Assembly: GCF_016403105.1 (NCBI RefSeq)
Contig: NZ_CP046155.1
Location: 806,001 to 870,000, forward strand
Origin: Leptolyngbya sp. BL0902
GTDB lineage: Bacteria; Cyanobacteriota; Cyanobacteriia; Phormidesmidales; Phormidesmidaceae
Direction of reading: 5' to 3'
Length of the DNA: 64,000 bases
Part shown: positions 1 through 64,000 of the stretch, piece by piece
Numbering within the stretch: position 1 is the first letter of the stretch
Layout of the letters: each line of letters starts with the position of its first letter
The notes under the pieces: generated by a model
Told to the model about the DNA's origin: nothing
Seen by the model: only the letters and a program-made list of their open reading frames with translations
The model's database searches: none
Position numbers and translations under genes: made by a program

Positions 1-1279
1 TGCCCTTGCGAAGGATGCGGCCTAGGCGCTGCACATACTCGCGGGTGGAACCCGTCCCCGACAGCAAAATAGCGATGCGGGCGTCGGGCACGTCTACGCC
101 TTCGTTGAGAACGTGGCTGACGACCAGGGTAGGATAGTCGCCCTGGCGGAAGGCTTGCAGGATGGCGTGGCGTTCCTTCACCGGGGTTTGGTGGGTGATG
201 GCGGGGATGAGAAAGCTTTGGGAAATGCGGTAGACGGTGGCGTTGTCGTTTGTGAATATGAGAGTGCGCTCTGGGTGGTGCTGGGCCAGCAGGTCTTCTA
301 AAACGCGCAGCTTGCCTTCGGTGCCGAGGGCGATGGTTTTGGCTTCTCGGTGCGCCAGCATGGCCCGCCGTCCGGCTTGGGATTGGGCGCTGGCCCGCAC
401 AAATCGCTGCCAGCCCTGGGCAGAACTCAGCCAGATGTTAGCCTCCTGCAAAAAGCGGTTGCGCTGGGCGATCCGTTGGTCGTAGCGGTGGCGTTCCTGA
501 TGGGAGAGCTTGACCTTAATCGGCACAATCTCAAAGGGGGCGAGGGCGTGGCCGGAGAGATCTGCCGCCGATTTTTCGTAGACCACGGTTCCCAGCAGGT
601 GGGTAAGGTCTTCGTGGCGACCATCGGCGCGGTCGGGGGTGGCGGTGAGGCCCAGGCGATAGGGTGCAATGGAATACTCGGCAATCACCCGGTTAAAGTC
701 GCTGGGCAGGTGGTGGCATTCGTCGCAGATCAGCAGGGCGTATTGGTTGCCCAGACTTTCGGCGTGGATGGCGGCGCTGTCGTAGGTGGCCACCAAAATT
801 GGGGTGCGATCCTTTGATCCACCCCCCAACAGCCCCACCTCCACATCGGGAAACGCCGCTTCCAAATGGGCATACCACTGGTGCATCAAATCCAGGGTCG
901 GCACGGTGATCAAGGTATGGCGCGGCGTGGCCTGCATCGCCATCTGGGCCAGGTAGGTTTTGCCGGAAGCCGTCGGCAGCACCACCACCCCGCGCCAGCG
1001 ATTTCTCACCCAAGCCGCCAGAGCTTCCTTTTGGTGGGCGTAGGGTTCCATCGTCATCTTGGGGGCCAAATCCAACGGCTGAAACCCCTGGGCTTGGTCG
1101 TTAAAGGCCACTTGTTCTGCCCGCAGGGTTTCCACCAGAGCACGATACTGATGGGCCGGAATGCGGAATTTCTCTACCCGGTCGTCCCAGTGGGCAAAGT
1201 CCATCCAGCCCTTACCCCGTGGGGGCGGGTGCAAAATCAGCGTGCCCCGGTCGTAGGTGAGGGTGGAGGTGCGGCCCAT
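1..1279 (-). CDS. XPB-like DEAD/DEAH-box helicase, C-terminus cut by window edge
   Basis: Reading the minus strand from an ATG at 1279 gives an open frame of about 426 codons that runs off the left edge without a stop. Visible helicase motifs are Walker A PTASGKT (about residues 102-108), the DECH box (186-189) in CDECHHLP, motif III LTATPDR (about 211-217), and motif VI-like QRLGRILRKG at the edge. The spacing and the short N-terminal domain before a PYAHQKEAL Q-motif-like segment fit the XPB/ERCC3-like superfamily 2 helicases common in cyanobacteria. The role is probably DNA unwinding in repair or transcription-coupled processes, which is family inference. The true C-terminus is not visible. 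Confidence 0.85.
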   Translation of the reverse strand, partial: MGRTSTLTYDRGTLILHPPPRGKGWMDFAHWDDRVEKFRIPAHQYRALVETLRAEQVAFNDQAQGFQPLDLAPKMTMEPYAHQKEALAAWVRNRWRGVVVLPTASGKTYLAQMAMQATPRHTLITVPTLDLMHQWYAHLEAAFPDVEVGLLGGGSKDRTPILVATYDSAAIHAESLGNQYALLICDECHHLPSDFNRVIAEYSIAPYRLGLTATPDRADGRHEDLTHLLGTVVYEKSAADLSGHALAPFEIVPIKVKLSHQERHRYDQRIAQRNRFLQEANIWLSSAQGWQRFVRASAQSQAGRRAMLAHREAKTIALGTEGKLRVLEDLLAQHHPERTLIFTNDNATVYRISQSFLIPAITHQTPVKERHAILQAFRQGDYPTLVVSHVLNEGVDVPDARIAILLSGTGSTREYVQRLGRILRKG

Positions 1280-1294
1280 GGGCGAAAACTGACG

Positions 1295-2047
1295 CTAGCG
1301 CGAGGGTTGGTCTTGCCGCTGGCGGATGGTCTCGATAAATTCCAACACGTCGCTGGAAGGAAAGAGACGAACCTGATTGAATTGGTTATTGGTGGTGGTG
1401 TCGTCGCTATCGGCCATGGCTGCCAGCAGCCACTCCAAGGACATCACCTCTACCTCAATGTCCTGGGCTCCGGCGGGGTTGTCCTCAAAGACCCAGTTCA
1501 CGTAGGTTTGTAGGTCTTCGCGGGAGAAAAACATCGGCAGCGACACCTCATCGCCCTGCACAAAGGGGAGGTAGGAGTTGCTGTTGGCGCGTCGGGGTAC
1601 AAATAGAGGTACACCCTGAAATTCAGGCTGGATAGCCACCGCCGCCGTCACTTCAGACCGGATAGGGAAGTAGAGGAGGGGAGCGACCCCGTTGCTGTCG
1701 GCCATTTCGCGGTAGACACTGCCTAGGTCAACCACTTCAATTTGAGCATCCTGACCGTTCGCTTCCACTTGGTTGAGCACAGCGGCAGCGGTGGGGCCAT
1801 CCAAAAACACCACTGGGGCTTGAACGTTGGCATCGGTCTCGCTGACGGCCTTGAGGCGTTCTCCCTGGGCATCCAGAATCATAAAGACCGGGATTTGGGT
1901 AAGCTTGCTGGCAATTTGTTCGGCGGTGAGAGCCCAAGCCTGCTGGGCCATTCCAACCAGGCTCAACGCCAACCCACCTGCCACCGCCCTAACCACGGAA
2001 AGGGAGACGCCCATACCAGGGAACAATTTGCGCATAAAGCCTTCCAA
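1295..2047 (-). CDS. tic22: Tic22 family exported protein
   Basis: 250 residues as read from 2047; MRKLF at residue 5 is an equally good start. A hydrophobic N-terminal segment (about residues 12-40, ending AQQAWA) looks like a signal peptide for the periplasm or thylakoid lumen. The mature part has the Tic22 layout: repeated halves with IPVFMILDAQGERL and VPLFVPRR strands, and conserved PVVFLDGPTAAAVLNQ. Cyanobacterial Tic22 homologues are periplasmic or lumenal chaperone-like proteins linked to outer-membrane biogenesis; that role is from the family. The gene lies 15 bp downstream of the helicase start on the same strand, so co-transcription into the helicase is possible. Confidence 0.85.
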   Translation of the reverse strand: MEGFMRKLFPGMGVSLSVVRAVAGGLALSLVGMAQQAWALTAEQIASKLTQIPVFMILDAQGERLKAVSETDANVQAPVVFLDGPTAAAVLNQVEANGQDAQIEVVDLGSVYREMADSNGVAPLLYFPIRSEVTAAVAIQPEFQGVPLFVPRRANSNSYLPFVQGDEVSLPMFFSREDLQTYVNWVFEDNPAGAQDIEVEVMSLEWLLAAMADSDDTTTNNQFNQVRLFPSSDVLEFIETIRQRQDQPSR

Positions 2048-2258
2048 GATTTTTTGAGGGATTCTACCATACCAGGTCTTTATCCTAGCCAGGGTGAGGT
2101 GAGCCTCATCGTGCCAGTGTGACAGTCTATGGCTTGGCTATAGGCAAATCTATCGTCCCTGGGGGTGTGCCGCTAGAGCCACGGTGGTTTGAGGGATGGG
2201 GGACGCTGCACGAACGCGCCAACGGACGGTCATGGGACGGGCCGCGAGGCGAACTGGC

Positions 2259-3266
2259 CTACTCGCCCTTGCCTACCCCCATCAGATAGAGAAGCGCCAT
2301 GCGGACAGCCACGCCGTTGGTGACTTGCTCACTAATCAGGCTGAGGTTGGGGTCATCCATGAGGTCGGAGCTGATTTCTACACCGCGATTGGCGGGGCCG
2401 GGGTGCAGCACCTTCACTGTGGGCTGGCAAACTTGCAGTCGGTCGCGGGTAAGGCCGAAGTTCTCGTGGTACTCCCGCAGGCTGGGTAGCCGATGCTGGG
2501 TCATGCGTTCCTTTTGGAGGCGCAGGGTCATGACAAAATCGGCCCCTTCTAGGGCGGGGGCGAGGGTGCTGTGCTGCACTACGCGGCGGGGAATACCCAG
2601 GGGCGACTGCTGTATAAAGGCTTCGGCAAAGCCCGGTGGCAGCAGGGTGGGCGGGGCGGCGAGGTGCACTTCGGCCCCACAGGCGGTGAGGCTCCAGAGG
2701 TTGGAACGGGCTACCCTGGAGTGCAAAATATCCCCCACAATGGCGACTTTCAGCCCCGCTAGGGCTTGGCTGGTGGGTTGTTCTGGGTTGAGGGTCAGGG
2801 CCAGGGTAAACAGGTCTAGCAGGGCCTGGGAGGGATGGGCATGGAGCCCGTCGCCGCCGTTCAGCACCCCCACGCCGCTGTGGATGCGATCCATCTCATC
2901 GGCAATGGTCTGGGGCACTCCGGCGTCCTGGTGGCGGATTACCATCAGGTTGGTGCCCATGGCCAGGTAGGTTTTGGCCGTATCGAGGATGGTCTCGCCC
3001 TTGGTGAGGGAGGAGGTGCCCGGCGCAAAGTTGAGGACATCCGCCGACAGCCGTTTCGCCGCCAGTTCAAAGCTGCTGCGGGTGCGAGTGGAAGGCTCGA
3101 AGAACATATTTGTAACCACCACCCCCTGCAAGGCCGGAACCTTGCGCGTACGGCGGGACAGCACATCCCGAAAGCTTACGGCGGTCTGGGTTACGGTCTC
3201 CAGGTCTGCCGCCGTAAAATCTGCCAAGGACAATACATGCCGCCGCTCCCAGGTCGCCTCAGTCAT
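2259..3266 (-). CDS. pyrB: Aspartate carbamoyltransferase catalytic subunit
   Basis: 335 residues. It catalyses the committed step of pyrimidine synthesis, carbamoyl phosphate plus aspartate to N-carbamoylaspartate, in the cytoplasm. The carbamoyl-phosphate loop [14 protein letters not shown] (about residues 56-69) is intact, and [11 protein letters not shown], the [14 protein letters not shown] motif and the C-terminal [11 protein letters not shown] motif are all present. Length and motif order match class B/C catalytic chains. No pyrI is adjacent. Intergenic sequence separates it on both sides, so it is probably transcribed alone. The start at 3266 places the N-terminal LSLADF segment normally. 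Confidence 0.97.
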
Positions 3267-3669
3267 GGCCCCGTTCCCTCTATCCCGTTATTGACCAGTC
3301 TGCCGTCCTCACCATACCCGGAAGCGTCCCCCTCCTACACCTGTTTTTTAACCTGGGATTAGAGATTGGGGCACAAGGCTGGCGGTGAGGCTGGCGACAA
3401 CGTTTGGGGAGCGGTTTGAGGCGACATTTTTAGACGCTCTATTGAGACCCTTTCGACGACGGCTTGGGGAGCGGTTCTGGAACGATTTGCAATGATTCAC
3501 TTTGAATAATCTGCGCTAACATCCACTTGGCTAGGAGCAGTATGGGCCGCAACACCAAGGGCTCCTAGGGGTGCTGGGTTGCCTGTTGGCCCAGGTTTGC
3601 GAGACCTGTGATGTGGGCTTGACAACCGAGCCCTGCACACATCAGTCCATGTTGTTGTGATGGGTAGGA
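3267..3669. other. Intergenic region between divergent pyrB and SPOR-like gene
   Basis: About 400 bp with no credible coding frame. It must hold the promoters for pyrB (leftward) and the SPOR-like gene (rightward). I see a near-repeated phrase 'cttggggagcggttt/c' around 3400-3475 but no clear operator or terminator. Confidence 0.5.
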
Positions 3670-4626
3670 GTGGTGAATACCATGCAGCATGATTCCCGAT
3701 TAGTTCCGAGATTAGGTTGGTTAAGCCCAGGATCTCCTGCGTCTCGTTGCGCTCGCTCCCTGGGCCTTGGGGTGTTGTCGGTCTTAACCCTTGTGTCTTG
3801 GGTGGGCCACGGTGCTGCCCAGGGCCAAGACTACGACATTGTGCCGCCCCTGCCCGTTGGCGTGGTTCCGGTGCCCAGCAGCCCCATGCCCCAGGCTCCG
3901 AGCAGTGGTCAACAGTTTGTGGTGTTTGTGAATGACACCAGCGAAGCTACCCTGCGTCAGGTGCAGATGATCGAGCCTACGGCCTTTCGGACAACCTTCC
4001 AGGGCCGACCTGTGATTCAGGCGGGGCGATTTAACCATTCGGCCAATGCCCAAATGCGGGTCAATGACCTCGCGGGTCGGGGAATTTCGGCCCAGATGAG
4101 CGCCGCCCCTGCTGCCCAGCCCGTCTTTGCCCAAACCCCGGCCCTGCCCGGTAATGTCTATGCCGCCGCTGGCACCCTGCCGCCCCTGCCCGGAGTAACC
4201 GTGATCCCCCCTGCTGGGGTTGCGCCTCTGCCGATGCCCAGCCAAATGCCCCCGGTCAGCCCGTCTGGCTCCGGCAACGTGGAGTTTGGCCAGCAGTTGT
4301 CCTACACGGCCCCCGCTAGCCCTGCCAACAGCTATCCGGTGAATATGCCTCCGCCCAGCGGCACCACGGCCCTGGCTTCCCCGGCGGCATCCCCCACCAG
4401 CGCTCCCTTCTATGTGGTGATTCCCACCTCGGCAAACAACCTCCAATCCCTCAGCGCCCAGGTGATTCAGCTCGGCACCCCGCCGGATCGGGTGCAGATG
4501 CGGACGGAACCCCGTGGCCCCCATGTGGCCGTTGGCCCCTTTGCCGACCGAGGCTTGGCCAACCAGTGGAACAATTTTTATCGGGATGCGGGCTTTGGCG
4601 GCAGCCGCGTTTTCTTTCAGCGCTAG
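3670..4626 (+). CDS. Exported proline/alanine-rich protein with SPOR-like repeats
   Basis: 318 residues. A hydrophobic segment (about residues 27-50, ending VGHGAAQG) suggests a signal peptide or N-terminal anchor. Two domains look alike: residues about 80-140 (QQFVVFVNDTSEATLRQVQ) and the C-terminal 75 residues (FYVVIPTSANNLQSLSAQV, then HVAVGPFADRGLANQW). The alternation of a strand, a helix, and 'VGPF' followed by a helix is SPOR-like, so peptidoglycan or septal binding is possible. The middle is a Pro/Ala/Ser-rich linker. MQHDSR at residue 5 is an alternative start. The domain assignment is by eye, and no specific gene is recognised. Confidence 0.65.
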   Translation: MVNTMQHDSRLVPRLGWLSPGSPASRCARSLGLGVLSVLTLVSWVGHGAAQGQDYDIVPPLPVGVVPVPSSPMPQAPSSGQQFVVFVNDTSEATLRQVQMIEPTAFRTTFQGRPVIQAGRFNHSANAQMRVNDLAGRGISAQMSAAPAAQPVFAQTPALPGNVYAAAGTLPPLPGVTVIPPAGVAPLPMPSQMPPVSPSGSGNVEFGQQLSYTAPASPANSYPVNMPPPSGTTALASPAASPTSAPFYVVIPTSANNLQSLSAQVIQLGTPPDRVQMRTEPRGPHVAVGPFADRGLANQWNNFYRDAGFGGSRVFFQR

Positions 4627-4646
4627 GTTGGCGTTCCTAAGGTAGC

Positions 4647-6317
4647 GTGGCTATGGGTTCTCCGCTGGGCTCAACGCATTCTGGCGCTGCTGTTGTTGCG
4701 GCTCCGTCGCCCGATTGGGTGGTGACAGCGGCCACCATGCAGGCCATCGAAACCGCGATGTTTGAGGCTGGTATGCCCGTCGCCGCCCTGATGGAAAAGG
4801 CGGCCCAGCGGCTAGCGGCCTGGGTGATGGCGGAATATCCTAGCGTGGCCTACCCACGGGTAGCGGTGCTGGTTGGCCCTGGGCACAATGGCGGCGATGC
4901 CCTGGTGGTGGCGCGGGAGATGGCCCATCGAGGCTATAGCGTTCAGGTGCTTGCCCCCACCGACCGCCACAAAAGCCTCACCGCCGATCACCTACGCTAT
5001 GTCTGTGCCCTGGGGGTGCCGATTGCCCCAGGGCTGTCCGATGATGCGCCTTCTCAGGCCGTGGATCTCTGGATTGACGGTCTGTTTGGCTTTGGCCTAG
5101 AGCGTTCCCTAGAAGGATCCCTTGCCGACTTAGTGGCGGTGGTGAATGCCCACCCGGCTCCGGTGGTGAGTCTGGATTTGCCCTCCGGGCTCCACACCGA
5201 CACCGGGAACGTCCTAGGTGTGGCTGTTCGGGCTACTCATACCCTTTGCCTGGGGCTGTGGAAGCGGGCCTTTTGCCAGGATGTCGCCCTGCCCTACCTG
5301 GGCCATCGCCATCGGATTGATTTTGATATCCCGCCCTTTGCCCTAGCCGCAGGGTTAAATAACTTGCCCCCGGTGCGCCACATCAGCACCTCAGACGCCT
5401 TGGCCCGCCTGCCCTTGCCCCGTGCGGCCAATTGCCACAAGTATCAGGTCAGTCACTTGCTGATCGTGGCTGGATCGCGCCAGTATGCCGGGGCGGCGCT
5501 GCTGGCAGGATTGGGGGCGAGGGCCAGCGGCGTGGGGATGCTCACCCTGGCGGTGCCGGAATCCCTGCGGTGGATGGTGGTGGCCCAACTGCCCGAAGCC
5601 CTGGTGATCGGATGCCCTGAAACCGACGCCGGAGCCATCGCCCAGTTTCCGACGGAATTAGCCCTCAATCGTTACGATGCGATTACCTGTGGCCCTGGCC
5701 TTTCGCGGCAGGCGGGGGCGGTGGTAGATGCAGTGTGCGCTACGGATCGCCCCCTCTTGCTGGATGCTGATGCCCTAAACCATCTCGCAGAACGGGATCC
5801 GATAGCGACCTTGGCCCAGCGCCCCGCCCCAACCCTGATCACCCCCCACCTCGGCGAGTTTCGGCGGCTGTTTCCTGATTGGTCTGCCCAGCCCTCCGAG
5901 CAATCCCTTGATTCCGGCCAATTAGCCCAAGCCGCCGCCGCCCACAGCCAGAGTATCGTCGTGCTAAAGGGAGCCTGTACCGCCATCGCCCACCCCGACG
6001 GTCGGCTATGGTTCAACGCTGACAGCACCCCCGGCCTCGCCCGTGGCGGCAGTGGCGATGTGCTGACCGGGCTCATGGGCGGACTCCTAGCCCAAGCCTT
6101 TGCCCCGTCCAGTCTTTCCCAACGCCAAGGCGATCCGCCACCCCCCAGTCATACCCTGGATTTAGCTCTAGATGCTGCCCTGGCTGGGGTATGGTGGCAC
6201 AGTCAGACGGCCAAGGACATGGCAACTCGCCATACTGAACTGGGGGTGGATGGCCCCCGATTGGCTGCGGCCCTCACCGCCACCCTGGCCGCTCGTTCTC
6301 CTACCCTAAAGCTTTGA
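4647..6317 (+). CDS. nnr: Bifunctional NAD(P)H-hydrate epimerase / ADP-dependent dehydratase
   Basis: 556 residues. It repairs hydrated NADH/NADPH. The N-terminal YjeF_N epimerase domain shows VGPGHNGGDALVVAREM (about residues 77-93) and SLDLPSGLHTDTG. The C-terminal carbohydrate-kinase-like dehydratase domain shows VAGSRQYAGAALLAG, CGPGLSR, LLLDADALN, TPHLGEFRRLFP and the nucleotide-binding GGSGDVLTGLMGG. Length is normal for the fused enzyme. It begins 20 bp after the SPOR-like gene and its stop overlaps the next gene's ATG by 4 bp, so it is in an operon with the rhomboid. An alternative start is M3. Confidence 0.95.
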   Translation: MAMGSPLGSTHSGAAVVAAPSPDWVVTAATMQAIETAMFEAGMPVAALMEKAAQRLAAWVMAEYPSVAYPRVAVLVGPGHNGGDALVVAREMAHRGYSVQVLAPTDRHKSLTADHLRYVCALGVPIAPGLSDDAPSQAVDLWIDGLFGFGLERSLEGSLADLVAVVNAHPAPVVSLDLPSGLHTDTGNVLGVAVRATHTLCLGLWKRAFCQDVALPYLGHRHRIDFDIPPFALAAGLNNLPPVRHISTSDALARLPLPRAANCHKYQVSHLLIVAGSRQYAGAALLAGLGARASGVGMLTLAVPESLRWMVVAQLPEALVIGCPETDAGAIAQFPTELALNRYDAITCGPGLSRQAGAVVDAVCATDRPLLLDADALNHLAERDPIATLAQRPAPTLITPHLGEFRRLFPDWSAQPSEQSLDSGQLAQAAAAHSQSIVVLKGACTAIAHPDGRLWFNADSTPGLARGGSGDVLTGLMGGLLAQAFAPSSLSQRQGDPPPPSHTLDLALDAALAGVWWHSQTAKDMATRHTELGVDGPRLAAALTATLAARSPTLKL

Positions 6318-6925
6318 TGACCGACTGGTTTGCCCTACCGCCCCTACCCGATGGCTTCCGCCAGGGGATTACCCTATTGACCTACTGGCTGCTGCTGATC
6401 TGGGCCTTGGCCATCGCCGATCTCTTCACCGGACGGCAGTTGTGGCGGCATTTAGGCATTCGGCCCCGTCGCCTGGGGGGGCTACCAGGCATCTTGGTTG
6501 CGCCCCTGCTGCACCAAGACTTTCGCCACGTCGCCGCCAACTCTGCCCCCCTGGTGATTTTGGGTAGCCTCATTTTGCTCCAAGGGCTGGAGGTGCTGGG
6601 ACTGGTAACGGCTCTCTGCTGGCTACTCAGCGGCCTAGGTATCTGGATTCTGGGTCGTCGAGGCACCGTCCACCTGGGGGCCAGTGGGGTGGTGTTTGGC
6701 TATCTGGGCTTCTTGCTGCTGCGGGGCTATTTTGACCGCAGTCTGCCCGCCATGGCCCTGTCGATTTTTGTCGGGTTGCTTTACGGCGGTGCCCTGTGGG
6801 GATTGCTGCCCCTCCAGCGCGGCAAGTCCTGGGTGGGCCACGGCGCAGGATTTTTGGCCGGAGCCTGGGTGGCCCGTGATTTGGATGCCATCCAAACCTG
6901 GTGGATGCAGAATTCTGGCTGGTAA
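6314..6925 (+). CDS. Rhomboid family intramembrane serine protease
   Basis: 203 residues with about six hydrophobic segments. The catalytic dyad is visible: GASG (Ser in HLGASGVVFGYLG, about residues 119-131) and His in WVGHGAGFLAGAW (about 171-183). The amphipathic HQDFRHVAANS segment corresponds to the conserved H-x2-x-H-N region of rhomboids. It would cleave single-pass membrane substrates; the substrate is unknown. The ATGA overlap with nnr implies translational coupling. Confidence 0.92.
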   Translation: MMTDWFALPPLPDGFRQGITLLTYWLLLIWALAIADLFTGRQLWRHLGIRPRRLGGLPGILVAPLLHQDFRHVAANSAPLVILGSLILLQGLEVLGLVTALCWLLSGLGIWILGRRGTVHLGASGVVFGYLGFLLLRGYFDRSLPAMALSIFVGLLYGGALWGLLPLQRGKSWVGHGAGFLAGAWVARDLDAIQTWWMQNSGW

Positions 6926-7016
6926 GGCAAGCCCCCGCTCCAATCTCTGAGGCTCCAGCCCGATCTCCGTGTCTCCGCGTCCCCACGCCCCCGTATCCCC
7001 GCGTCCCTAATCCCCC

Positions 7017-7697
7017 CTAATCCCCAATCCGATAGCCCTTGCCGTAGATGGTGTGGATCAGGGGTGGGGTGCCCTTGGGCTCAATTTTGCGGCGCAGCAG
7101 CCGCATCTGCGCCGCCAGCACATTGCTGCTGGGCAGGTCTTGGTCGCCCCACACGGCTTGGTAAATCTGCTCGTGGGGGAGGACTTGGTTGGGGTGGCGC
7201 AGCAGGTAGGCCAGCAGCGCCGTCTCCTTTTCGGATAGTTCGATGGCCTGTCCCCGACGGTAGGCGAGCTGATTGGCCTGATCTAGCTCCAGATCGCCAA
7301 AGCTAAACCGGGAGGGGGCTGGAGCAGATTCCAACGTTGCCGCCCGTCGGCCCAAGGCCCGTACCCGCGCCAGCAGTTCCCTCAGTTCAAAGGGTTTCAC
7401 CAGGTAGTCATCGGCTCCGGCATCGAGGCCATCTACCCGATCATCCAGGGTGTCCTTGGCGGTGAGAAACAGCACCGGGGTTGGATCCTGGCGAGAGCGC
7501 ACCTGGCGACAAATCTCTAGGCCATTGAGCTTGGGCAGCATCCAGTCCAGAATCAGCAGGTCATAGCCCCCCTGCTCGGCCATGGCGAGGCCCATCTCAC
7601 CATCGGTGGCCACATCCACCTGATAGCCCTCGCGGGTCAGCAACCGACTGAGGGGGTCGGTGAGTTCCACTTCGTCATCCACTAACAGAATGTGCAT
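7017..7697 (-). CDS. OmpR/PhoB-type two-component response regulator
   Basis: I place the start at 7697 (MHILLVDDEVEL), giving about 226 residues. The frame is open further upstream only because of a 15-bp tandem repeat. The receiver domain has acidic DDE, the phospho-acceptor Asp in LLILDWMLPKLNG, LFLTAKD and the conserved Lys of YLVKPF. A Trans_Reg_C winged-helix domain follows (FSFGDLELD through IHTIYGKGYRIGD). Cyanobacterial RppA/ManR-like regulators have this form, but I cannot assign the target. No histidine kinase is adjacent. It is convergent with the rhomboid and downstream of the exchanger gene. Confidence 0.93.
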   Translation of the reverse strand: MHILLVDDEVELTDPLSRLLTREGYQVDVATDGEMGLAMAEQGGYDLLILDWMLPKLNGLEICRQVRSRQDPTPVLFLTAKDTLDDRVDGLDAGADDYLVKPFELRELLARVRALGRRAATLESAPAPSRFSFGDLELDQANQLAYRRGQAIELSEKETALLAYLLRHPNQVLPHEQIYQAVWGDQDLPSSNVLAAQMRLLRRKIEPKGTPPLIHTIYGKGYRIGD

Positions 7698-7768
7698 GGT
7701 TTGCCCCAAGATCGTGATTCCCAGCGCCATGATTCCCAGCGCCATGATTCCCTAGAGTCCGCCGCGCC

Positions 7769-8848
7769 CTAGACCGGATGGAAGAAAAAGGCGGCTCCCA
7801 GCAGGGCAAAGGTGGACAGCAGCAGCACGCCCTCCAGCCAGTTGGATCGGCCATCCTGGCTGATTAGGTTCACCGTGGCGACGGCCACCGCCACCGCGAC
7901 GACCTCAAACAGGCCAAAGTTTAAGTCCATGGGCTGATCGATGATTTCCCCAACAATCACGAGTATCGGGGCCACCAGCAGCGCCACCAGCAAACTCGAT
8001 CCCATCGCCACCGACACCGCCAGATCCATATTGTCCTTAGCGGCCATGCGAACCGCAGTGACATATTCCGCCGCACCACCCACCAGGGGCAGCAAAATCA
8101 CCCCGGTAAACAGCGGGGTTAGCCCCAGGCTTTCGGCGGCTTCCTCCACCGCCCCCACAAAAATCTCCGACATCACCGCCACGCCCAGGGTGGCCACCAG
8201 CAGCACCCCCACCCACAGCCAAATGTTGGGCTTCTCCTCATTGTGGCCCGATTCCTCGCTGTGATCACTAACGCCCACATCGTAGAGATAGCTGTGGGTT
8301 TTGAGGGAAAACAGCAGGGTGAGGGCATAGACGGCAATCATCACCACTGCCACAACAACAGACAACTGGCGAATCACCCCAGGTTCCACAATGTTGGAAG
8401 TGTTGATCACCAGGGCCGGAATCAGCACCGCCGTCACCGCTAGGCCCATGGTGGATCCGTTAATCCCCGCCACCTTTTGGTTAAAGGTTTGCTCCTTGTA
8501 GCGCAGCCCGCCCACAAACATCGACAGGCCCAGTACCAGGAGCGTGTTCGCCAAAATCGAGCCCGTAATGCTGGCCTTGACAATGTCAATCAGCCCCGCC
8601 TTTAGGGCCACCAGGGCAATAATCAGCTCCGTGGCATTGCCAAACACCGCATTCACCAATCCGCCAATGGTGGGGCCAGTCACTAGCGCCAGTTCTTCCG
8701 TGGCGGTACTGAGCCAAATGGCCAGAGGCAAAATCGCCACCGCCGACAGCCCAAACACCGTCAGTGCCCCCCATTCCAGGCGTTCCGCTACAATGGCGAC
8801 GGGAATAAAGACCAGCAAACCGTAGGAAACCAGATTCTTGGTGCTCAT
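7769..8848 (-). CDS. cax: Calcium/proton exchanger (CAX family)
   Basis: 359 residues and about eleven hydrophobic segments. The two inverted-repeat signature motifs of the Ca2+/cation antiporter superfamily are present: GNATELIIALVALKAG (about residues 70-85) and VGGAAEYVTAVRMAAKDNMDLAVSVAMGSSL (about 256-286), carrying the two essential glutamates. A hydrophilic acidic loop (DHSEESGHNEEKPN) sits between the halves, as in other CAX proteins. It would export Ca2+ in exchange for H+ across the plasma membrane. It lies about 70 bp upstream of the response regulator on the same strand. Confidence 0.94.
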   Translation of the reverse strand: MSTKNLVSYGLLVFIPVAIVAERLEWGALTVFGLSAVAILPLAIWLSTATEELALVTGPTIGGLVNAVFGNATELIIALVALKAGLIDIVKASITGSILANTLLVLGLSMFVGGLRYKEQTFNQKVAGINGSTMGLAVTAVLIPALVINTSNIVEPGVIRQLSVVVAVVMIAVYALTLLFSLKTHSYLYDVGVSDHSEESGHNEEKPNIWLWVGVLLVATLGVAVMSEIFVGAVEEAAESLGLTPLFTGVILLPLVGGAAEYVTAVRMAAKDNMDLAVSVAMGSSLLVALLVAPILVIVGEIIDQPMDLNFGLFEVVAVAVAVATVNLISQDGRSNWLEGVLLLSTFALLGAAFFFHPV

Positions 8849-9049
8849 TAGGGCCTCACGGCAAAAGAAGCCCCCAGGTCACTGTCCCAGGGGAGGTTTC
8901 CAGGATTTTAGCGGATCTTGCTGAAGGTCATCGCCCTTGTGGTTCGTGGAGAAGCCGAATTTTCCACGGACGATAGATTTTGCCGTAATGCCCAACCACA
9001 GGAATTCCCGTGATATGATTTAAGACTGTGTCGAAAATTAGGGTTAACC

Positions 9050-9247
9050 ATGCCAAAACTGAAGTCTCGCAAGGCCGCCGCCAAGCGCTTTCGCCGCAGT
9101 GGCAGTGGCAAAATCATGCGCCGCAAAGCCTTTAAGAACCACCTGTTGCAGCACAAGAATGCTGAGCGCCGCTCTCGGCTGTCTAAGGCCGTTGTGGTCT
9201 CCGAGGAAGATGCGCCCAACGTGGAGCTGATGCTGCCCTATCTCTAG
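9050..9247 (+). CDS. rpmI: 50S ribosomal protein L35
   Basis: 65 residues, very basic, with [21 protein letters not shown] at the start and [11 protein letters not shown] in the middle, the standard L35 sequence and length. Paired with rplT downstream, the conserved order in cyanobacteria. A TATGAT hexamer at 9014-9019 is a possible -10 element. Confidence 0.98.
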
Positions 9248-9363
9248 GCGGTGTCGCGGTTCAGGCTAGCTCTGATGAACGCCTATCGTCACCGCTGGTC
9301 TTGGTTGATTGGATCGAGCATATTTGATCGAGAGTAAACGTCTCCCCAAGGATTGAAAGAGTC

Positions 9364-9717
9364 ATGGCACGTGTGAAGCGCGGCAATGTTGCCCGGAAGC
9401 GCCGCAATAAAATTTTGAAACTGGCGAAGGGCTTTAGAGGATCTCACTCGAAGCTGTTCCGCACCGCTAACCAGCAGGTGATGAAAGCCCTACGCTACGC
9501 CTATCGCGACCGCCGGAACCGGAAGCGCGATTTCCGTCGGCTGTGGATCACCCGCATCAATGCGGCGGCTCGTCTGCACGATATTAGCTACAGCCAACTG
9601 ATGGGCCAACTGAAAAAGGCCAACGTCGAGATCAACCGCAAAATGCTGGCCCAAATGGCCGTGCTAGACCCGGACGGGTTTGCCAAAGTGGTTGAAGTGG
9701 CTGGCAACAAAGCCTAG
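9364..9717 (+). CDS. rplT: 50S ribosomal protein L20
   Basis: 117 residues. It begins [26 protein letters not shown] and contains [24 protein letters not shown], diagnostic for L20. L20 binds 23S rRNA early in 50S assembly and in several bacteria represses its own rpmI-rplT mRNA. The 116-bp gap after rpmI could hold such a site, but I see no decisive structure. Confidence 0.98.
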
Positions 9718-9770
9718 ATCCCAGACACAGCCTCAGTCATTGGCATGGTGATGAGGACACGGAGCAAGCG

Positions 9771-10553
9771 ATGGCGATAGAGTTTCTCAAGATCGTATCG
9801 CTGAGTTTCGGACTAGTCCTGGGGATACAGACCGTTGTGTCCCCAGTTTTTGCTGCGGACTTAGCCACCATCCGCGCCCGAGGCTACCTGACGGTGGCCG
9901 TACGAGAGCATTGGCGTCCCCTGAGCTTTCGGGATGACACCGGGGAACTGGTGGGGTTAGAGGTCGATCTGGCCCGACAACTAGCCCAGCGCCTGTTCAA
10001 CGATCCCAACGCTGTGGTGCTGGAGGTGGTGCCCAATCGGGATCGCCTGTCGGCGGTGCTAGAGGATCGGGTGGATCTAGCCATTGCGGGCCTTACCCAA
10101 ACCCCTGAACGGATGCGGCTCGTCAGCTTTAGCCTGCCCTACTACCTCGACGGGGCTGGCTTTTTGGTGCTAGAAGATCGCCCCGTCACCCTTCAAAGCC
10201 TAGCCCAAGGGCGCATTGGCCTGCTCCAGGGGGCAAGTACCCTGGCGGCGGTGCGCTATCTGCTGCCCCAGGCCCAGTTGGTGCCCCTGCCCAGTTATCA
10301 AGCCGGACAGGGGGCTTTGAGTCAGGGCCAAGTGGATGTCTTTGCTGGGGATGTTAGTACCCTCGTGGGCTGGCAGCAGGAACAGACGGGCTACCGCCTC
10401 TTGCCCACGGTGATCACCGCTGATCCCTTGGCCATCGCCCTACCCCACGGATCCCAGCACCACGATCTGCGCCAGATGGTCAACCAAAGCCTGCGCGACT
10501 GGCACCAAAACGGCTGGCTGGAAGAACGCACTTCCTTTTGGGGACTACCCTAA
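9771..10553 (+). CDS. Periplasmic amino-acid-type solute-binding protein (SBP family 3)
   Basis: 260 residues. The N-terminal hydrophobic signal peptide ends at VFAAD (about residue 29). It is followed by the family 3 pattern IRARGYLTVAVREHWRPLSFRDDTGELVGLEVDLARQLAQRL, then VDLAIAGLTQTPERMRLVSFSLPYY. The fold binds polar amino acids or related ligands for an ABC importer. No permease or ATPase gene is adjacent, so the partner transporter or sensing role is unknown. Confidence 0.9.
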   Translation: MAIEFLKIVSLSFGLVLGIQTVVSPVFAADLATIRARGYLTVAVREHWRPLSFRDDTGELVGLEVDLARQLAQRLFNDPNAVVLEVVPNRDRLSAVLEDRVDLAIAGLTQTPERMRLVSFSLPYYLDGAGFLVLEDRPVTLQSLAQGRIGLLQGASTLAAVRYLLPQAQLVPLPSYQAGQGALSQGQVDVFAGDVSTLVGWQQEQTGYRLLPTVITADPLAIALPHGSQHHDLRQMVNQSLRDWHQNGWLEERTSFWGLP

Positions 10554-10662
10554 GCCCTCGCCAGGGGCTAACTCGTGCCAAGATAGGAAGGGAGTTGGAG
10601 GGGAGCGATTCCCAGGCACAACCCTTCACCGCGCATTTAAAAAGAGGACGCTGATTTAAGCT

Positions 10663-11202
10663 ATGGAGAACAGCAAGCTGCTTTTGACCTACCTGGCCAT
10701 CCTGCTGGCGCTGCTGAGCGTAGCGGCTTTTTTTGTCGTGCGTCAGGTGCTCAAAACCCGCCGCATTGAGGGCACCCTGTCGCGCCTACAAAACAAGCTC
10801 ACCAAGGAAAAGGGAACCGCCAAGGAATACTATGAACTCGGCAGTTTGTTGCTCGACAAAAAGCTCTATACCCAAGCGGCCCTCTATCTCCAGCAGGCAC
10901 TCAAGCAGGTGGATGACGAGGAACTAGAGAATACCTCGTTGGTGTACAACGCCCTTGGCTACGCCTACTTTGCCCAGGAACAGTACGACCTTGCCATCCG
11001 CAACTACAAAGAAGCCCTCAAAATTGCGCCCGACTACGTAACGGCCCTCAACAACCTAGGTCACAGCTACGAGCGCAAACAACTGATGACCCAGGCCCTC
11101 GAAAGCTACGAGAGCGCCCTTGCCCTAGAGCCTAGCAACGGCACCGCCAAGCGTCGAGCGGAATCCCTCCGTAAGCGCCTGGTTCCCTCCTCAGGTCAGT
11201 AA
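10663..11202 (+). CDS. ycf37: Ycf37-like TPR protein (photosystem I assembly factor)
   Basis: 179 residues. One N-terminal transmembrane helix (about residues 6-27) is followed by three tetratricopeptide repeats: AKEYYELGSLLLDKKLYTQA, SLVYNALGYAYFAQEQYDLA and VTALNNLGHSYERKQLMTQA. Length, topology and TPR placement match cyanobacterial Ycf37, a thylakoid-membrane protein that aids photosystem I accumulation. That role is from the family. A good purine-rich region (aaaagaggacg) precedes the ATG. Confidence 0.85.
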   Translation: MENSKLLLTYLAILLALLSVAAFFVVRQVLKTRRIEGTLSRLQNKLTKEKGTAKEYYELGSLLLDKKLYTQAALYLQQALKQVDDEELENTSLVYNALGYAYFAQEQYDLAIRNYKEALKIAPDYVTALNNLGHSYERKQLMTQALESYESALALEPSNGTAKRRAESLRKRLVPSSGQ

Positions 11203-11509
11203 TTTCCGTGACTGGTAGATGGCCTAGCTTGGGTATCCTAACCCTATAGGATCTCAGGAATGCCCATCTAGCCAGGGTTGCCCCTGTCGCGCTGCCCTCA
11301 GCCAAGCGGCGGCGGTAACGGCGGTGGTCGATAGTTCATGGTCGGTAGTCCATAAACGCTGGACGGGTTCCGGATCCTGCTGAGTTATCAGCGTAATTGT
11401 ACTTATGCCTTGGGAGGTGCCTCCGAGTATCCCCAGGCATTATGGGTTCTTTGGTGTTCCCTGCTTCGCTTCTGATTAATGCGAATTGATTAGATTAGGA
11501 GGTAGTTCA
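11203..11509. other. Intergenic region
   Basis: About 300 bp without a credible gene. The phrase 'ggtcgatagttcatggtcggtagtccata' is a local near-repeat. A strong AGGAGG at 11498-11503 belongs to the next small gene. Confidence 0.4.
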
Positions 11510-11668
11510 ATGCGTATTGACTTTAGCCCAGCCTTTCAACAATTTGTCTCGATGGCCACGCTTGGCCTTGCGCTGGGAGCGTTTGGCTGGGTAGCCTGGA
11601 CGGCGGTAGACACTTGGACAAGCGATCCCTATCTCAACCAGATCCAGCAGATTCGCGAATCGCAGTAG
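11510..11668 (+). CDS. Small single-pass membrane protein, unknown function
   Basis: 52 residues from the ATG at 11510, chosen because AGGAGG lies seven bases upstream. Upstream in-frame codons lack this spacing. One hydrophobic helix (FVSMATLGLALGAFGWVAWTAV) is followed by a short polar tail DTWTSDPYLNQIQQIRESQ. Cyanobacteria have many such small thylakoid or photosystem-associated proteins, but I do not recognise this one. Confidence 0.65.
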   Translation: MRIDFSPAFQQFVSMATLGLALGAFGWVAWTAVDTWTSDPYLNQIQQIRESQ

Positions 11669-11856
11669 GTCTGGCCATGGGCCTAGGCCCAACGGTTGCG
11701 CCGACCTTTTCCCATCGGCTGGAGGCAAAAACAGGCTCTGGCATACCGCTGGGGCTACATGCTTTCGCCGTGATGGGTGTGATAATGCCCGTCTGAGGCC
11801 CATCTCGCGATACTCGTCTAGCCCTACCCATCGAGTCACACCCGTCTAGTCACAAC

Positions 11857-13146
11857 CTAGGAGACAATGGCCCCAACGGCCAATCCTGCCAGAGCGCCCA
11901 GGGGCACGAGTTGCCAGGTGGGCCACTTGAATCGCACCAGGGCAACGAGGGCCACTAAGCTGAGGGTAAGGGCTATCAGGGTTAGGGGGAGGGTGTTGTG
12001 GATGAGGGCAGCCTGGGCAAGGGGTAGGGTGGCCGCTAGGATAGCCCCCAATACCGCTGGCAGCACCCCTTTCAAAAAGCACTTTACCCTGGGATTTTGG
12101 CGCAGTCGCATCAAAAAGGGAGAGGCCAACCCAATGAAGCCAAAGGAGGGCAGGAAGATAGCCACCGTAGCTACCAAAGCCCCAAAAAAACCTGCCACCT
12201 TGTAACCCACAAAGGCGGCAGCAATGACCACTGGGCCGGGGGTAAGCTCACCCAGGGCCACGCCATCCAAAAATTCGCTGCGGGCCATCCACTGAAAGTC
12301 GTCCACTACGGAGGTCTCTAGGAGGGGGATGATCACCAGCCCGCCGCCAAAGATGAAAGCTCCTACCTTAATGAAGAAAGACGCCAGGGGCCAAGCATAG
12401 GTCTGGATTCGGTCTAGCCCCCAAAAGCTAGAGACCGCTAAGGGTTCGCTAGGAATTTGCGCAATTAATCGAGGGAGAGACTGCCCCACGGGCCACAGCG
12501 GCCCTAACCAGGCAGGATTGAGCTTTTGGGTTGGTGGGGTTGTGGAGGTAGAAGGGTCTGACGGTGGGGCGGGTGGACGATAGACCATCAGCCCAACGAC
12601 GCCCGCCAGCAAAAACAGCAGCAGGATATTGAGCTTTAGGCCCCAAGCCAGCACAAAGGCTCCGAGGGCAATGGCCACTCCGGTTCTGTCTTTGATAGAT
12701 TTTTTGCTGAGTTTCCAGCTAAAGGCCAGAATGATGGCGATCACCACTGGGGAGATGCCAAAAAAAAGGTGATCAATCTGGGGCACCCCCTGGAACCGAA
12801 AATAACCCCAGGACAACACCACCATGATGATGAAGGCTGGCAAAATAAAGCTCGTCCCGGCTACCAACGCGCCTAACAATCCGGCCCGCCTATAGCCTGT
12901 GTAAATGCCTGTTTGGGTGGAGGCTGGCCCCGGCAGCATTTCGCAGATGGCTACCCCCTCTAGAAACTGTTCTTCACTGAGCCAGCCTCGCCGCACCACC
13001 GCTTCATCGTGGATCATGGCGATGTGGGCCTGGGGGCCACCAAACCCCACAGCCCCCAGTTTTAGAAACAGTTGGGCTAGCTCAATGAGCCTTGGCCCCA
13101 GGGGCGTTGGGGGAGGCACAGTTTGCGGGGTATGGGCAGGGAGCAT
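11857..13146 (-). CDS. chrA: Chromate transporter, CHR family (two-domain)
   Basis: 429 residues with two homologous CHR domains. The N-terminal domain has FLKLGAVGFGGPQAHIAMIHDEAVVRRGWLSEEQFLEGVAICEMLPGPASTQ. The second has FFIKVGAFIFGGGLVIIPLLE, SEFLDGVALGELTPGPVVIAAAFVGYKV. The GFGGP and LPGP/TPGP signatures are the CHR hallmarks, and the length fits long-chain ChrA. It would extrude chromate or a related oxyanion across the inner membrane. It is a single gene with no ChrB or ChrF regulator next to it. MLPAHTPQ at 13146 is the best visible start. Confidence 0.93.
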   Translation of the reverse strand: MLPAHTPQTVPPPTPLGPRLIELAQLFLKLGAVGFGGPQAHIAMIHDEAVVRRGWLSEEQFLEGVAICEMLPGPASTQTGIYTGYRRAGLLGALVAGTSFILPAFIIMVVLSWGYFRFQGVPQIDHLFFGISPVVIAIILAFSWKLSKKSIKDRTGVAIALGAFVLAWGLKLNILLLFLLAGVVGLMVYRPPAPPSDPSTSTTPPTQKLNPAWLGPLWPVGQSLPRLIAQIPSEPLAVSSFWGLDRIQTYAWPLASFFIKVGAFIFGGGLVIIPLLETSVVDDFQWMARSEFLDGVALGELTPGPVVIAAAFVGYKVAGFFGALVATVAIFLPSFGFIGLASPFLMRLRQNPRVKCFLKGVLPAVLGAILAATLPLAQAALIHNTLPLTLIALTLSLVALVALVRFKWPTWQLVPLGALAGLAVGAIVS

Positions 13147-13310
13147 GGTATTAGAGGCAACAAAAATGGTAGAGGTTGGCTAGATTAAGGAGCGATGCTG
13201 CTGAGAGGTACTATAGCCGCCTAGGCTGGGCAGCTAAAATCTCCGGCGATACATTTAGCCTAGGGCGTTGCCTTCTCCCCTTCCCCATGGGGGAGGGAGC
13301 TGGAAGTCCT

Positions 13311-16300
13311 TCATAGCGTGAAGGGGGCAACGGGTTCGATATCGGGATTTTCGCCGCCGACTTGGTTGGTACGCAAGACCCAGAGGGCGGCTCCGTGGTC
13401 GAGGCTGAGTTCGGTGATGGTGTCGCTGGCCTTCCGGGGAAGCATAGTACGCCAGCTTAGCAGTCCTCGGCCCAGGTTTTTGAGGGGATAGTCTGAAAGG
13501 TTGCTGCCGAGGGTGTCTTTGGCGGTATCCCAGTCGGCGCGGGCGCTGCCAAAGGGGAGCAGTTTCCGCTGGATGGCTTTACGGAATTGGATGAGTTGCC
13601 GTAACTGTTGAGCCTGGTGGGGGTAGCGTTTCTTCCAGGCTTTGAGTTTGGCGCGGTGTTCTAGGATGGCCTCTTCCAGATATTTGGCGCTGGCGTACAT
13701 GGCTTGGTTCGAGTCTTGGGCGCAGTTGTTGGCGGGGCCGATGTAGGTAACGCCGTTGCCATCTCCGGTGCGGTAGCGGGCGGTCATAATTTCCAGTTCT
13801 AGGCACAGGTCATCCAGGGCCGACCAAGCGCTGCCGACAAAGGCAAAGGGTTCGGTGTAGGCGGGCAGTTTCACCAAAATATCCGACACGGGCCGAGTGC
13901 CCAAAAAGCCCCACTGACGGTCGCCCATGTAGAGCGTCCAGTCTAGGGTGCCCGCGATGAGTCCGCGCCGATTGTGGGTATAGACCTGGTGGTAGCGAAT
14001 CTGAAACTGAAGCTCGTTAGCTATGGGTTCGCGCACCACCCGCGCCATGCCGTAGGAAAAGTGACCGAAGTAAACGGGTTTCTGCGCCGAGGGCTCTGCC
14101 TTGACCCCGCCAATGCCGCCGTAGACATGCACCAACAATGCCTGATCCCCTTCTTGCCACTGGGCGGCGGATTCCTCGGCATCGGTGCAGCGCGGATCAA
14201 TCAGTACCGATTCAATGGTGTTTTGTTTGGCTGATAGATTCTGCCAAGACTCCCGCTCCAAATACTGCCGCCCCTGGCGATGGTTGCCAATAAACCGACC
14301 GGGCCGCACCTGAAGCAGCCGCCGAGGCCGCAGGGCTTGCACCACAAACTCGCCGCTGGCCGCACAGGCTCCATAGACATACCAGCCGTCCTCATTCAGG
14401 GCAGATTTTTCCAAATCCTGATTCACCGAGGCCGGAGTGTCGTTGATATCCAACACCACCGTCGGCAACCACAGGGTTTCAGTCAGCCCATCAAACTGCC
14501 CCGTAGCTGGGTTGAAATGCACCACCCGAAACCGCTCTGGCCCCACAGCCTCCACAAACCGCACCAACCCATAGAACCGCCCAGAGGTCTGAATCGGCTC
14601 CTGAGTAACCGTCAACCGCAAGACTTTCCCTGAAACCGTAGGTCTATCACCACTCCTGTCCCCCTCTCCCCACGGGCGAGGGGCTAGGGGTGAGGGCCGC
14701 ACCCACTCCACCGTCACCGGATCCGGCAACTGCACCACCACATCATCCACCGGACGCGCCCCCGCCAGGGATTCCAGGGGCGACACCACCCGCCAATGGT
14801 TCAGCCGAGTTGGCAAAATCAATCCGTCCCGGTGGGACGCCTCGGCATCGGCACTGAAATGGATGTCGCGACTAACGATTTGGAACTCGCGCCGAAAGTC
14901 GGGGTCGGGTTGCCAATGAAGCTGTACCACCTGACCGATCCAGTCGGCGTATTCCGGCGGCGCATGGAGCACTTCTAAACCCACATCACCCTGGGGATGG
15001 CGGTTTTCCAGTTCGGGCAAAATCAGCCGACCCACCCAGGGGGCCACGGGGCGATACCAGGGAGCAGGGGGCGCGATGCCGGGAGGGTAAAAGCTGGGGT
15101 GATTGAAGTCGGCGACTTGGTAACGGTAGTAGTTGCCCTTGGTGAGGATTTCGTCCTTTTCCAGATCGAGCTGTTGCCGCAGATCGCCCACCAAAATATC
15201 CAGGGTCAGATCCACGGTTTGCTGAAGGTGGCTGCGGCCATCGGGCAAAAAGGCGTTGGGATCCACCACACCCCCCGGCACCTGGTGGGCCACGGGGCCA
15301 AGGGAAATGAAGCTGATATTGCCCTGACGTTTGGCCCGGTTCCAGTAGGACAGCCGCGCTACAGGCCAACGACGGGGAAACATGATTGGCCCCAGCCGCT
15401 CCACCCTGTCGCGGTCGCCCACCAGATGATAGAGTTGCTCGGCCTCCAGGGCGCGGACATTGCCGCTAATCACGCCGCCGAGGGAAATGACCTCAATGGG
15501 GGCAAACAGCGCCCGCCGGAGAAAGGGCATGATGCCCATGGCAATTTGGCCGCCGCCGCTATAGCCAATCAGGGTGAGGGGGATGCCGCCAACCAGGGGA
15601 TAGCCCTGCTGCACCAGGCTTTCGTAGACCCGCTGGGCCACGCCTTGGTTGTAGATGGGGCCATAGCGCGAGTCTGCCGACACGGCCACAATCAGCAAAT
15701 TACGCAGGTTAATCACCATGCCCAGCCAGCCCGCAAACCGCTTGGACATGGCCTTGGTAGATCGCCAAAAGAAGGCCAACGGTCGTCCCTGGGTGAGGGA
15801 ACGGTTCAGCACCGAGTAGGGCATTAAGCCTTTCACCAGGGCCATATCGGCGGGAAGGCACTGCTCCAGTTCCACCAGGTATTGAGCCACCGCTGGCTGA
15901 TAGTCTGCCGTGGCCTGGTTGATGCCATCCAAATAAACAATGTAGCGGCGCAGAGCCGGAGCCTCTGGATTAAGGGGGTTCGCATCCTCCAGCGGGGGCA
16001 GGGTTTGCACCGGATCGCCATACCAACCCGCCCACCAACCCAGGGCTTCTAGGGGAGCCAGCAACCCCGCCACCACTAGCGCCAAACTGCCAATCCACAC
16101 CAATTCAAACAGTGGCCCGGTGGGCAGGCGGGTAAAACTAAGGCGGTTAAACACCCCTAGCAACACCTCCCTCACGGGTTCGAGGGCGAGGCTGATCACC
16201 AGAGTCAACAGGGCCAAGCCGCCGTAGATCACAAACAACCGCAGCCATCGCCGCAGCCACACCATGCGGGGATCGGTGGCGGCACGGGTCAGGCGACGCT

Positions 16301-17102
16301 GAACTGACGGGGCTAGGGCTGAATGAGCCTCGCTCCTAGGCGTGAGACTATCAGAATTGGGGAAAGCCTCGGAATTCGGGAAGTTAGGATTATAATTCGA
16401 CGGATTTTCCCTAGAACTCGACTTAGACAGGTTTTCTTGCGACGGGGAACCGCCTTCTATATCACCGGATTCAACGGAACTTCCCCAGCCCTCGGTCATG
16501 GCTCGCTGGTTAATCAGCGTCCGCAACTGGTTTTGATCCACCACCAACTGCACCCCGGCCACCTTGTTAGTCAGCCAATGGCCGAAGTTCACCAGGGGTT
16601 GCCCCACGGTTTGCTGAAGCACTAGCAGCACCACCCAGCCCAGCCCCACATGGGCCACCACCAAGGGCGCGGACAAATTGGCGAAGCTTTCAAAGGCGGC
16701 GACCACCACCAGCAAACTCCACACCGCCAGCAGCCGCAGAATGGGCAACCCCAGATAGGGCAAGGCTCCCAAAAAACTCAGCGTCAGCGGCAAATAACCC
16801 AGGGTCAAACTTTGGGTCACAATCGTCCAGGGAATGGGCGCATCCAGCAGCCAAGCGCTGGCCAACCAAATGCTGAAGGCCCAGGTGCCGTAGCCCGCCA
16901 CAAACAGCAGCGCCGCCAGCACCAGGCTAATCACAAACCGCAGGGGCCGCACCTGGTTGACAAACAAAATGATGCTCTGGGCGATAGCCTGGGACAGCCC
17001 TGCCAAAAACACCACCCAAAAGCCGTTGTTTTGAAAGCTATCGCTCCAGGGAAGAACCTGCCCTAGGGCATTCAACCAATTACTGACCATGGATAGCGGC
17101 AT
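13311..17102 (-). CDS. Very large membrane protein with alpha/beta-hydrolase-like core
   Basis: 1,263 residues. The N-terminal about 190 residues form a Yip1-like set of six hydrophobic helices. A second membrane block lies at about 285-355 (LRLFVIYGGLALLTLVISLAL). A soluble part follows with DGINQATADYQPAVAQYLVELE and a nucleophile-elbow-like GYSGGGQIAMGI (Gly-x-Ser-x-Gly), then a long C-terminal region of unclear fold. I read it as a membrane-anchored serine-hydrolase-like protein found in cyanobacteria; substrate and pathway are unknown. Its start overlaps the 3' end of the PHP gene by 23 bp, so the two are co-transcribed. Confidence 0.75.
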   Translation of the reverse strand: MPLSMVSNWLNALGQVLPWSDSFQNNGFWVVFLAGLSQAIAQSIILFVNQVRPLRFVISLVLAALLFVAGYGTWAFSIWLASAWLLDAPIPWTIVTQSLTLGYLPLTLSFLGALPYLGLPILRLLAVWSLLVVVAAFESFANLSAPLVVAHVGLGWVVLLVLQQTVGQPLVNFGHWLTNKVAGVQLVVDQNQLRTLINQRAMTEGWGSSVESGDIEGGSPSQENLSKSSSRENPSNYNPNFPNSEAFPNSDSLTPRSEAHSALAPSVQRRLTRAATDPRMVWLRRWLRLFVIYGGLALLTLVISLALEPVREVLLGVFNRLSFTRLPTGPLFELVWIGSLALVVAGLLAPLEALGWWAGWYGDPVQTLPPLEDANPLNPEAPALRRYIVYLDGINQATADYQPAVAQYLVELEQCLPADMALVKGLMPYSVLNRSLTQGRPLAFFWRSTKAMSKRFAGWLGMVINLRNLLIVAVSADSRYGPIYNQGVAQRVYESLVQQGYPLVGGIPLTLIGYSGGGQIAMGIMPFLRRALFAPIEVISLGGVISGNVRALEAEQLYHLVGDRDRVERLGPIMFPRRWPVARLSYWNRAKRQGNISFISLGPVAHQVPGGVVDPNAFLPDGRSHLQQTVDLTLDILVGDLRQQLDLEKDEILTKGNYYRYQVADFNHPSFYPPGIAPPAPWYRPVAPWVGRLILPELENRHPQGDVGLEVLHAPPEYADWIGQVVQLHWQPDPDFRREFQIVSRDIHFSADAEASHRDGLILPTRLNHWRVVSPLESLAGARPVDDVVVQLPDPVTVEWVRPSPLAPRPWGEGDRSGDRPTVSGKVLRLTVTQEPIQTSGRFYGLVRFVEAVGPERFRVVHFNPATGQFDGLTETLWLPTVVLDINDTPASVNQDLEKSALNEDGWYVYGACAASGEFVVQALRPRRLLQVRPGRFIGNHRQGRQYLERESWQNLSAKQNTIESVLIDPRCTDAEESAAQWQEGDQALLVHVYGGIGGVKAEPSAQKPVYFGHFSYGMARVVREPIANELQFQIRYHQVYTHNRRGLIAGTLDWTLYMGDRQWGFLGTRPVSDILVKLPAYTEPFAFVGSAWSALDDLCLELEIMTARYRTGDGNGVTYIGPANNCAQDSNQAMYASAKYLEEAILEHRAKLKAWKKRYPHQAQQLRQLIQFRKAIQRKLLPFGSARADWDTAKDTLGSNLSDYPLKNLGRGLLSWRTMLPRKASDTITELSLDHGAALWVLRTNQVGGENPDIEPVAPFTL

Positions 17103-17925
17103 GTAGGGATGCCTTGGCCTGCCGCAGTGGTTCCAGCAAGGCCAGCGGCAACTGAAGCTGATTCAGCCGAGTCTGGCTTTTGGCCCTGGCAGCATCGGGG
17201 CTGGGGCCGTGGTAGTCGCTGCCGCCCGTCATAATTAGGCCGTAGCGCTGACAAAATTCCTCCAGCCGCCGCACATCACTGGGGCTGTGGCAGGGATGAT
17301 ACACCTCGACCCCCATCAGCCCCGCTTCAACGAGCTTCGGCAACACCGTTTCCACTGTCCCGCCCCGAAACAGGTAGGGATGCGCCCACACGGGCACCGC
17401 CCCGCAATCCCGCAACAGCCGAATACCATCCACTGCCGAAAAATCCGCATAGGGCACGTAGGCAGGGCCATGATCTCCTAACCAACGGTCAAACACCTCA
17501 TCCATGGATTTGGCATAGCCCGCCGCCACCATCGCCGCCGCCAAATGGGGCCGACCCGGTGCGCGGTTGCCCTCCATCGCCGGGAGCGTAATTGGATAGC
17601 CCAACTCCGCCAGCCGCTCCACCATCGCCGCCGCCCGCTGCCGCCGCACCTCCAACCGTTCCTGCAACGCCGGATCCAGCGCTTCCCGATTCGGATAAAA
17701 CCCCAGCACATGGAGCGACCGCCCATTTTCTGTGGTGCTCAGTTCCACCCCCGGCACAATCTCCAGAGCCTCCCCCGCCGCTGCAAATGCCTCATCCCAG
17801 CCCGCCAGAGTGTCGTGATCGGTGATGGCTAAGGCCTTGACCCCAGCTATGATTGCCTCTCTCACCAGATCGGTGGGGGATAGGGTGCCGTCGGAAAAGG
17901 TGGTGTGGTTGTGGAGGTCGAGCAT
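17080..17925 (-). CDS. PHP-domain phosphoesterase (nucleoside 3',5'-bisphosphate phosphatase/TrpH-like)
   Basis: 281 residues. The start MLDLHNHTTFSDGTLSPTDLV carries the first PHP metal motif (HNH), followed by ITDHDTLAG, PGVELS, ALPYLFRGG-like HPYLF and GGSDYHGPSP at about 225-234. This is the complete metal-ligand set of the TrpH/RNase AM family, which hydrolyses 3',5'-bisphosphate nucleosides or trims short RNA 5' ends. The exact substrate is inference. It is first in a two-gene unit with the large membrane protein. Confidence 0.92.
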   Translation of the reverse strand: MLDLHNHTTFSDGTLSPTDLVREAIIAGVKALAITDHDTLAGWDEAFAAAGEALEIVPGVELSTTENGRSLHVLGFYPNREALDPALQERLEVRRQRAAAMVERLAELGYPITLPAMEGNRAPGRPHLAAAMVAAGYAKSMDEVFDRWLGDHGPAYVPYADFSAVDGIRLLRDCGAVPVWAHPYLFRGGTVETVLPKLVEAGLMGVEVYHPCHSPSDVRRLEEFCQRYGLIMTGGSDYHGPSPDAARAKSQTRLNQLQLPLALLEPLRQAKASLHAAIHGQ

Positions 17926-17967
17926 GGCGGTGATGGGGAGGAGGGCGTGGGCAGGCGGAGACTTAGC

Positions 17968-18450
17968 CTAGGCGGTGGCAGCGGTGAGGGCTTGCGTAAT
18001 CAACGCCTTGGCCTTTTCATCTAGGGTAATCCAATCCACTTCTCCATCGGCTTCTACCAAGCTTTCATCCACGGTGACGGGTTGACCTGGCTCATAATCC
18101 ACAAAGCACAGGCGAAAGCAGAGTTCCCACACATCCAGCGTCGCCACCCGTTCCCCCTGGGTGAGGCGGAGGTGGTAGATCGGGGTGGGGGTGGGCAACT
18201 GGCACAGGGCTTGCTCAATCTGGGGGACGGTGTCCGCATCGGCCTGATCCAGTTGGGCGGCGAGTTCGGCCACCTGCTGCCGTTGGGCTTCGGTGGTGCC
18301 CTCTGGCCAATGTTGCGCCTGGGTATACTCGATCTGCCAGTCTAGGTTTTCCGTGGCCTTGCGCAGGTTGTCGATGATGCGAATCAGGCAGGGCTGCATC
18401 AAGTGGTTGGCGAGGGCGTGGTCGCGGTCGGTGGCAAAGGTGGGCAGCAT
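17968..18450 (-). CDS. Conserved cyanobacterial hypothetical protein
   Basis: 160 residues, acidic and soluble, no signal peptide. Helical N-terminal half (IIDNLRKATENLDWQIEYTQAQ); C-terminal half with YHLRLTQGERVATLDVWELCFRLCFVDYEPGQPVTVDESLVEADGEVDWITLDEKAKALI. I recognise no motif. Codon use is like the neighbours. Confidence 0.7.
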   Translation of the reverse strand: MLPTFATDRDHALANHLMQPCLIRIIDNLRKATENLDWQIEYTQAQHWPEGTTEAQRQQVAELAAQLDQADADTVPQIEQALCQLPTPTPIYHLRLTQGERVATLDVWELCFRLCFVDYEPGQPVTVDESLVEADGEVDWITLDEKAKALITQALTAATA

Positions 18451-18647
18451 AACGGCAAGAAATCCCGAAACTCCTGAATACCTGCTCAGGGGTCATCACC
18501 ATAGCACCCTGATTGCCCTCAGCCTCCAGCGACCAAAGGCAGTTCATCCCCGCCTATCGCTGAAGGCAGAACGTTACAAGTATGCTACCGATTATCGCCC
18601 ACTCGGCCAGAGAACCCGCTAGCGGCCTTCTAGAAGCCGGGGTGATG

Positions 18648-18902
18648 TTAGTCGTCGCTCCAGGTTTCGCAGGGGAGGAGGTCGCCGATGCAGTCGCGCA
18701 GGAGATAGTCGTATTGTTCGAGTTCAAGCTCAATGAGGGGCCATTCGCGGGCGGCGATGTGGCCACAGAGGGTGAAGATGGGCTGATGACGGCTGACAAG
18801 ACCGCTTTCAATCAGTTGGCGGGCTTCGTCGCGAATCATGGCAATGGTGTAGTGTGCGGTGGCTGTTTTTGGCAATGGCGTCCTTAAGGGTGTGGTAGTC
18901 AT
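18648..18902 (-). CDS. DUF4327 family protein
   Basis: 84 residues from the ATG at 18902. The core YTIAMIRDEARQLIESGLVSRHQPIFTLCGHI, then REWPLIELELEQYDYLLRDCIGDLLPCETW, matches the small cyanobacterial DUF4327 family in length and pattern. Function is not established. A further upstream start at 18917 adds five residues. Confidence 0.85.
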   Translation of the reverse strand: MTTTPLRTPLPKTATAHYTIAMIRDEARQLIESGLVSRHQPIFTLCGHIAAREWPLIELELEQYDYLLRDCIGDLLPCETWSDD

Positions 18903-18917
18903 GGGTACAGCCTCCAA

Positions 18918-19266
18918 GCCTAGGGCAATTATGGGAATGGAGAAGGGCAGCTAATCCTGGGGCAAAACCCTGAGAATATATGCCTAAATCCATCTCCATC
19001 GTCCCTCGGTTGGGGCTAGGGATGAGGGCTTTGCAGCGTATCATTACCTTTATTCACAGAGGTCAATATAAAGTTTTGTCTTTTGCAATACTTAGTCTGG
19101 GCGGATGCTAGGCTGAGGATCCACCAGCCCTAGAGATAGGCACGGGACAGCCCCAAGGCGAATACCCCCATCCCGCACCCACCTTGGGTTGCGACGGTCG
19201 GTTCCTGGATAAGGTGGCCCAAAGAGACTAAACACTTCAGGCCGTAGGCGTTTTATTCCAGCGATA
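18918..19266. other. Intergenic region upstream of tRNA-Pro
   Basis: About 350 bp with short frames only. No repeat or terminator stands out. It should contain the DUF4327 promoter. Confidence 0.4.
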
Positions 19267-19340
19267 TCGGGATGACAGGATTTGAACCTGCGACATCCTG
19301 CTCCCAAAGCAGGCGCGCTACCAAGCTGCGCTACATCCCG
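19267..19340 (-). tRNA. tRNA-Pro(TGG)
   Basis: On the minus strand a full cloverleaf reads from CGGGATG to CATCCCG plus discriminator A. The acceptor is CGGGATG/CATCCCG, the D arm is GCGC...GCGC around AGCTTGGTA, the anticodon arm is CCTGC-TTTGGGA-GCAGG with anticodon TGG, and the T arm is GCAGG-TTCAAAT-CCTGT. No CCA is encoded. The neighbouring genes are chromosomal and I see no integration scar here. Confidence 0.97.
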
Positions 19341-19367
19341 TAGGCAATTTGCCTAGACTAGTATAGC

Positions 19368-19847
19368 TTGCTTTCTTGCCCCGTGGGCTACCCCAGGAGG
19401 TTCGATGGCTTGCACAAGGTTGTTCTGAGTAGGGCGGTAAACAGTTTGGCCAATTTTCCTATCCATCAGTTACCGGGGATCAGCGAACCCCAAGCCCAAG
19501 CCTTGGCCAACCTGGGCCTAGCCACAACGGAGCACCTGCGTCGGCAGGGAAAATCGGTGGCCCAACGCCAAGCCCTAGCCCAAACCCTGGCGGTGCCGGA
19601 TCGCTACGTGGCGAAGTGGGTGGTTTTGGCCGAACTGGCCAGCCTGCCCTCGGTGGGCTGCACCTACAATGGCCTGCTGCTCCATGCGGGGGTGATATCC
19701 ATCGCCCAACTGGCCGAAACAGCGACTTCCACCCTCTACACCCGCATCAAGCGTCTCCATGTCAAAAACATGCAGCGGGCCGACCTTTGCCCCAGCCCCG
19801 ACCAGGTGAGCACCTGGATTCAGCAGGCTAAGCAGGCTAAGCGCTAG
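19368..19847 (+). CDS. DUF4332-type helix-hairpin-helix protein
   Basis: Up to 159 residues. The conserved part begins near LANFPIHQLPGISEPQAQALANLGLATTEHLRRQGKS and continues with VAKWVVLAELASLPSVGCTYNGLLLHAGVISIAQLAE, two HhH-like units typical of DUF4332. The 5' end is uncertain: the frame has no ATG near the conserved start, and TTG at 19368 or an internal GTG/TTG near 19420-19446 may be used. Proposed DNA-binding is inference from the HhH pattern. Confidence 0.7.
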   Translation: MLSCPVGYPRRFDGLHKVVLSRAVNSLANFPIHQLPGISEPQAQALANLGLATTEHLRRQGKSVAQRQALAQTLAVPDRYVAKWVVLAELASLPSVGCTYNGLLLHAGVISIAQLAETATSTLYTRIKRLHVKNMQRADLCPSPDQVSTWIQQAKQAKR

Positions 19848-19989
19848 CCCTCGCGTTGGCCCTGGCCCCAGGGTTGCCCAAAAAACAGAGCTTGGAAAAT
19901 CCTGAAGATTGCGGGGTTGCTCGATCCCCCGTGACACAATGGGGCCGGATCGGTATGTCCCTGGTCGGGTCAGAGTTAGGAAAATTGGT

Positions 19990-21699
19990 ATGAAACTGGT
20001 AATTGTAGGCGGTGTGGCTGGTGGAGCTTCGGCGGCGGCGCGGGCGCGGCGGCTGGATGAACGGGCCGAAATTGTGGTGCTAGAGCGAGATCATTACGTG
20101 TCCTACGCCAACTGTGGCCTGCCCTACCACATCAGCGGGGTGATTGCTGACCGGGACAAGCTGCTGGTGCAGACCCCCGAAAAACTCAAGCGTAACCTGA
20201 ACCTCGATGTCCGCACGGGCCACGAAGTCACCGCCATCGACCGAGGGGCTAAGCTCGTCCATGTCCGCAACTTAGACACCAACGAAACCTACACCGAACC
20301 CTACGACAAACTGGTGCTGTCCCTGGGGGCGGTACCCATTCGTCCCCGTCTGCCGGGGATTGATCACCCCAGCATTTTTGTGCTGCGGAACATTCCCGAC
20401 ATGGACGCCATTATGGCCAAACTGGGGCCGGATACCCAGCGGGCCATCGTCATCGGCGGCGGCTACATTGGCGTGGAGGTGGCGGAAAACCTGGTGCATC
20501 GCGGCCTCAAGGTGCATGTGGTGGAGATGATGGATCAGATCATGGCCACCCTGGATGCCGAGATGTCGCGGGATTTGCAGTACCACATGGCCGACCACGG
20601 CGTCCTCCTGCACCTGGGCACGGCGGCGGAATCCTTTGTGGATGTGGAGGGCAAAATCCAGGCCAACCTCTCCAACGGCGAAGTGCTGACCGCTGATTTG
20701 GTGGTGATGGCGGTGGGGGTGCGCCCCAATACGGAACTGGCCAAGGCGGCGGGGCTTCCCGTGGGGCCAAGGGGTGGCCTGGTGACGGATAAGCACATGC
20801 GGACGGTAGACCCCGACATCTACGCCGTGGGCGACATGGTGGAAACCGAGCACACCATCACCGGGGAACCCATGCTGGCGGCCTTAGCAGGGCCAGCCAA
20901 CCGTCAAGGTCGCATCGCCGCCGACAACATTTGCGGGCGCAATTCCACCTACAGCACCACCCAGGGCACCGCCATCGTCAAGCTCTTTGACATGGTGGGT
21001 GGCGGCACCGGAGCCTCGGAACGAATGCTGCGACAGGCCAATATCCCCTACCGCAAGGTGTATCTGCATCCCTCCGGCCATGCTACCTACTACCCCGGCA
21101 CCGTGGCCATGCACCTCAAAGTGTTGTTCGCCCCGGAGGACGGCAAACTCCTCGGTGCCCAGGTGGTGGGCTTCGACGGCATCGACAAACGCATTGATGT
21201 CCTAGCCGTTGCGATCCGTGCTGGCATGACCGTCTACGATTTAGAACACCTGGAACTGTCCTACGCGCCGCCCTTTGGTTCCGCCAAGGATGCCGTCAAC
21301 ATGGCGGGCTTTCTGGGGGCCAACCTGCTGCGCGGCGACTACCTGCCCTGGTATCCCGAAGACTACCCCGAAAAAACCAACCTCGGCACTATCGTCGATG
21401 TCCGCACCCAGGCGGAATACGAGGAATGGCACATCCCTGGCGCGTTCCACCTTCCCCTAGATACCCTACGGGAGCGTCACAGCGAAATTCCCGCCGATTC
21501 CCCCGTATTTGTTTATTGCCGTGTCGGATTCCGGGGCTATATGGCCGCTCGCATTCTCATGCAGAGCGGTTTTGACCATGTGTTCAACCTCTCCGGCGGT
21601 GCCCTCACCTTCAGCAGCGTCCACCCCACGGTCTATTCCACTGGCAAAGCTCGCTACCCCTTTGTGGCCCACGCCGAAGATCTCCCATTCCTGGACTAA
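19990..21699 (+). CDS. CoA-disulfide reductase-like flavoprotein fused to a rhodanese domain
   Basis: 569 residues from the ATG at 19990, where the FAD-binding KLVIVGGVAGGASAAARARRL begins. The longer frame from 19909 lacks homology at its 5' end. The active-site Cys is in YANCGLPY (about residue 42). A second nucleotide-binding motif is VIGGGYIGVEVAENL, and YAVGDMVE binds FAD. The C-terminal about 90 residues are a rhodanese domain with catalytic loop CRVGFRG. Such CoADR-RHD proteins reduce CoA disulfide or persulfide with NAD(P)H and act in sulfur or redox balance. The substrate here is inference. Confidence 0.93.
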   Translation: MKLVIVGGVAGGASAAARARRLDERAEIVVLERDHYVSYANCGLPYHISGVIADRDKLLVQTPEKLKRNLNLDVRTGHEVTAIDRGAKLVHVRNLDTNETYTEPYDKLVLSLGAVPIRPRLPGIDHPSIFVLRNIPDMDAIMAKLGPDTQRAIVIGGGYIGVEVAENLVHRGLKVHVVEMMDQIMATLDAEMSRDLQYHMADHGVLLHLGTAAESFVDVEGKIQANLSNGEVLTADLVVMAVGVRPNTELAKAAGLPVGPRGGLVTDKHMRTVDPDIYAVGDMVETEHTITGEPMLAALAGPANRQGRIAADNICGRNSTYSTTQGTAIVKLFDMVGGGTGASERMLRQANIPYRKVYLHPSGHATYYPGTVAMHLKVLFAPEDGKLLGAQVVGFDGIDKRIDVLAVAIRAGMTVYDLEHLELSYAPPFGSAKDAVNMAGFLGANLLRGDYLPWYPEDYPEKTNLGTIVDVRTQAEYEEWHIPGAFHLPLDTLRERHSEIPADSPVFVYCRVGFRGYMAARILMQSGFDHVFNLSGGALTFSSVHPTVYSTGKARYPFVAHAEDLPFLD

Positions 21700-21978
21700 C
21701 TCATCCCGTAGGATCTATTTCCCCGGGGCGCACCGCAACTTCTAGGGGCTGCCATCTCCGTAAACCGGGCCTCTCCGTGTAGGAGGATCATCTCCCGATC
21801 CCTCTATTTTGGCTATTGTGGCGTGTCACGGTTGAGTTAGCGATCATGGCTTCTAGATTCGCTCACGTACGGGGAAAGATGGGCCTAATGGCGGATTGTC
21901 ATCCCACTGTGGGGCCAGAGGGTGATGTCGGGGGCAGGGCAGGGCAAGCTAACCCTAGCATTTGCAAGGGGACGCACC

Positions 21979-22899
21979 ATGTTGGCCAGAGTTTGGAGTG
22001 CATCATTGATGGGCATCGACGCCCTGAAGGTGGGGGTGGAGGTGGATTTATCCGGTGGGTTGCCGGGGGTGGTGATTGTGGGGCTCCCCGATACCGCCGT
22101 GCAGGAGTCGCGGGAGCGGGTGAAGGCGGCGCTGAAAAACGCTGGGTTTCCCTTTCCGATGCGGAAGGTGGTGATCAACCTCACCCCGGCGGATCTGCGG
22201 AAGGAGGGGCCAATTTTTGACCTGCCCATCAGCGTAGGCATCCTTGCCGCCGCCGAACAGGTGCAGACTGACGCCCTGAATGACCTCTTGTTTTTGGGGG
22301 AAGTCTCCCTAGACGGCAGTTTGCGGGCCGTGGCGGGGGTGTTGCCCATTGCCGCAGCAGCTCAAAAGTTGGGGATTCGGGGTTTAGTCGTCCCCGCCGA
22401 CAATGGCCGAGAAGCCTCGGTAGTGCCCGGTCTGACGGTCTACGGCTTCAAACATATGTCTGAGGTGGCTGATTTCCTCAACAATCCCAGCGGCCACAGC
22501 CCCGTGGCCTACGACGACCGCAGCCTAGAAACCAACCACGCCGGAGCCCTGGATCTGCGAGACGTGAAGGGCCAAGCCCAGGCTCGCCGCGCCTTGGAGA
22601 TCGCCGCTGCTGGGGGCCATAATCTAATTTTTGTGGGGCCACCGGGCAGCGGCAAAACCATGCTGGCTAGGCGACTGCCCTCCATTCTGCCGCCGTTGCA
22701 GTTTGAGGAAGCCCTGGATGTCACCCAAATTCATTCCGTCGCCGGACTGCTGAAGGAAAAGGGCACCCTGGTCAACACGCGCCCCTTCCGCAGCCCCCAC
22801 CATTCTGCCTCTGGGCCGTCTTTGGTGGGGGGCGGCAGCTACCCCAAACCGGGGGAAATTTCCCTGGCCCATCGCGGCGTGTTGTTTCTGAATAGCTAG
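21979..22899 (+). pseudogene. comM: comM/YifB Mg-chelatase-like AAA+ ATPase, 5' part, interrupted by element
   Basis: About 304 residues of recognisable ComM/YifB from the ATG at 21979: MLARVWSASLMGIDALKVGVEVDL, the Lon-protease-like N domain, Walker A VGPPGSGKTMLARRLP, SPHHSASGPSLVGGG and GEISLAHRGVLFL. Family members continue with a Walker B motif (DELPEF). Here the frame reads Asn-Ser-stop at 22891-22899 and foreign sequence follows. The product would lack Walker B and the C-terminal helicase parts. ComM promotes branch migration during natural transformation. The missing 3' half is not in the window. Confidence 0.93.
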
Positions 22900-22920
22900 A
22901 CAATGGTAAATTCATTGATT

Positions 22921-24396
22921 ATGGCTAAACGAATTGGTTACGCAAGGGTCAGTAGTCGGGAGCAGGCCGAAAACAGCCATGCTCTGGAGCAGCAGATGCA
23001 GCGGCTGCGGGTAGCTGGGGTGGAGGAAATCTACTCCGATGTGGAGTCTGGCACCAAGGACGACCGCAAGGGCTTCAACCTGGTCATGGACTTAGTGAGG
23101 AACAAGTCTGTGGATGAGGTGGTCATTACTCGGCTTGACCGCCTTACCCGTTCCCTGATTACGCTACGCAAAGTGCTAGACGAGTTCCGCGAGAATGGGG
23201 TCAACATGAAAGCCCTCGATGACAGTGTGGACTTGTCTACGGCAGCAGGGAAGTTTCACCTCAATATGCTGGGTGCCCTAGCCGAGATGGAGGTGGATCG
23301 GCTGTCTGAGCGGGTCAGGCATGGGTGGTCACACTTAAGGAAGCGACAGGTTGCCATGAATCCGCCCTTTGGCTATGTCAAACTGGACGATAAGCATTGC
23401 CTTGACCATGAGCCATTCCTATGTCTCCTAGAGACTCAGCAGGAACGATCTAGGGCTGAGATTGCCCGTGAGATTGTAGAGACTTTTTTCCAGGAGAAAA
23501 CCCTGAGAAAGTGCTTGCGGGTAATCAACCAGAAGTACGGCATCCACACCTTTGCCCACAATCAAGGCCAGCATCGCCGGGGCGGTCGAGTAGCACGGGG
23601 GGTATTCCGCTTCAGTCCGGCTGGGCTGCGAGGGTGGCTAATCAATCCTGTCCTCCAGGGGCACCTGTGTTATCTACGAATGCAGGATGGCCAGCGCGTT
23701 CCCCAGACAGACTGGATCATTCACTACAACACGCACCCCGACCAGCGGATTGTGTCGGATGAAGAGGCTCGGAGGATCGAGGCCATTTTGCAGCACAACC
23801 AGCAGGTGAGGGGCTTTGGCAGTACAGCTTTGCGGTATCCCCTGTCGGGCCTGGTATTCTGTGGTGAGTGTCGGGGTTCCTGCTACTCACTAACTGGACA
23901 GAACAACTACCATCGAGCCAAGCGCCTGGGCCTTGAACCAGAGATGAATTACTACTTCCAGTGCAAAAACTGGCGGACGCGGTCATGCAATCAAAAATCA
24001 GCCGTGCGGATGGAAAATGCTGAAGCGGCGGTTATCGAGGCGTTAGTCAATCGGGCAGAAACGATTAGTGCGACGGCTGAAGTCACTGAGGAACAGATTG
24101 ATCCCCCAGGCCTACAGGCGCTGAAGGCAGAGTTAGCCTACTATCTCAATGCTCCAGGTAGCCGTGCTGAGGCGATTGTGGCAGATCTAAAACAACAGAT
24201 TGAAGCGTATCGATACAACCAGCAGGCTTCCACTTCCCTCAGTTCAGAGCAGCGGGATCTCCTACTCCAGACCTTTAGTGATCCCCTGTACTGGAAAACC
24301 CTTACCCCTGAGCAAAAGCGCGAACTCTACCGAGCTTTAGTAGAGCGGGTAATTGTCAAAGATGGTCAGGTGGAACGGGTGGATCTGCGGGTTTAG
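22921..24396 (+). CDS. Large serine recombinase, XisF-like
   Basis: 491 residues from MAKRIGYARVSS; an in-frame ATG at 22903 would add six. The resolvase domain carries the catalytic Ser in YARVSSREQ and the helical RLDRLTRSL segment. It is followed by a Recombinase domain (PPFGYVKLDDKHC), a zinc-ribbon (CGECRGSC ... CKNWRTRSCN) and a C-terminal coiled-coil-like region. The domain order matches cyanobacterial XisF, which excises the fdxN element in heterocysts. Here it most likely integrates and excises the comM element. It is convergent with the next gene, overlapping it by 4 bp. Confidence 0.93.
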   Translation: MAKRIGYARVSSREQAENSHALEQQMQRLRVAGVEEIYSDVESGTKDDRKGFNLVMDLVRNKSVDEVVITRLDRLTRSLITLRKVLDEFRENGVNMKALDDSVDLSTAAGKFHLNMLGALAEMEVDRLSERVRHGWSHLRKRQVAMNPPFGYVKLDDKHCLDHEPFLCLLETQQERSRAEIAREIVETFFQEKTLRKCLRVINQKYGIHTFAHNQGQHRRGGRVARGVFRFSPAGLRGWLINPVLQGHLCYLRMQDGQRVPQTDWIIHYNTHPDQRIVSDEEARRIEAILQHNQQVRGFGSTALRYPLSGLVFCGECRGSCYSLTGQNNYHRAKRLGLEPEMNYYFQCKNWRTRSCNQKSAVRMENAEAAVIEALVNRAETISATAEVTEEQIDPPGLQALKAELAYYLNAPGSRAEAIVADLKQQIEAYRYNQQASTSLSSEQRDLLLQTFSDPLYWKTLTPEQKRELYRALVERVIVKDGQVERVDLRV

Positions 24397-24728
24397 GCAA
24401 TCCAGCTAACCTGCCCTGCCCCGTCTAAGTCCAGACTTTCAACGATGACGACCATCTGCTGGGCCAAGTCAATGAGATCCTGGGCGGCGTCCTCGGTCGG
24501 GATGTTAAAAAACAAGCAGGCGGTACGGAGTCCCTGGAGCGAGGGATGGTAGAGGGCATAGATCCCCGAACCCTCACAACAGTAGAGTTCTAGGGCGATG
24601 TAGCCCAAGGAAATGCGGTCATGGATGAGGTATCCCTGGGTGGCCAGCCAGTCCATCCAGTTGCCGTCCCCGCTGGTGGGTAGGTCGAACTTATCCTCCG
24701 TCTGGAGGTTAATGGCCGTGATATTCAT
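24393..24728 (-). CDS. Hypothetical protein
   Basis: 111 residues, acidic, beginning MNITAINLQTEDKFDLPTSGDGNWMDWLATQGYLIHD. The C-terminal LIDLAQQMVVIVESLDLDGAGQVSWIA looks helical. No recognised domain. It is the last gene of the leftward run from 27.2 kb, after a gap of about 115 bp. Confidence 0.6.
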   Translation of the reverse strand: MNITAINLQTEDKFDLPTSGDGNWMDWLATQGYLIHDRISLGYIALELYCCEGSGIYALYHPSLQGLRTACLFFNIPTEDAAQDLIDLAQQMVVIVESLDLDGAGQVSWIA

Positions 24729-24843
24729 GGGTTTATCTCCTGAAGGGGCAGCTAAATGTGATGAATGAGCACTTGCGGCTGGGTTGTCCTGGGGCTATGG
24801 GCGTCTTGGCCAAAGCTGTGAGCGATGGCGGGGCGCGGATCTT

Positions 24844-25545
24844 TCATGGCTTCTTCTTCTCCCCAATGAAGGTCAAAATGTCCGCCACAGGTCGCCGTTG
24901 GTGGATCATCTCGTTGACCCGGTGAACTTTCCCGGCTGGCACGTAGCGTTTCCGGCAAACGCCCTCCTCCAGCCAGCCGTAGTAGTAGCTAACGCTGGGG
25001 GTCTTGCGCTTCTTGTTGCCCTGGCGTTCCTCCATCCAGCCTGAAGCCTTGCCCTTGGGACTATGGCGGCGCTGGGGCCGTTTCCGCACCACGGAACACC
25101 GCTCTAGACAATCCACCGGGAAGGGTAGCTCTATCGTCCGCTGGCTGTGGAGGATGGGCAGCTTCACCCAAACACGGGTACGACTGAGCCGATGCACCAC
25201 GCCCCGCTTCCCCACCCACGCCTTCGCCTGGTGGCGCTGTACGTCTAGGATCTTCACCTCGTCCCCAATGGCAAAGGCTTGTTCTGGGGATAATGACCGT
25301 TCTGGGGATGGGGGCGGTGCTGGGGATGGGGGCTGGCCATAGCTGGGGGGTTCCTCCGCCACGACTCGGCGCAACAGATCCCGGTGGATCATGGCCAAGG
25401 GGCCAGTCAGCGGCTGTGGGGCTAGGGCATTGTCCTGGGGTGTCTCGTAGGACTGACCTGTAGGACAGGACTGGGACGGATTACTGAGCCAGCAGGGATC
25501 CACATCCGGCAGTATGGCTAACTGTTGACCAATCAGGGGTTTCAT
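24844..25545 (-). CDS. Basic protein with KOW/SH3-like segment, unknown
   Basis: 233 residues from MKPLIGQQ at 25545; a longer frame from 25581 exists. The middle has a Pro/Ser-rich linker encoded by repeated TCCCCAG triplets. Then FAIGDEVKILDVQRHQAKAWVGKRGVVHRLSRTRVWVKLPI resembles an SH3-like barrel, and the very basic C-terminus ends IGEKKKP. It may bind nucleic acid. Its ATG overlaps the HNH gene stop by 4 bp, so translation is coupled. Confidence 0.6.
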   Translation of the reverse strand: MKPLIGQQLAILPDVDPCWLSNPSQSCPTGQSYETPQDNALAPQPLTGPLAMIHRDLLRRVVAEEPPSYGQPPSPAPPPSPERSLSPEQAFAIGDEVKILDVQRHQAKAWVGKRGVVHRLSRTRVWVKLPILHSQRTIELPFPVDCLERCSVVRKRPQRRHSPKGKASGWMEERQGNKKRKTPSVSYYYGWLEEGVCRKRYVPAGKVHRVNEMIHQRRPVADILTFIGEKKKP

Positions 25546-25880
25546 TCCATGGCCTCCATAAGGTTGAGTTGTCCAAACCATTCGCGTTTCAAAGCCCGTT
25601 GCTTCGCTCGAAACTGGCGGTCGTAGCGCAGATGACAGACCGTGCAGAGGGCTTTTAGGTTGTCCTCAGAACAATTCGTTGGGTCTTGGTCAAGGTGGGC
25701 CACCGTCAGCAAGTATTGACGGGGCTTGGCCTTGCCAATGCGTTGCTGGAAATGTTCTGGGGATTCATCGGGCCGTTGGCAGGGGCGACCGCATTCTTGA
25801 CAGCACCAGTTAGCCTTTGCCTTCACCGCCAGGGCGATGGCTGGCCAGGTGTCGGGGTATCGGGCCTTAATCATCGGCAT
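25542..25880 (-). CDS. HNH endonuclease
   Basis: 112 residues from MPMIKARYP at 25880. The zinc-type HNH pattern is clear: WCCQECGRPCQ, then LTVAHLDQDPTNCSEDNLKALCTVCHLRYD (two CxxC pairs and the central H/N/H). Small HNH nucleases of this type occur in phages and plasmids, where they nick or cut DNA. It overlaps both neighbours in a compact leftward operon. Confidence 0.85.
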   Translation of the reverse strand: MPMIKARYPDTWPAIALAVKAKANWCCQECGRPCQRPDESPEHFQQRIGKAKPRQYLLTVAHLDQDPTNCSEDNLKALCTVCHLRYDRQFRAKQRALKREWFGQLNLMEAME

Positions 25881-26073
25881 CGCACACCTCCAGGGCACTC
25901 TCTGGAAACTGCCCCGGCTGGCCAGCCACCTCGTACCACCAAGCCGTGTTGTCCCAGTCGAGCCAGCGCCGGATAACACGGGTAGCGAGGTACTGGCCAT
26001 TCCAGGCCACCTCCACGGCCTCGTACAGGTCGAACTTGGGGGCTTTAACTTGAACTGGGTTCTGGGTTGTCAT
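25867..26073 (-). CDS. Small hypothetical protein
   Basis: 68 residues from MTTQNPVQ at 26073. KAPKFDLYEAVEVAWNGQYLATRVIRRWLDWDNTAWWYEVAGQPGQFPESALEVCDADD resembles a short beta-barrel. No function recognised. It overlaps the replication-initiator-like gene by 29 bp and the HNH gene by 14 bp. Confidence 0.6.
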   Translation of the reverse strand: MTTQNPVQVKAPKFDLYEAVEVAWNGQYLATRVIRRWLDWDNTAWWYEVAGQPGQFPESALEVCDADD

Positions 26074-27181
26074 CGGGCTTCTCCTGTGGCCCATCGGGGC
26101 CGATAGTGAGGTTCCAATCTGGGTTGTCGTCGATGGCCTTGCGAATGCCGCTACGACAGACCGGGTTTTGCCATAGGGCTTGGTAGCGTCTGAGGCGATC
26201 ATCGGGGGCTTCCTCCGTGGGGGGCGGTAGGCGGGGTGGGGGTGGTGTGCCGCTGTGGCCTGTGCTGTCCCTCTGCGGCCCAGCAAGCCAGGTCTGGTAC
26301 TCCGCCTGTAGCTGTGGGCCATGTTTTTCTATCCAGCCCCTTGCAGCGCTCCTAGGCGAGGCGGGCCGCTGGGGTAGACGTGGAATTTTGTAGGTCACAA
26401 CCCAATCAAAAAATTCGGCCTCGGCGGCGGCGGCGGAATTTTCAGTCCCCTCCGACGACTCCTGGGTGGGGGAAGGACTCTCGGTTGAATCTGGCAAGGG
26501 GGGACAATCTTGCGGGATCGGTTCGGGTTCGTTAACCCTGGCTGTGCCTGTGGAAAACTTCTCGCGCCTTTCTCTCTCTCTCTTCTTGTTTAAAAGAGTT
26601 TGAATAGTATGAAGAGTATGAGGGGTTCTGGAAGCCTTGCAGGACAAGGGTTTCAGAGACCAAGTGTTGTCTACAGACAACAAGTGTTGCGTCAGAACAA
26701 CACTTGTTGCGTCAGAACAACACTTGTTGCGTGGAGACAACAGTGTTGCGTAGAAACAACACCCCTCTTTTGGATCCAATTCTTCTGATTTTTCAGAGAT
26801 TGGATCCGTATAGGCGGGAGTGTCTGGCGGGTCTTCAGGGATGTCGGGAACCGCTTCAAGGTGAGGGTGATCCGGTCTTCGGATCCGAATCCGTACCCCA
26901 ACCCGTAGCAGGTCAATGTTGATGTAGTCTTTAGCATCCAGCGATTTCAGGGCGCGACTAATGGTGCCGGGGTCATAGTCCAGGATGCGGGCTATCTCTC
27001 TCACCCCAAGCTCCAGGTAGCGATCTCCAAAGGGATCGAGGGTGCGTAGGTAGTAAAGAACGTCCTTCTCCGCAGGCTTGAGCATTCGCACCGCCTGTAT
27101 CCACTCTTCATTGGTGAGGCGATAGTGTAGGCGCTGGGATTTAGCGGGGGCGGACTCCCGCTTTGATGAATTTTCTGGCAT
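26045..27181 (-). CDS. Replication-initiator-like winged-helix protein with internal iterons
   Basis: 378 residues. The N-terminal about 100 residues form a winged helix-turn-helix: NEEWIQAVRMLKPAEKDVLYYLRTL, then VREIARILDYDPGTISRALKSLDAKDYI. The middle is low-complexity and partly encoded by the 20-bp repeats at 26658-26765. The C-terminal part has FFDWVVTYKIPRLPQRPASPRSAARGWIEKHG. The layout (DNA-binding N domain, iterons inside the gene, then an A/T-rich stretch at about 26565-26630) is that of phage lambda O-type initiators. The initiator role is inference from this layout; it could be only a regulator. It heads the leftward operon to 24393. Confidence 0.65.
   Translation of the reverse strand: MPENSSKRESAPAKSQRLHYRLTNEEWIQAVRMLKPAEKDVLYYLRTLDPFGDRYLELGVREIARILDYDPGTISRALKSLDAKDYINIDLLRVGVRIRIRRPDHPHLEAVPDIPEDPPDTPAYTDPISEKSEELDPKEGCCFYATLLSPRNKCCSDATSVVLTQHLLSVDNTWSLKPLSCKASRTPHTLHTIQTLLNKKRERERREKFSTGTARVNEPEPIPQDCPPLPDSTESPSPTQESSEGTENSAAAAEAEFFDWVVTYKIPRLPQRPASPRSAARGWIEKHGPQLQAEYQTWLAGPQRDSTGHSGTPPPPRLPPPTEEAPDDRLRRYQALWQNPVCRSGIRKAIDDNPDWNLTIGPDGPQEKPDDNPEPSSS
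26658..26765. repeat. Iteron-like tandem repeats, about 20 bp, five to six copies
   Basis: Units begin at about 26658, 26676, 26695, 26715, 26736 and 26755. The best copies read GAACAACACTTGTTGCGTCA. Each holds the inverted CAACA-CT-TGTTG core. The period is about one to two helical turns and not a multiple of three, so the encoded peptide is not repeated. This points to selection on DNA. An A/T-rich, pyrimidine-tract-containing stretch follows at 26565-26630. Confidence 0.8.
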
Positions 27182-27201
27182 GATCGGTAAAGCATTATTA
27201 C

Positions 27202-27241
27202 GAAAACGCCCCTGGATTTGTGGCCAGAGGCGTCTTTTTTT
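27202..27241. terminator. Bidirectional rho-independent terminator
   Basis: Stem ACGCC-C-CTGG / CCAG-A-GGCGT with an ATTTGTGG loop (27206-27233) is followed by seven to eight T on the plus strand and TTTT on the minus strand. It separates the small leftward gene ending at 27247 from the initiator-like gene. Confidence 0.75.
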
Positions 27242-27246
27242 GGCAA

Positions 27247-27432
27247 CTAATCAGCGGAGGTCGAGGCTAAGTCCAGGGGACTGCTCTCCTCCAGCAATTG
27301 CTTGGCCCGTTCGATGTGCTCCACAGCCGCTTTGGTGTCTGAGCGGCTAAGGGCAGCAGCAGCGGCATCTAGGCTGTCAGCGGCGATATCCTGGCGTCTT
27401 TTGCGATTGGGCGTCTGCTCGTTTTGGGTCAT
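27247..27432 (-). CDS. Small hypothetical protein
   Basis: 61 residues, MTQNEQTPNRKRRQDIAADSLDAAAAALSRSDTKAAVEHIERAKQLLEES, helical and charged. It overlaps the 3' end of the gene upstream by about 55 bp and ends directly at the terminator. Unknown function; the position suggests a partition or copy-control unit with the RHH gene. Confidence 0.5.
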   Translation of the reverse strand: MTQNEQTPNRKRRQDIAADSLDAAAAALSRSDTKAAVEHIERAKQLLEESSPLDLASTSAD

Positions 27433-27589
27433 CGTTCTCTAGATGCACTTCCTGGGAGGCAAGACGCTTAACCGCTTCCCCTACCAGCTTGTCAAATTCC
27501 TCTTGGGGAACATCGGGATGTTCCGCCATCACCATTTCCTTGGCCTTCAGATAACGCAGGGCAGTACGACGCAGTAACTCTGACAACAT
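27377..27589 (-). CDS. Small hypothetical protein downstream of RHH gene
   Basis: 70 residues from MLSELLRRT at 27589. LRYLKAKEMVMAEHPDVPQEEFDKLVGEAVKRLASQEVHLEN is helical. Its ATG overlaps the TGA of the RHH gene (TGATG), indicating translational coupling. No domain recognised. Confidence 0.6.
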   Translation of the reverse strand: MLSELLRRTALRYLKAKEMVMAEHPDVPQEEFDKLVGEAVKRLASQEVHLENDDPKRADAQSQKTPGYRR

Positions 27590-27753
27590 CAGGCCACCAT
27601 GCTTAACATCTGAAGCCGATCCCGAACCGCCATCTCCATCCAATCACTGAGGCTGACTCCCTCTTCGATAGCGGACTTCTGAGCCTTGAGCTTCAGGTCA
27701 GGATTCATGCGAATCGTGAGGTTCTGTCGTTCACCTTTGCTGGCTATAGCCAT
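27589..27753 (-). CDS. Ribbon-helix-helix DNA-binding protein
   Basis: 54 residues from MAIASKGERQ at 27753 (27771 also possible). The strand ERQNLTIRMNPDLKLKAQKSAIEEGVSLSDWMEMAVRDRL is a typical RHH: a basic beta strand and two helices. It is likely the repressor or centromere-binding member of a three-gene unit (27753-27247). The upstream region carries palindromes. Confidence 0.75.
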   Translation of the reverse strand: MAIASKGERQNLTIRMNPDLKLKAQKSAIEEGVSLSDWMEMAVRDRLQMLSMVA

Positions 27754-27871
27754 GATTGATTGACCCCTCATATTTGAGTGATTTATCTATCAATCAAATA
27801 TAGTTCATCAAGTAATCATGTGATTCACAGCATTTAGGGGTGTGTGATGATCTGTTAACCTATGTACACAG

Positions 27872-27926
27872 GCATTTCATGCGGGATACGTATCACGCAT
27901 GAAATGCGTATCACGCGGGATACACA
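27872..27926. promoter_or_regulatory. Strong compound palindrome between divergent RHH and XRE genes
   Basis: 27872-27907 is a 36-bp inverted repeat centred at 27889/27890, with arms GCATTTCATGCGgGATAC and its complement and one mismatched pair. It is followed by a second inverted repeat GTATC-a-CGCG-g-GATAC at about 27908-27923. The recurrent half-site is GATAC next to GCG. The location between divergent regulators suggests operator or parS-like function. Confidence 0.75.
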
Positions 27927-27991
27927 GAGGTTGCCGCAGATCCGGTCTAGCGCTGTTCCAAGGCCCATCACCCTTTGGCTAGGTTTCTTGA

Positions 27992-28318
27992 GTGGATGAG
28001 CATTTTCGTCAACGATTGGCCCATATCGTCACGCAAACCCGTGGCGATATGAATCAGCGTGATTTTGGGGAAAAGCTCGACGTTTCCCAAAGCACGGTGG
28101 TTGGTTGGGAAAAGGGAAGCAATATCCCGACGCTAGAAAACCTGGCTAAGCTAGCGACCTTGCGCGGACAACTGCCGGAAGAACTGCTGGCTGACCTATA
28201 CGGTAGAACTTGGGCCTCAGACTATCCCCTCGAAGAGCGGATTCTGATGATGACGAGTAAACAACTGGTAGACCTGCTCAATCTTTTATCAACGCAATTA
28301 AGAAAGATGGATTTGTAA
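27992..28318 (+). CDS. XRE-family helix-turn-helix regulator
   Basis: 108 residues from MDEHFRQRLAHIV. HTH_XRE spans about residues 5-60: NQRDFGEKLDVSQSTVVGWEKGSNIPTLENLAKLATL. The C-terminal helix region YPLEERILMMTSKQLVDLLNLLSTQLRKMDL may dimerise. It is divergent from the RHH gene and is the natural candidate to bind the compound palindrome just upstream. Confidence 0.85.
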   Translation: MDEHFRQRLAHIVTQTRGDMNQRDFGEKLDVSQSTVVGWEKGSNIPTLENLAKLATLRGQLPEELLADLYGRTWASDYPLEERILMMTSKQLVDLLNLLSTQLRKMDL

Positions 28319-28508
28319 AAACAACCATAGATGGACTAAGCCATTGGCCTTTGAGTCTATAGAGAAACCTAGGGTGATTGATCCGTTATCCTACGGACTT
28401 CGCCATACAACCCTGGATAGATCAGCCATTGAGCGGAATCAACCATTGGCCTCCATCGAAAAGACCCTACCGAGGGCGGTAGAGTCTCCTGGCTTCAAGG
28501 GCGTGGGG

Positions 28509-28793
28509 CTAAAAGTCAATCACCTCTGTGACGACTTTCACCATCTGAAGTTTGTGACCCACAGCGGCCACCAGCAGCAGGGCCGTATCGAGCCGACAGC
28601 CTCCGGTATCTAAAGCTCTCTGGATCTGGTTGCGGCGATTCATGTAGCTGGCTGGTTTAGCCTCACCTGACTGCTGGTTTTCCAGCCTGACATACTCCTT
28701 TACCAGTTCCTTAAACCAGTCCTCTTCTCCCCAAAGCTCGATGGCACGGGCTTTTACCGCATTGAGAAGAGAGGTACTGGTCTGGGCTTCCAT
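28509..28793 (-). CDS. Hypothetical protein, possible DNA-binding
   Basis: 94 residues from MEAQTSTSLL at 28793. The part AVKARAIELWGEEDWFKELVKEYVRLENQQSG, then SYMNRRNQIQRALDTGGCRLDTALLLVAAVGHKLQM, reads like two helical units, the second HTH-like. No family recognised. It lies just downstream of the intein-containing helicase. Confidence 0.55.
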   Translation of the reverse strand: MEAQTSTSLLNAVKARAIELWGEEDWFKELVKEYVRLENQQSGEAKPASYMNRRNQIQRALDTGGCRLDTALLLVAAVGHKLQMVKVVTEVIDF

Positions 28794-28842
28794 GATGATC
28801 ACAGGGGCGGGATAGCAACACTGGCTTGCTAATTTTAGGGCA

Positions 28843-31188
28843 TTATTCGCTTTCGTCCCCGTGGGCAAAGGTGAGGGCGCATTTGGCGCGGGTCAGGGCC
28901 ACATACTTCAGGTTCATCTCCTGCTCCTTCTCCCAGGACTTCGTCGCCTTGGGGTGGGGCATGAGGTGAGGGTGTAGCACCACCACATGGTTAGCCTCCA
29001 GCCCCTTAGCTTTGTGGACGCTCGATAACCACACCTTCGCCCGTTGGTCGCTGAACAGCATGGCGATCTCTCGCCCTAGGTCTGCAACGGTATGGGGCCG
29101 GGTGGCTTGGTAGATCGCAAGGATCGTATTCGTCCGATCCTTAAAGTTAGCCATGGCCATCTCTAGCTCGTCTGAGTCCAGCCCTGCCCGTAGTTCCCGC
29201 TGCTCGACTAGATACTTCTGCAAGTAGACCTCTAGGCGGCTCATCTGGAAGCCCTGCATCTCTTCAAGCTGGTGAAGAATGCTGATCAGGTTTTTGCCGA
29301 TGTCCGTCCCACGAATCCGGGCTGGAATCCCGGCGCGGATCAGGCTAAAGCACACGGCCACCAGGGGGGCATTTGTCCGGCAAACAATCAGATCCCCGTC
29401 GTTGATGTGCTGAACAATGTCCTCCTCGTCGATGTCCTCAATGGTGCCCTTGGGTGCCCCTGGTCGGGCCTCGATGCCGGGATAGACTTCGTTAGCAAGT
29501 TCGATGTGTGAGGTGGGGCAACGATAGCAGATCGATAGGGGTAGCACCTGGGCTTGGGTGCGCTGGGTGATGTTGGCGATACTCTGGGTGTCGGCTCCCG
29601 TGAAGCCATAGATACTGTTGCAAGTCACAATGCCATCCGCTACATATTTGTGATGGGTCTCAATATCTAGACTGTAAACCTCACCTTCAAACCACTCCCT
29701 ATGTACATCAAGGGTTTCCCATTGATTTAAGCTACGCAAGGAACTATCTAATCCATCCGGCGCAATTGGAACACTCATGTAGCCTGGAATGAGATTACAG
29801 GCTTGGATCTCAAATAAAGTGTTCCTTCCTTGTCGGGTTCGATTGTTTCCATTGCGGCAATAAATGGGAAAATCCAACTTCCGCCCATGGGCTTCTAAAC
29901 AACGCTTAGCATTGTCCTCCTGGGGAGTAAGCTGCTCATAGATGCGTTCAACCACTAAGCTGCTGTAGTCACCACTGCGTATTGGAGAATAGAACACAAC
30001 CTGGGGCAATCCAAACTTCGCAGCGACCACGGCCTCATAAACTAGGGCGTCTTCGTGGGTTTGGTGAACTTTCAGTATCCAAGCTTCATCAGCCCTTTCC
30101 TGGCGGCAACGAGCAGCTAAGCCGAAATCGAAACTTGAAGTGCTGGGTTTTAGAAATAACCGACATTTCCCGACCCGAAAGCGTGACCCTTGACGCATCA
30201 GGTAGGTACAGTAGACCTCTGGATCAAAATTGCTCCAGCGAACCAGCCATTTGTGGGAATCTGTACAACGGGTTTCCCGATCCCCTGCTTTTACCGTATA
30301 GAGGTAGCCAGCATAATTTCTAGAAGCAACTTCTTGAACCTTGGCTTGCATAATAAAGCAAGCACTATCCCTTGAATAACTAACTACGGTATCGCCCGGT
30401 TTTAGCTGCTCAATGGGAACTTCATCACATTCCTCTGAATGCCAACGACTACTCCGTTTACGGGTCATCACCATTGTCCCTGCTGGCTGACACTGTCGCT
30501 TGTCGCCCACAAACAACATTCGGCCACCCCCGGCGCGGGCCTTCAGCACTAGCTCAAGCTGGGCCTTATTCAAGTCCTGGGCCTCGTCCACAAACACCCA
30601 ATCAGCGGCTTTGGGCGATAGTTGCATCACATGGGGCAACCACACCATGTCGTTGTAGTCGATCACCTGTCGGGCCTGGTCGATGCCCTGGTACAAAATC
30701 GGAGCGATGGCCTTACAGGTAAACTCCCAATCCTTGCGGTCAAGGTCAAATCTAGCCGCTAGGGCGTCTAGGCCGTCCTGGTCGTCGGGTTCTGTGAGGG
30801 TGAGCTGCACCACATTCAGCAGGGCTTTAATCCGGGCGCTGGCCTTCTGGGCGGTTTCAAAGTCAGTCACACCATGGTCTGTCAGGTATTGGCGGATCAA
30901 CTGGCTGTACTTCCGGCCTTCCACCTGGGGCCGTCCTAGGGACGATAGGGCCGATAGTCCTAGGGAATGAATGGTCTGCGCTCTCATCCCTTGGAGTTTG
31001 GTCTTTAGCTCCTCGGCAATGTGCCGATTGAACGCACAAAATAGGGCGTTGCGGGACTCTAGGCGCTTTGAGGCTTCTACACAGGTGGTCGTCTTGCCGC
31101 TGCCCGGTACAGCATCCACTACGGCATCACCAGCACCGCTGGCCACAAAGTCAAAGATGGCGGATTGATACTTAGAGGGTTCAAACAT
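28843..31188 (-). CDS. UvrD/PcrA-like superfamily 1 helicase interrupted by an intein
   Basis: 781 residues from MFEPSKYQ at 31188. Helicase motifs: Walker A VPGSGKTTT (residues 28-36), FCAFNRHIAEELK, motif II FVDEAQDLN, motif III split as VGDKRQ / SIYGFTGAD, and C-terminal VWLSSVHKAKGLEANHVVVLHP and ALTRAKCALTF. Residues 233-524 are a protein-splicing element inside motif III. The spliced helicase would be about 489 residues. It probably serves element replication or recombination. Its ATG follows an ATCCCCAGAACG box. Confidence 0.9.
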   Translation of the reverse strand: MFEPSKYQSAIFDFVASGAGDAVVDAVPGSGKTTTCVEASKRLESRNALFCAFNRHIAEELKTKLQGMRAQTIHSLGLSALSSLGRPQVEGRKYSQLIRQYLTDHGVTDFETAQKASARIKALLNVVQLTLTEPDDQDGLDALAARFDLDRKDWEFTCKAIAPILYQGIDQARQVIDYNDMVWLPHVMQLSPKAADWVFVDEAQDLNKAQLELVLKARAGGGRMLFVGDKRQCQPAGTMVMTRKRSSRWHSEECDEVPIEQLKPGDTVVSYSRDSACFIMQAKVQEVASRNYAGYLYTVKAGDRETRCTDSHKWLVRWSNFDPEVYCTYLMRQGSRFRVGKCRLFLKPSTSSFDFGLAARCRQERADEAWILKVHQTHEDALVYEAVVAAKFGLPQVVFYSPIRSGDYSSLVVERIYEQLTPQEDNAKRCLEAHGRKLDFPIYCRNGNNRTRQGRNTLFEIQACNLIPGYMSVPIAPDGLDSSLRSLNQWETLDVHREWFEGEVYSLDIETHHKYVADGIVTCNSIYGFTGADTQSIANITQRTQAQVLPLSICYRCPTSHIELANEVYPGIEARPGAPKGTIEDIDEEDIVQHINDGDLIVCRTNAPLVAVCFSLIRAGIPARIRGTDIGKNLISILHQLEEMQGFQMSRLEVYLQKYLVEQRELRAGLDSDELEMAMANFKDRTNTILAIYQATRPHTVADLGREIAMLFSDQRAKVWLSSVHKAKGLEANHVVVLHPHLMPHPKATKSWEKEQEMNLKYVALTRAKCALTFAHGDESE
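29617..30492 (-). other. Intein (292 residues) in the helicase motif III
   Basis: It starts at Cys233 (CQPAGTMVMTRKR), has a block-B-like TDSH (RCTDSHKWLVRW) and ends with VYSLDIETHHKYVADGIVTCN followed by Ser as the +1 extein residue. Extein joints rebuild VGDKRQ-SIYGFTGAD, the conserved UvrD motif III. The penultimate residue is Cys rather than the usual His. The about 150-residue middle (ILKVHQTHEDALVYEAVVAA) is longer than a mini-intein but shows no LAGLIDADG motif by eye. Confidence 0.9.
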
Positions 31189-31219
31189 GATCGTTCTGGG
31201 GATAGATAGGGGAGTCAGG

Positions 31220-31408
31220 TTAGGCGGCAATGTGGATGTGGTCTGTCCAGTGGACTGTCGCATGAGACGGTGAGACTCGAATCTGAGCTTTGGCAATGGT
31301 GGGCTTGGCATAGCCCAATACCCCTAGAATTGCCTCGATGTCGGCGGGGGTGATCGGGGTCTGGCGTAGGTGGTCGTCTAGCTCAATGTGAAGGGTGTAG
31401 TGGGTCAT
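31220..31408 (-). CDS. Small hypothetical protein
   Basis: 62 residues, MTHYTLHIELDDHLRQTPITPADIEAILGVLGYAKPTIAKAQIRVSPSHATVHWTDHIHIAA. The beta-alpha-beta pattern is unrecognised. Its leader holds a hairpin GCCCCTG/CAGGGGC (31433-31450) and an ATCCCCAGAACG box directly before the ATG. The C-terminus is -IAA. Confidence 0.6.
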   Translation of the reverse strand: MTHYTLHIELDDHLRQTPITPADIEAILGVLGYAKPTIAKAQIRVSPSHATVHWTDHIHIAA

Positions 31409-31466
31409 GGCCGTTCTGGGGATAGAGGGAATGCCCCTGTAGGCAGGGGCTAGGGTTTACAAGGGG

Positions 31467-32318
31467 CTAGGCGGTCTTCAGTTGGTCAAGGCCATGGATC
31501 ATGCTCACCAGCGCATCGCATTGTTCTGAGGTCAGTTGAGCAGGGCTAGTACAATTAAACTCAACTTTCATGATCATCTTCACCTCGTCGAGGCTGACCC
31601 CTACCGCTTCACGGGCGGCGCGAATCCGTTGTCCTTTTTCCTCGGCGGTTTCTGGCGCTTCCACGCCATCACTGAGCCAAGCCATCATGGTTTCTGCAAG
31701 GGCTTTGCCGGGGTTGAGGTGGGTGGTGTTGCTCAACTCAGGGCAACGGCTTTTAGAGATCGTCAGCAGGTGGTTCAGGTCAATTTCCCCGGATAGATCG
31801 AACTCGTACTCAATCCCGCTGGACTGAATCGGGGCGGTGCCGACCTTCCTAGGCGCTACACAGGTCTTCCCAGCTTTGTTGACGTACTCTTCCATTACCC
31901 ATTCGGTTTTGGTACGCATGGTGCCGATAACATGGGCGGGGCTGGCCAACATGGCATTGATCAGGGCACGCTCAAGGGGCTTAACGTTCTTCCAGCCATC
32001 AAAACCTTTCCCGGCTAGGTCTAGCTCGGCAAACCACGCATGGCTAAGGCTATCAATCACAATTACGTCATATCCTGCCTGTCCGGCGTACTGGATCGCC
32101 TCCAGGTATTTGCTGGGGTGAAAGTCGGTCAATTGGCATACATCAAAATTAAACAGATCGGCATACTTGCTGGCGCTGCCGTGTTCGGTGTCAATCACCG
32201 CAACCTGTTTACCCAGATGTTGAGCAATGGCTAGGGCGCTGTAGGTCTTCCCTGCACCACTGGGGCCACAGAGGGCTAGGCGTAGACGGGCTTGGGTCTT
32301 GGTCGCTTTTTGAAACAT
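31467..32318 (-). CDS. Sak4/RecA-like AAA ATPase (AAA_24)
   Basis: 283 residues from MFQKATKTQARLRLALCGPSGAGKTYSALAIA, with Walker A GPSGAGKT, VAVIDTEHGSASKYAD and Walker B DVIVIDSLSHAW. It resembles phage Sak4-type ATPases that work with SSB in single-strand annealing recombination; this is family inference. The C-terminal about 70 residues form a helical tail. The start is preceded by GAAGGA and leader-RNA copy C. Confidence 0.8.
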   Translation of the reverse strand: MFQKATKTQARLRLALCGPSGAGKTYSALAIAQHLGKQVAVIDTEHGSASKYADLFNFDVCQLTDFHPSKYLEAIQYAGQAGYDVIVIDSLSHAWFAELDLAGKGFDGWKNVKPLERALINAMLASPAHVIGTMRTKTEWVMEEYVNKAGKTCVAPRKVGTAPIQSSGIEYEFDLSGEIDLNHLLTISKSRCPELSNTTHLNPGKALAETMMAWLSDGVEAPETAEEKGQRIRAAREAVGVSLDEVKMIMKVEFNCTSPAQLTSEQCDALVSMIHGLDQLKTA

Positions 32319-32352
32319 GATCGTTGTCCTTCTTCGTTCTGGATGGATAAAG

Positions 32353-32371
32353 CCCGTGTGGTCGTCACGGG
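32353..32371 (-). promoter_or_regulatory. Leader RNA hairpin, copy C
   Basis: Minus-strand hairpin CCCGTG-ACGACCA-CACGGG, then an ATCCATCCAGAACGAAGAAGGA segment before the ATG at 32318. The stem pair is C-G where copies A and B have T-A, a compensatory change. Confidence 0.7.
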
Positions 32372-32408
32372 GGCGGCTTTTAGGGACTTCCGCCACAGGT
32401 CGCAGGGG

Positions 32409-32855
32409 TTAAGCCGCTAGGTGGGCTTGAACCATGAGCTTGGCGGCTTCAAACTGATTCATCGCAAGCTGGCGGTCAATCTTGAGGGATTGGTAGTCCT
32501 CCTGGGCCTTCTGTAGCCGTTGCTGGGCCGTTTGGTAGGCTTCACCCTGCATCAACTCAGACCGTTTGGCCTTGCGCTGCTGGTCATTCTTGAGGCTGCT
32601 ATCCTCGGCAATGGTGCGCTCGATCTCTGCGGTGGCGGCGTCTAGTTTGGCCTGGGCCTGGTGCATTCGGGTTTCACTCCACAGCACAGCCCTAGACAGG
32701 CGCTCGATCTTCCCTGGAAGGGGGAGTAGCAGATCCGATAGGGAAATCCGGGTGGTGCCCTTGCAGTAGGAACAATTCTCTAGATCCTCAATGGCGTGGC
32801 GGTCGGTGGTGCGTTGGGTGCCGCTGGCTTCGCAGTATAGACAGGCGTAATCCAT
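32409..32855 (-). CDS. Zinc-ribbon and coiled-coil protein
   Basis: 148 residues from MDYACLYCEASG at 32855. It has two CxxC pairs (CLYC and CSYC, about residues 5-38) followed by a long coiled coil (ERLSRAVLWSETRMHQAQAKLDAATAEIER). Unknown; the architecture suggests a nucleic-acid or protein adaptor. It ends -HLAA and lies in the leftward operon 35064-28843. Confidence 0.65.
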   Translation of the reverse strand: MDYACLYCEASGTQRTTDRHAIEDLENCSYCKGTTRISLSDLLLPLPGKIERLSRAVLWSETRMHQAQAKLDAATAEIERTIAEDSSLKNDQQRKAKRSELMQGEAYQTAQQRLQKAQEDYQSLKIDRQLAMNQFEAAKLMVQAHLAA

Positions 32856-32914
32856 GATTTTGCTCTCCAAAAGTAACGGGGTGGGCAGATAGGCTCTGCC
32901 CTGGCCATGGGGAT

Positions 32915-33187
32915 CTAAAATTCGCAGTCGCAAGGGTTGGGGTCGTCGTAGTGCCCAGACAGGTAGGCGCGGCTAGGAACTGACCACTGCACCTTTGAAC
33001 CGTCCTTGCTGATCCGCTCGTGGATGTCTGCAATTTCGTGAAGAATGGTCTTGATGCCCCAAGACTTGACCATTTCCTCTAGGGCTAGGCAGTCCAGCCC
33101 CCACGCTGCGGCCTGTTGGTCTTCGGCGCTCTCGCGTTGGGCCTGGTCGCGTAGATAAGCAATCTCAAAGGGTTCGCGTACAATCAT
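32915..33187 (-). CDS. Hypothetical protein
   Basis: 90 residues from MIVREPFEIAYLRDQAQRESAEDQQAAAWGLDCLALEEMVKSWG at 33187. The C-terminus is YDDPNPCDCEF. No known domain. An ATCCCCAGAACGAAG box and leader hairpin copy D lie upstream. Confidence 0.55.
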   Translation of the reverse strand: MIVREPFEIAYLRDQAQRESAEDQQAAAWGLDCLALEEMVKSWGIKTILHEIADIHERISKDGSKVQWSVPSRAYLSGHYDDPNPCDCEF

Positions 33188-33223
33188 GGGTAGATCCTCT
33201 ACTTCGTTCTGGGGATTGAATCT

Positions 33224-33249
33224 CCTGCCTTGCTTGGTCGTGGGGCAGG
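33224..33249 (-). promoter_or_regulatory. Leader RNA hairpin, copy D
   Basis: Minus-strand CCTGCC/GGCAGG stem with ACGACCA in a larger loop, then AATCCCCAGAACGAAG upstream of the ATG at 33187. It is a diverged member of the same motif. Confidence 0.55.
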
Positions 33250-33289
33250 TTTTTTGTGGGCCTTTTAAGGCCATGCCCAGGGCGCGGGA

Positions 33290-34204
33290 TTAAGCAGCTA
33301 GGGCTTCGTCCTCGGCCAACATTCCGGCATTACTCAGCAGGAATTTAGAAGCCTTCTGGGCTTGGCTTGCAGCCTGTAGAAATGCCTTCTTGTCGGACTT
33401 GAGAATTTCAATCCAATTCGATAGATAACTCGCGTGATTTTCTAGCTGGCTGGTCATGGCCAATTCATTGCAAATAAAGGCGGCGCTTAACTCTGCAATC
33501 AACTCCTCAAAAGCGTAGGCTTGGGAACCAAACTTATTGCCCAACTTGCGGTCTAGGCGGGTGCTGTGGCCTGTCCAGTGGCTTAGTTCATGGGCAAAGG
33601 TGGCGTAGTAGGCTTCAGCACTCGTAAAGTCTTCATAGGTGGGCATTTGAATGGTGTCTTGATTGGATGAATAGCAAGCCATATCGCCGCCAAACTTGAC
33701 CTTTGCCTTCTGGGCTTTGATGAACTTCTCAGCTACATCTAGGCGGGGTTCTGCGTTGTTTCCACCCTTGCGATATTTCGCTAGATAATGCTCCTTCTTG
33801 GTGGTGGCTTCACTGTCGTCGATGCAATCCAGATTGAAGACACTTAACCACTTGAACGCATTGAAGAACTTCTGGCTAACTTCTCCCGTGGCTGCATCCG
33901 TCACTTCTTTACAAGCTCGTCCGCCCCAAACGAGACAGGTGGCCTTGCTGCCTTTGATGATTTTCCAATTCAACGCCTTAGCTTGGCTAAACCCCACAAA
34001 CAAGGTGCTTTGGTAGTCGTTTAGCATCACGTCAATAGTGGCAATCAGGGGGTTCATACCTTGATATTGATGCCCGGTGATCGCGTTAGCGTAGGGGGTA
34101 GAATACCAAGGCTTCACCCATGGGGTTTTCCCGGCTTCCATCAGTGTCAAAATCTTATCGGTCAATAGCTGAAACTTATCCGTAGCCTGGGCTTTCTTAG
34201 CCAT
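33290..34204 (-). CDS. ArdC-like antirestriction protein with zincin metallopeptidase domain
   Basis: 304 residues from MAKKAQATDKF at 34204. The N-terminal ArdC single-strand-DNA-binding domain (LTDKILTLMEAGKTPWVKPW, YQGMNPLIA) is followed by a zincin-like peptidase with HELSHWTGH and downstream glutamates (FEELIAELSAAF). ArdC proteins protect incoming conjugative or mobile DNA from host restriction. It ends EDEALAA. The leader carries hairpin copy A. Confidence 0.9.
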   Translation of the reverse strand: MAKKAQATDKFQLLTDKILTLMEAGKTPWVKPWYSTPYANAITGHQYQGMNPLIATIDVMLNDYQSTLFVGFSQAKALNWKIIKGSKATCLVWGGRACKEVTDAATGEVSQKFFNAFKWLSVFNLDCIDDSEATTKKEHYLAKYRKGGNNAEPRLDVAEKFIKAQKAKVKFGGDMACYSSNQDTIQMPTYEDFTSAEAYYATFAHELSHWTGHSTRLDRKLGNKFGSQAYAFEELIAELSAAFICNELAMTSQLENHASYLSNWIEILKSDKKAFLQAASQAQKASKFLLSNAGMLAEDEALAA

Positions 34205-34235
34205 AATTTTTGTCCTTCTTCGTTCTGGGGATAAA

Positions 34236-34254
34236 CCTGTGTGGTCGTCACAGG
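34236..34254 (-). promoter_or_regulatory. Leader RNA hairpin, copy A
   Basis: Minus-strand CCTGTG-ACGACCA-CACAGG, then TTATCCCCAGAACGAAGAAG and the ATG at 34204. An upstream GGACA/TGTCC pair may form a second stem. Confidence 0.75.
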
Positions 34255-34286
34255 GGACAGTTTTAGGCCATGTCCAGGGCACGGGA

Positions 34287-34511
34287 TTAAGCGGTTTCTG
34301 CGTAGGCTGATTCAATCCTTGCGCTACATCCATCGCAGAAAAGCTGTGGATTTTCCCAGTTAATAGCGGTGGCCTTAACGCTTTCTCTGTCTTCATCTGC
34401 ACAGGTGGGGCATAGTACCGAACCCTGAGCATTTAGATAGAGGATGGGATAACAACCAACTGAGCTATAGGCTCTTAACTTGCCGTTTAACAGATAGTCT
34501 TCAATGCTCAT
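34287..34511 (-). CDS. Small zinc-finger-like protein
   Basis: 74 residues from MSIEDYLLNGKLRAYSS at 34511. Two CxxC pairs (LCPTCAD and FCDGCSA) suggest zinc binding. Unknown function; it ends AETA. The leader is hairpin copy B. Confidence 0.6.
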   Translation of the reverse strand: MSIEDYLLNGKLRAYSSVGCYPILYLNAQGSVLCPTCADEDRESVKATAINWENPQLFCDGCSARIESAYAETA

Positions 34512-34539
34512 AATTTCCTCTTCGTTCTGGGTGGATAAA

Positions 34540-34558
34540 CCTGTGTGGTCGTCACAGG
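34540..34558 (-). promoter_or_regulatory. Leader RNA hairpin, copy B
   Basis: Same hairpin as copy A (CCTGTG-ACGACCA-CACAGG), followed by a TTATCCACCCAGAACGAAGAGG segment before the ATG at 34511. About 90 bp around it are nearly identical to copy A. Confidence 0.75.
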
Positions 34559-34590
34559 GGACAGTTTTAGGCCATGTCCAGGGCGCGAAA

Positions 34591-35064
34591 TTAAGCGGCG
34601 TATCGGGCTGGTCTTTCTGCCACATTGGGGAATGGAATAACTGTTTTGGCTTTGATGTAATCCCGTAGCGAACCAAAGCCTAGTTTGGCTAGAACGGCAT
34701 AGCCATGTTTGCAACATCCCCAGCCGAAAAATTCAAGCTGGTTATTGAGGTCATCACAGGTACAAAACACACCTTCCCGGCGAACTTCCACCACGTAGGC
34801 GGTATCTTTGTGTAGATTGCGAACCGTGTAGTGATTGGCTAAATCTAGACGCTCTGTGACCTTCAACCCTTTGATCTGGGCCTTGCGAAAATCAACAAAG
34901 TGCTGCATGAATACACGCTTGCTGATAAAGGTAGGGCGCTGTCCTTTTACCCAAACCCAGATCACTTTGAAGAACTGGCGGATCTCAACTTGGGCCGATG
35001 GCCGCAACCCCAGCAGACGGCGAACGGCGGCGGCGGAAAACAGAATGTTGAATGCTGTGACCAT
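34591..35064 (-). CDS. SWIM-type zinc-finger protein
   Basis: 157 residues. The C-terminal half has a SWIM pattern, VEVRREGVFCTCDDLNNQLEFFGWGCCKHGYAVLAKLG (CxC ... CxH). SWIM domains bind DNA or protein and occur in mobile-element proteins. It appears to be the first gene of the long leftward operon (35064 to 28843 or beyond), with two palindromic operators at its promoter. It ends RYAA. Confidence 0.75.
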   Translation of the reverse strand: MVTAFNILFSAAAVRRLLGLRPSAQVEIRQFFKVIWVWVKGQRPTFISKRVFMQHFVDFRKAQIKGLKVTERLDLANHYTVRNLHKDTAYVVEVRREGVFCTCDDLNNQLEFFGWGCCKHGYAVLAKLGFGSLRDYIKAKTVIPFPNVAERPARYAA

Positions 35065-35084
35065 GGCTAAACCCCCTTAATGCT

Positions 35085-35127
35085 TACTTGCTAATTATAG
35101 CAAGTTTACTTGGTAAATTTAGCAAGT
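35085..35127. promoter_or_regulatory. Two ACTTGC...GCAAGT operators over the SWIM-gene promoter
   Basis: Two adjacent near-palindromes, ACTTGCTAATTATAGCAAGT and ACTTGGTAAATTTAGCAAGT on the plus strand. On the minus strand a TATAAT hexamer lies inside the first, so binding would block the SWIM-gene promoter. Confidence 0.7.
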
Positions 35128-35153
35128 TAAGAGAGTTTAATACAAGTGAACCA

Positions 35154-35675
35154 TTAAAATAAGCTGGGCTGAACAATGGCGGGGGCGGCGTGGAACCATC
35201 CACCACCGAGGGACACCAAACCCCAACCAGCCGGGGCGGGGACACCAGAGGGGAGGAACACCAGACAGGGAACCCCAGAACCCAGGGCAAAAGCCAAAGA
35301 AGCCCAAGTGCCAGAACCCAGCCCAGAGAAGGCCACAGCAGACCGCCCAGAGGGCCGCAACCCAGCAGGGCAGGGCGAAGCGGGGAACGACACCCAAACC
35401 CCACCAGAGGCCGACACAGCGCGGACACAGGCCACAGAACGGGCGGCAAAAGCACCCCGCCCAGAACCAAAGCTGGACGCAAAGAACACCTGAGCGCCGG
35501 GGAACGCCACACGGGCCGCGTGATCGATGCCACGGGCACAACCCACCACCACAGCCGCACCGGGGGCCACAGCGGGAACCAGCCCAGACAGGGCCGACAG
35601 GGAAGCAGCAGCAGGGGAACGGGAACCAGAGAACCCCACGCACGGAAAACCAGCAACCAAAGCAGCAGCAGACAT
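35154..35675 (-). CDS. SLOG/DprA-like Rossmann protein
   Basis: 173 residues from the ATG at 35675 (AGGTGG upstream). Motifs VGFSGSRSP and VVVGCARGIDHAARVAFPGAQVF resemble the DprA/SLOG nucleotide-binding site; a later GSGTWASLAFALGSGVPCLVFLP completes a Rossmann-like fold. Composition is strongly biased to Ala, Gly, Ser, Val and Pro. SLOG domains bind nucleotides or their derivatives, often in phage or defence contexts. Other frames here are also open because of base bias, but only this frame has motifs. Confidence 0.65.
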   Translation of the reverse strand: MSAAALVAGFPCVGFSGSRSPAAASLSALSGLVPAVAPGAAVVVGCARGIDHAARVAFPGAQVFFASSFGSGRGAFAARSVACVRAVSASGGVWVSFPASPCPAGLRPSGRSAVAFSGLGSGTWASLAFALGSGVPCLVFLPSGVPAPAGWGLVSLGGGWFHAAPAIVQPSLF

Positions 35676-35703
35676 AGAAACCACCTAAAACACTCTCTAT
35701 ATT

Positions 35704-35744
35704 GTACTAAATTTAGTGCAGATTACTTGCTAAATTTAGCAAGT
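35704..35744. promoter_or_regulatory. Palindromic operator pair upstream of SLOG gene
   Basis: A perfect 20-bp palindrome ACTTGCTAAATTTAGCAAGT at 35725-35744 and a shorter ACTAAATTTAGT site at 35706-35717. TATAAT at 35752-35757, 18 bp after TTGCTA, gives a rightward promoter-like sequence. The same operator type lies before the SWIM gene. Confidence 0.75.
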
Positions 35745-35757
35745 TTTAGGCTATAAT

Positions 35758-37208
35758 AAGGACAGGCAAGGGGGCGACACCAGCGCGAAGGCCACCACAC
35801 CAGGGGAACCGCTAGCGGGGAACCGGAAACCCGGCAGGGAAGGGTAGACCCAAAGTAGGCGCAAGGCAAGCCAAGCCACCTAGCAGGCGGAAACCGACCG
35901 GAGTAAATGTGAGAGCCACCCAGGGGCGCAAGGGCGGCAGCAGCAGAGCAACGGCAGCAGACGCAAGCCTGAGAGGAACGGCAACCCACCCACCCCAAAG
36001 GCCACGGGGCGGGATGCCTAACCCACCACCACCGACCGGAACCGCTACAAGGGGGACACCCTACCGGACGGATGGCCAGGGGGCCACAGACCAGATCCAC
36101 CAGCCGGGGGCCGGGGCCACGATCACCGAGGGCCGCACCGGGGCCGGGGCCACCTTCTTCTCCTCTGTCTAGAAACTAGGGTGGGTGGGCGGGGGGTGGG
36201 GGCGGGCATGGTCTTTCACAGAAGAAAACTCCCACCCTGGGCGGCGGGTGCCGGGGGGTGTGGGAAACTTCCTCGCTGAATAGTTGGCAGCAGGCGTTGG
36301 TAGCCTCCATCAAGCTTGTCCGTGGGGCGTCTGTTTTCCATGCCCCCTGGCGGGTATTGAACCGAAGCCGATAACCTTTTGGGTAAGCGACCCCCGCCGC
36401 CCCGTAACGCTATTGGGCTAAGCAGATAACCCCCCTAGGCTTGCGGGTGGCTGCTGGGGGCTGGGTACACAGGATAGGTTTTTAGAGGATAGCTGGGGTG
36501 CCGGGGTGGGGGCGGCAGGTGGCACAGGGCATTTCGCCGCCTAGAGTAGGTTTCCATCGGGGCATCGCTTGTCGATGCCTGGGGTGCCGGGGCTGTGGGG
36601 CGGCACTCGCCGTAGACGCCCCAAGCGCTAAGGCGGCAATCAAAGCCCGAAGGGCAACCTTATCCCTCGCTAAGCAGATCTACGACGAATGACTTACCCC
36701 TGAGATCCTTCCCTTCATCCAGGGAACACTCAACCCGTAACTTCTAACGACAATCCCTCACCTCAGCAATGGCGTGGGGGTTTCTTTATGCCAAAACAAA
36801 GCCCCTGGCCAGTGGCAGGCCAAGGGCAGACGATTTCATAGGTGCTTCAATGTCCACTACAGATAGCTTGCCCAGAACTAAACCGTTACTACCATCTAAG
36901 TCATTTGGCTGACCAGTGGACTGTCCTATGAGACTGCCTTGGCACTATATAGAGAGTAGATAGCAGCCATTGAGAGCTTGGCCACGAATGGCGCGGAGGG
37001 AAAGGCAGGCTCACCCACGATGTAGAGCATGTTGGCTGGATGAGGGTGCAGACATAGGATAGGTTTTACCGCCTGACCCCTCGGCGGGGTGTGCGGGTGG
37101 GGTCTTGGAAGGTAGGTTTGCAGAAGGTGAGGGCGGCGTGACAGCGCGGCCCATGTTACCTCCAGAGAGGGTGTGTTCTGAGGGGGATGGGCTGAGCAAT
37201 ATACTAGA
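35758..37208. other. G+C-rich region with no secure gene
   Basis: Open frames on both strands (for example 35723-36100 minus, 35909-36172 plus, 36498-36692 plus) lack ATG starts or motifs and seem to result from base bias. A rightward promoter-like sequence at 35752 could drive a non-coding RNA or a degenerate gene. Near 36340-36400 there is a weak tRNA-like arm that does not fold into a tRNA. Near 36911 there is a copy of the CCAGTGGACTGTC dispersed repeat. Confidence 0.4.
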
Positions 37209-37232
37209 TTGAGCCTGTCAGTGGAGTCAGCC

Positions 37233-37568
37233 ATGATTCAGGATATTCACTATGTAGTCGATGCCTTGGGTCATCGAGTAGCCGTCTTATTGGATTTAGC
37301 CACTTATCAACGGCTGGCAACGGTCGATCATGATCCTGATTTACTGATAGGGCTAAGCCACGATGAACTCACCGCCTTGGCCAATAGCGTTCTATCTCCA
37401 GAGTCACAAGACCAACTCCATGACTTATTGAGTCGCAACGCAGAAGAAGGGCTGTCAGAAAAAGAGCTAGCCATTCTCGACCAACTGACATCACAGGTTG
37501 ATCATCTCAATAACATTAAGGCGAAAGTTCGCTATACCTTGGAAAAGCTCAATCAGGTTAGTTCCTAA
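37233..37568 (+). CDS. Antitoxin-like protein (Phd/YefM-type N-terminus), orphan
   Basis: 111 residues from MIQDIHYVVDALGHRVAVLLDLATYQRLATV at 37233. The N-terminal 'VxDxxGxRVAVLLDLATYQRL' is like many cyanobacterial antitoxins or their DUF partners. The C-terminal helix ELAILDQLTSQVDHLNNIKAKVRYTLEKLNQ looks coiled. No toxin gene is adjacent on the same strand. Confidence 0.55.
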   Translation: MIQDIHYVVDALGHRVAVLLDLATYQRLATVDHDPDLLIGLSHDELTALANSVLSPESQDQLHDLLSRNAEEGLSEKELAILDQLTSQVDHLNNIKAKVRYTLEKLNQVSS

Positions 37569-37587
37569 AAATCTAGGGCCAACGCAC

Positions 37588-37611
37588 AAAAAAGGGGAGC
37601 CGCAGCCCCCC
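37588..37611 (-). terminator. Rho-independent terminator
   Basis: On the minus strand a GGGGGGCTGCGGCTCCCC hairpin is followed by six T. It lies 7 bp after the stop of the leftward gene and just beyond the end of the rightward gene. Confidence 0.75.
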
Positions 37612-37617
37612 AGGAAA

Positions 37618-37920
37618 CTAGCCCACCAGCCGACAGCGAACCCGACCACCCCGCACACCGCCGACCAGAGCCACCTGGCCACCGGGCACCACACAAGGAA
37701 CCGACACCGCAAAGCGCCCCGGCCCAGAGGACACCGAGCGCACCAGCACGAAGTAGCCCACGACCGCCGCCCACCGAGCCGCAAAGCCCGAAGGCAACTC
37801 AGCGAACCACACCTCAGCCACGAAGCCCGTGAACGAGCGATCCGACTCCCTCCAGGCGCACTCAACCGCACCGAACTCAGCCGCCAAACCCTGAACGAAC
37901 TCAAACGGAACTGCAAGCAT
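37618..37920 (-). CDS. Hypothetical protein
   Basis: 100 residues from MLAVPFEFVQGLAAEFGAVECAWRESDRSFTGFVAEVWFAELPSGFAARWAAVVGYFVLVRSV. Base and residue bias (Val, Gly, Ala) is like the SLOG gene. The terminator directly after its stop supports expression on this strand. No family recognised. Confidence 0.5.
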   Translation of the reverse strand: MLAVPFEFVQGLAAEFGAVECAWRESDRSFTGFVAEVWFAELPSGFAARWAAVVGYFVLVRSVSSGPGRFAVSVPCVVPGGQVALVGGVRGGRVRCRLVG

Positions 37921-38132
37921 GACAACAACCAAACGCAACAGGCTTTAAGCACGCGCTCCAGAGAGGATGTCACTCCCAAGAGTAGGCGCAAGGGCAAGGC
38001 AGACCTCAAAAACACCAGCGAAGCACCGCTCCTGCCTTGCATGGCTCCGACCCTTGCGCCGATTCCCAGCGCGTATAATAGAAAAGCCTGCGTTGGTTGG
38101 CTTACAGAGTCGTTCGCATCCCCAGGGAAGCT

Positions 38133-38501
38133 CTACACCGAATTATCCACCCAGCCGCAATGCTCACAGTCCCAATGCACACGGGGCGGCTCGGTCTGAA
38201 GCAAAGGCATTTCACAATGGGGGCATCGTCCCGTAAACAGGGGGTGACTATCCAGCAGCTCCAGCCGTTGGGCCTGGGTCAACCGTTGCACAGGTTCTAG
38301 CACCAGGTCATCCCCGTAGTAGCTAGCCCCCTCTGGTTGCCACGGTTCCCCATACCAAGCCACTGTCTCAGCGTCGGGAATGGTCAGGTCAAGCTCGAAG
38401 TCTGGGCAGTGGGTTTCCTCCACTCCCGTAGGATGCACACCACAGACCAGGAGAGGACTGCGGGCATAGAACTTACATCGGCTACAGCAGTCCAGCTTCA
38501 T
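38133..38501 (-). CDS. Zinc-ribbon protein
   Basis: 122 residues from MKLDCCSRCKFYARSPLLVCGVHP. It has N-terminal Cys motifs and a C-terminal zinc ribbon GRCPHCEMPLLQ ... WDCEHCGW. Unknown partner. Its ATG overlaps the stop of the upstream small membrane protein (ATGA). Confidence 0.65.
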   Translation of the reverse strand: MKLDCCSRCKFYARSPLLVCGVHPTGVEETHCPDFELDLTIPDAETVAWYGEPWQPEGASYYGDDLVLEPVQRLTQAQRLELLDSHPLFTGRCPHCEMPLLQTEPPRVHWDCEHCGWVDNSV

Positions 38502-38713
38502 TGACCACACGCCTCAACGCCATAGGCTTCAGTAACGGTGCCATCGGGGCTTAGGGTGGCACACCAAACGCCCCCGGCCCTCCACAGTCGATACTGGTGA
38601 CTCCCCGCATGGATCGCCGTCGTCAGCAGCATCACCGCCACCACACCCGCGCCGACCGCTCCCACCACTCGCAGGGGCCGTACTGTAGTTGGGGTTATTG
38701 GAGCGTCTTTCAT
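38498..38713 (-). CDS. Small membrane protein
   Basis: 71 residues. One hydrophobic helix (VVGAVGAGVVAVMLLTTAIHA) after a short N-terminus; the tail GVWCATLSPDGTVTEAYGVEACGQ has two Cys. Translationally coupled to the zinc-ribbon gene. Unknown. Confidence 0.55.
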   Translation of the reverse strand: MKDAPITPTTVRPLRVVGAVGAGVVAVMLLTTAIHAGSHQYRLWRAGGVWCATLSPDGTVTEAYGVEACGQ

Positions 38714-38798
38714 ACTGCACCTGAAGTCACTGGGCTTAGAGTGCCCAACAGGTTAGATTCTGAATCAGGTGTGGTGCCATGAGCTTTGAACAGGGCAA

Positions 38799-39497
38799 CT
38801 AATCATCAACGTAAATCATTGATCCGCCCATCATGCCACTACCACCAACTTTCTTACCGCTCTGGGTGATTAGACGGATTCGGGCTTTGTCTGCATCAGT
38901 AACACCGCTGTACCTGACCCAAATCGTCCATAGTTGAGTAGCGACTTCTTGCCGAGTAGCTTTGTTGAGCCCTAAAAATCCAGAGGATACGGTGATGTCG
39001 ATGCAGGTATCGCAGTCTGTCATAAATCGGTCTGGTGCTACGCGAGTGACCAACTGGCCACTGGGGTCAATGCGCCTTAGCTCAGCCGCGAAGTTTTGCA
39101 TGGGAGCTTGTCGAACCTCTGCTCGCGCTTGTGCTAGCTTGGCTTCGTAAGCTTGACTATGATTCCGCGCTACCTCAAAGTTAGCGGTATATTCAGCGAT
39201 CTTGGCCTGGGCCTCGGCGTAGTCAGGATGATCCGCAGGAACTTGGCTCAGCGAGTTAATGGCGGTGTTCCACTGCTGAGAGACAGACCGCCATTGGTTC
39301 TCAGTGGCCCCCTGCGCGGCCAATGCTGCCTCATAACCTTGCTGCTTGCCCAAGGTGAGAAAGTCTGTTTCGACGACTGGGGGGGCTTCAGCCGCAACAG
39401 CAGCAGGTGGCGCAATTTCTGGGGCGGTAGCCTGGGAAAACCCACAGGACGCTAAGGGCACGGCTAGAGCAAAGACGGTCAGATAAAGCTTGAACAT
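38799..39497 (-). CDS. Lipoprotein of unknown function
   Basis: 232 residues from MFKLYLTVFALAVPLASCGFSQ at 39497; the lipobox LASC predicts a lipid anchor. The middle is helical (NHSQAYEAKLAQARAEVRQAP). The C-terminal domain has ITVSSGFLGLNKATRQEVATQLWTIWVRYSGV and a Gly/Met-rich end. The longer frame from 39665 is not needed. Unknown role, exported. Confidence 0.7.
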   Translation of the reverse strand: MFKLYLTVFALAVPLASCGFSQATAPEIAPPAAVAAEAPPVVETDFLTLGKQQGYEAALAAQGATENQWRSVSQQWNTAINSLSQVPADHPDYAEAQAKIAEYTANFEVARNHSQAYEAKLAQARAEVRQAPMQNFAAELRRIDPSGQLVTRVAPDRFMTDCDTCIDITVSSGFLGLNKATRQEVATQLWTIWVRYSGVTDADKARIRLITQSGKKVGGSGMMGGSMIYVDD

Positions 39498-39643
39498 GGA
39501 TATCTCCGATGGTGAATGGCCTTTATGGCTTTCACGACCGTCCCCCAAGGCTTTGTAGCGGATTCTTGAGTTGATTAGGGGGTTTAGTTGGAACGATAGG
39601 CTTAGTGTGCCCAGGAATCTAACCAACACACCACCCATCCAAT

Positions 39644-39669
39644 AAAAAACCCTCGGCAATGCCAAGGGT
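39644..39669 (-). terminator. Rho-independent terminator
   Basis: On the minus strand ACCCTTGGC-ATT-GCCGAGGGT is followed by TTTTTTATT, downstream of the leftward acidic-protein gene. Confidence 0.85.
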
Positions 39670-39852
39670 AATACTCTCGCAAGGTACTGAGTTTAGGATT
39701 CCCAGGGGATAGGCGCTTATTTCATCTATCGGCCATACGGCTTAGTCCGTTATTCCCCTGGCGGTAGGCAGAAGTCACTAGAAACCGGACGAATCATGCC
39801 CTTCCGCATCCAGTATTTAATTCGGGCCATGAGGGGCGCAGGAGAGCGGAGG

Positions 39853-40167
39853 TTACTCAGAATCTTCGTCCTCACGTCGGGCGTTATCTGCTCTAAATAG
39901 GCTCCAAAAACCCTGTTGAACTTCGGCTTCATAGTATTCGTCCTCATCGAGCCTACGGTTACATTCGTCGTGCCAAGCGTCGGGATAGTCCCCGTTATAG
40001 TAGCCTCCTGTGGGAATGCCATCCTCATCTGGGCTGGAGTCGAAGGCTTCACCTCCTTCCCGCATCGCCATAGCCTGTTCGTGGCCACGCTTCGCCCAAT
40101 CCTCATCGGTCATATCGTCCTCGCCGTCTTCACCGCGCCAGGACTGTCCACCAAAGGGCCAAGCCAT
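39853..40167 (-). CDS. Acidic hypothetical protein
   Basis: 104 residues, MAWPFGGQSWRGEDGEDDMTDEDWAKRGHEQAMAM, strongly acidic (many Asp/Glu), ending FRADNARREDEDSE. Could be a DNA-mimic type protein, but only composition supports this. A terminator follows about 180 bp downstream. Confidence 0.6.
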   Translation of the reverse strand: MAWPFGGQSWRGEDGEDDMTDEDWAKRGHEQAMAMREGGEAFDSSPDEDGIPTGGYYNGDYPDAWHDECNRRLDEDEYYEAEVQQGFWSLFRADNARREDEDSE

Positions 40168-40265
40168 TTGTACTATTGCACCTCATCTTACTGGATCTAA
40201 AAACCGTTGCCTAGGGTCTGTCGGGGGTGGATGGGGTGGCCCTCGCCCCCAAGAACACCACCTAG

Positions 40266-40895
40266 TCATGGTTCACCCTTTCCCTGCATCCGCTGTTGCC
40301 GTAGGGCGTTGTAGGCGCTAACTTCCGCTTGGGTTTCCACCTTGAAGCGCTTCACTCCGCGCAATGCCCCCTGAGCCTTAAACCGTTGAAGCTCCGCCTC
40401 AGAGAAGTCATCCTCAGCGGTGTTCAGTTGATCCACAAAGGCTTGGATATCTGCCATCTCTTGTTGGTAGGTGGCCTGGAGAGAACTGCCTTGGGTCTGC
40501 ACCAGCGCTAGGGCGTTCCCCACCTCCTCCGGCATCAACTCGCCATCCATCACCCCCACCGAACTCCACTCATGGGCATAACGGCGCTTGGCGTCCTCGA
40601 CCCACGCCTTCGAGTCCATGCCATCCCGCTTCACCCGCTGGGCAAAGTCATCAAACAAATCAGCCGCGAAGTCGGTATAGCGGCGGCCATCCTTCAGCAA
40701 CGGTTCGGGGGCCACCCGTCGTAACCACTCAAACCAGCGGGTGCGAACGGTGGATGCCTTCACCTCAATGTCGGGATAGCGATTCGCAATGTCCTGGGTG
40801 CTGTAGGTGCGCCCACGGTGCGGGGGGCTGTGCGACTGCACACCGGGCGTTACATCCTCAACGGGCAAGGGGGCGTACTGTGATCCGTTTTCCAT
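40266..40895 (-). CDS. HTH-containing hypothetical protein
   Basis: 209 residues. After a short N-terminus, RTYSTQDIANRYPDIEVKASTVRTRWFEWLRRVAPEPLLKDGRRYTDFAADLFDDFAQRV resembles a MerR-like winged helix that reads a DNA site. The rest is helical. It is divergent from the CopG-like gene at 41131 across a repeat-rich operator region. Confidence 0.6.
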   Translation of the reverse strand: MENGSQYAPLPVEDVTPGVQSHSPPHRGRTYSTQDIANRYPDIEVKASTVRTRWFEWLRRVAPEPLLKDGRRYTDFAADLFDDFAQRVKRDGMDSKAWVEDAKRRYAHEWSSVGVMDGELMPEEVGNALALVQTQGSSLQATYQQEMADIQAFVDQLNTAEDDFSEAELQRFKAQGALRGVKRFKVETQAEVSAYNALRQQRMQGKGEP

Positions 40896-41040
40896 CGGTG
40901 TGTCCTGCTAGGGGAATTCGGCCAACCCCTCATCAATCGGGGCTGTGAGCCTGTGCGCTGCCTGTATCCCCGCTGCACCAGAGCTGTGCGGTAGTGGGTG
41001 TATCCGGTGTGCGCTGACTTCCCTGTTCGATAGCACGGAT

Positions 41041-41092
41041 GTACTTTAAGGTAAAGCACGTTAAGGTAAAGTACATTACCCTAGGGTACTTT
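41041..41092. promoter_or_regulatory. Operator-like repeats between divergent genes
   Basis: Direct repeats TTAAGGTAAAGCAC (41046-41059) and TTAAGGTAAAGTAC (41061-41074), flanked by inverted GTACTTT (41041-41047) and AAAGTAC (41068-41074), then a GGGTACTTT. Likely binding site of the CopG-like or HTH protein. Confidence 0.65.
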
Positions 41093-41130
41093 CAAGCATT
41101 TAGGATGATGGCTATCCCCAGAACATCTCC

Positions 41131-41287
41131 CATGGCCACTACAAAAGAAGTCCTCTCGGTTTATCTCGATGCTGATCTCAAGGAAGACCTAGCCCGGATG
41201 GCTAAGGCAGAGGATCGGTCGATGGCCTACATTGCCGCCAAGGCCATTGAGAAGGCGGTGCAAGAGTGGAAAGCAGGTCAGCCTTGA
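41131..41287 (+). CDS. CopG-like ribbon-helix-helix protein
   Basis: 51 residues from MATTKEVLSVYLDADLKEDLARMAKAEDRSMAYIAAKAIEKAVQEWKAGQP, a clear RHH fold as in antitoxins and plasmid copy regulators. The start is set by the ATCCCCAGAACATCTCCC leader box just before the ATG. No toxin follows; a hairpin follows the stop. Confidence 0.75.
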
Positions 41288-41302
41288 TGAGCTACTGCCA
41301 TG

Positions 41303-41332
41303 AAAAAGCCCTAGGCCAAATGGCTTAGGGCT
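41303..41332. terminator. Hairpin downstream of CopG-like gene
   Basis: AGCCCTAGGCC-AAAT-GGCTTAGGGCT, 11 pairs with one wobble. The A-run precedes it, so a T-run follows it only on the minus strand. It may act as a terminator or RNA 3' end in either direction. Confidence 0.6.
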
Positions 41333-41438
41333 AACGTGGATGTAGTGTGATAGTACAATAATACCATATCTGTTCTGGAGTTCACAGCGGCGATTATCGT
41401 GGGTAGGGTGGCAAGACAGTCCACTGGACAGACCTGCC

Positions 41439-42005
41439 ATGACTAGCACGATTGATATTGATGAATTGCCTCTTCAAAGCTTGCCCGACCGTTACGGGGT
41501 GGCTCGTTCCCAGGTCTTCAACCGCATCAAGGCACTGGGCATCGAAACGATTAAGCGCAAGAACAAAGCCTACGTCAATCAAGACCAGTTGGCCCTATTG
41601 GATGATCTCCATGACCTCATCCAGGATGGCAAGACCCTGGATGAAGCAGCGGCTATCGTCAACCCCACCCCAAGACAGTCCCGCGAGACTCCAGGACAGT
41701 ACATCGTCCCAACAGCAGGGGCCATGCTTGGGCCGTCCTACGAGACACCTGGACAGCTAGAGCTACTGCAAGCCCTGGTGGCCACCCTTGCCCAGCAGCA
41801 GCCCTCGGCCCCCATCAATCCCCTGGCCCGATTCGAGCAGCTTCAGGCCATGGCGGATCACGACTGGCGACCTAGCACCCAAGACCTCGCAGACCTCCTA
41901 GGGCTGGCCTCGCTCTCTGGCCCATCCTTCGAGCGTTATGGATTCCGCTTCACCAGGGCTGGCAAGAATGGGTCACAAACCGCTTGGAAAGTGGAGAAGC
42001 TGTAG
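41439..42005 (+). CDS. HTH-containing hypothetical protein
   Basis: 188 residues. LPDRYGVARSQVFNRIKALGIETIKRKNKAYVNQDQLALLDDLHDLIQDG is a MerR-like HTH plus helix. The centre is a Gln/Pro-rich linker. The C-terminal RPSTQDLADLLGLASLSGPSFERYGFRFTRAGKNGSQTAWKVEKL looks like a second small domain. It is immediately upstream of the toxin-antitoxin pair and may be their regulator. Confidence 0.6.
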   Translation: MTSTIDIDELPLQSLPDRYGVARSQVFNRIKALGIETIKRKNKAYVNQDQLALLDDLHDLIQDGKTLDEAAAIVNPTPRQSRETPGQYIVPTAGAMLGPSYETPGQLELLQALVATLAQQQPSAPINPLARFEQLQAMADHDWRPSTQDLADLLGLASLSGPSFERYGFRFTRAGKNGSQTAWKVEKL

Positions 42006-42007
42006 CG

Positions 42008-42259
42008 ATGGACTATCGGTTGACTCGTCACGCCATCGAAGGATTGGGCGAACGCAGCATTCCGCTCCAGCTTGTGGAGATGGTCTTAGCCGATCCAGAA
42101 CAGCAGTTCGAGGAAGATGGCCTCATGGTTTACCAAAGCAGATTTGAGGGGACACAGGGAAAAACCTATCTCCTACGGGTCTTCGTCAATACCGCCGTTT
42201 CCCCCGCTAGAGTTGTTACCGTTTATAGAACCAGCAAACTTAACAAATACTGGAGGTGA
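42008..42259 (+). CDS. DUF4258 RelE-like toxin
   Basis: 83 residues from MDYRLTRHAIEGLGERSIPLQLVEMVLADPEQ. The H-x6-R start and later YLLRVFVNTAVSPARVVTVYRTSKLNKYW fit DUF4258, a RelE-fold RNase-like toxin family. The DUF2283 gene follows 2 bp later. Two bases separate it from the upstream gene stop. Confidence 0.8.
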   Translation: MDYRLTRHAIEGLGERSIPLQLVEMVLADPEQQFEEDGLMVYQSRFEGTQGKTYLLRVFVNTAVSPARVVTVYRTSKLNKYWR

Positions 42260-42261
42260 TC

Positions 42262-42468
42262 ATGCAAGCCAAGTACGACTCTGAAGTAGACGTTTTGAGA
42301 ATCCGTTGGTCAGATGCTCCTATTGATGAAAGCGATGAGGATAAACCAGGGGTCATCCTCGACTACGACAAAGATGGCCATGTCGTTGGAATCGAGATTT
42401 TGAATGCCTCCAAACGGATTGAGGACATCGCCCAGCTTTCGATTCAGGCCACTCAGGTTTCCCAGTAA
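42262..42468 (+). CDS. DUF2283 antitoxin
   Basis: 68 residues from MQAKYDSEVDVLRIRWSDAPIDESDEDKPGVILDYDKDGHVVGIEILNASKRI. This is the DUF2283 pattern (acidic, beta-rich), the usual partner of DUF4258. A GGAGGTGATC sequence overlapping the toxin stop provides a strong ribosome binding site. Confidence 0.85.
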   Translation: MQAKYDSEVDVLRIRWSDAPIDESDEDKPGVILDYDKDGHVVGIEILNASKRIEDIAQLSIQATQVSQ

Positions 42469-42481
42469 TAGAAACGGCCCT

Positions 42482-42802
42482 ATGCCTTCTAAGCCCCAAA
42501 CCCTCACCTGCGGCGACCTAGTGAAGCTGAAAGACCCCTACCAAGGCCGCTACGGCTATGGCGTGGTGGTGGAAATTACCAGCCGTACCCGCCAGGGCCA
42601 GCCGCGCAACGTTAGCCTTCACCTCTACGACGATGAAGGGCAGCTTTATATCGAGCCGCTGTATGTCGCCAAGGGGCTCATGGTGCCCAGCTATGTAGAC
42701 TTCCATGTATCAGAACTGACCTGGTATCGACGGGTTAGCGATCAGGGCTACCACACCATTCCCAAGCCGCCCGATTGGTCAGTGGAGCGGTATTTGGCTT
42801 AG
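42482..42802 (+). CDS. SH3/KOW-like hypothetical protein
   Basis: 106 residues from MPSKPQTLTCGDLVKLKDPYQGRYGYGVVVEITSRTRQGQPRNVSLHLYDDEGQLYIEPLYV. The N-terminal strand pattern is KOW-like. Unknown; it ends 3 bp into the opposite gene and lies 13 bp after the antitoxin. Confidence 0.65.
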   Translation: MPSKPQTLTCGDLVKLKDPYQGRYGYGVVVEITSRTRQGQPRNVSLHLYDDEGQLYIEPLYVAKGLMVPSYVDFHVSELTWYRRVSDQGYHTIPKPPDWSVERYLA

Positions 42803-43122
42803 GAGTTGTCTTGCTGGATGGCGAACGGGTCTGAGTGTATGGAGCGATACTTGGCAATCACCTGACGCATTTCCTCTCGCACTAACCGATGTAGCTTTGG
42901 GTCAGCCTTTAGGGGTTCTGTGAAGTCTGGGGCAATCAGGGAGACATTACCATCCTTGTCAAAGGCTAAATGCATCTCGGTCACATTGACGAAGGGTTCC
43001 AAGTCCTTCAAGAGGTGGTGGAACGCATTGTAGATTTGGCTAATATCCTGTCCTGAAGCCATGGAGACAATTACTGTTGGATGGTGTTGGACGGTTGCTT
43101 TGCCATTATAGGACAGTCCCAC
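42799..43122 (-). CDS. Hypothetical protein
   Basis: 107 residues, or 87 from MASGQDISQIYNAFHHLLKDLEPF at 43062. It has KDGNVSLIAPDFTEPLKADPKLHRLVREEMRQVIAKY. No recognised family. A GGACAGTCCCACAGGACAG dispersed repeat lies at its 5' end. Confidence 0.5.
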   Translation of the reverse strand: MGLSYNGKATVQHHPTVIVSMASGQDISQIYNAFHHLLKDLEPFVNVTEMHLAFDKDGNVSLIAPDFTEPLKADPKLHRLVREEMRQVIAKYRSIHSDPFAIQQDNS

Positions 43123-43131
43123 AGGACAGCC

Positions 43132-43974
43132 CTAGACTACCTCAACATAGGGCGTTGTGGCTTCCGGGCGGCGCTGCTCCTTGAGGATGGACACAAACTC
43201 CGCTACCACCTGCTGGGGTCGCCTTAGACAGTCCTGGGCCGTGAACCGTACCGTCGGCAGTCCTGCCCTCAGCAGCACTCGGTCACGGGCATAGTCTCGT
43301 ACCGCCTGATCCTGAGCATTGTGGTGTTGTCCATCTACCTCCAAGATGAGGCCCACCCCTTGGTAGAACACCATGAAATCAGTCTCTACCCGCCCTGTAA
43401 GCTGGCTGTCGCTGACGATGGTATCTTGCAGCCCCACTCGACCCCGAACATTGGCAAAGTAAAGTAGCCCCGTTTGCTCCAGGGCTTCTGCGATGCGAAT
43501 CTCGGCCTCAGAACGGAGGTATAGCCCACCCCATTCCTTGGTGTAGTTGCCCCCGGCCTGGGAGGTGGAAGGGCTAGACGTGGTGAGGATCGTCCCATGG
43601 AGGATTTGCTCGACCTGGGCCTTGTACCCTTCATTACAAAAAATGTGCCAGTGGTGCTGAGACCCGGCACCCCCCGGTTGTCCCGCATAGGCGATATGGA
43701 ACACGCCTTCCTTGATGAAGCAGACAAAGCCAGGGCGTGTCCGGTTATAGAGCCACGCATTCATCTTTTGCCGTGCCTTTGTCCTCGCCGCCCGCTTCAG
43801 GTTGCGGCTCGACGCATTCAGGGCCAAGAACACATCCAGCAGCTTCCCGGTCGGCACCAGGTAGACATAGGGTAGGTTGCCCCCGATAGAAACCAAGGTA
43901 TCGCTGGTGGCTGACTGGCCAGTGGTGGCAAGGTTGAACTCTAGAGTCTGGGGATCATCGACAACGGTAGGCAT
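43132..43974 (-). CDS. PD-(D/E)XK-like nuclease (DUF559/Vsr-type C-terminus)
   Basis: 280 residues. The C-terminal half shows RSEAEIRIAEALEQTGLLYFANVRGRV, then RVETDFMVFYQGVGLILEVDGQHHN and VRDYARDRVLLRAGLPTVRFTAQDC, the PD-(D/E)XK core of DUF559/very-short-patch-repair-like nucleases. The N-terminal part is unrecognised. It is the first of a nuclease-rich cluster to 46.1 kb and may be a defence or recombination enzyme. Confidence 0.8.
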   Translation of the reverse strand: MPTVVDDPQTLEFNLATTGQSATSDTLVSIGGNLPYVYLVPTGKLLDVFLALNASSRNLKRAARTKARQKMNAWLYNRTRPGFVCFIKEGVFHIAYAGQPGGAGSQHHWHIFCNEGYKAQVEQILHGTILTTSSPSTSQAGGNYTKEWGGLYLRSEAEIRIAEALEQTGLLYFANVRGRVGLQDTIVSDSQLTGRVETDFMVFYQGVGLILEVDGQHHNAQDQAVRDYARDRVLLRAGLPTVRFTAQDCLRRPQQVVAEFVSILKEQRRPEATTPYVEVV

Positions 43975-44069
43975 CGTTACCTCTTGGGCGCTTCCCCTAG
44001 CATTCCCAGCCCTTCATCAAATGAAACAGTCCTGTAGGACAGTCCTGTGAAAGGTGTCATAAGCCACCA

Positions 44070-44978
44070 TTAGATCTGGCAATCAGGACAGTAGTAACCC
44101 GCATCTAGCTCTAGGCGCGGGTAGTCTGTCGCAACATATTCAGTGAACAGATAATGCCCACCAACAAACTTGTTACATCGACGACAGGTGTTAGCAATGT
44201 AGGATTCTCTAATTATCTTGCTGTACTGCGTTTTCATGAAGACGCCATGCTGGGCCGCTAACTTGGCATCACTGGGGCTAAAGTCTGGTTCATAGCCCAT
44301 ATCGCCCTGGATAGCCGCTACTTTCATGGGGGCATTACATTTCCAACATTTGCCCTCAATAATCAGCAGTCGTTTCTTAGGCATAGGTTCACCACACCTA
44401 GAACACCGAGGGTTAGGGCAAACACTGACGGTATCGGGCTTTAGGCCATCGGCGTCCAACTGGTGGATATCTTGGTCTGAGGTCAGCTTAAACGTGACTA
44501 CCGCAATACGATTGGCATCATAGAAGGCTAGGGCTTCTTCCTCTGGCGCATGGCTCACAACCACCTCAATCGCTGCAACAGGCCGCTGATGTTCATCAAA
44601 TAGCGTGATGTCCGGCTGTCGTTCGCCTAGGCTATGCTCCACGGCTACCGATACCGCTTTCTTGAGCAAATTCCCTGCATGAGAACCCTCGCACTTTGGA
44701 CAGTCCCACGCTATCGGCAACGGTTTTCCTTCAACCAAATGACGTTGGATTTTCTCAAAGAGCAAGGTCTTAAAGCCGTGGTGTAGCGCTGTTTCGGGAG
44801 TGCAGTTGGGCGATAGCACTTTATGGGCAAAGTGAGGCCGCTTGCGAGAACCCCGGTGCTGGACAAACGGCTGCTGGCAAGATGGACACAGGTAGGAACG
44901 ATTAGGTTCGGCGTCTGCAATGTGAACCAGTTCACCACTCGGCGCTTGCCCCAGAGAATAGAGAATGTCCTTTTTCAT
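44070..44978 (-). CDS. CoiA-like competence/nuclease protein
   Basis: 302 residues from MKKDILYSLGQAPSGELVHIADAEPNRSYLCPSCQQPFVQHRGSRKRPHFAHK, the zinc-ribbon and HFAH start of CoiA-like proteins. The nuclease core is ERQPDITLFDEHQRPVAAIEVVVSH. Several later CxxC pairs (CSRCGEP, CRRCNK, CPDC) add zinc ribbons. CoiA is linked to transformation, and mobile elements carry relatives. It begins 3 bp after the GIY-YIG stop, so the two are co-transcribed. Confidence 0.8.
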   Translation of the reverse strand: MKKDILYSLGQAPSGELVHIADAEPNRSYLCPSCQQPFVQHRGSRKRPHFAHKVLSPNCTPETALHHGFKTLLFEKIQRHLVEGKPLPIAWDCPKCEGSHAGNLLKKAVSVAVEHSLGERQPDITLFDEHQRPVAAIEVVVSHAPEEEALAFYDANRIAVVTFKLTSDQDIHQLDADGLKPDTVSVCPNPRCSRCGEPMPKKRLLIIEGKCWKCNAPMKVAAIQGDMGYEPDFSPSDAKLAAQHGVFMKTQYSKIIRESYIANTCRRCNKFVGGHYLFTEYVATDYPRLELDAGYYCPDCQI

Positions 44979-44980
44979 AG

Positions 44981-45511
44981 CTAACTCCACAAACTCCTTA
45001 GCGCCTCATCGGCGTCTGATTGGTTTACAGGAGTTCGCTCAAAGCAAGGCTTCTGACTCAGAATTCTCTGTTTTTGCCAATCACTGTAGTAAATTAGCCT
45101 TTGAGGATGTAAGGTTCCCATATCATAGAGTGTCTTGATAAATTCCTCCCTATTACTAAAATCCACATTACAGAAGACGCCATGCGCTGAATAAAGATGT
45201 CTTTCCGACATATCTTCATGGGAAGTGCCTCCATTCCAAGCAGGAAGCAAATCTTTAATCAACTTCTGTTCTAGGCGAGTTGGGGATTCACTGGACATAT
45301 ACCAGTAGGAAATAGCCATTTCTAGACTCAATGCCACATTGAGGGCCGGATGTCGCCGTGAAAGACGTTTCGCCAAGTTTTCAGCTTTACCAATATATAG
45401 CCAGTCTTCACGGCTCAAAAACCCATAAACTCCAGGGCACCTTGGTATTTCATCTAAATTCAAAGGCAACCACTCCACTACTGCTTTCCTCCTACCACTG
45501 AATCCGGTCAA
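44981..45511 (-). CDS. GIY-YIG nuclease family protein
   Basis: 176 residues. RCPGVYGFLSREDWLYIGKAENLAKRLSRRHPALN is the GIY-YIG signature with the following Arg. Other parts are unrecognised (GIFCNVDFSNREEF-like stretch). It may be a homing or mobile-element nuclease. It overlaps the recombinase gene by 20 bp. Confidence 0.8.
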   Translation of the reverse strand: MTGFSGRRKAVVEWLPLNLDEIPRCPGVYGFLSREDWLYIGKAENLAKRLSRRHPALNVALSLEMAISYWYMSSESPTRLEQKLIKDLLPAWNGGTSHEDMSERHLYSAHGVFCNVDFSNREEFIKTLYDMGTLHPQRLIYYSDWQKQRILSQKPCFERTPVNQSDADEALRSLWS

Positions 45512-46064
45512 ACCGCCTGGGATTCGCCGCTGTGTACCTCACGGTGTGCTGAATGTTCTTGTGCCCTAGGTATGCCTGGATGTCGCGGGTGGGCATCCCC
45601 TGTTCCGCCAGATGGTAGCCACAGCTATGTCTCAACATATGGGGATGAACGGGCAAGGGTAGCTTAGCCACCTGGCCCGCCCTGCCCACAATCTTTGAGA
45701 TCGCATCGGTGCTGAGCTTCGCCCCCCGCTCACTGACAAATACATAAAGACTTTCCGGGTATCGTTCCTTCACCTGCTCCAGAGCCTTCAGTTCATCCTC
45801 CTGCAACCGATGAACCCCTCCCTCGCCCCGCTTCAGCCGCTTAATGCTGATGGCCCCAGCGTCAAACATGATGGCATCCCACCGCAGCGCCACCGCCTCA
45901 CCTGCCCGTAGGCCATGGCGAAACATCAAGAGTAATAACGTCTGATCCCGCAACCGATGACGCCCCCGCTCACCCGCTGCTTCAATCAAGCGCGTCACTT
46001 CCTCCAGGGTCAGATGCTCTCGACTCCGGTAAACCTCATTTTTGGCGCGAACAGGTACATACAT
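45492..46064 (-). CDS. Short tyrosine recombinase (FimB/XerC-like catalytic domain)
   Basis: 190 residues from MYVPVRAKNEVYRSREHLTLEEVTRLIEAAGERGR. Catalytic residues: Arg in FRHGLRAGEAV, HPHMLRHSCG (His-x2-Arg), GHKNIQHTVRYTA (His and nucleophile Tyr). It lacks the N-terminal core-binding domain, like FimB/E invertases. It may invert or excise a local segment. An inverted repeat lies at its 5' end. Confidence 0.88.
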   Translation of the reverse strand: MYVPVRAKNEVYRSREHLTLEEVTRLIEAAGERGRHRLRDQTLLLLMFRHGLRAGEAVALRWDAIMFDAGAISIKRLKRGEGGVHRLQEDELKALEQVKERYPESLYVFVSERGAKLSTDAISKIVGRAGQVAKLPLPVHPHMLRHSCGYHLAEQGMPTRDIQAYLGHKNIQHTVRYTAANPRRFDRIQW

Positions 46065-46078
46065 AAGTATCATTCTAC

Positions 46079-46114
46079 AAACTGTCGGTAAAATAGGCAA
46101 AAATCCGACAGTTT
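46079..46114. repeat. 10-bp inverted repeat at the recombinase 5' end
   Basis: AAACTGTCGG (46079-46088) and CCGACAGTTT (46105-46114) flank a 16-bp A/T-rich spacer. It could be a recombinase or repressor site, or a terminator for the rightward direction. Confidence 0.6.
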
Positions 46115-46281
46115 TAGAGCCTCAAACCCGCATTCTTTCGTAGAATGCCTACTTCAGCTTTCCTTATTGAGAATTATTCCTACAGCCTCACCAGGGGAGT
46201 TTTGGATCAGGGGTGGCCCGAATCGGGTCAGGTGCCCCGACATCATGGTTCCCAGAGTCCACCCTATCCGGTTTACCCCTA

Positions 46282-46369
46282 TCACCCGTTTAGGTTGGGT
46301 CTACTCAGTCTCACTCAAGACAAGCTGAATCACCCGTTTAGGTGGGTGAGGTTCACCCGGATAGGGGGG
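46282..46369. repeat. Three 17-bp direct repeats with internal symmetry
   Basis: TCACCCGTTTAGGTTGGG (46282-46299), TCACCCGTTTAGGTGGG (46330-46346) and TCACCCGGATAGGGGGG (46353-46369). An inverted partial copy ACCCTATCCGG lies at 46261-46271. It is probably a regulatory site for the gene at 46425. Confidence 0.6.
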
Positions 46370-46424
46370 TGTGAGTCTTCGCCCGATTCTGGGCACAATA
46401 GCCTCAACCCCATCAGGCTTAACC

Positions 46425-46715
46425 ATGTACTCCGGCACCCTCACCACGATTACCGAGGCCACAGATTTCCTGGCCTACTTCCGCAAGCTGCCCAGAACTC
46501 AGCAGGATATGATTGCGCCCCACCTGGACGAACCCCAGCGCATGGCCCTGAAGGTACTGAACTGCTGTAGTGAGTTGGAAGGACAGAGCGTGGTGGCCAT
46601 TGCTAGCCTTGCGGAACTGCACCAGGAATCGACCAGGGCGATCCTCAAGGCGCTGGAGGGCAAGATGGTGGCCGCTGAAGTGACGGCGATGGGTAAGCTG
46701 TGGCGGCTTGCTTAG
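46425..46715 (+). CDS. Hypothetical protein, winged-helix-like
   Basis: 96 residues from MYSGTLTTITEATDFLAYFRKLPRTQQDMIAPHLDEPQRMALKVLNCC. The C-terminal half VVAIASLAELHQESTRAILKALEGKMVAAEVTAMGKLWRLA looks like a helix-turn-helix with a wing. It is likely a DNA-binding regulator acting on the repeats just upstream. Confidence 0.55.
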   Translation: MYSGTLTTITEATDFLAYFRKLPRTQQDMIAPHLDEPQRMALKVLNCCSELEGQSVVAIASLAELHQESTRAILKALEGKMVAAEVTAMGKLWRLA

Positions 46716-46835
46716 CCTTTAGTCTTATTGACACAATAGAAGCTTTAGCCTTTTTAAAAGCTTTACATTATCTGTCCTGATAGCATTCTGCGTATAAGAA
46801 GTTGTGAGTATGACTCTTTACCTAGAGGGATACTT

Positions 46836-46985
46836 ATGGCAAACTATGCTGGTCGCAGTAGATGCCAACTTCTAAGAGAAATCTATGCGGAAATCTACAA
46901 CCTTGAAGCACTAAATCAAACACAAAGAAATAGCTTATTATCAGCAGTCCAGTCCTTACTTAACTACTACCGCTGCACTCTTTAA
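46836..46985 (+). CDS. Small hypothetical protein
   Basis: 49 residues, MANYAGRSRCQLLREIYAEIYNLEALNQTQRNSLLSAVQSLLNYYRCTL, from an ATG with GAGGG nine bases upstream. The sequence is helical and A+T-richer than its surroundings. No family recognised. Confidence 0.45.
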   Translation: MANYAGRSRCQLLREIYAEIYNLEALNQTQRNSLLSAVQSLLNYYRCTL

Positions 46986-47009
46986 GGATGGCAATTATTA
47001 GGCATTGTG

Positions 47010-47771
47010 TTAGCCATTGAATTCATCAGGCAGTTGCATCAGGAGTTCATCAAAGAACATCTTCAAGTATTGCACCTGATTCGATGTCAAACGCTCCCAG
47101 CCACCTTGATCCCTTATATATGTTATGGCTGCCACATAGGGGTCTGCTGATGAAAGTAAAGGTTTTTCAACAAAGCGACTTAAAGGATTGTTGTCTGGAT
47201 GGCCAGTGAAATACATGCAATCATAAATCCAATTCACATAGCCAGTGATATCTCTCTGAAATCTTTGAATCTTCTTCTCTCGATTCCAAGGGAGAATTTC
47301 AGGTAAGGTAACAGAGTTTTTCTTGTATTCTTTGATAGCCTGTTTAGAAGCTATTCTAGACAAATAAGGAAGCTTTCTTTGCAACTCAGTTGCTGCAACC
47401 TTGTAGTCATTCAACTCCTCATTTAATCCCTCCCAGTTTTTCAGTTTTCCTAGAATACGATTCAATCTAACAATGTCATTTGTGCTTAATTCTTGTTGAT
47501 TTATGGTCTTTAGGGTTTCGTCAAGAGCTTGGTATGCTATTTCCACATCTTTAGCAGCATCGTTGGCCTTTCTTTGCCAATACTCTTTATCACGCTTCTC
47601 ATGCTCTAGTTCACTTTCCAGCTTATCTTTCTGTGAACTAAGTCGATTTTCAACTATCCAACGCTCATAAGTCAGAGCGAGAGTAGCGCCAGCTATAAAT
47701 ACAGTGATGTGAGGCAACACATTCAATGAACCCGAAGTAGCTTGAGCAAAGAAGTAGGGCGTCTGCACCAT
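47010..47771 (-). CDS. Membrane-anchored coiled-coil protein, unknown
   Basis: 253 residues. A single N-terminal hydrophobic segment (about residues 15-35) is followed by a long coiled coil (SSQKDKLESELEHEKRDKEYWQRKANDAAKDVEIAYQALDETLKTINQQE) and a C-terminal domain with VNWIYDCMYFTGHPDNNPL. A+T content is higher than in the left flank, a sign of separate origin. It is divergent from the small gene at 47868. Proteins of this build occur in anti-phage systems, but no enzyme domain is visible. Confidence 0.6.
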   Translation of the reverse strand: MVQTPYFFAQATSGSLNVLPHITVFIAGATLALTYERWIVENRLSSQKDKLESELEHEKRDKEYWQRKANDAAKDVEIAYQALDETLKTINQQELSTNDIVRLNRILGKLKNWEGLNEELNDYKVAATELQRKLPYLSRIASKQAIKEYKKNSVTLPEILPWNREKKIQRFQRDITGYVNWIYDCMYFTGHPDNNPLSRFVEKPLLSSADPYVAAITYIRDQGGWERLTSNQVQYLKMFFDELLMQLPDEFNG

Positions 47772-47867
47772 GATCTAAATCGCTAACTAAGGTTTTTTGC
47801 TTATGTTACTACAGCCGACGAGAAAGAGCGAACACATAAATATAGTGCGATTGAACTAAACTCAGCT

Positions 47868-48101
47868 ATGGTTAATCTCATGTCTCAGATCGGAAACGAT
47901 ATATCTAGCTACCATGCACTGCGCGAGAAGCAGCATGAACAGGTTGTTCGTTGGGCTTACGACTTCATAAATGGTTCTGGTACTTCTCTCTATAGAAAAA
48001 CTTTAAGAGCTTTCTTAAGACAAAATCCATCTGGCTTAGAGAAATTACCTTTAGCAGACCATAAGCGACTTCAAGCGTTACTGAATGACACAGATGAATA
48101 A
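47868..48101 (+). CDS. Small hypothetical protein
   Basis: 77 residues, MVNLMSQIGNDISSYHALREKQHEQVVRWAYDFINGSGTSLYRKTLRAFLRQNPSGLEKLPLADHKRLQALLNDTDE. Helical, charged, A+T-rich like the gene at 47010 from which it diverges. No function recognised. Confidence 0.5.
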   Translation: MVNLMSQIGNDISSYHALREKQHEQVVRWAYDFINGSGTSLYRKTLRAFLRQNPSGLEKLPLADHKRLQALLNDTDE

Positions 48102-48168
48102 TGTCATTGTCTTCCGAGCAGTTAGCTTAATCGTGCCATGGGTACTCTAGAAGGGCTGACATCGGAAC

Positions 48169-49011
48169 ATGGCAATGAAACACTGGCAATTTGGTCTAGC
48201 AGCCCTGCTGTTGCTGGGGGGCTGTACCACAGCGGTTGAAGCTCCTCCAGCCTCGGTCGTAATCATCGAACCATCCCCCGCCGTCGAGGCACCCCAGGCC
48301 ACCGAAGACCAGGCGCTTACTCCAGAACCAGCGGCCCCACCAGTAGCAGCCACCACCACCGATCCAGCCCCCGCTGTGGCCAGCCTCAACCTTCCGGTGG
48401 CCACCGTTATCTCCGTGGGTGATGGCGACACATTACGCATGGACTACCAGGGCCAGACCGTCACCGTGCGCTTTGCCTGTATCGACGCCCCTGAAACATC
48501 CCAAACCCCTTGGGGGCCAGCCGCCGCCGAACGCCTCCGACAACTTACCCCTAGGGGTTCTACCATTCAGTTTAGAGAAGCCGATACCGACCGCTACGGG
48601 CGCATGGTGGCGGAAGTCTACGCCGGGGGCCAACTCGTCAACCTCCAGATGGTGAGGGAAGGTCATGCCGTGGTCTATACCCAATTCCTCAGCAGTTGTC
48701 CCCAGACCCAAGACCTACTGCTTCAGGCCGAAGCTGAAGCCCAACAGCAGCGCCTCAACTTTTGGAATCAGCCTAACCCCGTGATGCCGTGGGACTATCG
48801 CCGGGGAGATCGATCTGGTACAGCCCCCGCCCCCGCCCAAGCAGCCACCAAGGACAGCAGCCCGCTCCCCAACCCCAGCGGCACCCCTAGCCGTGCCCCA
48901 GTGCAGGGAAGTTGTGAATGTCCCTACGACACCGACTCAGCAGGGCGCTCCTGTGGGGGACGGTCGAGCTATAGCCGTTCTGGGGGGAGTGAGGGGGCTT
49001 GTTATTTGTAG
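48169..49011 (+). CDS. Secreted thermonuclease-like lipoprotein (SNase domain)
   Basis: 280 residues. The signal peptide ends in a lipobox LLGGC (about residue 19). After a Pro/Ala linker comes an SNase domain: ISVGDGDTLRMDYQGQTVTVRFACIDAPETSQ, ADTDRYGRMVAEVY, EGHAVVY. The catalytic Arg/Asp/Glu equivalents are present (VRFACIDAPE, DRYGRMVAEV). The C-terminal Cys-rich tail is CPYDTDSAGRSCGGRSSYSRSGG. Likely degrades extracellular DNA or RNA. Its stop lies 35 bp before the CRISPR array. Confidence 0.92.
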   Translation: MAMKHWQFGLAALLLLGGCTTAVEAPPASVVIIEPSPAVEAPQATEDQALTPEPAAPPVAATTTDPAPAVASLNLPVATVISVGDGDTLRMDYQGQTVTVRFACIDAPETSQTPWGPAAAERLRQLTPRGSTIQFREADTDRYGRMVAEVYAGGQLVNLQMVREGHAVVYTQFLSSCPQTQDLLLQAEAEAQQQRLNFWNQPNPVMPWDYRRGDRSGTAPAPAQAATKDSSPLPNPSGTPSRAPVQGSCECPYDTDSAGRSCGGRSSYSRSGGSEGACYL

Positions 49012-49046
49012 GACAACTGCTGCTTGGTGCTGGCCTCCATCTCTAC

Positions 49047-51151
49047 TTGCTCAACGCCTTACGGCATCAGAGGTTCGGCACATCCTTGGTTGTTGTTGCG
49101 GATGATGGCAGTGTTGCGTGCTCAACGCCTTACGGCATCAGAGGTTCGGCACATCAAATTGCTGAACCAAACGCGGGACATGGAGGCGTGCTCAACGCCT
49201 TACGGCATCAGAGGTTCGGCACAGGGCCACATCCTCGGGGCATTTATTCGGCGTGGTGTGCTCAACGCCTTACGGCATCAGAGGTTCGGCACATTCAAGA
49301 CCTGGGCAGCGCCAACGGCACCTGGCTGTGCTCAACGCCTTACGGCATCAGAGGTTCGGCACTAGCTCCATGCGGATGACTGGGTAAAAGAGTCGCTGAG
49401 TGCTCAACGCCTTACGGCATCAGAGGTTCGGCACCAACTGCTGAAATTGACCTTTAGAAGCCCGCATATGTGCTCAACGCCTTACGGCATCAGAGGTTCG
49501 GCACCAGATGTGCCCCTAAACCGCTGCCAGCCAGAAGAAGGTGCTCAACGCCTTACGGCATCAGAGGTTCGGCACCCCCGCCATCGGGCCGAGGTAGGTC
49601 AACTTGCACGTGCTCAACGCCTTACGGCATCAGAGGTTCGGCACTTCCAGTTCGCCTTTGCCCTACGCCTGAGCATCCGCAAGTGCTCAACGCCTTACGG
49701 CATCAGAGGTTCGGCACAGTCGCTCAAGTGGGCCTGCCTACGCCAATCCATACAGTGCTCAACGCCTTACGGCATCAGAGGTTCGGCACTCTAACGCCTG
49801 CTGCACCAGTTGGGCTACCTCACTGTGCTCAACGCCTTACGGCATCAGAGGTTCGGCACGAGCGGATCCACTCGTCTTTATGCCTGTCTAACAAGTGCTC
49901 AACGCCTTACGGCATCAGAGGTTCGGCACACTGTACCTAACGGCCAATGTGGTGATTGACGCGGAGTGCTCAACGCCTTACGGCATCAGAGGTTCGGCAC
50001 TTGCCGTTCGAGCACTGGCCCCGCTAACCCCAACCCAAGACGTCCGTGCTCAACGCCTTACGGCATCAGAGGTTCGGCACTACCCACAGAATGACCACTA
50101 ATTAAAAGTTGCCTAAGTGCTCAACGCCTTACGGCATCAGAGGTTCGGCACCACAAACGTCTAGGTTGTTTCTTATCCCTTATGTGTACGTGCTCAACGC
50201 CTTACGGCATCAGAGGTTCGGCACGGCTCAATGATGTCTCTGGCATGAGTCCAATTTTGTGCTCAACGCCTTACGGCATCAGAGGTTCGGCACCCTAAAC
50301 TTCGAGATGTCCAGTACCAAACGTCCGAGTGCTCAACGCCTTACGGCATCAGAGGTTCGGCACTTGTTCGTTTCTCTGGTTGTTTTTTGGTTTCTGATGT
50401 GCTCAACGCCTTACGGCATCAGAGGTTCGGCACCTTGACCTTAAACGTATGGAATATGACTTCTTCCCTGTGCTCAACGCCTTACGGCATCAGAGGTTCG
50501 GCACGGGTACTTGGTTGTTACGGATGATTTTTCTTGTTTGTGCTCAACGCCTTACGGCATCAGAGGTTCGGCACGGCTCACTCACAAACCAGGTCGGCTC
50601 GAAGTAGGTGTGCTCAACGCCTTACGGCATCAGAGGTTCGGCACCCAATCCTCATCTGGCGGGAACTTTACCCCACCATTGGCCAGTGCTCAACGCCTTA
50701 CGGCATCAGAGGTTCGGCACTGCCAGGAATGCCTAGGGTGAGGGTGCCTGTTGCGTGCTCAACGCCTTACGGCATCAGAGGTTCGGCACAGTTGTGTCAT
50801 TGATGCTGACGGAAGTGATCCTATGTGCTCAACGCCTTACGGCATCAGAGGTTCGGCACTTACAAGTGTTTTACAACTAAGTGAAAGAGAGGGTAATCGG
50901 TGCTCAACGCCTTACGGCATCAGAGGTTCGGCACTTCGGGCCGCAGCCTGCGCTGTTCGTCTGCGGCGTCGCGTGCTCAACGCCTTACGGCATCAGAGGT
51001 TCGGCACTCCCTCCTACAAATCAGCCCAAACCTGCCTGCGCCGCGTGCTCAACGCCTTACGGCATCAGAGGTTCGGCACTGATCGGCAGGCTGCCCACTT
51101 GCGATATCACGATAGCGTGCTCAACGCCTTACGGCATCAGAGGTTCGGCAC
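49047..51151 (-). CRISPR. CRISPR array, 30 repeats of 35 bp and 29 spacers
   Basis: Plus-strand repeat begins GTGCTCAACGCC and ends GGTTCGGCAC (35 bp). Repeats start at 49047, 49118, 49188, 49258, 49328 and so on to 51117. By eye all are identical except the first, which has T at position 1. Spacers are mostly 34-38 bp; outliers are 45 (50001-50045), 41 (50645-50685) and 40. On the minus strand the hairpin TGCC-GTAA-GGCG sits directly before an 8-nt 3' end TTGAGCAC, the classic Cas6 product handle. So transcription is probably leftward, from the cas2 side, with the altered repeat at the trailer end. Confidence 0.98.
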
Positions 51152-51400
51152 AGCGACCCCTTGAAATCCTTGCTATACAAGCTTTTGAGAGCCTGATTTG
51201 CAAGGTGGAAAGCGGTGCATCGTGCCATTGCTCCATACTGCTGATTTTACCAACTCCTGCTGTGTTCAAACCCTTACAGCACAAAGCCTTCACGAATTGC
51301 AAGCATCTCCAGGGGGGATAACAGCATGGTAAACCTTGCTAGGTAAGCTTTTCGGCGCGAGTTCAATCAACAGGATTTACGACAATCAGAGATCCTTGCA
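51152..51400 (-). promoter_or_regulatory. CRISPR leader
   Basis: About 250 bp between cas2 and the first repeat in the inferred orientation. Minus-strand TTGCAA, then about 17 bp to TTGTAT, is promoter-like about 40 bp before the array. No gene is seen. The assignment follows from repeat orientation and cas2 adjacency. Confidence 0.65.
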
Positions 51401-51694
51401 TCAGAAGATCTGGTGTAGGTTGTGATCCACATCCCAAGCTTCGGGCCGATTACAAGCCTCGATACGCTGTACGCACCGCTGGCATAGGCCAGCAATCAAT
51501 AAACTATCCTCCTCAGCAAGGACTTCTTCAAGCTTCCATCGCAATTGCTCTCGATCCCGTTGACTTAGGCGACAGCGAAAGATAGAGAACTGAATACTCT
51601 CGCCATAACCCTTCAGCAGCTTATAGGCTTTCCGCCAGCGTTTAGGGTCGCGGATGTCGTAGCAGATGAGGTAGTAATTCTTGCTTTCTGCCAT
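51401..51694 (-). CDS. cas2: CRISPR-associated endonuclease Cas2
   Basis: 97 residues, MAESKNYYLICYDIRDPKRWRKAYKLLKGYGESIQFSIFRCRLSQRDREQLRWKLEEVL. The YDIRDPKRW motif holds the metal Asp. Cas2 dimer bridges Cas1 dimers in spacer integration. It is separated from cas4-cas1 by 4 bp. Confidence 0.97.
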   Translation of the reverse strand: MAESKNYYLICYDIRDPKRWRKAYKLLKGYGESIQFSIFRCRLSQRDREQLRWKLEEVLAEEDSLLIAGLCQRCVQRIEACNRPEAWDVDHNLHQIF

Positions 51695-51698
51695 GTCA

Positions 51699-53366
51699 CT
51701 ACCTCACTACCAACTGAGCGAACAAACCACCCTCACCCATCCACTCCTTCTCCAGTAGCCTTACCTCCAGTTCAATGAGGCGGCGATAGGTGAGGGAATA
51801 TTGTGTAACCGGATGTTTCCATTGCTCTTCCTTGCGGCGTTCGTACAGGCTAATGAACTTGCGGCGACCTGCATCACTTAGCCATACTTGATCCCGCTGC
51901 ACGTTGAAATCTTCATCCACATCCCACTGGTTGCGATTTACAGAGGCCATGACGGGCATATCCACCAGGGGCACCCGAAAAATCTCCATTAGGTCGAGGG
52001 CCAAGGGTGGAGCTTGGGTGCGGGGTTGGTGATAGAACCCTAGGGCTGGCTCCAGACCAACGGTGAGAATGGCATTCATCACATCCTTCAGCAGCATAGA
52101 GTAGCCAAAGCTCAGCAGAGCGTTAAAACGATCCTTGGGTGGCCGTCGATTGCGTCCAGAGAACTTCATCCCTAGGGCCACATTATCTGAGATGAGGTGG
52201 GGGAGAGCTCCAAAGTAGAGGGCGGCCAAATTGCCCTCCAGTCCCAGGAGAGATGCCGTAGATTGGGCCGTAGATACCCCCTTCAGTGTCCTTTGCATCT
52301 GAGCAATCGTCTGCTCCAGGGCTTCCCTGTGCTCATCAGCGTTGCGCTGGCCCCGCATCAGAAACTTACGCTGGCTTTGGCCACGGCACTCCACAAGCTG
52401 CTTAGCGAGCTTGAGGCATTGCTCAGAGTCCGTTAGAGCCTTGTACTGCTGAATGCGGCGCTGGATGCTGCCCTGACGAGTATCCAAACTACCTAGGTAG
52501 CGTCCACCCCCAGAGATGAAATGAACCCCCACCTCCTGCTCAGCACAGAAGTAAATCGCCTGGGTAGATAACTGAGCAAAGCTGTGGACCACCAATTGGC
52601 TCACCTGCCGGGAAGGAAGCGTCACCACCTGGCCATCCCGCTTCGTGATTTTGAACTGGTCGCCGCTTTTGCCGATTCGAGTCCCTGCCTCAGTCACATG
52701 AATGACCTGGCGCTCATCGTCTTCAGGAAACAGCCGCACCACCTGCTCTGTAGTCCCCTGGGCCAACCGAGTCTCTTCAGGTAGACAAACTGGGGAGAGA
52801 GAACATCGGCCACATAGACGCTCGTTGGTGGCTACTGGAGGCCGCTCTGAGGACATCCGTAGTTGTCTAGCCTTATCAATGCAGTTGAGCACGTCCTGTC
52901 GTCCCTGGTCGTCGAGGGGCACATGAACTAGGACATTATCAGCATGGTAGCGAACCCGCCCCTCTGGCACGATAATTCCCAACTCAGCCTCAATGAGCAA
53001 GGCATAGGCCAAGACTTGAATGCGATCACTCTCCCAGGCTTGGGGCTTATTGTTGCTGTCTCGGTAGCAGCGGCCTCGCTTATGCTCGTAGGGAATTGTT
53101 TGGCCCCCACGGGTACGGAGAGCGTCAACTTTGCCGCGTAACCCTAGTTTCTCGCTCTCCAGAACAAACTGTTGCCAGTCGCCATCTTCATCTTTCTCAA
53201 GCTCCACATGAAGCCGCCGCCCCGCAAAGACAGAAGCATCCTGGGTATAGAGTTGTTCAACTTCTTCAAGGTAGTAAAGCCGTGGGCAATAATTCAGTGC
53301 ATGGAGCGCATTAACACGAATTGTTTCTTGAGACTCTACCAAAGCCTCAGTGGAAGTGATAGTCAT
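51699..53366 (-). CDS. cas4-cas1: Cas4-Cas1 fusion
   Basis: 555 residues. Cas4 part (about 1-205): first Cys in LNYCPRLYYLEE, nuclease core YEHKRGRCYRDS and the C-terminal cluster CGRCSLSPVC (Fe-S ligands). Cas1 part (about 215-555): GNLAALYF (metal Glu), a His in YHQPRTQAPPLALDLMEIFR with the following Asp/Glu. Fused Cas4-Cas1 selects PAM-bearing prespacers and integrates them; it is typical of MYXAN/type I-B and I-G relatives. The start is at 53366 after a 253-bp gap holding a solo degenerate repeat. Confidence 0.96.
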   Translation of the reverse strand: MTITSTEALVESQETIRVNALHALNYCPRLYYLEEVEQLYTQDASVFAGRRLHVELEKDEDGDWQQFVLESEKLGLRGKVDALRTRGGQTIPYEHKRGRCYRDSNNKPQAWESDRIQVLAYALLIEAELGIIVPEGRVRYHADNVLVHVPLDDQGRQDVLNCIDKARQLRMSSERPPVATNERLCGRCSLSPVCLPEETRLAQGTTEQVVRLFPEDDERQVIHVTEAGTRIGKSGDQFKITKRDGQVVTLPSRQVSQLVVHSFAQLSTQAIYFCAEQEVGVHFISGGGRYLGSLDTRQGSIQRRIQQYKALTDSEQCLKLAKQLVECRGQSQRKFLMRGQRNADEHREALEQTIAQMQRTLKGVSTAQSTASLLGLEGNLAALYFGALPHLISDNVALGMKFSGRNRRPPKDRFNALLSFGYSMLLKDVMNAILTVGLEPALGFYHQPRTQAPPLALDLMEIFRVPLVDMPVMASVNRNQWDVDEDFNVQRDQVWLSDAGRRKFISLYERRKEEQWKHPVTQYSLTYRRLIELEVRLLEKEWMGEGGLFAQLVVR

Positions 53367-53619
53367 AGTTGAAATCCTAACTGTGTGGAATAAACCAACT
53401 ATGACTACAGAAGCAGGAGAATTTATTTCCGACTTAAAAGATACGTGTAATTCGCCATCTTTTAAAGAAAGAACACTCGTACTTCAGAACTTTCTTTGAA
53501 GATCAAGTGATCTTTAGTATGGGTGCATTGGTAGACAAAATCGCCTAAAGGCATCAGAGGTTTTTATGTGGCTAATAAATATTTAATTTTCAAGGTTCAA
53601 AAACTGTAAAGAAAAAACA
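53367..53619 (-). other. cas5 to cas4-cas1 gap
   Basis: A+T-rich 253 bp with no gene. It holds the solo repeat at 53534-53568 and, on the minus strand, an inverted AAGATCA/TGATCTT element near 53500-53515. It probably separates effector and adaptation gene expression. Confidence 0.6.
53534..53568 (-). repeat. Solo degenerate CRISPR repeat
   Basis: 21 of 35 bases match the array repeat at fixed spacing, including an unbroken 13-mer GGCATCAGAGGTT (plus strand). The hairpin GCC-TTTA-GGC is kept on the minus strand, but the handle has changed to ATTTTGTC. It lies in the sense orientation of the cas operon. Confidence 0.85.
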
Positions 53620-54291
53620 TCAGGTTTTCTTTCGTAGCTGCTTACCCTTTTGAGAACTTAAAACAGCTTTCAAAGGGGTAGGTATTTTTGTGAAACAATC
53701 TACCTGAAACTCATCACTCCAACTAAAGCGTTGAAAGGTTCCCTGCCCTGTCTTCCGATCAATCCATATAGGAAGGCTAATTAAACCACGATTATCTCTC
53801 ACTAGCCAGCGAACTGTACCATCTGTTTCTCGATACAAGCGGATACCATTGATCATCGCCCAAGATTCGCCTAGGCTCAGACCTCCAAAACGAGTAATTT
53901 GGGATGGAGTAGCAAGGGCAATTTCTACTCGGTCTGCTAGTTTTATCGTTGCTGTCTCTTCACTGGAGTCAACTTGAACGGCTATTCTCAAGTCAGTTAG
54001 AAGCTCCTGATGGTTAGGCTTTGAGAACTTACTAGTGGGATAGGTGCCCATGTGAGTCTTGCTAAACTTGTGATGACGCTGTTTCCTCACAATGCGAGAA
54101 ATGGGCGGATCATCACCAATGATGCCCAAAGCTAGTTTGACTCCTCGATGGGCTTCCATATTTACCTCGCCAATTAGCGAAAGCAGCAGCCCATAGACAG
54201 TTGACGGTGGTGGATAGAGATAGGTTTCCTTATAATCCCGTGCAAAGCTTCGAGGGAAGCTAGTGCAGGGACAATCGAGGTACAACTGCAT
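53620..54291 (-). CDS. cas5: Cas5 (DevS/Cmx5-like)
   Basis: 223 residues, MQLYLDCPCTSFPRSFARDYKETYLYPPPSTVYGLLLSLIGEVN. The N-terminal RAMP strand and the YPPPSTVYGLLLSLIGE motif are Cas5 hallmarks; LSLGESWAMINGIRL follows. It caps the crRNA 5' handle in Cascade. Its ATG overlaps the cas7 stop by one base. Confidence 0.93.
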   Translation of the reverse strand: MQLYLDCPCTSFPRSFARDYKETYLYPPPSTVYGLLLSLIGEVNMEAHRGVKLALGIIGDDPPISRIVRKQRHHKFSKTHMGTYPTSKFSKPNHQELLTDLRIAVQVDSSEETATIKLADRVEIALATPSQITRFGGLSLGESWAMINGIRLYRETDGTVRWLVRDNRGLISLPIWIDRKTGQGTFQRFSWSDEFQVDCFTKIPTPLKAVLSSQKGKQLRKKT

Positions 54292-55166
54292 TAGGCCGTT
54301 ACCTCCACCTTGAGTAGTGCTTTAGCAGTGGTGATCGCTTCTTTAACGCTACGGAAAACCCCAACGCCCAATTCCCCTAACTTCTCTCCATAGGGTGTAT
54401 CAGCAATTTCACCAGCGACAATCAATTCATTAGCAGCCACATCACCGACTTCAACCAACCTAAGAAGTTTAGGGCAACCTACTGCATCACCCATGCGTTT
54501 GAAGCTATCCATAATCCAGGGACTTGGATCATTGGTGACACGAATAACAATAGATTCTGGGTGAAAGTCGTATAGGAATCGTGAGTGATTACCACCAACA
54601 TGACGCACCGCCGCAATTGCATCCAAGGCTAAGGCAGCACGGGCAGGATTCTTCAAGTGCTCTGGGGTAAGGGCCACGGTGTACTGATAAGCCGTACAGT
54701 GAACCTCGGTTTGGTGAATAGAGGTTTTACCTTTCTCACCGCCTTTAGACCCAAAGGCAATGTCTCCCCAGTAAGGATCGAGACTAATAGCCCGACTAAT
54801 TTCTAAAGCACCTCGCCGTTTGGTGGTAGCATCCTCATTATCTTTGCCCTTTTTGGCGTCCATATAGCCAAACAAATCATCATCAATGTAGTCTTCGGCA
54901 CTAAAACGTTCATCTTTGAAGCTGTACTTATCTGTATCTGGGTTAAAGGTGCGATTCGTTACCGACTCGTTGTGATGTTGAAAATATTCGCGTAAGCCCC
55001 AACGAATAGCTTCAGCACTAATAGTCGTGTATTGATCGTTACCACGGGTAATCTTTTGCAGAGTGGAAAGGGTGCTACCGTCCCCTTCTCCTCGGTTATT
55101 GGCGGCTACAGCGGTAGCTGTGACGATAGTAGCGAAAAGATGTTGAGTCATTGTTGAGTGCTCCAA
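54291..55166 (-). CDS. cas7: Cas7 (DevR/Csa2-like)
   Basis: 291 residues. MTQHLFATIVTATAVAANNRGEGDGSTLSTLQKITRGNDQYTTISAEAIRWGLREYF matches the DevR/Csa2 Cas7 family. VRHVGGNHSRFLYDF is also typical. Several copies line the crRNA backbone. Start at 55166 or three codons later. It follows cas8 after 19 bp. Confidence 0.95.
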   Translation of the reverse strand: MEHSTMTQHLFATIVTATAVAANNRGEGDGSTLSTLQKITRGNDQYTTISAEAIRWGLREYFQHHNESVTNRTFNPDTDKYSFKDERFSAEDYIDDDLFGYMDAKKGKDNEDATTKRRGALEISRAISLDPYWGDIAFGSKGGEKGKTSIHQTEVHCTAYQYTVALTPEHLKNPARAALALDAIAAVRHVGGNHSRFLYDFHPESIVIRVTNDPSPWIMDSFKRMGDAVGCPKLLRLVEVGDVAANELIVAGEIADTPYGEKLGELGVGVFRSVKEAITTAKALLKVEVTA

Positions 55167-55185
55167 ATATTGGTGAGTAAATGTA

Positions 55186-56667
55186 TTAAAGGACGTTAGC
55201 TGTTTCTTCAGTAGAGTTTTCCTCTAGTAGCTTTTTTTCCTCCTTGGTTTTACTTTGATAGGTTGCGATTGCAAGCAAGGCTAAATCTCTAGCAGTTTTC
55301 CAGTTTCCCGGTTGATTTAGCCTTGCAAAGATTTGTAAGCCATTACCCAGTGCTGCTCCACTCCGAAAATCACTTAAGAATTTCACCAATGCAGTCGTGA
55401 ACTGTTGCTGTGTTCCAGGTCGCTGTAGCCGATAAATAACCTTATCGGTAACTTGTCCGTAGTCTAAAGGTCTGCCTTGTTTCTGTGCTTGCAAAATCTG
55501 CTCTCGTAAGTAAGTGCTAAAGGCACCTTGAACAGCCTCAAAGAGTACTTTCTCATCTGCGCTTAGATGTTCAGTCATTACAACTAATCCCCTGCGATCA
55601 TCTGGAAAAATAGAATTTGCCTTGCGAAACTCGAAAAATCCGTCATACCATGACTTGTTGACGATTAAGTTGTCACTAATCCAGGCTAAAACTTTGGACT
55701 CTGCTAACCATGTCCCGTTACCATCCTTTTTAAGCTGTACTCTGGGAGGTAAGAGCCTAGAAGCAACCTCATACAGTCCTAAAATCTGATCATTGATCTG
55801 TACTCGGTGTACAGCTTGCTTGAGATAGGATTGATTACCATCCCAAGGCTGGCTACCTAGACGGTATACCTCGCAATAATCGATACGAAACAAACTTGAG
55901 TCATCTGCTAACTTCTCTCGCAACAGGAAATTTAGGGCTGATTCCCCTGCACTGCTAGAGCGGAAGCTTTTATAGGTGCGTCCCGGCATCTTGCGGCGTA
56001 ACTTAACCCATTCGTTGATATTGCGAATTTCAGGAATAACCAATGCTGAGCGATAGCCAGTTAATTGATAATAGCCGCAAGCAAGCGGCAAAAATAGTAA
56101 AGCTAAAAAGCCTGTGGGAGATTCAACATAAGCTCCGTTAACAAAACACTCAACCAATCCAGGAAGGTGATGCCCTTTCAAAGGAATTTCCTTTTTGAAC
56201 ATTCCCTTGCTATTAAAAGCATCTTGAATACCACGGGTGTAGTAGCAATCCACTACTGGACGATAATCAATCCGAATTTCAGGCTGATCATCGTCAACGG
56301 TAAAGTTCAGGGGTACAGCTTGCTTTTCACGACTGCGCTGCTTGCTGTGCTGCAAGAATGAGTTCATCACCCCTTCACTAAAGATGTAGCGCCCCTGCTC
56401 ATCTAGATTCAGTGCGGGTGCTTCTAAATAGCCTTCATCAGAACGATAGGTCTGTGCTAAGAGCCATTGAATAGCATCTATGTCTTTGCCCTCCCAGGAT
56501 AGGGTTACAACATCTTCTGTAACCTCCCACTGTAAAGGAGCATCGGTAGAATCGATAGCTGATAGTGCAAGCCCTAACCCAGCGATTCCGGCTCGATGCG
56601 GTAGTAGTGTGTTGGGGTCAAAAATGGAGAGTGTCAGTTCAGTCAATTCAGTTACCTCCTTCCTCAT
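55186..56667 (-). CDS. cas8: Cas8 (Cmx8/MYXAN-type large subunit)
   Basis: 493 residues. Start MRKEVTELTELTLSIFDPNTLLPHRAGIAGLGLALSAID; later VDCYYTRGIQDAF and PTGFLALLFLPLACGYYQLTG. Position between cas7 and the small gene, length and the LLPHRAGIAGL start fit the Cmx8 group, the large subunit that reads the PAM. Assignment rests on context plus this pattern. It overlaps the 91-residue gene by 20 bp. Confidence 0.88.
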   Translation of the reverse strand: MRKEVTELTELTLSIFDPNTLLPHRAGIAGLGLALSAIDSTDAPLQWEVTEDVVTLSWEGKDIDAIQWLLAQTYRSDEGYLEAPALNLDEQGRYIFSEGVMNSFLQHSKQRSREKQAVPLNFTVDDDQPEIRIDYRPVVDCYYTRGIQDAFNSKGMFKKEIPLKGHHLPGLVECFVNGAYVESPTGFLALLFLPLACGYYQLTGYRSALVIPEIRNINEWVKLRRKMPGRTYKSFRSSSAGESALNFLLREKLADDSSLFRIDYCEVYRLGSQPWDGNQSYLKQAVHRVQINDQILGLYEVASRLLPPRVQLKKDGNGTWLAESKVLAWISDNLIVNKSWYDGFFEFRKANSIFPDDRRGLVVMTEHLSADEKVLFEAVQGAFSTYLREQILQAQKQGRPLDYGQVTDKVIYRLQRPGTQQQFTTALVKFLSDFRSGAALGNGLQIFARLNQPGNWKTARDLALLAIATYQSKTKEEKKLLEENSTEETANVL

Positions 56668-56923
56668 ACTCCCAAATGCGCCAGTAGTCTCTGTGATTTA
56701 CCTGTTCAATAAACTCAATCCGTACTCGCCCTTTGCCGTGAGGAAGGTTGTAATCGAGGCAGGAAAGCTTCTTGGCACGACGCAAAGCACTTTCTGGGAT
56801 GCCTTCACGAATTGCAGATTTTGTTGTTATCCCTCTGGGCTTTAGTCCCAGGAAGGGTAGTCGCTGCGCTTTTTCCAACTCAGCAGTGGCATAACCTAGC
56901 AGGGTCAGTTGCTCAGCAGTCAT
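56648..56923 (-). CDS. Uncharacterised 91-residue protein in the cas operon
   Basis: MTAEQLTLLGYATAELEKAQRLPFLGLKPRGITTKSAIREGIPESALRRAKKLSCLDYNLPHGKGRVRIEFIEQVNHRDYWRIWEYEEGGN. The first half is basic and may hold an HTH-like turn; the C-terminal half is beta-rich (GRVRIEFIEQVNHRDYWRIWEYE). GAGG lies eight bases before the ATG. It is the first gene after the mini-CRISPR and putative internal promoter and overlaps cas8, so it is likely co-translated with it. It could be a Cascade small subunit, a regulator or an anti-CRISPR-like protein; I do not recognise it. Confidence 0.7.
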   Translation of the reverse strand: MTAEQLTLLGYATAELEKAQRLPFLGLKPRGITTKSAIREGIPESALRRAKKLSCLDYNLPHGKGRVRIEFIEQVNHRDYWRIWEYEEGGN

Positions 56924-56950
56924 GGGGAACCTCGCAGTAAGTCATCCTCC

Positions 56951-56986
56951 ATAATATAGCCCATCATCAGAGTGAGTTGTCTACAT
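56951..56986 (-). promoter_or_regulatory. Putative cas8-operon promoter overlapped by mini-CRISPR target site
   Basis: Minus strand: TAGACA (56983-56978) as -35-like and TATATT (56958-56953) as -10-like, 19 bp apart, about 30 bp before the ATG at 56923. The ten bases TAGACAACTC (56983-56974) preceded by ATG (56986-56984) match the pseudo-spacer seed except at position 6. Confidence 0.6.
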
Positions 56987-57009
56987 CAGCCAAAATTACT
57001 TCTAAAGAT

Positions 57010-57046
57010 AGCCAGCCTCATGGAGGGGATTCCTCAAAGGCTGGCT
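57010..57046 (-). promoter_or_regulatory. Strong hairpin after the mini-CRISPR
   Basis: Perfect 9-bp stem AGCCAGCCT (57010-57018) / AGGCTGGCT (57038-57046) with an inner GAGG/CCTC pair. It lies directly downstream of the second pseudo-repeat on the minus strand, followed by ATCTTTAG, so it may end the crRNA-like transcript or the cas6-cas3 mRNA. Confidence 0.65.
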
Positions 57047-57049
57047 TGG

Positions 57050-57155
57050 TCGTGCAACGCCTTGCGGCATCAGTGGTTGGCTCCAACTTCTGTAGTTTTA
57101 CTACAGAGCAGAGTGGTCTAGTGCTCAACGCCTTATGGAGCATCTGAGAGGGACA
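57050..57155 (-). ncRNA. Degenerate mini-CRISPR (CreR/CreA-like crRNA gene)
   Basis: On the minus strand the first pseudo-repeat (57155-57121) keeps AAGGCGTTGAGCAC, including the complete 8-nt handle. A 36-nt pseudo-spacer follows (57120-57085). The second pseudo-repeat (57084-57050) matches 25 of 35 bases and keeps hairpin TGCCGCAAGGCG but has a damaged end. This would give one crRNA-like RNA. The pseudo-spacer includes an 8-bp inverted repeat TCTGTAGT/ACTACAGA. Known CreR/CreA RNAs in type I systems have such structure and location. That it is transcribed is inference. Confidence 0.8.
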
Positions 57156-57163
57156 CTGATACA

Positions 57164-59401
57164 TCATACCGATCTCCTTGCTAGTTCATAGGCACCAATT
57201 TCTGATGAATAGCCCCATGACTCCGCAGGGGCTACCGGATAGCGTCTGCATTTTTGCCAGCCTTTGGTTTGCTGGTTTCTAACCACTAAGGGAACCGTGT
57301 ACCGAGGAATCAGCTTGGCAGGCAATTTTTCAACGGTTGGGACATCCCGCTCCAGTAAAACGGTGGTGGTGTAACCTGCCTCCCGTAAAGAGGTTGGGTA
57401 GGTACGCCACTCACCATCGAGCCAAACCGAGTTGCGATCCGGTTGTCCTTGAGTAGCTGCCTTTTCGAGCCAAGATGCCAGATCAGCTTGGCAAACCTCG
57501 CCAGCAAAGCTCTGAACTAATTCGAGGCCAGCCTCCAAGTCTTCTTGCTCGTAGGGAAAGCCAACTTTTTCATCGGGGTAGAACAGGGCATCAAGGGCAT
57601 GGCCGCAGTATTGGCGATTCAATCGACCCAGGCGCTGCACTAAGCCTGGTGGATCGGCAATTTGAGTTACGAGTAAGGTTGCAGACAGATCCAATGACAT
57701 CTCAGCTACCTGGGTGGCAACTGCCATCACTGGGCCATCAGTCTTAAAACGGTCAACGACCTCTCGGTGGTGCTGGACGCGATCACCATATTTATAACGG
57801 CTGTGATAAAGCAACGGGCTTAGCCCAATCTTTTTAGCATTTTGGTAAACGTCAATAGCTGTGTTGACCTGATTACAAACCCACAGAATTTTGCCTCCTG
57901 CCTCATATTCAGCCTTCACCCGTTCCCAATTGGGTGCATCGGCATAGTGAAAGCGGTAACGGGGCTGGGTTTCAAGATCCTTTGGCCCGTGAATAACATC
58001 TAAGGGTGCGCCTACCGCTTGCTCAATGGCCTGTAGCTGCCAGGGTAAGAACGACGCTGACATGAGTAAGATTGGTGCTTTAACTACCTCCAGGAACCGC
58101 AAAAGTGCCCCAAAAAGCTTGTTGTCATAGCAGTGGACTTCATCAAATACAAAGGCTGCTTGGGCAATTGCAGGAAAGCAATACAGAGGACGGCGGTTAC
58201 ATTGCAGCAGTCCTAAAACTGTATCTACGGTACAAATACTGACCTTAGTGCTCCAGGCTTTGAACGATTCCAGTTTGGTTTCCAGGTCGTCATCATCTCC
58301 GGTTGAGTGCAGGTCTAAATGCTCCAAGTCAACTGCTGCACGAGTGTGGACCAGCGTTGAATCCACTTTGTCGTAGACATAATCTAAAAAGCCTTCGGTA
58401 CTGGTTCCCGTCGTCGGATAGCAGAAGAATAGCTTGCGCCCGATGGCATGGCGTTTGGCCCAATTGTAAGCACCCAGGGTTTTCCCTGTTCCACACCCTG
58501 CCCGTGCAAGCGTCACTCGTTGTTCTGCTTTACCCAAATTCTCCTGAAAAGGACGTAGGGAATTACCCTCCAATCGTTCCGCTACCACATGCTGTAGTTC
58601 AGTTTCAGTCAAGGTATACCGAATTTGTTGCTCAATCCAGTCACGAATCGAAACATCGTTTGCGGGTAACGCTGAACCACTGGTGTCTCCTGCCACCAAT
58701 AGGGCTTTAACAACCGCTGTGAAGACTGGATCAGTGTCCCATTCGACAAATTCCCTAATCAGTGTTTTCTGCTTTTGCTTGAGGTCTGTGATTGTCCAAT
58801 GTGTAGGTAAGTTATTGGGCAAAGATAGGTTCAATCCACATAATTTCTGGCCGTACTTTAGTAGCCCGATAAAGTGTTTATGGGTGGTGTAGAGCCATAG
58901 GAGATCGCCCCTTGTCCATTGATCACAGCCAGAGTTACGGATGACTCCAATCTCATCGGTTTGCTTACCTGCTTCGCCACCCAGCTTGAAATGGTGTCCA
59001 CCAGCCGCTGCTAGAGCCACATAAAAATTTCCCTGACCAGTTGAAAGCCAGTCCCGCATTTCCCAAGCCAACAAAACTGATATCACTTCATGCCGCATCA
59101 ACTGCGGGTTATTCATTGGATTCTTAAACTTGCGTACTACAGCCTGGAAGTGATCATTTGCCTTGCCTAAATCATGTAGAAACGCTGCCAGTTGAACTGT
59201 CGCCTTTAGTTCTTCAAGACTTTGAGATAAGCCAAACTGTTGCAGGCAACCAATACCTAGCTCATCAACCAGTGTAGTGACAGCTTCGACGACATCAGAG
59301 GTATGGCCTGTTAGCCCATAGGCAGACTTCCAGGGCTTATCCATCGACTTCGCTAGGAGTAACTTAGGCCGTAAGGCTGGCTTCTCAGGCAGCATACGCA
59401 T
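57164..59401 (-). CDS. cas3: Cas3 HD nuclease-helicase
   Basis: 745 residues. HD nuclease: GHTSDVV, LAAFLHDLGKANDHF, AAGGHHFKLGG. Helicase: Walker A AGCGTGKTLGAY, DEVH in FVFDEVHCYDN, LMSASFLPWQL, and motif VI GLVQRLGRLNRQYCG. It degrades target DNA after Cascade recruitment. The gene starts 17 bp inside the cas6 3' end. Confidence 0.96.
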   Translation of the reverse strand: MRMLPEKPALRPKLLLAKSMDKPWKSAYGLTGHTSDVVEAVTTLVDELGIGCLQQFGLSQSLEELKATVQLAAFLHDLGKANDHFQAVVRKFKNPMNNPQLMRHEVISVLLAWEMRDWLSTGQGNFYVALAAAGGHHFKLGGEAGKQTDEIGVIRNSGCDQWTRGDLLWLYTTHKHFIGLLKYGQKLCGLNLSLPNNLPTHWTITDLKQKQKTLIREFVEWDTDPVFTAVVKALLVAGDTSGSALPANDVSIRDWIEQQIRYTLTETELQHVVAERLEGNSLRPFQENLGKAEQRVTLARAGCGTGKTLGAYNWAKRHAIGRKLFFCYPTTGTSTEGFLDYVYDKVDSTLVHTRAAVDLEHLDLHSTGDDDDLETKLESFKAWSTKVSICTVDTVLGLLQCNRRPLYCFPAIAQAAFVFDEVHCYDNKLFGALLRFLEVVKAPILLMSASFLPWQLQAIEQAVGAPLDVIHGPKDLETQPRYRFHYADAPNWERVKAEYEAGGKILWVCNQVNTAIDVYQNAKKIGLSPLLYHSRYKYGDRVQHHREVVDRFKTDGPVMAVATQVAEMSLDLSATLLVTQIADPPGLVQRLGRLNRQYCGHALDALFYPDEKVGFPYEQEDLEAGLELVQSFAGEVCQADLASWLEKAATQGQPDRNSVWLDGEWRTYPTSLREAGYTTTVLLERDVPTVEKLPAKLIPRYTVPLVVRNQQTKGWQKCRRYPVAPAESWGYSSEIGAYELARRSV

Positions 59402-60086
59402 CTTCCTTTAGTGGATAAAACCAACCACAACCAAAGTGCTTTCGTCCACCTAAGCCATGCCACTGTAATATAAGTGAGTCTTCATTACTCAAACCCTCAA
59501 CTACGACACTAAATCCTAAAACCTTCTTATCTTTTATTTGCAGAGTTCGTCGAGCTAAATCGCCATCAGGATCGCTAGGAATAAATACTTGTCCTTTAAG
59601 ACCAAGACGATCTAACCCATTCTGACAAGATTGCAGAAAGTATCGAGGTACTTCTGCATGATCAATTTCTTTTAGCTTAAACGTCACAAGTCGCGACTTT
59701 AAAGTATCACTGGCTTCTGGCAAAGTAATCCTAGGCTGAATCAGTCGAATAAGATGTCCGCGAATATCCAAAACCTGATTTTGCAGGAAGCGATACCAAG
59801 TCTGCACCTGATCAGCCGGACAACGAAGTCGCAAGGATGAGCTTTGATTTAAATAAATCATGCCAGCATGATCAGGAATACCTGAAATTGTGCATAGATG
59901 TAAATCGTCTGGCAAGTCTTTAGGCATGGATGCATCTTCAACCGCTTGGAGACTTTTTTTCACTGCTGAGTAAAGCGCGTAGCCATGATCCGCAGGGAGC
60001 GTTTTACCCCTCAGAGCAAATTGAATTTCGAGAAAGTCCATATTTTCCCCCCTGTGTTGCACTTCTAAGCATGAGCAATTACTCAT
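59385..60086 (-). CDS. cas6: Cas6 crRNA-processing endoribonuclease (Cmx6-like)
   Basis: 233 residues, MSNCSCLEVQHRGENMDFLEIQFALRGKTLPADHGYALYSAVKKSL; M16 (MDFLEIQFALRG) is an alternative start. RAMP-like strands and the C-terminal Gly-rich loop HGLGGRKHFGCGWFYPL identify Cas6. It cuts the repeat at the hairpin base to leave the 8-nt handle. It overlaps the WYL gene by 8 bp. Confidence 0.92.
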   Translation of the reverse strand: MSNCSCLEVQHRGENMDFLEIQFALRGKTLPADHGYALYSAVKKSLQAVEDASMPKDLPDDLHLCTISGIPDHAGMIYLNQSSSLRLRCPADQVQTWYRFLQNQVLDIRGHLIRLIQPRITLPEASDTLKSRLVTFKLKEIDHAEVPRYFLQSCQNGLDRLGLKGQVFIPSDPDGDLARRTLQIKDKKVLGFSVVVEGLSNEDSLILQWHGLGGRKHFGCGWFYPLKEDAYAA

Positions 60087-61068
60087 TAGACTTGGAAGAG
60101 TTCAAATAATTATAGTTCATTAGTTCTATTTCCTCCTTCATCACTGTGACTAACTCCGGTGGCTCCAACACTCTTGCCCCTCTCCCATAGCCCAACACCC
60201 ACCGCTTCACATCATTAATGCCCCTTACTACAATCTGAAGCGTCACCGCCCCGTCCTCGTGCTCCTCTAGCTCTTGGGTAGGATGCCAGCGACGTTCCCG
60301 GATGTAGGGGGCGGTCTTGGCATCAAACCAAATTCGTACCGTGACTGGGACACCCCCCACCTCATGCTGGAAAATCATCTCCAGGTGATCCTTGGCATTG
60401 AAGTCCGGCTTGCGCTCAAAGCTATCCTCCAGCAGCTTTAGCTCGCGAATCCGGTCTACCCGGAACCAACGCACCTCATCCCGTTTGTGGCACCAGCCAA
60501 TGACGTAGGGGTTCGTGCCCCGGTAGATGTGCAGTAGGTATGGGTCTAGCACCCGCTCGGAGGTGGCGTTACGGCTGGCGGTGTAGTAGCTCATCCACAC
60601 CTGCTTCGATTCCCGACACGCTTCCTCTAGCTGCTGCCAAACGTCCAAATTCAGATTGGTTTCCGCCCCAGAACGAAAAACCAGGCGATCCTCAGCAATC
60701 TGTTGGAAATCTAGCCAGGTTTGTTCTGGTAGCCGCTCGGTTAATCGGGTGATGGCTGACCGCAGATCCAGGGCATAGGCCGACCCGGCACAGGCTTCCA
60801 GCATCCTAGCCCCCAAGGTGAGGGCAAAAAGTTCCCCTTTGGTGAGTTGGACGGTTGGAAGTCGCCAGGTCGGTTCTGTGTAGTGGTAGCCGTGGGTACG
60901 GTGAAATTTCACGGGCGCATGGAACCGATCCCGCATAAAGGCAATGTCATCGCGAATCGTGCGCTCACTCACCTCCAGCACATCCGCCAACGCTTGAGCC
61001 GTCTGCCGTTCAGGCTTACGGATTAGCTCATCAATTTTCAGTAGTCGCTCTAGTTGAATGCGCGACAT
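60079..61068 (-). CDS. WYL-domain transcriptional regulator
   Basis: 329 residues. N-terminal HTH (RQTAQALADVLEVSERTIRDDIAFMRDR), then a WYL domain (VWMSYYTASRNATSERVLDPYLLHIYRGTNPYVIGWCHKRDEVRWFRVDRI) and a WCX-like C-terminus. WYL proteins bind ligands or nucleic acid and often repress defence operons; in Synechocystis a WYL protein controls a CRISPR locus. Being first in the operon, it likely autoregulates cas6-cas3. Confidence 0.93.
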   Translation of the reverse strand: MSRIQLERLLKIDELIRKPERQTAQALADVLEVSERTIRDDIAFMRDRFHAPVKFHRTHGYHYTEPTWRLPTVQLTKGELFALTLGARMLEACAGSAYALDLRSAITRLTERLPEQTWLDFQQIAEDRLVFRSGAETNLNLDVWQQLEEACRESKQVWMSYYTASRNATSERVLDPYLLHIYRGTNPYVIGWCHKRDEVRWFRVDRIRELKLLEDSFERKPDFNAKDHLEMIFQHEVGGVPVTVRIWFDAKTAPYIRERRWHPTQELEEHEDGAVTLQIVVRGINDVKRWVLGYGRGARVLEPPELVTVMKEEIELMNYNYLNSSKSNE

Positions 61069-61648
61069 CAGAATGCCTCAACGTGAATGACCCCAGCCTA
61101 GTTAACCAACCCGGCAAAAAAGCTTCCGGGTTGCAGGGCCACCGTCAAAATCGCTAAAAAAGTTTGTTATCCCCAGAACATCCCCAGAACATCCCCACAG
61201 CAAAACCAGGCACACGGAATGCCTGCCTATGATGGGTTTATCGAAACAACGACCAGGGGAACGACCATCTCACGGGTCTAGAACGACCTCAGACTCCGCG
61301 AGCTTCACTTCGCTTAGAGTACCCAACTCCAGCGGCGGAATCACACCATTACAAAACTAAATATCTTGCCCCTGAGAAATACCGTCGTCTCTAGGATTTC
61401 AGACTTCCACCACCGAGGACACCGGGGCTGAAAAGATAAGGATATTATCTGGGCCATGCTGGCATTTACAGTTCAGGCAAGGCCCATGAATCATTAACCT
61501 GTAGAACTACCTAGGAAATAGGAAAATCTAGATAAATGCCGTCATTTTTATAGAGAAAATCCCATAGTGTGCCTGACGCCAATTCACGGTTGGAAAAAGT
61601 ACGTTAATACGAGTGTTCCCTTCCAACCCTTCAACGTAGATCCTCGGT
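61069..61648. other. Intergenic region between cas operon and exported-protein genes
   Basis: 580 bp without a gene. It holds an 8-bp inverted repeat CAACCCGG (61107-61114) / CCGGGTTG (61126-61133), two to three tandem ATCCCCAGAACA boxes (about 61160-61195), and two ACGACCA words near 61250, so it shares words with the operon leaders at 32-35 kb. Promoters for the WYL operon and the gene at 61649 should lie here. Confidence 0.55.
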
Positions 61649-62284
61649 ATGAAAAAGCGTACATTCTTGGCAATAGGCGGGATTGGGCTGATAGCCGCTG
61701 GCTTCGTAGCTCCCCTGGCACTGGCGCAAACCTTTAGCGGCAATGCTGTCTACAAAGTGATGCGTTCTAATGGTACTCCCCAGGTGATTGTGGCCAATCG
61801 CACTCCTGGGGAGCGGCTGACCGTGACCTATCCAGGGGCGACCAGCACTCGACGGGTGACGGCTAATGCCTGTGGACTGGTTGTGCTGCGGGATAGTACC
61901 ACCAGTCCCCTATCGAGTCTTCAGACCGTGGATGGGGCCACCATCAACCAGGCTACCTTGCCCACCCAGCTATTGCCCCGCTGTGTGAATGGTGCCCTGG
62001 AAGAAGCCCGTACCGCCAACTTCAAGACGGGGACGGGGGAAGTGGTCATCGTCAAGACACCGAACACGGTCTATGAAGCGGTCTATGGCGGTGGTCGTGA
62101 ACGCAGCGTAACCGCCAATGCCTGTGGCTTTGCCGCCATCAACGAGAGTACGACCTACCCCTGGGCTTCCAACCCCACGATCATGATTGGTGGCACCACT
62201 CACACCTTGGCAACCATGCCGGATGCGGGCTCTGAACCCCTCTGTCGCAGCGGGCAACTCTACACCCCGGCGGCGTGGCCCTAG
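61649..62284 (+). CDS. Exported protein with two internal repeats
   Basis: 211 residues. The signal peptide MKKRTFLAIGGIGLIAAGFVAPLALAQ ends about residue 27. Two similar units contain VTANACGLVVLRDSTT and VTANACGFAAINESTT, each with single Cys and a 'P-CRxG' end (LPRCVNG, PLCRSGQLY). Unknown; likely an outer-surface or periplasmic protein, related in pattern to the next gene. Confidence 0.7.
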   Translation: MKKRTFLAIGGIGLIAAGFVAPLALAQTFSGNAVYKVMRSNGTPQVIVANRTPGERLTVTYPGATSTRRVTANACGLVVLRDSTTSPLSSLQTVDGATINQATLPTQLLPRCVNGALEEARTANFKTGTGEVVIVKTPNTVYEAVYGGGRERSVTANACGFAAINESTTYPWASNPTIMIGGTTHTLATMPDAGSEPLCRSGQLYTPAAWP

Positions 62285-62332
62285 GGGCTAGGCTGGCTCC
62301 GTTCCATCTTGGTTTAATGCACCCTGATATCC

Positions 62333-62359
62333 AGCCTCTCTATACGGAGAGGCTTTTTT
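62333..62359 (+). terminator. Rho-independent terminator containing the next gene's Shine-Dalgarno
   Basis: AGCCTCTC-TATACG-GAGAGGCT followed by TTTTTT. GGAGAGG (62346-62352) in the 3' arm lies ten bases before the ATG at 62363. Confidence 0.85.
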
Positions 62360-62362
62360 GTT

Positions 62363-64000
62363 ATGAAACATCTGCTCCTCTCTGCCCCGTTGCTTCTACT
62401 TCTGAATGCCCCGGCGCTGGCTTCCCAGGGCCACATCTACCGAGACAGCGACGGGGCCATATCGGTCTACCGCCTAGCACCCAACGCCCAGGTGAGAATC
62501 GGCATTGACACCCCACCCAGCCGTACCCTCACCTCTAATCCCTGTGGCCTCCTGGTGGTGAGCGCATCGGAGAACTACCCAACCGCCACCATTCAAGTCA
62601 ATGGGGCCACCATCAACCCCGCTAGCCTACCGACACAGATCCGGCCCACCTGTCGGCAACGGAGCGGTGGCCATGGTCTTGACGAGGAACGACCTCAACA
62701 CTTCAAAACCCAGGATGGCGATATTGTCGTCGTTGGCAACCCGCCCAATACCCGCTATGAAGTCACCTATCCAGGGCAGCTTCGGATTCTGAGCCGTCGC
62801 GTCAATGACTGTGGCTTTCTGAGAATCCGGGAAACACAGACCATCAACTTCAACCAAAGCATCCTGCTACCCACCACCTCCGTCGAAACCTACGCCGAAT
62901 TTCAGGTGAGCCAAATCCCAGAGACTCGGCCTTTGCTCTGCTATCGCGGGAACCTCTACTATCCCCAGCCTTGGGTTGATATCTTTGCCCCCGCCATCCC
63001 TGGTACTAACCTTCCGGCCACCGTAGTCAATACGACCCGTACCATCACGAGCGCCATCACCACCGCTGGGAGTGGAGGCACCACTGGGGGAAGTTCCACC
63101 GGAACAGGGGGCGGCAGTGGCTCAACGGGAGGATCTGGTACTACAGGGGGCAGTGGGAGCGGTTCTAGCGGCACGGGAGATGGATCTAGTGGAGGCTCCA
63201 CAGGCGGATCGACAGGAGGCTCCACCGATGGATCCACGGGCGGCTCCACGGGCGGCTCCACGGGCGGTTCAACAGGTGGCTCTAGCGGTGGTAGCTCTAC
63301 CGATGGATCCACGGGCGGTTCAACAGGTGGCTCTAGCGGTGGTAGCTCTACCGATGGATCCACGGGCGGTTCAACAGGTGGCTCTAGCGGTGGTAGCTCT
63401 ACCGATGGATCCACGGGCGGCTCCACGGGCGGATCGACGGGGGGTGCAGACGGCTCCACTGGGGGCTCGACGGATGGCTCTGGAGGTTCTACGGGCGGAT
63501 CCACAGATGGCTCCACGGGCGGATCTGGGGACTCCACAGGCGGGACGGGGGGCGGTTCGACGGGGGGCTCTACAGATGGCTCTGGAGGTTCTACGGGGGG
63601 CGGCTCGACAGGGGGAGGCTCCACGGGTGGGACGGGTGGCGGCACAGCGGCCATGAATGACTTCACCCTAGCCACCTATAACCCAACCATCCATGACTTC
63701 AATGGTGATGGCCAGGTAGACGACAGCAACGGCGATGGTATTCCCGATGACCGAGATGGGGATGGCTTTCCCGATGGGCCTTGGGGGCCAGGAGATATGC
63801 CCCGTTCCGCAGGGCCAGGGTTTACCGTGCCCACCAATGCCGAGGTTTGCATAGCCTACAACGGCAACATTGTGGCGTCCTCCTATGGCTTCATTCGCGG
63901 CTATAGTTACGGTCTATCCGCCGATGATGGCCTAGCCCCCATCTCCAATGACAATCCACTGTTCACTGCGGCCAATGCTGGATCGCTCTCTGGGCCTCCA
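62363..64000 (+). CDS. Large exported Gly/Ser/Thr-repeat protein, 3' end outside window
   Basis: At least 545 codons from MKHLLLSAPLLLLLNAPALA (signal peptide). The N-terminal about 215 residues hold repeat units like the previous gene (SNPCGLLVVSASENYP, NDCGFLRIRETQ). A tract of about 195 Gly/Ser/Thr-rich residues follows, with a perfect 51-bp (17-residue) unit repeated three times at 63250-63420. After that comes DFNGDGQVDDSNGDGIPDDRDGDGFPDG, a calcium-binding thrombospondin-3/dockerin-like series, and a further domain to the edge. Probably a cell-surface or secreted adhesin-like protein. Confidence 0.75.
   Translation, partial: MKHLLLSAPLLLLLNAPALASQGHIYRDSDGAISVYRLAPNAQVRIGIDTPPSRTLTSNPCGLLVVSASENYPTATIQVNGATINPASLPTQIRPTCRQRSGGHGLDEERPQHFKTQDGDIVVVGNPPNTRYEVTYPGQLRILSRRVNDCGFLRIRETQTINFNQSILLPTTSVETYAEFQVSQIPETRPLLCYRGNLYYPQPWVDIFAPAIPGTNLPATVVNTTRTITSAITTAGSGGTTGGSSTGTGGGSGSTGGSGTTGGSGSGSSGTGDGSSGGSTGGSTGGSTDGSTGGSTGGSTGGSTGGSSGGSSTDGSTGGSTGGSSGGSSTDGSTGGSTGGSSGGSSTDGSTGGSTGGSTGGADGSTGGSTDGSGGSTGGSTDGSTGGSGDSTGGTGGGSTGGSTDGSGGSTGGGSTGGGSTGGTGGGTAAMNDFTLATYNPTIHDFNGDGQVDDSNGDGIPDDRDGDGFPDGPWGPGDMPRSAGPGFTVPTNAEVCIAYNGNIVASSYGFIRGYSYGLSADDGLAPISNDNPLFTAANAGSLSGPP

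Follow-up and report, generated by a model that had tools for sequence, protein, structure and literature searches.

In a window of 64,000 nucleotides from Leptolyngbya sp. BL0902 (the whole stretch of DNA that was analysed), a mini-CRISPR of two degenerate repeats lies on the minus strand of the cas operon, between cas3 (57164-59401) and an ORF of 91 amino acids, orf91 (56648-56923), and probably serves as a regulatory, crRNA-like guide of CreR/CreA type. This reading, first put forward in an earlier note on the same DNA, gained support from the recurrence of the first pseudo-repeat in 9/9 loci with a cas3-cas8 gap and from an ATG-flanked seed target placed before the downstream cas genes. 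Judged from sequence alone, guide-based CRISPR self-control is indicated in cyanobacterial I-MYXAN systems at two operon positions, and the R-loop pairing rule is visible in natural variation.

The mini-CRISPR and its putative target in the window

The features of the locus are the following, in the order of transcription.

60079-61068, minus strand: WYL-domain regulator
59385-60086, minus strand: cas6/cmx6, expected processor of the RNA
57164-59401, minus strand: cas3
57121-57156, minus strand: pseudo-repeat 1 (psiR1), with an intact 8-nt 5' handle, TTGAGCAC
57085-57120, minus strand: pseudo-spacer, exactly 36 nt, seed TAGACCACTC
57050-57084, minus strand: pseudo-repeat 2 (psiR2), Cas6 hairpin present, handle gone, 25/35 to the array repeat
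57010-57046, minus strand: terminator-like stem-loop between the mini-CRISPR and its target
56984-56986, minus strand: putative PAM of the self-target, ATG
56948-56983, minus strand: target protospacer TAGACAACTC..., matching spacer positions 1-5 and 7-10
56648-56923, minus strand: orf91, encoding a small protein of family A, first gene to follow the target
55186-56667, minus strand: cas8 (Cas8a1/Cmx1), longest frame
54291-55166, minus strand: cas7/devR
53620-54291, minus strand: cas5/devS
51699-53366, minus strand: cas4-cas1 fusion
51401-51694, minus strand: cas2
49047-51151, minus strand: CRISPR array, 30 repeats, repeat GTGCCGAACCTCTGATGCCGTAAGGCGTTGAGCAC

The NCBIfam curated models for Cas6, Cas8, Cas5 and Cas1 agreed in assigning the system to I-MYXAN, in keeping with the earlier description of the locus as MYXAN-like. 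Comparison with relatives showed that the true start of cas8 is likely a TTG at 56646, one base past the orf91 stop.

The architecture described in the earlier note was recovered in full. The minus strand carries the two pseudo-repeats in the interval from cas3 to the 91-residue gene, and they are separated by exactly 36 bp (57120-57085). The upstream copy, said to keep a full handle, does so in psiR1, which is 36 nt long and needs small gaps for its alignment to the 35-nt array repeat, and whose last 15 nt (TAAGGCGTTGAGCAC) are identical to that repeat. The downstream copy, described as having a hairpin without a handle and a 25/35 match, was reproduced as psiR2, which reaches 25/35 in an ungapped alignment and retains CTGATGCC-GCAA-GGCGTTG. 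In Markov-1 randomised windows (n=60), the highest agreement of any 35-mer with the repeat was 20-23/35, compared with 25/35 for psiR2; the pseudo-repeats are beyond chance. The pseudo-spacer, as also proposed, does fold on itself. An ATGATG that overlaps the stop codon of cas3 begins a short frame across the mini-CRISPR (57167-57120 in the window, and in relatives). A coding role for this frame was unsupported (dN/dS 0.81), and the ATGATG may be the vestige of a coupled start.

The pseudo-spacer starts at its 5' end with TAGAC-C-ACTC, and ATG-TAGAC-A-ACTC is found on the same strand at 56986-56974. The protospacer begins 60 bp and finishes 25 bp upstream of orf91, which itself precedes cas8-cas7-cas5-cas4/1-cas2. 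Pairing in the window is minimal (9/10, with position 11 mismatched and nothing from position 11 onward), and a possible continuation, seen by eye, is one base out of register. The exact ATG+TAGACnACTC pattern occurs a single time in the 4.7-Mb genome, at the site upstream of orf91, and 12 further places carry it with one mismatch. Since the count at one mismatch or fewer is 13 places for the pattern and 9 for the reversed control, it is the exact ATG-seed match alone that stands out.

The ATG at the self-target fits the AYG PAM of a type I-MYXAN Cascade, which was measured as the preferred PAM of the Synechocystis PCC 6714 MYXAN Cascade in the available part of PMC11096372. Protospacers of the window array, and likewise those of a second array, were not found in phages, and those of the window array were found in just three plasmid records, at or beside MYXAN arrays of their own. 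The array protospacers were thus uninformative, so that the support for the PAM comes from published work and from the elements. Elsewhere in the window, positions 63167-63642 hold a long imperfect tandem repeat whose units include ones of 12 and 15 bases.

A -10-like TATATT was seen by eye inside the protospacer (56953-56958), and a strict sigma-70 promoter scan listed nothing in the target region. The stem-loop segment has a folding energy of -25.7 kcal/mol, below 300/300 mononucleotide shuffles, and a strict terminator scan did not list 57010-57046. Similar stem-loops are present in three other genomes (G061, G197 and G058), and none was found in G096.

The orf91 gene is under purifying selection (dN/dS 0.13 against G061). 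It had no protein-family match in the family libraries searched, and the six small proteins submitted to such searches gave no match at a curated cut-off, the hits of the proteins other than orf91 being below cut-offs or at E >0.001. No KilA-N domain was returned in any of these searches. A single-sequence model of orf91 has two helices and strands, with a mean pLDDT of 72 and residues 1-26 mostly below 50; a PDB fold search with this single-sequence model gave nothing at E 0.001 (best 0.18).

Recurrence at two operon positions

Cas8 was detected in 57 of the 388 class genomes (E 1e-20). We compared 43 loci, made up of 38 places from the Cas8 search, four plasmids and the window, while 17 further, distant places from the search were fetched and judged separately. 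The cas3-cas8 junction could be judged in 40 of the 43 loci, those of G085, G037 and NC_014534 being unjudgeable. The gap between the two genes was 349-670 bp in nine of these 40 loci (the class above 200 bp, here called gapped) and at most 36 bp in the other 31.

Conservation of both pseudo-repeats in such gaps, the check that the earlier note had asked for, was observed: the scan found psiR1 in 9/9 gapped loci, and a second pseudo-repeat was present in 8/9, by scan in G000, G061, G096 and G280 and by eye in G137, G071, G065 and G197, and was gone in G099. An ATG-flanked target of at least 8/10 was located in the same gap in 8/9 gapped loci, G065 and G096 having two targets in tandem. In G099, psiR1 is present, the target is absent and the small gene is broken. 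Comparison of G000 and G061, which are close relatives and not independent, showed a joint change at positions 2-3, with TAGAC/TCTAC in the spacers and TAGAC/TCTAC in the targets.

An element with a target was found in just two of the 31 ungapped loci (G313 and Nostoc MS1), and most compared systems appear to do without the element, as far as the scans see. The locus of G185, 87% identical in Cas8, has no cas3-cas8 gap. No relatives were found among viral contigs.

The small-protein search led blind to one more locus, G058, which took no part in building any model. It is a MYXAN system of the Cmx8 type with the element at the cas3-cas8 junction, and its pairing is 10/10, the only mismatches in the first 17 positions being at 6 and 12. 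A cas3-cmx8 gap alone is not predictive of the element, because four Cmx8 loci with such a gap (G068, G186, G233 and G309) had no pseudo-repeat by scan. The cas3-cmx8 gaps of L101, L102, L104 and L110 contain other insertions without pseudo-repeats.

The small genes associated with the junction fall into two families. Family A is found in G000, G061, G096, G197 (where it carries a stop codon) and G058, and is broken in the target-less G099; in all five loci with a target, the target is on the same strand. Family B is found in G137, G071, G065 and G280, with the target on the opposite strand in 4/4 loci. Among the 388 genomes, family A was detected in eight (five model sources, G058, and weak matches in G124 and G233, the latter with a gap that has no pseudo-repeat) and family B in four, all with the element, these four being the model sources themselves.

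The second position is upstream of cas6. Elements were found there in the distant MYXAN loci of Nostoc sp. MS1, G313, G212, G131, G218, G067 and G144, close to the cas6 start in G147, and upstream of hicBA-cas6 in PCC 6714, and these nine loci have ATG-flanked seed targets. The PCC 6714 element is on plasmid pSYLB (L136, 5099-5230) and is of the same kind, with its target upstream of the HicBA toxin-antitoxin pair that precedes cas6. Elements at this position occur in loci in which family A or B was not found. We found no element at this position in L123 and L135 (distant and cas3-bearing, with upstream sequence available) or in L130-L134 (in which cas3 was undetected); L120, L121, L125 and L127 come without sequence upstream of cas6.

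A WYL match was obtained in 29 of the 43 compared loci. The loci L045, L083, L119, L122, L124, L126, L128 and L129, which have the element upstream of cas6, had no WYL gene there, and L119 had one weak match elsewhere. Solo pseudo-repeats were also seen in the cas5-cas1 gap of L061 (10366), L072 (10310), L079 (10166), L083 (10557), L045 (9042), L121 (3480), L123 (10827), L126 (12739) and L127 (4984). None of these nine had an ATG-flanked target of at least 8/10.

Seed pairing and the readings it allows

The results of our seed scoring showed that 11 of 12 elements tested score 8-10 behind an ATG. When the PAM requirement was removed, a best seed match was ATG-flanked in the same 11/12 elements, tied best matches not being separated. 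With 736 array spacers as controls, 0-3 per region reached the observed score in the 11 elements, and 0 or 1 per region scored at least 9 behind an ATG over the 12 regions. Among 34 isolated handles, 16 scored 8-10/10, none scored 7 and the other 18 scored at most 6; a score of 8 or more came up in 22 of the 3,400 random draws.

We then profiled 18 spacer-target pairs, from eight gapped cas3-cas8 loci, G058 and the nine loci of the second operon position; the target-less G099 was excluded, and one of the two tandem targets was used for each of G065 and G096. The pairs were chosen for an ATG and a seed of at least 8/10, ties being settled by total match. Positions 1-5 match in 17-18 pairs and positions 7-11 in 14-17, while positions 6, 12 and 18 match in 6/18, 6/18 and 4/18, respectively, and positions 13-17 match in 11-15 each (66/90 in total). 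Because positions 6, 12 and 13-18 lie outside the threshold and enter only through tie-breaking, this periodicity counts largely as independent support for a type I R-loop, and pairing at 13-17 with interruptions at 6, 12 and 18 is, as read from these alignments, the footprint of such an R-loop. The direct pairs carry the pattern; G071 alone of the four family B pairs is mismatched at position 6.

The guide would act as follows. Transcription of WYL-cas6-cas3 would enter the mini-CRISPR and probably end at the stem-loop behind it. Cas6 would cut both pseudo-repeats and release one RNA, with a predicted start of TTGAGCACTAGACCACTC, in which the pseudo-spacer is flanked by the TTGAGCAC handle and the psiR2 hairpin. 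Cascade loaded with this RNA would bind the ATG-flanked seed target upstream of orf91, where the sequence match is observed, and the DNA would be covered and left uncut because pairing is limited to the seed. Bound Cascade would shut the promoter of orf91-cas8-cas7-cas5-cas4/1-cas2, giving a negative feedback in which sufficient Cascade silences its own genes, and the genes would switch on when Cascade is consumed by array crRNAs or by an anti-CRISPR. In such a circuit orf91 would be a co-regulated small protein. In the window a single base separates orf91 from the likely cas8 start, so that repression at the target would be expected to extend to cas8 and what follows it, which favours feedback on Cascade; tuning of Cascade expression is accordingly the favoured function over restraint of a harmful small protein.

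That the repeats are the relic of a decayed array, kept by chance, is scarcely credible: they are degenerate and G099 looks decayed, but the parts preserved are the handle and the hairpin, differing spacers pair with their own targets, and spacers and targets co-vary. It is very improbable that the element is an RNA structure, a terminator or attenuator in which the match serves RNA folding instead of guiding. Family B does offer such a competing reason for the match, since its targets are on the opposite strand, so that within a single RNA the 5' portion of the pseudo-spacer pairs with the target copy further downstream and forms a long spacer-target hairpin, in 4/4 loci. However, 14 of the 18 pairs are direct, not inverted, and therefore allow no pairing in the transcript; the pair set skips positions 6, 12 and 18, and the preference for an ATG persists when none is required. 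Counter-points to a guide are the minimal pairing of the window, the strict promoter and terminator scans that listed nothing there, the missing target and broken small gene of G099, the missing stem-loop of G096, the match at position 6 in 3/4 family B pairs and the apparent lack of the element in most compared systems.

The association with two small-protein families leaves room for a guard function like that of CrePA or CreTA, in which the guide serves to silence the small protein (A or B), a product that is toxic or arrests growth is freed when Cascade is lost or inhibited, and cas8 is affected only secondarily. We consider this possible but rather unlikely. A single gap of 349-670 bp accommodates guide, target and small ORF; every family B genome has the element, although these are the model sources, as does G058 beyond the five sources of family A and its two weak matches; the targets keep to one strand in five family A loci and to the other in 4/4 family B loci; the module is patchy, being missing from the ungapped G185; and a CrePA with a protein toxin is described in the accessible portion of PMC12737573. 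Against these stand the lack of a toxin-family match or KilA-N domain in orf91 and the other small proteins searched, the pairing of G197, still 10/10 with a stop codon in its family A gene, the small gene of the window, which is not set apart from cas8, and the elements upstream of cas6 in loci where neither family was found. A wider proposal, which we hold to be doubtful, sees families A and B as novel types of small protein silenced by Cascade. Each would move as a compact module together with its guide and target, insert at cas3-cas8 in various subtypes of MYXAN and become active once Cascade is disabled; a single guide would then both tune Cascade and arm an anti-anti-CRISPR response. The two families are candidate Cascade-controlled effectors.

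Comparison with known systems

CreR was reportedly described by Liu et al. in 2023 as a crRNA-like regulator of cas operons. According to PMC12737573, such regulators are general to type I systems and are generally uncoupled from a toxin gene. The window resembles it (PMC12948488, PMC12737573) in having a mini-CRISPR beside the cas genes with partial complementarity to the putative promoter region of the cognate cas genes: we found a crRNA-like gene with pseudo-repeats near cas and a PAM-flanked partial seed match before the cognate cas genes. Cascade-dependent repression is in the window an expectation from its sequence. The window differs from CreR in its cas3-cas8 position, its cyanobacterial I-MYXAN system and the small-protein gene between target and cas8.

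The haloarchaeal CreA requires pairing at positions 1-5 and 7-11 and leaves 6 and 12 free, and its first repeat gives the 5' handle and its second the 3' hairpin (PMC8501985, in part); likewise, the 5' handle is preserved in psiR1 and the 3' hairpin in psiR2. Haloarchaeal type I-B CreTA shares two degenerate repeats, a 1-5/7-11 seed and a PAM (excerpts of PMC8501985 and PMC9458426), and the window has two divergent pseudo-repeats around a pseudo-spacer and pairing by seed and PAM (9/10, position 11 mismatched). The same excerpts place the creTA of H. hispanica between cas6 and cas8, in a stretch with a strong promoter for the downstream cas genes (PMC8501985, PMC9458426). In contrast to CreTA, the window has ATG instead of TTC as the PAM and a conserved protein gene (dN/dS 0.13) instead of a known RNA toxin, although an overlapping toxic RNA may exist at orf91. 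CrePA, like the window, has a protein gene under a crRNA-like guide, and its CreP typically carries a KilA-N domain (PMC12737573, available text), whereas orf91 and family B match no family; that no KilA-N protein toxin was found in the window weakens only the claim of membership.

Among the matches listed, in open-licence papers, none described an element of this kind from cyanobacteria or MYXAN systems, and the word CreR is absent from the available text of PMC11096372; the guide element is apparently undescribed for cyanobacterial I-MYXAN, with priority uncertain. Among the closest known systems is also the type I-B (Myxan) Cascade of Synechocystis sp. PCC 6714, which shares the MYXAN kind with the window and has Cmx8 as its large subunit, according to the sections of PMC11096372 at hand. 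Plasmid pSYLB of PCC 6714 holds a cmx8 MYXAN locus that is most likely the source of that Cascade. As this plasmid carries one instance of the element and the Cascade has been purified and solved (PMC11096372), binding is directly testable.
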